In this document: piece by piece, positions 1 through 32,757 of the stretch
How positions within the stretch are numbered: the first letter of the stretch is position 1
Layout: each line of letters starts with the position of its first letter
From: Gammaproteobacteria bacterium
GTDB lineage: Bacteria; Pseudomonadota; Gammaproteobacteria; Burkholderiales; Burkholderiaceae_C
NCBI GenBank assembly: GCA_025359085.1
Contig: JANYHL010000064.1
Span: 1-32,757 of the forward strand
Reading direction: 5' to 3'
DNA: 32,757 nucleotides
Position numbers and translations under genes: made by a program
The notes under the pieces: model-generated
The model's input: the letters and a program-made list of their open reading frames with translations, nothing else
Database searches by the model: none
Told to the model about the DNA's origin: nothing

Positions 1-287
1 TGGGCATGGAAGAAATGACCGGCGGTACCTTCTCGATCAGCAACGGCGGCACCTTTGGCTCGATGATGTCCACACCCATCATCAACCCACCGCAGTCGGC
101 CATCCTCGGGGTGCACGCCACCAAGGACCGCGCCATGGTCGAAAACGGCCAAGTGGTGGTGCGCCCCATGAACTACTTCGCCATGAGCTATGACCACCGC
201 ATCATCGACGGCCGCGAAGCTGTGCTGGGCTTGGTGGCCATGAAGGAAGCGCTGGAAGACCCGGCTCGTTTGCTCTTCGATATTTGA
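1..287 (+). CDS. odhB: Dihydrolipoamide succinyltransferase (E2 of 2-oxoglutarate dehydrogenase), 3' end only
   Basis: Partial gene: the reading frame is open from the left window edge and ends at the TGA at 285-287, leaving about 94 C-terminal residues. They are the end of the 2-oxoacid dehydrogenase acyltransferase catalytic domain. The family signature DHRIIDG (about nt 192-212) carries the catalytic His and Asp that move the succinyl group from lipoyl-lysine to CoA, and the upstream segment [12 protein letters not shown] is typical of this fold. The enzyme is the core of the cytoplasmic 2-oxoglutarate dehydrogenase complex of the TCA cycle. The E3 gene lpdA follows on the same strand, as in betaproteobacterial odhA-odhB-lpdA operons. 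The E2 of pyruvate dehydrogenase is the alternative; the succinyl type is preferred from the sequence feel and the neighbour, which is inference. Confidence 0.88.
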
Positions 288-325
288 ATATCAATTCATC
301 CTACCCAAGCAGTTCGCATTGACCC

Positions 326-428
326 GCAGCGCGCATTGGGTATCTGACTGACGCGAATGTCCTCCGGCTTGTGCTTCGCCCAAGCCTCCTCCTTAATTTC
401 GCTGCGTCAGACACCCAACGCACGCCGC
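326..428. repeat. Intergenic nested-hairpin repeat between odhB and lpdA
   Basis: The 206-base gap between odhB and lpdA holds a long imperfect inverted repeat. The arm at 326-348 pairs with the arm at 406-428 at 19 of 23 positions. Inside it lies a second hairpin, GGCTTG (366-371) with CAAGCC (381-386) around a 9-base loop. No start codon or coding frame in it is convincing. The organisation, two imperfect arms around an inner stem in a non-coding gap inside an operon, resembles REP/BIME-like dispersed elements. I recall similar sequences from Comamonadaceae intergenic regions, but that is memory and not a search. It could also act as an mRNA processing or attenuation structure between the E2 and E3 genes. 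Confidence 0.5.
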
Positions 429-493
429 TAGTCGTTCTCGGGCCATTTCATTAATCAGCGTGGCGTTAGTCATGGAAGTTTGAAAGTAAAAAA

Positions 494-1945
494 ATGAGCA
501 AGCAATTTGATGTGATCGTGATTGGCGGCGGCCCCGGTGGCTATATCGCGGCCATCCGTGCGGCGCAACTCGGTAAGAACGTGGCCTGTGTGGACGAGTG
601 GAAAAACAGCGCGGGCGGCCCGGCCCTGGGTGGTACCTGCACCAACACCGGCTGCATTCCGAGCAAGGCGCTGCTGCAGTCGTCGGAACATTTTGACCAT
701 GCCAGCCATCACTTTGCCGACCATGGCATTGCCGTCAAGGGCCTGAGCATGGATTCCGCCAAGATGGTGGCGCGCAAGGATGCCGTGGTGAAGCAAAACA
801 ACGATGGCATCTTGTACCTGTTCAAAAAGAACAAGGTCAGCTTCTTTCATGGCCGCGCCTCGTTTGTCAAGGCCGTGGAGGGCGCCGCTTTGACCGGCGC
901 AGCACAGGGCTACGAGATCAAGGTGGCGGGCGCGGCTGAGGAAACGCTGCTGGCTCAGCAAGTCATCGTGGCCACCGGCTCCACCGCCCGTGCCCTGCCG
1001 GGTGCCCCGTTCGACGAAACACAAGTCCTCTCCAACGAAGGTGCGTTGGCCTTGACCGCCGTGCCCAAAAAACTGGGTTTGATCGGTTCCGGTGTGATCG
1101 GCCTGGAGATGGGCTCGGTCTGGCGCCGATTGGGCGCTGAAGTGACCATTCTGGAAGGTCTGCCGACTTTCCTCGGCGCAGTCGATGAGCAGATTGCCAA
1201 GGAAGCGCACAAAGCCTTCGTCAAGCAAGGGCTCAAGATTGAGTTGGGCGTGACAGTGGGCGAGGTCAAGGTCGCCAAAAAAGGGGTCAGCGTCGCCTGG
1301 ACCAATGCCAAGGGTGAAGCCCAAAAATTGGACGTGGACAAGCTGATCGTGTCGATTGGCCGGGTCCCCAACACCACCGGTTTGAACGCGCAGGCCGTGG
1401 GCCTGCAGCTTGACGAGCGCGGTGCCATCGTGGTTGACGGCGATTGCCGCACGAACCTGCCCGGCGTGTGGGCGGTGGGCGACGTGGTGCGCGGCCCGAT
1501 GCTGGCGCACAAGGCCGAAGAAGAAGGCGTGGCGGTGGCTGAACGCATCGCCGGTCAGCATGGTCATGTCAACTTCAATACCATTCCGTGGGTGATCTAC
1601 ACCAGCCCGGAAATTGCCTGGGTCGGTCGCACCGAACAGCAGCTCAAAGCCGACGGTGTGGCGTACAAGGCGGGCACGTTCCCGTTTTTGGCCAATGGCC
1701 GTGCCCGCGCCTTGGGCGACACCACTGGCATGGTCAAGATGCTGGCCGACGCCAGCACCGATGAAATTCTGGGCGTGCACATCGTCGGTCCGATGGCCAG
1801 CGAGTTGATTGCCGAGTGCGTGGTGGCGATGGAATTCCGCGCCAGCAGCGAAGACATCGCCCGTATTTGCCATGCGCATCCGACTTTAAGCGAGTCCACC
1901 AGGGAAGCAGCGCTGGCAGTGGACAAACGCACCCTGAATTTCTAA
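494..1945 (+). CDS. lpdA: Dihydrolipoamide dehydrogenase (E3)
   Basis: FAD-dependent disulfide oxidoreductase of 483 aa, full length for the family. It reoxidises dihydrolipoyl groups of the 2-oxoacid dehydrogenase complexes and reduces NAD+. The N-terminal FAD-binding GGGPGG lies at residues 11-16. The redox-active disulfide is C49/C54 in GGTCTNTGC; many family members have CLNVGC here. The NAD-binding GSGVIG is at 198-203. The C-terminal dimer-interface motif HPTLSE supplies His462 and Glu467 of the catalytic dyad. The ATG at 494 has a weak GAAAG ribosome site at 482-486, and no better start is near. It follows odhB, so E3 for oxoglutarate dehydrogenase is the likely main role. A repeat begins at its stop codon. 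Confidence 0.96.
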
Positions 1946-2000
1946 ATTTATAGAAAATTGAGCTCTAACCCCCGTTCTATATGGGTAACATGCTATTAAT
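1945..2000. repeat. AT-rich dispersed intergenic repeat, copy A
   Basis: This 56-base stretch directly after lpdA aligns without gaps to 26156-26211 (copy B, after purA), with 43 of 56 identical bases and the same orientation relative to the flanking genes. Shared blocks include AATTTAT, CTCTAACCC and GCTATTAAT. Both copies begin within 20 bases of a stop codon and fill the gap to the next gene. Just after copy A, GCTAT-TAATATT-ATAGC (about 1992-2008) can form a hairpin, so the element may help end or process the lpdA transcript. I recall related repeats in Comamonadaceae intergenic regions; the pairing of the two copies here is seen directly. Confidence 0.6.
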
Positions 2001-2025
2001 ATTATAGCAATGTAGAGTTAAGTTC

Positions 2026-3123
2026 GTGACTGTCAGACAAGCCTACAAAGCCGAAATTGCCGCCCGCGGTTACACCGCTGACCCAGCGCAGTGGCGCGCG
2101 GTCGACGTGTTGGGGCGCTGTGCCCGGGAGTGGACGGCTTTTCGGGAGCAGCGCTCCAATTCGCTCAAGAAGTTGATCAACCACCCCGCCATTCCGCGCG
2201 GCGTTTACCTGTACGGCGGGGTCGGACGGGGCAAGAGCTTTTTGATGGACTGCTTTTTTAGTGCGGTGCCTCTCAAGCGCAAGACCCGCCTGCATTTTCA
2301 CGAATTCATGCGGGAAGTGCATCGCGAGCTCGCAGATATGCGTGGCACGGCCAATCCTCTGGATGTGCTGGCCCGGCGCATGGCGCAAAAATACCGCCTG
2401 ATTTGCTTTGACGAGTTTCACATTGCCGATATCACGGACGCCATGATCCTGCACCGGCTGTTGGCGGCCCTGTTCAGCCACGGCGTCGGTTTCGTGACGA
2501 CCTCCAATTTCAAGCCGGATGATTTGTACCCGAATGGACTGCACCGCGAGCGCCTTCTGCCCGCGATTGCCTTGCTCAAACAGCATCTTGAAATCGTCAA
2601 TGTGGACCACGGCGTCGATTACCGTCGCCTGATGCTGGAACAACTCGATTGCTACCATGTGCCGCTGGGAATGCCGGCGGATGCGGCCATGACGGATGCC
2701 TTTGAGCGTCTGGCGGAAATGCCGGACGAGCACCCCATGCTGCACATTGAGGCCCGGCAAATTCACGCACGGCGCAAGGCGGGCGCACTGGTCTGGTTTG
2801 ACTTCAAGACCTTGTGTGGCGGACCACGCTCGCAGAATGACTATCTGGAAATCGCCAGCCGCTTTCACACGGTTTTGCTCAGTGATGTGCCGCAGATGCC
2901 GCCGCGCATGGCGGCCGAGGCGCGGCGTTTCACCTGGCTGGTCGATGTGCTGTATGACCGTCGGGTCAAGTTGATCATGTCAGCCGCGGTGCCGCCGCAA
3001 GAGCTGTATTTGGAAGGACCGTTGCTGCATGAATTTCCACGCACGGTGTCGCGATTGAACGAAATGCAATCGGCGGATTTTTTGGCGCTGGAGCGTCGTC
3101 TGGTCGACACCAGTTTGACGTAA
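2026..3123 (+). CDS. zapE: Cell division protein ZapE (AFG1-like ATPase)
   Basis: P-loop ATPase of the AFG1/LACE1 family, 365 aa, the usual bacterial length. Walker A is GGVGRGKS at residues 64-71; Walker B is CFDEFH with the Asp/Glu pair at 129-130; a sensor-like TSNF follows about 35 residues later. ZapE in E. coli is a Z-ring-associated ATPase that destabilises FtsZ polymers during late constriction. The start is GTG at 2026, chosen because the family similarity begins at once (VRQAYKAEIAARGY). There is no strong ribosome site; the upstream DNA is the end of the AT-rich repeat region. In betaproteobacteria zapE commonly follows the odh-lpd genes, as here. The next gene is on the opposite strand and convergent. 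Confidence 0.93.
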   Translation: MTVRQAYKAEIAARGYTADPAQWRAVDVLGRCAREWTAFREQRSNSLKKLINHPAIPRGVYLYGGVGRGKSFLMDCFFSAVPLKRKTRLHFHEFMREVHRELADMRGTANPLDVLARRMAQKYRLICFDEFHIADITDAMILHRLLAALFSHGVGFVTTSNFKPDDLYPNGLHRERLLPAIALLKQHLEIVNVDHGVDYRRLMLEQLDCYHVPLGMPADAAMTDAFERLAEMPDEHPMLHIEARQIHARRKAGALVWFDFKTLCGGPRSQNDYLEIASRFHTVLLSDVPQMPPRMAAEARRFTWLVDVLYDRRVKLIMSAAVPPQELYLEGPLLHEFPRTVSRLNEMQSADFLALERRLVDTSLT

Positions 3124-3172
3124 ATAGCAGGCGTCGGCTTTGATCCGCCTTTTGGTCCGCCCGTTGCGAGAG

Positions 3173-3934
3173 TCAGGTTCCCAAGGGTTCGAGCTTGACC
3201 ACCACCAAAGACAGGTTGTCACCGCCGCCATGGCCCCGGGATCGCGCTTTTTCGATCAAGAATTCGGTAGCCTCCCGCGCTGACAGGGCGGACAGAATCG
3301 ATCCGATTTCATCACTCGTGAAGTAGTGCCAGACCCCATCGCTGCAGGCCATCAAAATGTCACCCGCGTGCAGTTGGGTAATAAAGTGTGAGTTGATCGG
3401 CGGATCGCTTTCGGTTCCCAGGCATCCTAATAAGATGTTCGATTGCGGATGAACATTGGCTTGCTCTTCGGTCAGCTCGCCCTGGTCCACCAGTGCCTGC
3501 ACGTAGGAATGATCCATCGTGCGTTTGATCAGCTTGGTGCCGCGGTAGTGGTAGATCCTGGAGTCGCCGGTGTGCGCCCAGTAACAGTCGCCCCCGGGGT
3601 TGATCAAAAATGCCGCCAACGTGCTGTGGGGTTCTTCTTCCGACGAAACGGCGGTCAGTCGGATGACGGTATGGGCTTCCTCCACCAATTGTTTCAACGT
3701 GGCCACGGCATCATCGGTCTCGGGTGCGTAACGCTCAAACAATTGCCGGGCCGTCATCATGACCTGATCGGAAGCCTTGCGTCCGCCGCTGCGCCCGCCC
3801 ATGCCGTCTGCAAGCACGGCCAAGACACAGCCACTGACCCGCGGGTGGCTCAGCAATAGAACTTGGTCTTGCTGATAATCGCGGTCACCCTTGTGGATGC
3901 CGGTGGATGCGGTGAGACGGTAGCCTTTGGGCAT
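3173..3934 (-). CDS. PP2C-family serine/threonine protein phosphatase
   Basis: Protein of 253 aa that is essentially one PP2C catalytic domain without membrane segments. Metal-binding and catalytic motifs are in order: GDRDYQQDQ (16-24), DGMGG (43-47), GDSRIY (123-128), SDG (198-200) and GGDN (237-240). These match manganese-dependent bacterial phosphatases of the Stp1/PrpC/PppA kind, which remove phosphate from Ser/Thr of protein substrates. No Ser/Thr kinase, FHA-domain or type VI secretion gene is in view, so the substrate cannot be inferred. It is convergent with zapE (49 bases between stops) and divergent from yoaA (205 bases). The ATG at 3934 on the minus strand has no clear ribosome site. 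Confidence 0.9.
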   Translation of the reverse strand: MPKGYRLTASTGIHKGDRDYQQDQVLLLSHPRVSGCVLAVLADGMGGRSGGRKASDQVMMTARQLFERYAPETDDAVATLKQLVEEAHTVIRLTAVSSEEEPHSTLAAFLINPGGDCYWAHTGDSRIYHYRGTKLIKRTMDHSYVQALVDQGELTEEQANVHPQSNILLGCLGTESDPPINSHFITQLHAGDILMACSDGVWHYFTSDEIGSILSALSAREATEFLIEKARSRGHGGGDNLSLVVVKLEPLGT

Positions 3935-4111
3935 GGTGAGCGATCAAAAAGGAGATATCCCCGGAATTACTTTTATTAGACCGGTATTATCAGGCCTGCC
4001 CCTGACCCCCGTGAGCGCTTCACATGTTGTTTTTCTTGACCGATTATTTGATTTCATCTAACCGCCCTGGCCCCTATTGGTTTCAGAAGACGGCGCACCC
4101 GGCATGCCTCT

Positions 4112-4124
4112 CTTGAGACTCAAG
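4112..4124. promoter_or_regulatory. Perfect inverted repeat upstream of yoaA
   Basis: CTTGAG-A-CTCAAG is a perfect 6+1+6 inverted repeat ending 15 bases before the yoaA start codon, within the 205-base divergent region between the PP2C gene and yoaA. Its place and symmetry fit a small operator or a short 5' hairpin. It is too short to stand apart from chance without a comparison across relatives. A TTGACC around 4039 could be a -35 element for yoaA, but I find no good -10 at the right distance. Nothing else gene-like is visible at 3935-4139. Confidence 0.3.
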
Positions 4125-4139
4125 CGGTTTCTTTGACCC

Positions 4140-6161
4140 ATGAGTCTGCAAAACCTGACGCATGAGACCTTCGCCCCTGGCGGCTTGCTGTCACGCATGG
4201 TGGAAGAGTTCACCCCCCGAGAGGGTCAAACCGAGATGGCCGTGGCGGTGGCGCGAACGATCGAGGACGGGGGGGTGCTGGTGGTCGAGGCGGGTACCGG
4301 GATTGGCAAGACGTTCGCGTATCTGGTGCCCGCTTTGTTGAGTGGCACGCAGGTGCTGCTGTCGACCGCCACCAAGACATTGCAGGACCAGTTGTTTGCT
4401 CGCGATCTTCCGCGTCTGATGAAAGCCTTGGGCCTGCCTGTGCGCACTGCCCTGTTGAAAGGCCGGGGCAGCTATTTGTGTATGCATCGCCTGGCCATTG
4501 CCCGGCATGACGCCAATCCTTCGGATCGGGTAATGGCGCGGACTTTGGCCAAAATTGAGGCTTGGGCGCAACTGACGCGCAGTGGTGATCTGGCTGAGTT
4601 GCCGGGCCTGGATGAGCGTTCGCCGGTGATTGCGGTGGTGACCTCATCACGCGAGAACTGTCTGGGCTCGCAATGCCCCGAGTTTCGAAACTGTCACGTC
4701 AATCTGGCTCGGCGCGAGGCCTTGGTTGCCGATGTGGTGGTCATCAATCACCATTTGTTTTTTGCTGATTTGACGATTCGCGAATCGGGGCTGGCGGAAT
4801 TGTTGCCGTCAGTGCGGACGGTTATTTTTGATGAGGCGCATCAACTCAATGAAACCGGCGTGCAATTTCTGGGTCAGCAATTGACGACCGGACAGCTGTT
4901 GGACTTTGCCCGCGATCTGCTGTTTCACGGCTTGCAGCATGCGCGCGGACTGCTTGATTGGCAGACCCTGGCATTTGACATGGAGCACGCGGCGCGCGAT
5001 TTGCGACTGGTGGTGGGCAAAGCCTATCCCGGTGCCAAACTGCGTTGGGTGGGGGCGGCACCTGATCAAGTGGATGAGTTGGCCTGGCAGGATGCCTTGG
5101 GCGCGCTGCAGGCCGCGTGTGTTCGGGCCATGCAGGCCCTCGATACGGTGAGTGAAATCGCACCGGATCTTATGCGTTTGACTGAACGGGTGCGCATTTT
5201 TCTTGAAAAACTGGTTTTTTTCTCGGACGAGTGTGCGGCTGAATCGGTGCGCTGGCTTGAGGTGGGGGTGCAACTGAGGCTGGTCGAGTCGCCACTGGAT
5301 ATCGCGCACGCGGTTCAAACGCGACTGATCAAGCCAAGGGCAGAAGATGCTGCACCCCGCGCCTGGATATTTACCTCTGCAACCCTGGGGGCAGATGCCC
5401 AGTTGGCTTGGTTCACGGAGCCCTGCGGTTTGGCTGATGCTGAAATTTTGAAAATTGACAGCCCCTTTAATTATGCTGAGCAAGCAGCCCTGTATGTGCC
5501 GCGGCATTTGCCCAAACCCAGTGATCCGGGACACAGTGCGCAAGTGGCAGATTTTGTGGCCCGCGCGGCGTCGGTGATTGGGGGGCGCACCCTGGTTTTG
5601 ACAACCACCCTGCGGGCGCTACAAGCCGTGAGCGAGGCATTGCAGCGCTATTTTTCAGAGTCAGGGACGCTGGATATTCTGGTGCAGGGACAACAACCGA
5701 AGCGCGAACTGATGCAACGTTTTCGCCAGGGCGAGCAGGGCGACAGGCCGGGTTGTATTCTGGTGGCATCCGCGTCTTTTTGGGAGGGGGTGGACGTGCC
5801 CGGCAATGCCTTGCAGATGGTGGTCATCGACAAGCTGCCTTTTGCGCCGCCCACCGATCCCTTGGTGGAGGCACGCTCCCGACGGCTGGTGGCGGCTGGC
5901 CGCAGCGTGTTCAAAGACTATGCCTTGCCCGAGGCGGCCATCGCCCTCAAGCAAGGGGCGGGTCGCCTGATCCGGCGCGAATCTGATCGCGGTATTTTGG
6001 TGGTGTGCGATACCCGTCTGGCTCTCATGGGTTACGGACGAAAACTGGTGTCAGCCCTGCCGTCGATGAGGCAAATCAGTTCAGAAGAAGAGCTGACCGA
6101 GGCGCTGATGGCGCTGCAGGCGCTTACCAGACCTTCCACCAAGGATCCGTGTTGGCTTTAA
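4140..6161 (+). CDS. yoaA: DinG/YoaA-type iron-sulfur ATP-dependent DNA helicase
   Basis: Superfamily 2 XPD-like helicase of 673 aa. Walker A AGTGIGKT lies at residues 51-58; the Fe-S cluster cysteines are C114, C174, C179 and C185 in the usual insert; the DEAH box is at 231-234; the C-terminal motif VI QGAGRLIR is intact. The N-terminal pattern (a PREGQ Q-motif shortly before Walker A) resembles E. coli YoaA more than DinG. YoaA works with the DNA polymerase III chi subunit in repair of stalled forks and damaged ends. The ATG at 4140 has no evident ribosome site; an in-frame ATG at 4197 exists, but family similarity seems to start before it. Its stop lies 38 bases inside the 3' end of bamD on the other strand. 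Confidence 0.9.
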   Translation: MSLQNLTHETFAPGGLLSRMVEEFTPREGQTEMAVAVARTIEDGGVLVVEAGTGIGKTFAYLVPALLSGTQVLLSTATKTLQDQLFARDLPRLMKALGLPVRTALLKGRGSYLCMHRLAIARHDANPSDRVMARTLAKIEAWAQLTRSGDLAELPGLDERSPVIAVVTSSRENCLGSQCPEFRNCHVNLARREALVADVVVINHHLFFADLTIRESGLAELLPSVRTVIFDEAHQLNETGVQFLGQQLTTGQLLDFARDLLFHGLQHARGLLDWQTLAFDMEHAARDLRLVVGKAYPGAKLRWVGAAPDQVDELAWQDALGALQAACVRAMQALDTVSEIAPDLMRLTERVRIFLEKLVFFSDECAAESVRWLEVGVQLRLVESPLDIAHAVQTRLIKPRAEDAAPRAWIFTSATLGADAQLAWFTEPCGLADAEILKIDSPFNYAEQAALYVPRHLPKPSDPGHSAQVADFVARAASVIGGRTLVLTTTLRALQAVSEALQRYFSESGTLDILVQGQQPKRELMQRFRQGEQGDRPGCILVASASFWEGVDVPGNALQMVVIDKLPFAPPTDPLVEARSRRLVAAGRSVFKDYALPEAAIALKQGAGRLIRRESDRGILVVCDTRLALMGYGRKLVSALPSMRQISSEEELTEALMALQALTRPSTKDPCWL

Positions 6162-6930
6162 AGCCACGGGTCAGGTACTCCGTCTGGGAGTAGTTCTTTT
6201 CAAGCACCCGCTTGGCGTCGTCCCGGAGTTGGGTGAGACCCAGTGCATCATAGGACTTGACGATGATGAACAAAGCCTCCTCGACCGCAGGCACGCCTTG
6301 GTAGTCGGTCACGGCAACTTGCGCCCGGTTGATGGCCGCCACATAGGCACCACGGCCAAAGTAATAGCGCGCCACATGCACCTCGTACTGGGCCAGTGAG
6401 TTGACGATGTAGGTCATACGCTGGCTGGCGTCTGGCGCGTAGCGGGACGCCGGAAAGCGGGTCACCAGTTCCTTGAAAGACTCAAACGATTCTTTCGATG
6501 CCTTCTGGTCGCGTTCCGCCAGATCCTGACGGGTAACGGCCGAAAACATGCCCAGATCGTCATTGAAGTTGATGATGCCCTTGAGGTACAGGGCGTAATC
6601 AAGCGCCGGACTGGCCGGATGCAGTTTCATGAAGCGATCAAGCGTGGCCAGTGCTTGTACGGATTCGCCAGACTTGTACTGCGCATACGCTTTGTCCAGT
6701 TGAGCCTGTTGTGCCAACGGCGTTCCGGCGGCACGTCCTTCAAGCTTCTCAAACAGCACGATGGCCTTGTCATAACCGCCTGAACTCAGCTCATCTTTGG
6801 CCTCGGCATATATTTTGTTGGGACTCCAGTCCGCCGTCTGATCCGTCGGGGTGGACGAACACCCGGACAGCAGCAAAACCACACCCGCCAGTGAGCAAGC
6901 GCCGACCACCGATAATTTAGATCGAAACAT
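6124..6930 (-). CDS. bamD: Outer membrane assembly lipoprotein BamD
   Basis: Lipoprotein of 268 aa with a signal peptide and lipobox LSGC (acylated Cys24), followed by TPR-type helices with the family pattern (YDKAIVLFEKL, then LVTRFPASRYAPDA). BamD is the essential periplasmic scaffold that joins BamA in folding outer-membrane beta-barrels. The start is placed at the ATG at 6930: an in-frame TTG at 6939 would add MFL, but an AAGAAAG stretch lies at a suitable distance from the ATG. A perfect TATAAT lies upstream within rluD. bamD and rluD are divergent, as in E. coli. The last 38 bases are also the end of yoaA on the other strand. bamB, another member of the complex, is at 16901. Confidence 0.95.
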   Translation of the reverse strand: MFRSKLSVVGACSLAGVVLLLSGCSSTPTDQTADWSPNKIYAEAKDELSSGGYDKAIVLFEKLEGRAAGTPLAQQAQLDKAYAQYKSGESVQALATLDRFMKLHPASPALDYALYLKGIINFNDDLGMFSAVTRQDLAERDQKASKESFESFKELVTRFPASRYAPDASQRMTYIVNSLAQYEVHVARYYFGRGAYVAAINRAQVAVTDYQGVPAVEEALFIIVKSYDALGLTQLRDDAKRVLEKNYSQTEYLTRGFKANTDPWWKVW

Positions 6931-6944
6931 GAGGAACAACTTTC

Positions 6945-7955
6945 TTGAAAATGACCGAATTGATTATATCGGGCGGGCTCGATAGCGAAGAACCGGACGA
7001 CCGGGCCGACACCGGGCCAGACAGCGAGTTACGTCAGCTGGTTTTTGGTCCAGCCCAACATGGACAACGCCTTGACCGGGCGCTGGTGGAGCTGGTGCCC
7101 GAGTTTTCCCGCAGCTACTTGCAGCAACTGATCGATTTGAAGGGCGTCACCGTCAACGGGGTGCTGATGAACAAGCCGTCAGTGCGGGTCAAGGCGGCCG
7201 ATGTCGGAATGATTGAATTGAGACCCACGCCCCAAAGTCAGGCGTTCAAGCCGGAAGCGATGCTGCTGACGGTGGTGTTTGAGGATGAGCACTTGATGGT
7301 GATCAACAAGCCGGCGGGTCTGGTGGTTCATCCGGCACCTGGCAACTGGAGCGGAACACTGCTCAACGGTTTGCTGGCCCACGACGCGCGGGCCATGAAC
7401 TTGCCGCGCGCCGGGATTGTGCATCGACTTGACAAGGACACCAGTGGTTTGATGGTGGTGGCCCGAACGCGTCCGGTGATGGATGCCTTGATCCGATCCA
7501 TTGCGGCGCGTGAAGTCAGTCGCCAGTATGTGGCGTTGGCCCATGGGCCCTGGGCGGCTAAGCGTCAAATTGAAATTGATGCCTCGATTGGCCGTGATCC
7601 GCGCAATCGTTTGCGGATGGCTGTGGTGGATTTGGCCAAATATCCTGGCAAGCTGGCCAGAACCGATGTTGAACTTCTTCAGAATTGCGATCAGGGATGT
7701 TGGGTGCGGTGCACCTTGCATACAGGGCGGACCCATCAGATTCGTGTTCACATGGCAAATATCGGTCATCCGCTGGTCGCCGATGTGCTGTATGGGGGGC
7801 GTGCCGTAGCGGATATGTCTCGGCAGGCCCTGCACGCTTGCCGTTTGGCTTTTACCCACCCGGTGACGTTGGGGCCGATGGCCTTTCAAGCCAGCTTGCC
7901 CGTGGATTTGAGTCTTGCTTTGGCAAACTGGGGCCTCAGTTACAATGAAAACTAG
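6945..7955 (+). CDS. rluD: 23S rRNA pseudouridine synthase RluD
   Basis: RluA-family pseudouridine synthase of 336 aa with an N-terminal S4 RNA-binding domain (about residues 40-95: RLDRALVELVPEFSRSYLQ) and a catalytic domain with HRLDKDTSG, where Asp163 is the nucleophile. Later motifs GRTHQIRVH and VADVLYG are typical. RluD makes pseudouridines in helix 69 of 23S rRNA and is needed for good 50S maturation. Two starts are possible: TTG at 6945, 8 bases after GAGGAA, or ATG at 6951 with a long 14-base spacing. The TTG is reported for its spacing; the two proteins differ by two residues. It is divergent from bamD, with 5 to 20 bases between the possible starts. Confidence 0.95.
   Translation: MKMTELIISGGLDSEEPDDRADTGPDSELRQLVFGPAQHGQRLDRALVELVPEFSRSYLQQLIDLKGVTVNGVLMNKPSVRVKAADVGMIELRPTPQSQAFKPEAMLLTVVFEDEHLMVINKPAGLVVHPAPGNWSGTLLNGLLAHDARAMNLPRAGIVHRLDKDTSGLMVVARTRPVMDALIRSIAAREVSRQYVALAHGPWAAKRQIEIDASIGRDPRNRLRMAVVDLAKYPGKLARTDVELLQNCDQGCWVRCTLHTGRTHQIRVHMANIGHPLVADVLYGGRAVADMSRQALHACRLAFTHPVTLGPMAFQASLPVDLSLALANWGLSYNEN
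6963..6968 (-). promoter_or_regulatory. Putative bamD promoter -10 box inside rluD
   Basis: Read on the minus strand this is a perfect TATAAT, 32 bases before the bamD ATG, predicting a leader of roughly 25 bases. The best -35 match at 18 bases is poor (TTCTTC). The box lies within the first codons of rluD, because the two divergent genes leave no room between them. Seen directly: the hexamer and its spacing. Inferred: its use. Confidence 0.45.
7920..7946 (+). promoter_or_regulatory. Putative promoter for scpB within the end of rluD
   Basis: TTGGCA (7920-7925) and TACAAT (7941-7946) match sigma-70 -35 and -10 boxes at 5 of 6 positions each, but the spacer is short at 15 bases. Transcription would begin near the rluD stop codon and give a leader of about 130 bases before scpB. 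TACAAT also occurs before ratA and guaB in this window, which makes it a plausible -10 form here. Confidence 0.3.
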
Positions 7956-8026
7956 TGGTGTGAAAGACCACGCCCAGGCCAGCCGCCAGGGAATGCGCGG
8001 TAGATTCTTCAATCTGCCTGCTGCGC
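7955..8026 (+). promoter_or_regulatory. Structured leader upstream of scpB
   Basis: The 129-base gap between rluD and scpB has more pairing than its size suggests. A first stem GTGGT/ACCAC spans 7955-7971. A second has an 8-bp stem (GGTAGATT 7999-8006 with AATCTGCC 8011-8018, one G-U pair) capped by a CTTC tetraloop, and is closed by GCGC 7995-7998 with GCGC 8023-8026 across a 4-base bulge. A third small one is GCACC-TTGAG-GGTGC just before the scpB ribosome site. No run of T follows, so it is not a standard terminator. It could be a regulatory 5' leader or a small RNA; I recognise no known riboswitch class in it. Confidence 0.4.
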
Positions 8027-8084
8027 CCCCATGAAACTTACTAATTTTGCACCTTGAGGGTGCTATCGCCGGAGTTGCAAGACC

Positions 8085-8717
8085 ATGAATACGGTGGCTG
8101 CCAAGCGCATCCTGGAAACCGCCCTGATTTGTACGCCCCAGCCTTTGCAGTTGCGCGATATGCGTGTGCTGTTTGATGATCGGTTGGGTTTGGACACGCT
8201 TAAAGTATTGTTGCGCGAACTCCAGCAGGACTGGGCGCAGGGGGGAATTGAATTGGTCAACGTGGCAAGTGGGTGGCGTTTTCAAAGTCGACCTGAAATG
8301 CGGGAATTCCTCGACCGTTTGCACCCTGAAAAGCCGCCGCGTTACACCCGCGCCACGCTGGAAACACTGGCCATCATTGCGTATCGGCAACCGGTCACTC
8401 GCGGCGATATAGAAGACGTTAGGGGAGTCACAGTGAATTCTCTGCTTATTAAACAACTTGAGGACAGGGGTTGGATTGAGGTCATTGGTCACCGGGAGAC
8501 GGTTGGACGACCCGCACTTTTTGCGACGACCAAACACTTTCTCGATGATCTAGGGCTTGAGTCCCTTGACCAGTTGCCCTTGCTCGATACACCGGAGCAG
8601 CGTACCCAAGTCATGGATACGCTCCAGTCGCGTGAATCTGGCCTCCAAACTGAACTGGATATGCCGCCAACGCTTGAAGAGGGCGTGACTGACGACATCA
8701 GTATTGATAGTGAATAA
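8085..8717 (+). CDS. scpB: Segregation and condensation protein B
   Basis: ScpB of 210 aa with the winged-helix core typical of the family: [28 protein letters not shown] (about 88-116) and [15 protein letters not shown] (about 137-151). It is the kleisin-associated partner of the SMC-ScpA condensin that compacts and separates chromosomes in the cytoplasm. The ATG at 8085 has GGAG at 8070-8073. The acidic C-terminal tail after about residue 165 is variable in this family. No scpA is in the window. scpB followed by rluB is a very common bacterial gene pair, seen here with 22 bases between them. Confidence 0.93.
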
Positions 8718-8739
8718 TTTTCTTGAACAGGACAGAACC

Positions 8740-10152
8740 ATGACTGTAGACCGCTCCAACATGCCGACTGTGGCCTCAGCTGATGTTTGTCCGCCAACTG
8801 AGGCGCCGATCGTGAAAACAAATGTTACGACAGCCGCCGAGGCGTGCCCTGGTGCGGCATTGAAGGTGGAACAAGAACAACTGTCCCCTTTGTCAGGCCA
8901 ACACAAGCCAATACCAATACCAATTCCGATGGTGACTAAAAATCGCTTTGAGGATGTCGTGTCTGGACAATTTGACGCCGATGAAGAATGCGCAGACACC
9001 GCTGTTCTCAAGCGGGTCCTCGCCCCCTTGGCTGAAACGCCCAAGTTGCACAAAGTCCTGGCCCAGGCCGGGATGGGATCGCGACTGGAAATGGAACAGC
9101 TGATCATGGAAGGGCGCATTACAGTCAATCATGAACCAGCCCATATTGGGCAGCGCATTCAGTTTGGCGATCACATTAAAGTCAACGGCAAGCCGATCAG
9201 GTTTCGGATTGATGCGCCGCCTGCACGGGTCATCGCGTACCACAAACCGGTTGGCGAAGTGGTAAGCCATGACGATCCGCAGAATCGCCCGACTGTGTTT
9301 CGCCGATTACCCAAACTGTTTCAGGGCAAGTGGCAATCGGTGGGCCGACTCGATCTCAACACCGAAGGCTTGCTGCTGTTCACCAGTTCTGGGGAACTGG
9401 CCAATAACCTGATGCATCCCCGCTTCGGTCTGGAACGGGAATATGCCGTGCGGGTGCTGGGTGCGTTGAATAAGGATGAAAAGCAGCGCTTGCTAGAGGG
9501 TGTCAAGCTGGACGATGGAGTTGCCCAATTCGGTTCAATTGAAGCCGGCGGCGGTGAGGGCGCCAACTGTTGGTACCGGGTCACGATCGCCGAGGGGCGG
9601 AACCGGGAGGTTCGCCGCATGTTTGAAGCGGTTGGGCACGCGGTGAGTCGATTGATCCGAATCCGTTATGGCGCCATGATGCTGCCGCGCGGTCTTAAGC
9701 GGGGCGCCTGGATGGAACTCGATGAGGGCGATATCAAGTCACTGATGCAGGCTGTCGGACCGCGAAGCGCCAGTATGCAGGGGAGTGCGGCGGGTGAGGG
9801 TGGCGCAGAGGTTTCTCGGCGTGAAGGCACCGAGCCGGGGTCGGGCTCGCGAAACCGGCGCCGGGGCACCCGTGGCAATGGGCCGCGCAGCTCAGGAAGC
9901 GGTCAACGCAATGTGCCAACGGGCGGTGCGCCAAGGACTGGTGCAGGTATTTCGCAGGGCTCGGGGCAGTCCCGAAACAAACAAGGACAGGCCGGGGACC
10001 GTCAAACCGGTGCCAGCCAACCAGATCCGATGAAAACGGCCTTTGGCTATATTGGCGCCGACAGTTTCACCCGGCAACGGCAGGATCTGGGGCAAAGGGG
10101 CGGGGGCAATGGTTCGGGCGGCGGTCAACGTCGTGGCGGACGGGGCCGCTAG
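8740..10152 (+). CDS. rluB: 23S rRNA pseudouridine synthase RluB, with long low-complexity tail
   Basis: RsuA/RluB-family pseudouridine synthase of 470 aa. The core is an S4 domain (about 102-150, KLHKVLAQAGMGSRLEMEQ) and a catalytic domain with GRLDLNTEG, nucleophile Asp205. It would modify helix 80 of 23S rRNA (U2605 in E. coli). Around the core are a roughly 95-residue N-terminal extension, with a short Pro-Ile repeat PIPIPIP encoded by three CCAATA-type hexamers at 8908-8925, and a C-terminal tail from about 341 very rich in Gly, Arg, Ser and Gln, likely disordered and RNA-binding. Such tails are common in betaproteobacterial RluB. The ATG at 8740 is preferred over a TTG at 8704 that would overlap scpB; CAGGA precedes it. 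Confidence 0.92.
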   Translation: MTVDRSNMPTVASADVCPPTEAPIVKTNVTTAAEACPGAALKVEQEQLSPLSGQHKPIPIPIPMVTKNRFEDVVSGQFDADEECADTAVLKRVLAPLAETPKLHKVLAQAGMGSRLEMEQLIMEGRITVNHEPAHIGQRIQFGDHIKVNGKPIRFRIDAPPARVIAYHKPVGEVVSHDDPQNRPTVFRRLPKLFQGKWQSVGRLDLNTEGLLLFTSSGELANNLMHPRFGLEREYAVRVLGALNKDEKQRLLEGVKLDDGVAQFGSIEAGGGEGANCWYRVTIAEGRNREVRRMFEAVGHAVSRLIRIRYGAMMLPRGLKRGAWMELDEGDIKSLMQAVGPRSASMQGSAAGEGGAEVSRREGTEPGSGSRNRRRGTRGNGPRSSGSGQRNVPTGGAPRTGAGISQGSGQSRNKQGQAGDRQTGASQPDPMKTAFGYIGADSFTRQRQDLGQRGGGNGSGGGQRRGGRGR

Positions 10153-10154
10153 GC

Positions 10155-10160
10155 TAAAAT
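10155..10160 (+). promoter_or_regulatory. Possible -10 box before ndk
   Basis: TAAAAT lies two bases after the rluB stop codon and 51 bases before the ndk start. No good -35 box is seen at 16-18 bases. A short stem GCCC-GGT-GGGC lies between this box and the ndk ribosome site. It could start the long ndk-to-der transcription unit. Confidence 0.25.
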
Positions 10161-10211
10161 AATAGACTTTGCCCGGTGGGCGCAATCTCATTTTCAAGTT
10201 CAGGAAAAACC

Positions 10212-10637
10212 ATGACTATCGAACGTACTCTCTCCATCATCAAGCCCGACGCCGTGGCCAAAAATGTGATTGGTCAAATTTACGCCCGCTTTGAGGCCGC
10301 TGGCCTGAAAGTGGTTGCCGCCAAAATGGCTCATTTGTCGGTTCGTGAGGCGCAAGCGTTTTACGCCGTGCATAAGGACCGTCCTTTTTTCAAGGACCTG
10401 GTTGCCTTTATGATCTCCGGCCCAGTCATGATTCAGGCACTTGAAGGCGAGAACGCTGTCCTGAAAAACCGTGATCTGATGGGTGCGACCGACCCTAAAA
10501 AAGCCGCGGCTGGCACTATTCGCGCTGATTTTGCGGACAGCATTGACGCCAATGCGGTGCATGGTTCTGACGCCGCTGAAACCGCCGCCGTGGAAATCGC
10601 GTTTTTCTTTCCCGGTATGAATGTGTACACCCGATAA
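10212..10637 (+). CDS. ndk: Nucleoside diphosphate kinase
   Basis: NDP kinase of 141 aa, the standard length. It transfers the gamma-phosphate of ATP to nucleoside diphosphates through a phosphohistidine. The N-terminal [15 protein letters not shown] and the active-site NAVHGSD with His117 are both present. The ATG at 10212 follows AGGAAA at 10202-10207; an upstream in-frame start at 10176 would add a non-conserved stretch and is rejected. It is the first gene of a co-directional run with rlmN 8 bases downstream, as in many proteobacteria including E. coli (ndk-rlmN). Confidence 0.97.
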
Positions 10638-10645
10638 GTTATCTG

Positions 10646-11779
10646 ATGACAGCCAATCTGCTTGATTATGACCTTGACGGTTTGGCTGTTTTTTGCGACC
10701 GGCTGGGTGAGAAGCGCTATCGCGCTGTCCAGTTGTTTCGCTGGATTCATCAAAAAGGTGCCTCCAATTTTGATGAGATGAGTGATCTTGCCAAGTCTTT
10801 GCGCGAGAAGCTGAAAATTTCCGCGCAGATCAAGGCGCCTAATCTGATTTCGCAGCATATTTCTTCAGACGGAACGATCAAATGGTTGTTTGACGTCGGG
10901 GGTGGCGATGCGGTTGAGACTGTCTTTATTCCTGAAGAAGATCGCGGAACCCTGTGTCTTTCATCCCAGGCCGGTTGTGCCATGGGGTGCCGTTTTTGTT
11001 CCACTGGACATCAGGGCTTCAGTCGGAACCTGAAAACCGGAGAAATCATCGCTCAACTGTGGTTTGCAGAGCATTTTTTGCGCAAGCACTTGCAGCGGGA
11101 TGAACGAATTATCTCGAATGTTGTAATGATGGGCATGGGTGAGCCCCTGCAGAATTACTCCGAATTGGTGCCCGCATTGCGCGCCATGCTGGATGACCAT
11201 GGCTATGGTCTGTCCCGTCGGCGGGTAACGGTTTCCACCTCGGGTGTTGTCCCTATGATGGACCGTCTGGCACAGGATTGTCCGGTGGCACTGGCCGTGT
11301 CCTTGCACGCGCCCAACGACGCTTTGCGCGATGATCTGGTGCCGCTCAATAAAAAATACTCGTTGGCCGAACTATTGAACGCTTGCAATCGTTATCTCGC
11401 CTTCGCGCCGCGCGACTTTATTACTTTTGAATATTGCATGCTGCAGGATGTCAACGACCAGCCAGAGCATGCGCAGCAGTTGGTCAGTCTGGTGAGACAT
11501 TATTCAAGCGGCGGTGTTTGGTGCAAGTTCAACTTGATCCCCTTTAACCCGTTCCCTGCATCGGGTTTGACGCGATCAGTACCAGAACGTATTCAAGCTT
11601 TTGCCAAAATTCTGAGCGATGCCGGCATCGTCACCACCATACGCAAGACGCGCGGCGATGACATTGACGCTGCATGCGGTCAGTTGGCCGGTGAAGTGAA
11701 AGATCGTACGCGCGTTGGTGAGCGCATCGCGCGCCAGCGTACCTTTGTTCTCAAGCCCGTTTCTGTCATTAGCAAGTAG
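10646..11779 (+). CDS. rlmN: Dual-specificity 23S rRNA/tRNA adenine-C2 methyltransferase RlmN
   Basis: Radical-SAM enzyme of 377 aa that methylates C2 of A2503 in 23S rRNA and A37 in some tRNAs. The iron-sulfur motif CAMGCRFC gives Cys111, Cys115 and Cys118. Cys104 and Cys344 (in [11 protein letters not shown]) correspond to the conserved cysteine pair of E. coli RlmN, the latter carrying the transient methyl group. Motifs [10 protein letters not shown] and SLHAPND are typical. The start ATG at 10646 is the first in frame after ndk, 8 bases downstream, with no strong ribosome site of its own, which suggests reinitiation from ndk. Confidence 0.97.
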
Positions 11780-11797
11780 GTCAAGGAGAATTGAAGC

Positions 11798-12634
11798 ATG
11801 ACGATGAATAAAGCAGTTTGGATTCAAATGGGCCAGGGCTTGTTCTGCGTTGGGCTGCTTGTTGCTGGATTGGCCGGTCTTTCGGGCTGCGCGTCAAAAA
11901 TGGCGGGGGTCGGGCCATCAGACAGTGGGGTTGAGATGCTGACCGCCTCGGATGAACCGGATGCCCGCAGACGCGCTCGTATTCGGCTGGAACTCGCAGT
12001 CGGCTATTTTGAGCAGGGCCAAACAACGATCGCACTTGATGAACTTAAGCAATCCATCGCGGCGGATCCAACATTCGGTGAAGCCTACAACTTGCGCGGA
12101 CTGATTTACATGCGGCTCAATGATTTCCGGTTTGCAGAAGAGAGTTTCAGAAAAGCGCTAAGTATCAACCCACAGAATTCAAATGTTGTGCATAACCTCG
12201 GTTGGTTGTTCTGCCAGCAAGCCAGATATCCTGAGTCTTTGCTTTTTTTCTCGCAGGCGCTTTCAAACCCGCAATATGGCGAGCGCGCCAAGACTTTGAT
12301 GGCGCAGGGTTTGTGTCAGATCCGGGCGGGGCGAACGGCCGATGCCGAACTCAGTCTATTGAAGTCTTATGAGTTTGATGCGGGCAATCCGATTACGGCT
12401 TATAACCTGGCCACATTACTGTTCCAGCGCGGTGATTTTGTTCGCGCCCAGTTCTACGTGCGACGGTTAAACAACAGTGAATTGGCCAATGCAGAGTCGC
12501 TGTGGCTGGGCATCAAGGTCGAACGACGTATGGACAATCGTGACGCCACGCTGCAGCTCGCCACGCAGTTACAGAGACGTTTTCCGCAGTCTCGTGAAGC
12601 GGCATCCTATCAACGGAGTTCCTTCGATGAATGA
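11798..12634 (+). CDS. pilF: Type IV pilus biogenesis/stability lipoprotein PilF (PilW)
   Basis: TPR lipoprotein of 278 aa. The signal peptide ends in the lipobox LSGC with Cys31. At least four TPR-like repeats follow (for example LELAVGYFEQGQTTIALDELKQSI, AYNLRGLIYMRLNDFRFAEESF, then VHNLGWLFCQQARYPES). PilF is the outer-membrane pilotin that brings the PilQ secretin to the outer membrane. Its place between rlmN and rodZ matches Pseudomonas and betaproteobacteria. It has a strong AAGGAG at 11783-11788, nine bases before the ATG. Its stop overlaps the rodZ start by 8 bases, which indicates translational coupling. A further ATG two codons downstream would also be usable. Confidence 0.93.
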   Translation: MTMNKAVWIQMGQGLFCVGLLVAGLAGLSGCASKMAGVGPSDSGVEMLTASDEPDARRRARIRLELAVGYFEQGQTTIALDELKQSIAADPTFGEAYNLRGLIYMRLNDFRFAEESFRKALSINPQNSNVVHNLGWLFCQQARYPESLLFFSQALSNPQYGERAKTLMAQGLCQIRAGRTADAELSLLKSYEFDAGNPITAYNLATLLFQRGDFVRAQFYVRRLNNSELANAESLWLGIKVERRMDNRDATLQLATQLQRRFPQSREAASYQRSSFDE

Positions 12635-13571
12635 GCGTGATTCGACTGTCTCTGATGAAATGATCCCTGCCCCTGAGGTATTGGTGACGATGTCGGGTGG
12701 AGCGATGCTGAGAAAGGCACGCGAAGCGCAAGGACTGCACATCGGCGCCTTGGCCGTTGCTCTCAAGGTTCCTGTGGTCAAACTGGAGGCCCTTGAAGCT
12801 GATCGTTTTGATTTGTTGCCAGATACCGTTTTCGTTCGCGCTCTGGCTGCCAGCATTTGCCGTACCCTGAAGGTCGATTCGGCTCCGATCCTGGATCAAC
12901 TGCCACGTACGGCAGCGCCACTTCTAAAAACCGATGAGTCCGGAATCAACACCCCGTTCCGTGCTGCGGGTGATGGCGCGGGCATATCATTTTGGAATCA
13001 GCTCTCCAGGCCTTTTGTTCTGGCCGGGCTGGCGCTTCTGGCTGGTATAACAGTGCTCGTATTTTTCCCTTTGGCTCCGCGCACCGAAGTCGCTAGTGCG
13101 TTGCAGCCAACAACTGCTGTCGCGGTGGTGCCATTTCCAGCGTCCGCTTCACCGCCAACTGAAAATTCAGTTTTCGCCGCTGAGGGTGCAACATCAAGCT
13201 TGACGCCAAGTTTGGCTCTGTCAGATTCAGAAGCTTCCGTGGCGCCGAGTCCAGGCGTTGTGAGGCCTTCCAATGCATTGCCACCGCCTGCCGCTAATTT
13301 GTCGGCCGTCATCGTGCCAGGTTCTGGTGCAACCACCGGCCTGCTCACCTTCAAGGCACGGGGCTCCTCATGGATCGAGGTGGTTGACGCCAACGGAGTC
13401 GTTCAAGTGCGCAAGACACTCAGTGACCGCGAAGTAGTTGGTGTGTCTGGGGGCTTGCCAATGTCCGTTGTGGTCGGCCGGGCTGACAGCACGGAGGTTC
13501 AAGTCCGTGGCAAATTTTTTGATTTGACAGGCGTTGCAAAAAATAATGTCGCTCGGTTTGAGGTGAAATAA
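12627..13571 (+). CDS. rodZ: Cytoskeleton protein RodZ
   Basis: Bitopic membrane protein of 314 aa. The cytoplasmic N-terminal helix-turn-helix domain is at about residues 25-92 ([17 protein letters not shown]...ALEADRF). One membrane segment lies at about 130-150, then a Pro/Ala/Ser/Thr-rich periplasmic linker, then a C-terminal DUF4115 beta domain (about 228-314). RodZ links MreB filaments to the wall-elongation machinery and sets rod shape. The ATG at 12627 is chosen because the conserved domain begins soon after it, CGGAG lies 9-13 bases upstream, and it overlaps the pilF stop by 8 bases. The frame is open 150 bases further upstream, inside pilF. Its stop shares a base with the ispG start. 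Confidence 0.93.
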
Positions 13572-14845
13572 TGAACCCTTTATTACCCATCGAATCTGCA
13601 ACGCCCCAGGCGCGACGATCCCGGCAGGCGAGGGTGGTCTGGAACGCGCGAGTGGTCACCGTGGGCGGTGATGCCCCTGTGCGTGTTCAGTCCATGACCA
13701 ATACCGACACGGTCGATGTCATTGGCTCGGCCATTCAGGTCAAGGAATTGGCGCTTGCGGGTTCTGAAATGGTGCGTTTGACCGTCAACACGCCAGAAGC
13801 GGCACAGGCTGTTCCGCACATTCGCGAACAACTTGACCGCATGGGAATTGATGTCCCCCTGGTTGGTGACTTCCACTACAACGGTCATCGACTGCTGACT
13901 GACTATCCGGCCTGCGCTCAAGCCTTGTCCAAATACCGGATCAACCCAGGCAATGTCGGTAAGGGTGACAAGCGTGACAAACAATTCGGGCTGATGATTG
14001 AGGCTGCGATGCGATGGGATAAGCCGATTCGTATTGGCGTGAATTGGGGCAGTCTGGATCAGGAGCTGCTCGCCAGTTTGATGGACGAGAACAGTCATCG
14101 GTCCCTGCCCTGGGGCGCCAAGCCGGTGATGTATGAAGCTTTGATTACTTCCGCCATAGAGTCTGCGCGTCATGCCGTCAAGATGGGCATGAATGAGAAC
14201 CAGATCATTCTGTCGTGCAAGGTCAGTGGTGTTCAGGATCTGATTTCTGTTTACCGTGAACTGGCCAGGCGCTGCGACTACCCGCTTCATTTGGGTTTGA
14301 CCGAAGCCGGTATGGGCACCAAGGGGGCCGTGGCCTCCGCCGCGGCGCTCTCCATTTTATTGCAGGAGGGAATCGGTGACACCATTCGCGTCTCATTAAC
14401 ACCTCAACCGGGCGAATCCAGGACGCAGGAAGTTGTGATTGCCACAGAAATTTTGCAAGCCCTGGAACTCCGATCGTTTGTTCCCAGTGTCACGGCCTGT
14501 CCGGGGTGTGGCCGCACCACCAGCACGACGTTTCAGGAACTCACGCAACAGATTGAAGGCTATCTGCGGGCACAAATGCCTGTCTGGCGTGAAAAATATC
14601 CAGGCGTGGAAAAACTAAAAGTGGCGGTCATGGGTTGTATCGTGAATGGACCTGGTGAAAGCAAGCAAGCCGACATCGGCATCAGTCTGCCCGGGACCGG
14701 GGAAGCCCCTGCGGCGCCCGTCTTCATTGATGGTGAAAAGCGTTTGACCTTGCGCGGAGACGCCATTGCGCAAGAATTTCAAAAAATTGTTGAAGACTAT
14801 GTTGAAAAGCGTTTTGGTGTGCCAACCCCAACCGAATCGTTTTGA
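13571..14845 (+). CDS. ispG: 4-hydroxy-3-methylbut-2-enyl diphosphate synthase
   Basis: IspG (GcpE) of 424 aa, the bacterial two-domain form with the insertion typical of betaproteobacteria. It catalyses the reductive ring opening of MEcPP in the MEP isoprenoid pathway. The 4Fe-4S ligands are visible: Cys310 and Cys313 in ACPGCGRT and Cys356 in GCIVNGPGE, with the fourth ligand Glu363. The N-terminal substrate-binding signature [11 protein letters not shown] is intact. Translation starts at ATG 13571, sharing a base with the rodZ stop (TAATG), a sign of coupling. hisS follows with an 8-base gap. Confidence 0.97.
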
Positions 14846-14853
14846 TTGAAGCC

Positions 14854-16167
14854 ATGCGTGAAAAAGAATTAACAGCAAAGTCGGAGAAACTCACTGCCAT
14901 CAAAGGCATGAACGATGTACTGCCGCCTGATTCTGCGGTCGTTGAATGGCTGGAAGCCAAAGTGCGAGCCTTGATGACGTGCTATGCGTACCGGAACATT
15001 CGCACACCTATTGTGGAACGCACACCGCTGTTTATTCGCGGCCTGGGTGAAGTCACGGATATTGTCGAAAAAGAGATGTATTCTTTTGAAGACAGCCTCA
15101 ACGGCGATCTGTTGACCCTGCGACCGGAAGCAACGGCCGGTGTAGTGCGGGCAGTTGTGGAGCATTCCATGCTTTACGACGGCGGAAAGCGGCTGTATTA
15201 CATCGGTCCGATGTTTCGTCATGAGCGGCCTCAGCGTGGCCGCTATCGGCAATTTGATCAGATTGGCGCTGAGGCCCTTGGATTTTCTGGACCTGAGGTG
15301 GATGCAGAACTGATTTTGCTGGCGGTGGCGCTGTGGAAAGATTTGGGGTTGACAGACGTTCGACTCGAACTCAACAGTCTGGGTCAACCGCAGGAGCGTT
15401 TGGCGCATCGACAAGCCCTGATTAGCCACTTCGAGCGCCATGCGGATGTACTTGATGAGGATGCCAAGCGCCGCCTCTACAGCAACCCGCTTCGCATTCT
15501 TGACAGCAAAAATCCGGCGATGCAAGCGGTGGTCGAGTCGGCACCCAGGCCGCTTGATTACTTGGGCCAGGCGTCACTCGTCCATTTCAACACGCTGAAA
15601 ACTATCCTGGATGCGAACTGCGTTGCTTATATTGTTAATCCGCGCCTGGTTCGCGGCATGGATTACTACAACCTCACGGTATTTGAATTCACGACGGATC
15701 GCCTGGGATCGCAAGGAACGGTTTGTGCCGGCGGTCGCTATGACTATTTAATCGAGCAATTGGGCGGCAAGTCGGCACCGGCCGTGGGTTGGGCTCTTGG
15801 CGTTGATCGGGTGCTTGAACTGATCCGGGAACAGGGTTTGCCCTGTATCGTACCGCCGCTCGATGCCTATGCCATCGTGTCCGATGTTGATGCATTGCCT
15901 TTGGTCTTGCAAACACTGCAAACGCTGCGCGCGGCGGGGGTCAGTGTTCAGATGCACCCCAGTTCCGCTGACAGCATGGGCAGCCTGAAATCCCAATTCA
16001 AACGCGCCGATGGCAGTGGCGCCCGATTTGCACTTATTTTTGGCGCCGATGAAGTGGCAAAAAATCTCGTCACCGTCAAATCACTGCGTGATGGCAGTGG
16101 CGCCCAAGTCAGCCAAACGCTGACCGACGTGCTGGGTTGGTCGTCCACCCTACAATCGCAAACTTAA
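14854..16167 (+). CDS. hisS: Histidyl-tRNA synthetase
   Basis: Class II aminoacyl-tRNA synthetase of 437 aa. Motif 2 is [16 protein letters not shown], the histidine-specific patch is [15 protein letters not shown], and motif 3 is GWALGVDRV. The C-terminal alpha/beta anticodon-binding domain (about 335-437) is complete, which separates it from the HisZ paralogue at 23588. The ATG at 14854 is preferred over an in-frame TTG at 14842 that overlaps the ispG stop. The gene order ispG-hisS-yfgM-bamB-der is conserved with E. coli. Confidence 0.97.
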
Positions 16168-16181
16168 TCAAAAAAAATCTC

Positions 16182-16904
16182 ATGGCAAACCAATTAGATC
16201 TCGAAGAACAAGAGCAACTTGATCAACTCAAACATTTTTGGAAGAGCTACGGTAATGCGATTACCTGGGCCCTGATGGCTGTGTTGGGTTTGTTTGCCAG
16301 CTGGAATTTCTACCAGTACTGGCAGCGCAATCAGGCCACGCAGGCAGCCGCCATGTATGACGAAGTCGAGCGTGTCGTGACGTCGCAAGACGTTACAAAA
16401 ATTGACCGGGCTTTTGCAGACATGAAAGACCGATTTGCCTCAACCACTTACGCCCATCAGGCTGGGCTTCTGGTGGCCAAGCACTATTACAGTGTTGGCA
16501 ATGTGGAAGCGGCCAAGTCGGCTTTGGGTTGGGTCGTGGACAAGAGTTCGGATGCCGGCTACCAGGCCATTGCAAAGTTGCGATTGGCTGGCCTATTAAT
16601 GGACTCGAAAGCTTTTGATGAGGCCCTGAAGCAGCTAAGTGGATCATTTCCTGTTAGTTTCGAGGCGCTGGTGGCCGATCGAAAAGGTGACATCCTGTTA
16701 TTGCAAGGCAAGAAGAAAGAGGCAATTTCAGAGTACCAAAAGGCCTTTAAAGATTTTGATCAGCGGACCGAGTACCGGCGTTTGGTCGAAGTTAAATTGA
16801 ACTCGCTCGGGGTTGACCCATCGGCGGGCAGTCATGTTGCTGCATCAACAAATGTCGGCGCTGGGCCGGTGGCGATCACGCCGATATCGGAAGGGACAAA
16901 GTGA
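16182..16904 (+). CDS. yfgM: YfgM-like membrane-anchored TPR chaperone
   Basis: Protein of 240 aa with a cytoplasmic N-terminus (DLEEQEQLDQLKHFWKSYG), one membrane segment at about 27-47 and a periplasmic TPR-like region. This is the YfgM/DUF2133 layout. E. coli YfgM sits in the inner membrane, binds SecYEG with PpiD and helps exported proteins through the periplasm. Position between hisS and bamB supports the call. The ATG at 16182 has only an A-rich upstream stretch and no clear ribosome site. Its TGA overlaps the GTG start of bamB by 4 bases (GTGA). Confidence 0.88.
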   Translation: MANQLDLEEQEQLDQLKHFWKSYGNAITWALMAVLGLFASWNFYQYWQRNQATQAAAMYDEVERVVTSQDVTKIDRAFADMKDRFASTTYAHQAGLLVAKHYYSVGNVEAAKSALGWVVDKSSDAGYQAIAKLRLAGLLMDSKAFDEALKQLSGSFPVSFEALVADRKGDILLLQGKKKEAISEYQKAFKDFDQRTEYRRLVEVKLNSLGVDPSAGSHVAASTNVGAGPVAITPISEGTK

Positions 16905-18040
16905 AGTTTGATGTTCTATTGACGGCGGCCACCAAGGTCGCTTTTTGCCTGGTCGTGGTGAGTTCCCTTAGCAGTTGTTCAAGTACGCCAGACCGGCCCA
17001 AGCCAGCCGAGTTGGCGCCTAACGCGGGTCTGTTGGGCGTGCGTCTGGCATGGACTGCGAAGGTGGGTGCCATCGGCTTCCCCCTGGATGTCAAAGTTAA
17101 CGAGGGCACCGTGGCGGTGGCCAGTTCAGATGGCGTTCTGGTCTTATTGGATGCACGCACTGGCGTAGAGCAGTGGCGCACCAATGTTGGTAGCCAGATC
17201 TCCGCGGGCGTGGGAAGCGATGGCAGATTTGCCGCCGTGGTAACGCGTACCAATGAGTTGGTGACCTTGGATAGCGGACGTGAAATTTGGCGTCAAAAAC
17301 TGCCGGCCCAAAGTTTCACGGCCCCGCTGGTGGCGGGTGGGCGCGTCTTTGTCTTGGCCGCCGATCGTTCAGTCACGGCTTTTGATGGCTTGTCAGGACG
17401 CAAACTCTGGGCGCAGCAACGCCCCGGCGAGTCCTTGGTGCTACGTCAGGCGGGTGTCTTGCTGGCTGTGGGCGATACGCTGGTGACGGGCTTGTCGGGA
17501 CGACTGGTCGGTATCAGTCCGGCGAATGGTGCCATTCTGTGGGAATCCCCCATTGCCTCACCACGCGGCACCAATGACATTGAACGGCTGGTAGATTTGG
17601 TTGGACGTGTCAGTCGCGAGGGCGATGTGGTTTGCGCGCGCGCCTTCCAGGCGGCTGTTGGATGTGTCAGTGCAACCCGTGGAACTTTGCTTTGGACTAA
17701 ACCAGCGTTTGGTTATGTGGGTGTCCATGGGGATGATAAACAGGTTTACGGCGTTGAAAGTGATGGCAAAGTCATGGCGTGGCGACGTGTCGACGGTGAG
17801 CGCGCCTGGGTGTCTGAGCGTCTACGCTACCGCGGTCTGACTGCCCCGCTGGTTGTGGGGCGTTCCATCGCCATGGGCGATGATTCCGGTCTCGTTCATT
17901 TGCTCTCGCGTGAAGACGGGTCTGCCCTGGCGCGCGTCGCCACCGATGGCACGGCTGTGGTTGCTGCGCCGGTACTGGCTGCGGGCACCTTGGTGGTCGT
18001 CACGCGCAGCGGCGGCATTTTCGGTTTTGTACCTGAGTAA
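16901..18040 (+). CDS. bamB: Outer membrane assembly lipoprotein BamB
   Basis: Lipoprotein of 379 aa. The signal peptide ends in LSSC with acylated Cys26, followed by repeated beta-propeller blades of the PQQ/quinoprotein type (for example DGVLVLLDARTGVEQWRT, DRSVTAFDGLSGRKLWAQQ, DGKVMAWRRVDGERAWVS). BamB binds BamA POTRA domains and aids delivery of outer-membrane proteins. The GTG start at 16901 overlaps the yfgM stop and has GGAAGGGA just upstream. It is followed by der after 23 bases, as in E. coli. Confidence 0.94.
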   Translation: MKFDVLLTAATKVAFCLVVVSSLSSCSSTPDRPKPAELAPNAGLLGVRLAWTAKVGAIGFPLDVKVNEGTVAVASSDGVLVLLDARTGVEQWRTNVGSQISAGVGSDGRFAAVVTRTNELVTLDSGREIWRQKLPAQSFTAPLVAGGRVFVLAADRSVTAFDGLSGRKLWAQQRPGESLVLRQAGVLLAVGDTLVTGLSGRLVGISPANGAILWESPIASPRGTNDIERLVDLVGRVSREGDVVCARAFQAAVGCVSATRGTLLWTKPAFGYVGVHGDDKQVYGVESDGKVMAWRRVDGERAWVSERLRYRGLTAPLVVGRSIAMGDDSGLVHLLSREDGSALARVATDGTAVVAAPVLAAGTLVVVTRSGGIFGFVPE

Positions 18041-18063
18041 CAGTAGCAGCCTGATTCCATATC

Positions 18064-19407
18064 ATGAAACCTGTTTTGGCCTTGGTTGGTCGACCCAATG
18101 TAGGTAAATCGACGCTTTTCAACCGGCTGACCAAGTCGCGGGATGCCATCGTGGCTGATTTCGCCGGGCTGACCCGTGACCGTCATTACGGCAACGCAAA
18201 GCATGGCAGGCACGAGTTCATCGTTATCGACACTGGGGGCTTTGAGCCTGATGCTGCCAGTGGTATTTTCAAGGAGATGGCAAAACAAACGACGCAGGCG
18301 GTTGCCGAAGCCGATGTTGTGATCTTTGTCGTGGATGCGCGTGAAGGCATTTCTGCGCAAGACCACGAGATCGCCAAGTACCTTCGCCGCCTCGGTAAGC
18401 CCTGTGTGCTGGCGGCAAACAAGTCCGAGGGTCTGCTGGCAGGTGCCCAACTGGTTGAGTTCTTTGAGTTGGGTCTTGGTGAGGTCCATGCGGTCTCCGC
18501 CGCGCACGGCCAGGGTATTCGCACTCTGGTGGATTTGGCCTTGGCGCCACTTCATTTGGAAGACCTCGACGAAGCCGACGAGCAACACGACCCTGGTGTC
18601 ATCAAACTGGCCGTGGCCGGTCGCCCGAATGTGGGCAAGTCAAGCTTGATTAACACCTGGCTGGGTGAAGAGCGCTTGGTGGCATTCGATTTGCCAGGGA
18701 CAACGCGGGATGCGATTTCCGTACCCTTTGAGCGCAACGGTCAAAAATTTGAACTGGTTGACACCGCCGGTCTGCGCCGCCGCGGCAAAGTGTTCGAGGC
18801 CATCGAAAAATTCTCGGTGGTCAAGACCTTACAGGCGATTGAATCATCTAACGTTGTGTTGTTGTTGATTGATGCGACCCAAGGCGTGACCGATCAGGAT
18901 GCTCACATTGCTGGCTACATTCTTGAAAACGGCCGTGCCGTGGTGCTGGCGGTGAATAAATGGGATGCCGTGGATGCGTATCAACGGGAGCTTGTCAAAC
19001 GCTCGATTGAGACCCGCTTGCCGTTCTTGAAATTCGCCGCCATGCACTTGATATCGGCTACAAAAAGGCAGGGCCTGGGGCCGCTGTGGGCGTCCATTGC
19101 GCAAGCTTATAAAGCAGCCAATTGCAAGATGTCGACACCCATATTGACGCGTTTGCTGCTGGAGGCGGTTCAATTTCAGAGCCCCAAGCGCTCGGGCATG
19201 TTTCGCCCCAAATTGCGTTATGCCCATCAGGGCGGCATGAATCCGCCGGTAATCATCATTCATGGTAATTCGTTGGAGCATGTGACCGACGCCTATAAGC
19301 GTTTTCTGGAAGGACGTTTTCGCAAAGAATTTGACTTGGTTGGCACTCCGATGCGCATCGAGTTCAAATCATCGAGCAATCCCTACGCCGATAAAGCAGC
19401 AACTTGA
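18064..19407 (+). CDS. der: Ribosome biogenesis GTPase Der (EngA)
   Basis: Essential GTPase of 447 aa with two tandem G domains, the hallmark of Der. The first G1 loop GRPNVGKS is at residues 9-16 and the second at 186-193; both domains carry DTxG (DTGGF, DTAGL) and NKxD-type motifs (NKSE in the first, NKWD in the second). The C-terminal KH-like domain ends about residue 440. Der is needed for 50S subunit assembly. The first-domain NKSE is a common variant. No ribosome site is obvious before the ATG at 18064. A hairpin follows the stop. Confidence 0.97.
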
Positions 19408-19421
19408 ATACTGGAGCGATG

Positions 19422-19451
19422 GACTCTGCCGGTAATAGCGCGGGCAGGGTC
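19422..19451 (+). terminator. Hairpin after der, possible weak terminator
   Basis: GACTCTGCC (19422-19430) pairs with GGCAGGGTC (19443-19451) over 9 positions, with one G-U pair and a 12-base loop, 15 bases after the der stop. No run of T follows, so Rho-independent termination would be weak at best. It lies where the ndk-to-der unit should end and before hfq. The remaining DNA to 19576 holds no gene; it must contain the hfq promoter, but I cannot place it with confidence. Confidence 0.35.
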
Positions 19452-19576
19452 TTGACGCGATAGGCAGTCGACCGAACAGAGCCCCATTTATTGAGGGTTT
19501 ATACTTTTCCACCCAGTGGCAGCACTTTGCTGTGGTATCGTCAACGCTTCATTAATTTTTGAACACGGAGAATATC

Positions 19577-19825
19577 GTGAGCAACAAAGGTCAGTTACTT
19601 CAGGACCCTTTTCTCAATGCTTTGCGTCGAGAGCATGTCCCGGTCTCTATTTATCTTGTCAATGGAATCAAGCTGCAAGGTCAGATTGAATCTTTTGACC
19701 AGTATGTCGTGCTGCTTCGCAACACGGTCACACAAATGGTTTACAAACACGCTATCTCCACCATCGTGCCGGGGCGTGCTGTGAATTTTTCAACCGGTGA
19801 GGGTGACGAACCTGCAGCCGCCTGA
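19577..19825 (+). CDS. hfq: RNA chaperone Hfq
   Basis: Sm-like hexameric RNA chaperone of 82 aa that pairs small RNAs with mRNAs. The N-terminus [13 protein letters not shown], the Sm1 region and the Sm2 motif YKHAIST are nearly identical to other proteobacterial Hfq. The start is GTG at 19577, because SNKGQLLQ is the usual N-terminus and ACGGAG lies six bases upstream; an in-frame TTG at 19559 is rejected. The short C-terminal tail (GEGDEPAAA) is typical of betaproteobacteria and much shorter than in E. coli. Its 3' end overlaps hflX by up to 29 bases. Confidence 0.96.
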
Positions 19826-20951
19826 TCGTCAGTCTGCCCCGACCCTCCTGGTCGGGGTTGATTTCGGACACCCCAATTTTGATGCTGATCTCGCGGAGTT
19901 GGGTTTGCTTGCGCAGACCGCAGGATTAAACCCGGTCGCCCGGATCACTTGCAAACGAAAAGCACCCGATGCGGCCTTGTTCGTGGGCAGTGGCAAAGCC
20001 GATGAAATCAAATTACTGGCCGCTCAGTTCGGCGCGGTTGAGGTGCTTTTTGATCAAAGCTTAAGCCCGGCACAGCAGCGCAACCTTGAGCGGCATCTTG
20101 AATTGCCGGTCAATGACCGCACGCTGCTGATTCTAGAAATTTTTGGTCAGAGAGCGCGTAGTCACGAAGGCAAGCTACAGGTCGAACTGGCACGAATGCA
20201 GTACCTGAGCACACGCCTGGTACGCCGCTGGTCGCATCTGGAGCGTCAGAGCGGCGGCATTGGCATGCGCGGTGGCCCCGGTGAAAGTCAAATCGAACTC
20301 GACCGCCGGATGATTGGCGACAACATCAAAAAGATCAAAGAGCGTCTGCTCAAGGTCAAAAAACAACGGCAGACGCAACGGCGTCAACGCGAGCGCCGTG
20401 ATGCCTTTAATATTTCCCTGGTCGGCTACACCAACACCGGTAAATCCACGTTGTTCAATGCCTTGGTCAAGGCCAGGACGTATACGGCAGATCAGCTGTT
20501 TGCAACCCTTGATACCACCACCCGTCAGCTGTATCTGGGAGAGGCTGGGCGTTCGGTTTCGCTCTCAGACACGGTGGGGTTTATTCGTGACCTGCCACAC
20601 GGTCTGATTGACGCATTTCAGGCTACCCTGCAAGAAGCTGTGGATGCTGATTTGCTGCTGCATGTGGTTGATGCCGCCAGTCCTCAATTTTTGGAGCAGA
20701 TTGCTGAAGTGCAGCGCGTACTGGGCGAGATTGGTGCCGCCGATATCCCGCAGGTGTTGGTGTTTAACAAGCTCGACGCCATTGATCCGGCACTGCGTCC
20801 CTTGCAACTGGAAGATATTTTTGATCTGAACGGGGTGCCAACACCGCGGCTGTTTTTGAGTGCCAAAGACGGCGAAGGTGTTGCGGCACTGCGTCAACAG
20901 TTGGCGCGCAGGGTCAGCGCAGACGTCGGGCCAGAAACCGGTGCTGCGTAA
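19797..20951 (+). CDS. hflX: Ribosome-associated GTPase HflX
   Basis: GTPase of 384 aa of the HflX family, a heat-responsive factor that splits stalled 70S ribosomes. The N-terminal glycine-rich domain carries [16 protein letters not shown] (about 145-165), followed by a basic coiled helix and a G domain with G1 GYTNTGKST (about 210-218), DTVGF and NKLD. The start is GTG at 19797, or GTG at 19803; both lie inside hfq, giving a 23 to 29 base overlap and probable translational coupling. hfq-hflX-hflK-hflC is the classic order. Confidence 0.94.
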
Positions 20952-21020
20952 TTCCCTGAATGTCATGAGGTGGCCTGTAGATTGGTCACAATGCGTTAAC
21001 GATACACGAGAGAACTTGAG

Positions 21021-22415
21021 ATGAAACTTCATTTACACACCTTTCGCTGGGCCCATTGGCCAGAGCGAATTCGGGGGATGTTCAATCTGAATGACCCCCG
21101 GTGGGGTCGCGGCGATGAAAAACCGGCGGACTCCGGCGAGCCCGAGATCGAGCCTGAGCGCCAAGACACCAAAGTACCCGATACCCCGGCCAGGAATGAA
21201 AATCAACGAGGTCAAAAGCGGGGTCCCAATCAGGGGCCGCCCGACCTCGACGAGTTGTGGCGTGATTTCAATCGCAAATTGGGTGGCTTGTTTGGCAATG
21301 TTAAAAATCCGGTCCGCGGCAGTGTCGGTGGCGGCATGGGTGGCAATGGTTCTGGTGGCGGCTTTCAACCTGACATGAAGAGCGCCGGAATTGGTGTTGG
21401 CCTGATTATTGGTGTAGTACTGTTGATCTGGCTGGGAACCGGCTTTTTCATTGTGCAAGAAGGTCAGCAGGCCGTGATCACCCAGTTCGGCAAATACCGG
21501 TCGACCGTCGGTGCCGGTTTTAACTGGCGCCTGCCATATCCGATTCAACGGCATGAGCTGGTTTTCGTGACCCAGATTCGCTCGGTCGACGTCGGTCGCG
21601 ACACGATCATCAAGGCCACCGGCCTGCGCGAGTCCGCCATGTTGACCCAAGACGAGAATATTGTCGAAATCAAGTTTGCCGTGCAGTACCGGCTCAATGA
21701 TGCGCGTGCCTTCTTGTTTGAAAGCAAAGATCCGACGGCAGCGGTGGTGCAGGCAGCAGAAACTTCGGTACGTGAAGTGGTTGGAAAAATGCGCATGGAC
21801 AGTGCCTTGTCCGAAGAACGGGACCAGATCGCCCCGCGCGTGCGTGCCATGATGCAAAAAATTCTCGATCGCTACAAGGTGGGCATCGAAGTGGTTGGCA
21901 TCAACCTGCAACAGGGTGGCGTGCGTCCTCCCGAGCAAGTGCAGGCTGCTTTCGATGATGTGCTCAAAGCTGGCCAGGAGCGCGAACGGGCCAAGAATGA
22001 AGCACAGGCCTACGCCAACGACGTGGTACCACGGGCCATCGGTTCTGCCTCACGGCTGAAGGAAGAAGCCGATGCCTACAAGGCCAGAATTGTGGCGCAG
22101 GCACAAGGTGATGCGCAGCGTTTTAGATCGGTGCTGACGGAGTACCAAAAAGCACCGCAAGTGACGCGCGACCGCATGTACCTGGACACCATGCAGCAGA
22201 TTTACAGCAGCGTGACCAAGGTCATGATTGACTCCCGTCAGGGCTCCAACTTGCTGTACCTGCCGCTCGACAAGATTGTCCAGATGACGGGGCAGGGTGC
22301 TGATGCTGCGGCATTGGCGATACCTGCGACGGCACCAACGAATTCGGTGGCGGTTCCCACCATTGATGCGCGTGCCCGGGATGCTGCCCGCACGCGTGAT
22401 CGTGAAACCCGCTAG
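21021..22415 (+). CDS. hflK: FtsH protease modulator HflK
   Basis: SPFH/band 7 protein of 464 aa. The cytoplasmic Gly/Pro/Asp-rich N-terminus is followed by one membrane segment at about 121-144, a periplasmic SPFH domain (about 144-300) and a helical region with ERAKNEAQAYANDVVPRA. With HflC it forms a cage around FtsH and limits degradation of membrane proteins. The ATG at 21021 has GAGAGAA nearby; the ATG at 21078 (MFNLNDPRWGRGD) is the more usual family N-terminus and may be the true start, which would remove 19 residues. A CACAAT before the gene might be a -10 box. hflC starts 9 bases after its stop. Confidence 0.93.
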   Translation: MKLHLHTFRWAHWPERIRGMFNLNDPRWGRGDEKPADSGEPEIEPERQDTKVPDTPARNENQRGQKRGPNQGPPDLDELWRDFNRKLGGLFGNVKNPVRGSVGGGMGGNGSGGGFQPDMKSAGIGVGLIIGVVLLIWLGTGFFIVQEGQQAVITQFGKYRSTVGAGFNWRLPYPIQRHELVFVTQIRSVDVGRDTIIKATGLRESAMLTQDENIVEIKFAVQYRLNDARAFLFESKDPTAAVVQAAETSVREVVGKMRMDSALSEERDQIAPRVRAMMQKILDRYKVGIEVVGINLQQGGVRPPEQVQAAFDDVLKAGQERERAKNEAQAYANDVVPRAIGSASRLKEEADAYKARIVAQAQGDAQRFRSVLTEYQKAPQVTRDRMYLDTMQQIYSSVTKVMIDSRQGSNLLYLPLDKIVQMTGQGADAAALAIPATAPTNSVAVPTIDARARDAARTRDRETR

Positions 22416-22424
22416 GAGCCTCCC

Positions 22425-23324
22425 ATGAACAGACTAGGTCTTATTTTTTCTACTTTTCTGGTGGCGCTGGCGCTTGCCAGTTCGATGCTGTTTGTTGTGG
22501 ATCAAAGGCAATTTGGTATTTTGTACGCCTTGGGGCAAATCAAGGAAGTCATTACCGAGCCCGGCCTGAACTTCAAACTGCCACCGCCGTTTCAGAACGT
22601 TTCCTATATTGACAAGCGCTTGTTGACGCTGGACAGCACCGACAACGAGCCCATGCTGACGGCAGAGAAGCAGCGGGTGGTGATCGATTGGTATGTGCGT
22701 TGGCGAATTTCCGAGCCAACTCAATACATTCGAAATGTCGGCACCAATGAATCGGCGGGCGCCAGCCAGCTGAATCGGGTGGTGCGCAATGCCTTTCAGG
22801 AGGAAATCAATAAGCGCACAGTGAAGGAGCTTCTGTCCGCCAAGCGCGAGGCCTTGATGGAAGATGTAAAACGCGAGGTGCTGGATCAGGTACGGGGTGC
22901 CAAACCCTGGGGTGTAGACGTGATTGATGTGCGGATCACGCGGGTCGACTATGTCGACGCGATCACCGAGTCGGTTTACCGGCGCATGGAAGCCGAGCGT
23001 AAACGGGTGGCCAATGAATTGCGTTCAACCGGGGCGGCCGAGGGTGAAAAAATTCGGGCTGATGCAGATCGGCAGCGGGAAATCACGGTGGCCAACGCTT
23101 ACCGGGATGCGCAAAAGATCAAAGGCGAGGGCGATGGCGCAGCGGCCGGCATCTACGCTGAATCGTTTGGACGCGACCCCCAGTTTGCTCAGTTTTATCG
23201 CAGTCTGGATGCCTACAAGGCCAGCTTCAACAAAAAGAGCGACGTGATGGTGCTGGATCCTGCGAGCTCTGAATTTTTCAAGGTGTTGCGCGGCAACGCC
23301 GCCTCCGCGCCGACCAAAAAATGA
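22425..23324 (+). CDS. hflC: FtsH protease modulator HflC
   Basis: SPFH protein of 299 aa, partner of HflK. The N-terminal membrane segment is at about 4-24, then the SPFH domain (DQRQFGILYALGQIKEVITEPGLNFK) and a C-terminal helix with ERKRVANELRSTGAAEGEKIRADA. The ATG at 22425 has a good ribosome site (TAGGAG at about 22414-22419). It probably belongs to one transcript with hflK. The DUF2065 gene follows, matching the E. coli order hflK-hflC-yjeT. Confidence 0.95.
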   Translation: MNRLGLIFSTFLVALALASSMLFVVDQRQFGILYALGQIKEVITEPGLNFKLPPPFQNVSYIDKRLLTLDSTDNEPMLTAEKQRVVIDWYVRWRISEPTQYIRNVGTNESAGASQLNRVVRNAFQEEINKRTVKELLSAKREALMEDVKREVLDQVRGAKPWGVDVIDVRITRVDYVDAITESVYRRMEAERKRVANELRSTGAAEGEKIRADADRQREITVANAYRDAQKIKGEGDGAAAGIYAESFGRDPQFAQFYRSLDAYKASFNKKSDVMVLDPASSEFFKVLRGNAASAPTKK

Positions 23325-23341
23325 GATGAGAAAAAAGAGTT

Positions 23342-23530
23342 TTGAATGCTGAGTCCTTCTGGTTGGCCCTGGCCCTCGTTCTGGTGATCGAGGGCTTTTT
23401 TCCGTTGCTATCTCCAGCGCGCTGGCGCCAGATGTTCTTGCAGATTCTTCAGTTGAGCGATGGTCAACTGCGTTTCTTCGGGCTGTGCACCCTATTCTCC
23501 GGTGCACTGCTTATTTGCTGGCTGCTGTGA
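23342..23530 (+). CDS. DUF2065 (YjeT-like) small membrane protein
   Basis: Small protein of 62 aa with two hydrophobic stretches (about residues 5-23 and 44-62) separated by a polar segment SPARWRQMFLQILQLSDGQLRF. The pattern LVLVIEGFFPLLSP...RWRQM...FFGL matches DUF2065, whose E. coli member YjeT also sits between hflC and purA. The frame is closed by a stop at 23327-23329, so the TTG at 23342 is the likely start; no strong ribosome site is seen. The function is unknown. The location suggests a membrane role near HflKC, which is inference. Confidence 0.82.
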   Translation: MNAESFWLALALVLVIEGFFPLLSPARWRQMFLQILQLSDGQLRFFGLCTLFSGALLICWLL

Positions 23531-23587
23531 CCGATTCTGGTCTCATAGCCCGGTAAAATCAGGTTTTTAACAGCTCCCCAAAATCAC

Positions 23588-24736
23588 ATGTCTGCTTGGG
23601 TCCTGCCGGATCACATTGCCGATGTCTTGCCGTCTGAAGCGCGGCACATCGAAGAACTTCGTCGCAACCTGCTTGATACGGCGCGTTGCTACGGCTACGA
23701 ATTGGTGATGCCGCCCTTGCTGGAGCATCTTGAATCGCTGCTCACCGGCGCCGGCGCGGCCTTGGATCTGCAGACTTTCAAATTGGTCGACCAGCTTTCT
23801 GGGCGCATGCTGGGTTTGCGGGCTGACAGCACACCGCAGGTAGCCCGCATCGACGCCCACCTGCTCAATCGCGCCGGCGTCACCCGTTTGTGCTATTGCG
23901 GTCCGGTGCTGCACACGCGCCCCGGCGCGCCCCACGCCAGTCGCGAGCCCTTGCAATTTGGCGCTGAAATCTATGGCCACGCCGGGCTGGAGGCGGATCT
24001 TGAAGTATTGATGCTGGCGCTGGACTGTCTCAAAGTGGTGAATGTGGCGTCTCCCAGTGTGGATCTTGCTGACGCCCGCATCGTGCACGCGCTGCTCAAG
24101 GGCGTGCCGCTCGAAGGCGCCTTGGCCGAGCAAATTTATGCGGCGCTGGCAGCCAAGGACGGCAGCGAGTTGTCCGTCTTAACCCGAAATTTTCCACCGT
24201 CTTCGCGCCAGGGGCTGTTGGCATTGGTGCAGCTCTATGGTGATGAAAAGGTTTTGCTTGAGGCTGAAAAAGCACTCCAGCCCTTACCCGCTGTGCGTGA
24301 GGCGCTATTAAATTTGAAGTGGCTGGCGAGTCAGCTCGACGGTGCCAAGCTCAGCTTTGATCTGGCTGATCTGCGCGGCTATGCCTATTACACCGGCACC
24401 CGATTTTCGATTTACGCGCCAGGCGCCAGCGATGCACTGGTGCGTGGTGGCCGCTATGACGAGGTGGGCGCCATTTTTGGCCGCAATCGTCCTGCTGCTG
24501 GTTTCAGCCTTGATGTGAAAGCCTTGGTGGACGTGCTGCCAGCGCGGCCCTTGCGTGCGGCAATCCGCGCGCCATGGCGGGAAGCCGCTGACTTGCGCGC
24601 GGCCATCGCGTCCTTGCGGGCGCAAGGTGAGACCGTGGTCTGCGTTTTGCCCGGCCATGAGAGTGAAGTTGATGAATTCCATTGCGATCGCGAGTTGATC
24701 TCGCGCACCGGGCAATGGATCGTGACACGTATTTAA
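23588..24736 (+). CDS. hisZ: ATP phosphoribosyltransferase regulatory subunit HisZ
   Basis: Protein of 382 aa, a paralogue of histidyl-tRNA synthetase without the C-terminal anticodon domain. The start ([23 protein letters not shown]) and the altered histidine patch [19 protein letters not shown] with [12 protein letters not shown] are typical of HisZ. HisZ binds the short form of HisG and makes it active and histidine-sensitive, the first step of histidine synthesis. hisG is not in the window. The ATG at 23588 lacks a clear ribosome site; a TAAAAT at 23554-23559 could be a -10 box, with no good -35. It lies just before purA, as in many betaproteobacteria. Confidence 0.93.
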
Positions 24737-26137
<1,401 letters not shown>

Positions 26138-26155
26138 CCCTGTCAAATGTCAAAT

Positions 26156-26211
26156 AATTTATGCTAAATTGGCCTCTAACCCGCGTACTATAAGCATAGT
26201 ACGCTATTAAT
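26156..26211. repeat. AT-rich dispersed intergenic repeat, copy B, with perfect hairpin
   Basis: This 56-base element fills most of the gap between purA and the phosphoribosyltransferase gene and matches copy A at 1945-2000 without gaps (43 of 56). It holds a perfect 8-bp stem, GCGTACTA (26183-26190) with TAGTACGC (26197-26204), around a 6-base loop. In copy A that stem is not conserved and the possible hairpin lies further downstream, so the primary sequence is kept better than this fold. Only ATTAAT follows the stem, so intrinsic termination is doubtful. An AGGAG just after it serves the next gene. Confidence 0.6.
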
Positions 26212-26225
26212 TCAGGAGTAAATTT

Positions 26226-26750
26226 ATGTTGACGGAAGACGGCAAACATCTGTATGTGAGCTACGACGAGTACCACAACCTGATTGAAAAGCTGGCGATC
26301 AAGATATTTCAGTCAGATTGGCCGTTTGACACCATTTTGTGTCTGGCTCGCGGCGGCATGCGACCGGGTGACATCCTGTCGCGCATTTTCAACAAGCCGC
26401 TGGCCATCATGTCCACCAGCTCCTATCGGGCCGATGTCGGCACGGTGCAAGGGGAACTGGACATTGCGCGCTTCATCACCACACCCAAGGGCGAAATTGC
26501 CGGCAAAGTGCTGCTGGTGGATGACCTGGCGGATTCCGGTCAGACGCTCAAGGCCGTCATCAACCAGCTCAAGAACAATTACAAACCCATCACCGAGTTG
26601 CGCAGCGCGGTGATCTGGACCAAGGGCGTGTCCATGTTTACGCCCGATTACTCCGTGGAATTTTTGCCCACCAACCCCTGGATTCACCAGCCCTTTGAAG
26701 GCTATGACGCCTTGCGCCCAGAGCAGTTGATCGAAAAGTGGAGCGTTTAG
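26226..26750 (+). CDS. Purine-type phosphoribosyltransferase
   Basis: Type I phosphoribosyltransferase of 174 aa. The PRPP-binding loop is LLVDDLADSGQT (residues 96-107), preceded by the flexible-loop area and LARGGMRPGDILSR (about 40-53), a common pattern in hypoxanthine/xanthine/guanine phosphoribosyltransferases. It would salvage a purine base to its nucleotide. Neighbouring purA, guaB and guaA fit purine salvage, but the exact base cannot be read from the sequence, so no symbol is given. The start ATG at 26226 has AGGAG at 26214-26218. The C-terminal segment NPWIHQPFEGYDALRPE is typical of this subfamily in beta- and gammaproteobacteria. Confidence 0.85.
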   Translation: MLTEDGKHLYVSYDEYHNLIEKLAIKIFQSDWPFDTILCLARGGMRPGDILSRIFNKPLAIMSTSSYRADVGTVQGELDIARFITTPKGEIAGKVLLVDDLADSGQTLKAVINQLKNNYKPITELRSAVIWTKGVSMFTPDYSVEFLPTNPWIHQPFEGYDALRPEQLIEKWSV

Positions 26751-26778
26751 CCATTCATTTGATGCAGCGGAGCTGACC

Positions 26779-27987
26779 ATGGCCGACCTCACCACCACGC
26801 TGATACACCACCCCTACGTTGCGCCTGCCGGTTTTGCCGCGCCCCAGCCGGGCGTGTTCAAGGCGTCCACCGTTCTCTTTCCCAACGTGGCGGCGATGCG
26901 CAATTTTGAGTGGAAGGACAAAACCGCCTACACCTACGGTCTGCATGGCACGCCCACCACCTACATGCTGGAAGAGCGTCTGTGCACACTTGAGGGCGGC
27001 CTGCAGTGCCTGCTGCTGCCCAGCGGGTTGGCGGCGATTGCCAATGTGGCCTTGTCGCTGTTGCGCACCGGTGACGAAGTGCTGCTGCCGGACAACGCCT
27101 ATGGCCCCAACAAAGTACTGGCCGAAGGCGAGCTCAGAGCCTGGGGCATCACCCACCAGACGTATGACCCGATGGACCTGCAGGATCTGGCGGCCAAAAT
27201 CGGCCCGCGCACGCGCCTGGTCTGGCTGGAGGCTGCCGGGTCTGTCACGCTGGAGTTTCCCGACCTGCGCGAGATGGTGCGCCTGTGCCAGGCACGCGGG
27301 GTGCTGACAGCGTTGGACAACACCTGGGGTGCGGGGCTGGCCTTTGCGCCGTTTGACCTGCTGCCGGGGACCCGTCCGGCCCTGGCTGTCGATATCTCCG
27401 TGCATGCCCTGACCAAATACCCCAGTGGTGGCGGGGATGTGTTGATGGGAAGCGTCATCACCCGTGATGCCTCGCTGCACATGAAGCTCAAGCTGACCCA
27501 CATGCGCCTGGGGCTGGGCGTGGGCGCCAATGACGCCGAAGCCGTGCTGCGGGGGCTACCCAGCATGGCGCTGCGCTACCGGGCGCACGACGAGGCAACG
27601 CGCGAACTGGCCCGCTGGTGCCAGAGCCGTGCTGAATTTGTGCAGGTATTGCATCCGGCGCTCAACGGTTCGCCCGGGCATGCGCATTGGCGTGCGCTGT
27701 GCCAAGCTGGCGCCGGTGGTGCAGCGGGCCTGTTTAGCGTGATCTTTGACCCCCAATTTAGCCAAGACCGGATTGACGCGTTCTGCAACGCGCTCCAGCT
27801 GTTCCGCCTCGGTTACAGCTGGGGCGGACCCCTGAGTCTGGTCATGCTTTATGAGGTGGCATCGATGCGCAACACCTGGCCTAACCATTTGCAGCAAGGT
27901 ACGCTGGTCCGGTTTTCGGTCGGTCTGGAGGCCGTGGCCGATTTGCAGGCCGATCTCCAGCAAGCCTTGCAGGCCAGTCTGGCCTGA
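26779..27987 (+). CDS. metC: Cystathionine beta-lyase (PLP-dependent)
   Basis: Fold-type I PLP enzyme of the Cys/Met metabolism family, 402 aa. The PLP lysine is Lys213 in HALTKYPSGGGDVLMG; upstream are YGLHGTPTTYMLEERL, LLPSGLAAI and DNTWGAG, typical of proteobacterial MetC. It cleaves cystathionine to homocysteine, pyruvate and ammonia in methionine synthesis. The ATG at 26779 lies 28 bases after the phosphoribosyltransferase stop, with GGAG at about 26769-26772. A related beta-eliminating lyase role is the main alternative. It is convergent with the HD-GYP gene, with 6 bases between stops. Confidence 0.9.
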   Translation: MADLTTTLIHHPYVAPAGFAAPQPGVFKASTVLFPNVAAMRNFEWKDKTAYTYGLHGTPTTYMLEERLCTLEGGLQCLLLPSGLAAIANVALSLLRTGDEVLLPDNAYGPNKVLAEGELRAWGITHQTYDPMDLQDLAAKIGPRTRLVWLEAAGSVTLEFPDLREMVRLCQARGVLTALDNTWGAGLAFAPFDLLPGTRPALAVDISVHALTKYPSGGGDVLMGSVITRDASLHMKLKLTHMRLGLGVGANDAEAVLRGLPSMALRYRAHDEATRELARWCQSRAEFVQVLHPALNGSPGHAHWRALCQAGAGGAAGLFSVIFDPQFSQDRIDAFCNALQLFRLGYSWGGPLSLVMLYEVASMRNTWPNHLQQGTLVRFSVGLEAVADLQADLQQALQASLA

Positions 27988-27993
27988 GCGTTT

Positions 27994-28599
27994 TCAAACA
28001 AGTTGCGTCTTGAGCGAACTGTCCTCAATGAAGTCCAGAAACAGACGCGTCAGCTCAGGATCGTGTTTTTCGCCGCTTTCCGCGCGCAAAATTGCGGTGA
28101 TTTCGCCATGCTTTTTGGCTGCATGGTAAGGCCGGGTAACAGCCATCGCATCATAGTTGTCAGTGATCGCGATGATGCGTGCCCCAATAGGAATCTGCTC
28201 GCCGCAAAGGCGGTCGGGATAACCTAGTCCATTGAAATGCTCATGGTGGTGACGAATCGCCAGCGCGGCGGATTCTGCACCTTTCAGATCGGTGCTCAAC
28301 AGAATCTGTTCGCCAATTTCGCAATGGCCTTGCATGCACGTCCACTCCGCCTGATCAAACTTCCCCGGCTTGAGCAACACCCGATCCGGAATGCCAATTT
28401 TTCCAATATCGTGAAACGCGGCACCTATTCGAAGTGCATCGATTTCGCCGGCAGATAAACCGCAATGCAGTCCCATTTCGACCGACAAAGCAAGCACACG
28501 GTCGGAATGCAAACGCGTCAGTTGATCGCGATAGCCGAGCGCGACCGACAGCGCTTTGGTGTACTTGTAAAGGGCATTGAAAGTGGAGTTGGTGACCAT
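27994..28599 (-). CDS. Stand-alone HD-GYP domain protein (probable c-di-GMP phosphodiesterase)
   Basis: Protein of 201 aa made almost only of one HD-GYP domain. The first metal His is His31 (TRLHSDRV), HD is at 63-64 in FHDIGKIGIP, the later histidines are near 118-119 (HHHEHF), and GYP is at 126-128, followed by GARIIAITDNYDAM. All main metal ligands seem present, so it could hydrolyse cyclic di-GMP. There is no receiver, PAS or membrane domain, so input must come from a partner. The ATG at 28599 on the minus strand has GAAGAG seven bases upstream; an in-frame TTG at 28614 is less likely. It is divergent from ratA, the place smpB often holds. Confidence 0.88.
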   Translation of the reverse strand: MVTNSTFNALYKYTKALSVALGYRDQLTRLHSDRVLALSVEMGLHCGLSAGEIDALRIGAAFHDIGKIGIPDRVLLKPGKFDQAEWTCMQGHCEIGEQILLSTDLKGAESAALAIRHHHEHFNGLGYPDRLCGEQIPIGARIIAITDNYDAMAVTRPYHAAKKHGEITAILRAESGEKHDPELTRLFLDFIEDSSLKTQLV

Positions 28600-28677
28600 A
28601 AGGAAACTCTTCAATCGATGCCCCTGACTCTGCCACGTTTTCTAGGCCGGTGCCAGTGGCGGCAAAAATCTTGTGTG

Positions 28678-28700
28678 CTTCGACCACTTCGACCACTTCG
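28678..28700. repeat. Short 9-base tandem repeat
   Basis: CTTCGACCA occurs twice in tandem and a third time in part (CTTCG) in the 181-base gap between the HD-GYP gene and ratA. With so few units it may be chance or a small slipped duplication. Nothing else gene-like is visible in the gap except a possible ratA promoter. Confidence 0.5.
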
Positions 28701-28751
28701 GCCGCAGAGCGATGGCCTCGACCGCATGGCAGCCACTCATAGCCACTTGTT

Positions 28752-28757
28752 TACAAT
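28752..28757 (+). promoter_or_regulatory. Possible -10 box before ratA
   Basis: TACAAT lies 23 bases before the ratA ATG. No good -35 box is seen at 16-18 bases upstream. The same hexamer is found before guaB, which has a fair -35, so it may be a common -10 form in this genome. Confidence 0.35.
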
Positions 28758-28780
28758 CTCGCGCAGACCACCACCCCATC

Positions 28781-29224
28781 ATGAAAACCGTTACCAAGTC
28801 CGTCCTCATCTGGTACAGCCCGTCCGAGATGTATGCGCTTGTGACGGACGTGAATCAATACCCGAAATTTTTGCCATGGTGTGATCGTGCGCGCGTCATC
28901 ACGGGCGATGAGAATGGCATGATGGCGGAAATCGGCATTTCTTTCAGCGGCATTCGTCAGACATTCACCACGCGCAACGTCCATGTGCCGAATCGGCAGG
29001 TGACCATCAAATTGGTGAATGGTCCGTTTTCAAGGCTGGATGGCGAATGGAATTTTGTGCCCATTGGGGATGACTCCCAACGGGCTTGCCGGGTGGAGTT
29101 GACGCTCCACTACGGTTTTGACAATGCCACGCTGGGCAAGCTGGTGGGCCCGGTGTTTGACAAGATTGCAGCCAGCATGGTGGACGCCTTTGTCAAGCGG
29201 GCCAAGCAGGTTTATGGCGAGTGA
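28781..29224 (+). CDS. ratA: RatA/Coq10-type START-domain protein
   Basis: Protein of 147 aa in the polyketide-cyclase/START superfamily. Its signature is VLIWYSPSEMYALVTDVNQYPKF with PWC, common to RatA and Coq10. In E. coli RatA is reported to hinder 70S formation, while homologues in other bacteria and mitochondria help ubiquinone function; the sequence does not decide between them. The ATG at 28781 is chosen since the domain begins at once; the open frame extends 108 bases further upstream without conservation. The end overlaps rnfH by 11 bases, a conserved pair (ratA-ratB in E. coli). Confidence 0.9.
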   Translation: MKTVTKSVLIWYSPSEMYALVTDVNQYPKFLPWCDRARVITGDENGMMAEIGISFSGIRQTFTTRNVHVPNRQVTIKLVNGPFSRLDGEWNFVPIGDDSQRACRVELTLHYGFDNATLGKLVGPVFDKIAASMVDAFVKRAKQVYGE

Positions 29225-29561
29225 CGCTCGTCTGCAAATCACGGTGGTTTATTCGCCGTTCGCCCGCGATGTGCGGGAGATTGCGCTTCAGTTAAGCGCA
29301 GGCAGTACCGTGTTGCAGGCCCTACAGGCCAGTGGACTGTTACAAACTTTCCCGGAATTTGATACATCCACCCTGGCGCTGGGCGTGTGGGGCCATAACG
29401 CAAGCTTGACTCAAGTGCTCCAAGACAAGGACCGGGTTGAGATTTACCGGCCGCTCACCGTCGATCCCAAAGTGGCGCGCCGGGAGCGCTTTGCCAGCCA
29501 GGGCGCTCGCAGTGCCGGGCTTTTTGTGAAAAAACGTGCTGGGGCCAAGGCGGGTTATTGA
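29214..29561 (+). CDS. rnfH: RnfH family (UPF0125) ubiquitin-fold protein
   Basis: Small protein of 115 aa with the beta-grasp pattern of the RnfH/RatB family: ITVVYSPFARDVREIALQL, then STVLQALQASGL, LALGVWGH and DRVEIYRPLTVDPKVARR. The Arg-rich end after the domain is typical. The function is not firmly known; the name comes from presence beside rnf electron-transport genes in some species, and no rnf gene is visible here. It starts at ATG 29214, inside the end of ratA, so it is probably translated by coupling. Confidence 0.9.
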   Translation: MASDARLQITVVYSPFARDVREIALQLSAGSTVLQALQASGLLQTFPEFDTSTLALGVWGHNASLTQVLQDKDRVEIYRPLTVDPKVARRERFASQGARSAGLFVKKRAGAKAGY

Positions 29562-29591
29562 GTCGGACCGCGCAGTCGAGTCTTAAACCGG

Positions 29592-30113
29592 CTATTGGCA
29601 ATCAGAATCCACGATGGCCTGAATACGTTTTACCTCGCTGGCGCGGGCAGCGTCATCGAACACTTCACGCTCGCCTTTTTCATTGATTCTGCTCACCCGC
29701 ACGCCGGAATCAAAGTTGGCTTTGGCTTGTTTGGCGCGCGCGCAGTTCTCGACTTTGGCTTTCACAACCTTCTCTTGCTCGGTTTTGCGCTGGGCGGCTT
29801 GTGCTTCTTCTGCTTTCTTTTTCTTATCGGCCAGCTCTTTGTCGATGCCACTGAGTTTGGGCGCGCTGGCCGCGTTTTGTGCCGCCGATGCTGCGGCGAC
29901 AGGCGCCAGCGCAGCCGAGGGCGTCTCCGGGCTGGCCGGGTTTTTGCCGCCGCTGCCGGGGCGTTTCAAAATATTTTTCTCTGCGATGTCGGACGGAGGT
30001 GCGCGATCGCTAAACACCTTGCGGCCATCCTTGTCGGTCCATTGCCACTGCGCGGACGCAGCCAATGAAAGCAGACTAGCGAGTAGTAAAAAGATTGGCC
30101 GAATATGTTTCAT
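29592..30113 (-). CDS. Exported DUF4124-domain protein
   Basis: Protein of 173 aa with a signal peptide (about residues 1-21, ending SLAASA) and then a DUF4124 module, QWQWTDKDGRKVFSDRAPP, a short beta-type segment widespread in proteobacterial envelope proteins. An Ala/Pro-rich linker and a charged helix with KKKKAEEAQAAQRKTEQEK (about 95-115), likely coiled coil, follow, and a C-terminal part with two Cys (near 122 and 172) that could form a disulfide in the periplasm. The function is unknown. It is convergent with rnfH and divergent from guaB, with 129 bases to the guaB start. Confidence 0.83.
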   Translation of the reverse strand: MKHIRPIFLLLASLLSLAASAQWQWTDKDGRKVFSDRAPPSDIAEKNILKRPGSGGKNPASPETPSAALAPVAAASAAQNAASAPKLSGIDKELADKKKKAEEAQAAQRKTEQEKVVKAKVENCARAKQAKANFDSGVRVSRINEKGEREVFDDAARASEVKRIQAIVDSDCQ

Positions 30114-30192
30114 GGCTGAAGTTTAGCGCTCAGCCGAATTCGCTGCATGGTAAAAACCCGGACAAGCGGTATTTTCAAACGCGATGACAGGC

Positions 30193-30221
30193 CTGAGAAG
30201 CGCCAGAGGCGCGGGTACAAT
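30193..30221 (+). promoter_or_regulatory. Putative guaB promoter with inverted repeat in the spacer
   Basis: CTGAGA (30193-30198, 4 of 6 to TTGACA) and TACAAT (30216-30221) are separated by 17 bases, and the guaB ATG lies 21 bases after the -10. The spacer contains a perfect interrupted inverted repeat, GCGCC-AGA-GGCGC (30200-30212), which is suited to binding a repressor. Purine genes are often repressed, but this is not the PurR box of E. coli, and regulation here is inference. Confidence 0.45.
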
Positions 30222-30239
30222 CCGCCATTTGGAGCTTAG

Positions 30240-31711
<1,472 letters not shown>

Positions 31712-31712
<1 letters not shown>

Positions 31713-32036
31713 TGCATCAAAAAATCCTTATTCTTGACTTTGGCTCCCAGGTCACCCAACTGATTGCGCGGCGCATCCGCGAAGCCCATGTCTTTTGCGA
31801 AGTTCATCCATGCGACGTCAGCGACGATTGGGTGCGCGCCTATGCCCGCGATGGCAAGCTCAAGGGCGTGATTCTGTCGGGCAGCCACGCCAGCGTCTAC
31901 GAAGATACGACCGACAAAGCGCCGCCCGCCGTGTTTGAGCTCGGCGTGCCGGTGCTGGGCATTTGCTATGGCCAGATGACGATGGCCGCGCAGCTTGGCG
32001 GCGGCGTCGAAAGCGGCCATCACCGGGAATTCGGCC
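31712..32036 (+). CDS. guaA: GMP synthase, first 108 codons only, broken at a junction
   Basis: The N-terminal class I glutamine amidotransferase domain of GMP synthase, which turns XMP into [23 protein letters not shown] and the nucleophile elbow LGICYG with Cys85 are clear. Residues 98-108 ([12 protein letters not shown]) still match the family, where REFGYAEV would come next; from residue 109 the frame reads unrelated sequence until a stop at 32210-32212. The rest of the amidotransferase, the ATP-pyrophosphatase domain and the dimerisation domain are missing. Residues 87-88 are Gln-Met where the family usually has Met-Gln. Given an otherwise intact guaB-guaA operon, a sequence join seems likelier than a dead gene. 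Confidence 0.9.
32017..32036. other. Junction between guaA and inverted asparagine synthetase sequence
   Basis: Protein similarity to guaA on the plus strand runs to about 32036, while similarity to asparagine synthetase on the minus strand runs down to about 32018. The two overlap in roughly 20 bases that include GAATTC (32027-32032) and make sense in both genes (HHREFG in one, EFPVM in the other). Such shared sequence at a breakpoint is the mark of a microhomology join. Seen: the two matches and overlap. Inferred: how the join arose. Confidence 0.75.
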
Positions 32037-32206
32037 GCGCGGATGAGTTCGGGGTAGCCGGTGCGGAGTTGGTCGTCGCCGCAATCGACGACGTTCATCT
32101 CGCAGCCGAGGTGCTTCGCCAGTTGCACCGCGAGGTCTTTCTCGTCGAACCCCTTGCCCTTCACGGAGATCGTGAACGTGGGGATCGGCCGCCCGAGCGG
32201 CAACTC
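32018..32206 (-). pseudogene. asnB: Internal fragment of an asparagine synthetase gene, inverted
   Basis: On the minus strand this encodes about 60 residues of the ATP-binding synthetase domain of class B asparagine synthetase: [20 protein letters not shown], then [20 protein letters not shown] and [13 protein letters not shown]. Family members usually continue after PVM/PVI with DTSCL, which is replaced here by antisense guaA. The upper boundary is uncertain, around 32190-32212, where the similarity fades. It has neither start nor end of a gene. It lies head-to-head with the 5' end of an asnB gene at 32225, as if a middle part of the same gene had been copied and inverted. The minus frame stays open far beyond in both directions, which is a by-product of high G+C. 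Confidence 0.75.
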
Positions 32207-32224
32207 TTGTGAAGGCGGTGGTTG

Positions 32225-32757
32225 ATGTGCGGGATCGCGGGAATGTTCGACCTGAGCGGGCAGCGGACGGCCCCACGTGGGGTGGTTGGCGCCATGGCGC
32301 GAGCGATCATCCACCGCGGTCCGGACGACGACGGGTTCCTCGACCGCCCCGGCCTGCACCTCGCCAGCCGGCGGCTGTCCATCGTCGGCCTCGCGGACGG
32401 CAAGCAGCCCATCAGCAACGAAGACGACACCGTTTGGACCGTGTTCAACGGCGAGTTCTTCGACTACCCCGAGAAACGCCACGAACTCGAAGCCCAGGGC
32501 CACACCTTCCGCACCCACACCGATACCGAACTCATCCCGCATCTCTGGGAAGACCACCGCGAGAGGATGTTCGACCACCTGAAGGGACAGTTCGCGATTT
32601 GCTTGTGGGACAAGCGAACCAACGAGATCGTGCTGGCCCGCGACCGCTCGGGCATTTGCCCGCTCTTCTATGCCGTTCGCCGGCACGACGACACCGACTG
32701 GCTGCTCTTCGCCTCGGAAATGAAGGCACTGTTCGCGTCCGGGTTTGTCGAACCGAA
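32225..32757 (+). CDS. asnB: Asparagine synthetase (glutamine-hydrolysing), N-terminal 177 residues, cut by window edge
   Basis: The frame from ATG 32225 is open to the right edge. It is a class II glutamine amidotransferase domain: the nucleophile Cys2 is exposed in MCGIAGMF, followed by IIHRGPDDDG, RRLSIVGLADGKQPISNED, VFNGEFFDY (VFNGE carries the conserved Asn-Gly of the glutamine site), TDTELIPHLWE and FASEMKAL. The enzyme takes ammonia from glutamine to make asparagine from aspartate. GAAGGCGG lies about 9 bases upstream as a possible ribosome site. The wording of EFFDYPEKR and the strong G/C third-position bias recall Planctomycetes more than Burkholderiales, a judgement from memory. 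asnB-like genes in polysaccharide clusters are another option for the role. Confidence 0.88.
   Translation, partial: MCGIAGMFDLSGQRTAPRGVVGAMARAIIHRGPDDDGFLDRPGLHLASRRLSIVGLADGKQPISNEDDTVWTVFNGEFFDYPEKRHELEAQGHTFRTHTDTELIPHLWEDHRERMFDHLKGQFAICLWDKRTNEIVLARDRSGICPLFYAVRRHDDTDWLLFASEMKALFASGFVEP

Follow-up and report, generated by a model that had tools for sequence, protein, structure and literature searches.

Gene content of the contig end

The stretch of DNA analysed here, the window, is contig C74 from end to end (positions 1–32757; 32,757 bases), one of 149 contigs that make up a genome of 3,158,350 bases with a completeness of 97.17% and a contamination of 1.63%. Upstream of the chimeric tail described below, positions 1–31711 hold an ordinary series of housekeeping-type open frames, which we take to be lpdA, ndk, rlmN, ispG, hisS, der, hflX, hflK, hflC, hisZ, purA and guaB. 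The stop codon of guaB overlaps the start codon of guaA at 31712, and the open frame that begins there is matched by GMP synthase models over residues 5–111. The feature under study lies at the very end of the contig: the last similarity to the organism's own genus is found at 31972, and the 785 bases downstream of this position consist of three foreign pieces in succession, with all three joins located inside the terminal 816 bases of C74 (Table 1).

An earlier note on this DNA, made from the sequence alone, had described an abrupt junction between guaA and an inverted fragment of an asparagine synthetase gene. Such a junction was indeed recovered with profile models, as the GMP synthase matches are followed on the minus strand by a match of 32000–32221 to Pfam Asn_synthase (PF00733, E 9.2e-6). 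Two details have to be revised. Similarity to GMP synthase had been stated to end after residue 108, and the sequence is GMP synthase-like up to there, but the organism's own guaA ends at 31972, in codon 87. Likewise, a single bad join had been assumed; the junction at GAATTC exists, but it is one of three.

Table 1. Features at the end of contig C74 (window positions)
Feature	Position	Strand	Basis
The species' own guaA, 5' part (GMP synthase), codons 1–87	31712..31972	+	Same-genus identity and N-terminal GMP synthase models
Zone of join 1, own guaA to guaA of another organism	31942..31972	+	Column agreement with relatives
Other-class guaA segment (same phylum), 46–73 bases	31973..32045	+	88% best match over 31956–32045
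Zone of join 2, other-class guaA to inverted asparagine synthetase; contains GAATTC at 32027–32032	32019..32045	.	
Internal piece of asparagine synthetase (synthetase domain), planctomycete-like, inverted	32019..32199	-	PF00733 match
Zone of join 3, conserved with neither piece	32200..32224	.	10-base block identity of 0.13–0.34 to both pieces over 32200–32219
Start of asparagine synthetase gene, codons 1–177, runs off the contig end	32225..32757	+	TIGR01536, PF13537

The gene for GMP synthase is divided between two contigs

When 31712–31975 was compared in windows of 66 bases, the best of eight same-genus loci reached 83–95% identity, as opposed to 52–76% for the best of nine loci from other classes, and across guaB and guaA the best same-genus DNA identity was 83%. 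A search of the whole genome with the C-terminal GMP synthase model returned a single match, which is located on a different contig, C56 (positions 9–770; 364.2 bits versus a curated cut-off of 338.75). The full-length GMP synthase protein of a congener aligned with positions 3–770 of C56 over residues 281–538, free of stop codons and with 94% identity; the same protein also matched C74 from residue 1 onwards, and its two further matches were weak (27% and 32%). The gene for this glutamine-hydrolysing GMP synthase is therefore divided, with codons 1–87 at the end of C74 and residues 281–538 on the first bases of C56, and both parts match the known enzyme. Unlike in the known gene, the middle section is absent from this assembly. 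The earlier note had pointed to a guaA elsewhere in the assembly as informative, and this was found in part: the 3' portion is present on C56, but the search with the congener protein recovered residues 88–280 (193 codons) from no other part of the assembly. The lack of this section is what is expected of a contig gap, and in the cell the missing middle of guaA is presumably intact.

All 22 windows of the guaA part on C56 were closer to the same-genus set than to the other-class set. Next to guaA on this contig, at base 826, comes an open frame that encodes 212 residues and that we assume to be PaiB-like. In three of the five same-genus stretches examined, guaA is followed by a homologue; none was found in the other two, for which 1.3–1.7 kb after guaA had been fetched. 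On balance, the neighbouring gene lends support to C56 as the true continuation of guaA. Loss of guaA was considered and rejected, as the remaining part of the gene resides on C56 and scores above the curated cut-off; nothing in the analysis demonstrates such a loss.

A short guaA segment of other-class origin and the limits of the first two joins

The limits of the first join were read from alignment columns in which the relatives do not agree with the window. Own-genus rows are excluded at 31973, where none of seven agrees, and other-class rows are excluded at 31940–31941 (none of nine), with none of the nine agreeing at 31951, 31963 and 31969 either. The overlap common to both parents amounts to 31 bases at most (31942–31972); it falls to 3 bases if the foreign parent carries the bases of its nine relatives at the latter three positions, where the differences are in third codon positions. 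Over 31972–32037 there is a sharp crossover, the best identity being 0.89 for the other-class and 0.67 for the same-genus loci, although the nine other-class loci had been chosen for matching 31955–32050 and are favoured there, the windows on C56 being the fairer control.

A search of 398 genomes across the phylum with the 96 bases of 31955–32050 gave matches in 109, the organism's own genome included. Leaving the latter aside, the best 33 rows were all from other classes, with a top value of 88% over 31956–32045. The best match from the same order reached 76% over 89 bases (a shorter one 85% over 48 bases), and same-family rows that cover most of the piece were at 74–75%. Judging from their protein residues, we take the best other-class matches to be from Alphaproteobacteria. 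The exact parent of the foreign guaA piece was not found among the 398 genomes, where the nearest sequence is the one with 88% identity.

At the second join, asparagine synthetase rows are excluded at 32018 (none of 15 agrees) and guaA rows at 32046 (none of nine). The overlap is at most 27 bases long and shrinks to 7 bases (32019–32025) provided that the guaA parent agrees with all nine relatives at 32026; its length is given as bounds, being derived from relatives rather than from the true parents. About 20 shared bases around GAATTC had been claimed for this place in the earlier note: the shared stretch is real and the figure lies inside the bounds, but the length can be narrowed only to 7–27 bases. 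An exact search of viral contigs with a 33-base pattern spanning the second join gave no matches.

The tail ends in planctomycete-like asparagine synthetase pieces of opposite orientation

Within the window's genome, the DNA of 31700–32757 matched only itself. Among 89 genomes of the genus, 13 matched 32040–32757, one of them being the organism's own, and the matches of the other 12 were weak (66–85% identity over at most 242 bases). The earlier note had suggested a comparison of the origin of 32040–32757 with that of 1–32000; in database searches, the former was planctomycete-like and guaB–guaA matched the same genus. A derivation of the tail from the organism's own asparagine synthetases was rejected on the grounds of the match to itself only at the DNA level and of a protein identity of 44% at best, reached by a full-length copy on contig C136. 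Three asparagine-synthase-like matches (L092, L093 and L095) lie within about 33 kb on this contig of genome G000, the full-length one above the family cut-off.

The inverted piece has its best relative in L043, with 77% protein identity over 60 residues located about 880 bases into the gene, and its homology ends by 32199 in an alignment of 15 relatives. The forward frame from 32222 matches TIGR01536 (E 4.9e-53) and PF13537 (E 4.4e-40) and encodes a glutamine amidotransferase domain; positions 32225–32755 correspond to the first 177 residues. Resemblance of the forward piece to its relatives begins at the start codon, 32225, and the intervening 32200–32224 are probably the bases upstream of this codon. 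Upstream bases are not conserved among the relatives, so that the third join can be placed no more precisely than within this zone.

A scan of genome contigs for relatives of 32225–32757 revealed 122 stretches that encode one, and from these we retained the 79 best distinct loci. Among these best 79 of 122, 23 had at least 74% protein identity, and 21 of the 23 bear planctomycete labels, the remaining two being labelled 'Bacterium' (L004) and 'Bacteroidales bacterium' (L015). The closest relative of the forward piece is L048, labelled Isosphaera, with 82% protein identity, and several others are labelled Gemmata or Gemmataceae; genus labels such as Isosphaera, Gemmata, Fimbriiglobus, Limnoglobus and Singulisphaera are taken here as those of planctomycetes. 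The exact parent of this piece, the longest of asparagine synthetase, was not found in the scan, the nearest relative having 81% identity at the DNA level. The family PF07596, presumably abundant in planctomycetes, had no match in the window's genome, but none of 14 control genomes matched either, so that this result is no evidence of absence.

Both asparagine synthetase pieces were detected in 51 of the 79 loci and, in all 51, they lie on the same strand with the internal piece 735–906 bases downstream of the start; in the other 28 loci, the internal piece gave no match at E 1e-4. The head-to-head order seen in the window is thus unnatural for asparagine synthetase, and a natural head-to-head pair was rejected, as none of the 51 relatives with both pieces has the opposite-strand arrangement. 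The forward start piece and the inverted piece probably derive from one and the same asparagine synthetase gene.

A chimeric contig end as the most probable explanation

The sequences on the sides of the joins differ in origin, with guaB–guaA matching the same genus, 31956–32045 another class and 32225–32757 planctomycetes. Pieces of three lineages that are serially joined at the end of a contig, together with a gene that resumes on another contig, argue for a chimeric contig end, and we put the probability that the broken guaA is an artefact of this kind and not biology at about 97%. The foreign tail, the three joins and the remainder of guaA on C56 are established by the data. The earlier note had already preferred a chimera, of the molecule or of the assembly, that was joined through microhomology, and the planctomycete-like tail, the weak matches within the genus and the location of the guaA remainder on C56 all agree with it; it was the search with the tail and the search for guaA elsewhere in the assembly that settled the matter here.

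The following course of events would account for the arrangement. In the true chromosome, guaB would be followed by guaA in the normal way. Near codon 87, a stretch that is conserved between the guaA genes of different bacteria would have diverted the assembly, or the molecule from which it was built, from its correct course. A second jump at no more than 27 shared bases would have led into a planctomycete asparagine synthetase gene, and a third jump, with inverted orientation, to the start of a gene that is probably the same one, at which point the contig stops. The genuine continuation of guaA would have been assembled separately as the start of C56. If near their upper bounds, the overlaps at the first and second joins would suit an assembler that joins on short k-mers, and the inversion at the third join may suit template switching as well. 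Misassembled chimeric contigs in metagenome-assembled genomes are described in the GUNC paper as a known and relatively rare error (PMC8201837). As in the contigs treated there, fragments of different organisms are united in a single contig in our case; there is no substantive difference, and C74 has three successive joins.

Alternative explanations

The joins may have formed in vitro, by template switching during multiple displacement amplification (MDA) or library preparation followed by faithful sequencing, a sub-case of the artefact reading whose odds are included there and to which we tentatively assign somewhat less than an even chance. The third join resembles an inversion inside one gene with an intervening deletion and, according to Lasken and Stockwell (2007), 406 of 475 MDA chimeras (85%) were inversions, with as many as 21 complementary bases at the joins (PMC1855051). 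The window has in common with these chimeras an inverted join across which less than 1 kb seems to have been deleted, as well as short overlaps. The same authors report, however, that intramolecular events were favoured, whereas two of the three joins in C74 are between organisms, and the upper bounds of 31 and 27 bases for the overlaps would fit the short k-mer joins of an assembler as well. Joining at an EcoRI site during cloning, offered in the earlier note as another route to an artefact, fares worse and must be considered very improbable. A GAATTC does lie inside the second join, but most asparagine synthetase relatives lack the site (T at 32030 in two of 15), compatible sequence continues on both sides of its six bases, and the zones of the first and third joins (31942–31972 and 32200–32224) are devoid of EcoRI sites.

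A real rearrangement in the cell, in which guaA was broken by insertion of or recombination with foreign DNA, would be in line with an assembled contig that reads through, and yet we regard it as extremely unlikely: from about codon 87 on, four pieces of three lineages follow each other in series, one of them just 46–73 bases long, no mobile-element family was detected in the three tail frames scanned, the other 88 of the 89 genus genomes are without a similar tail save for the short weak matches in 12 of them, and the remainder of guaA is intact at the start of C56. It is barely conceivable that the sampled population harboured a cell line with a recombined and planctomycete-interrupted guaA that lived on scavenged guanine, while C56 came from cells with the intact gene. 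For the preferred reading, a chimeric contig end, the consequence is a quality warning only: C74 should be trimmed from base 31973 to its end. If this is not done, an annotation pipeline might list two spurious features, namely a guaA cut short and an asparagine synthetase gained from planctomycetes by horizontal transfer.

Loci used for comparison

The other-class guaA set comprised nine matches with fetched loci (L103–L111), and fifteen of the 79 asparagine synthetase loci entered the column and block analyses of that gene. Nine same-genus loci (L083–L091) were fetched. The comparison in 66-base windows was performed with eight of these, without L090, while the column and block analyses were based on seven, without L090, of which only the first 113 bases match, and without the divergent L087. 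All nine were part of the guaA comparison in which the departure of L087 (genome G015, contig C80) became apparent: this same-genus guaA start diverges from its congeners at about residues 62–103, where GMFTMAVQLGGLVAPSSKREFG replaces GMQTMAHQLGGLVTSGHQREFG, and could represent either real divergence or another local chimera.
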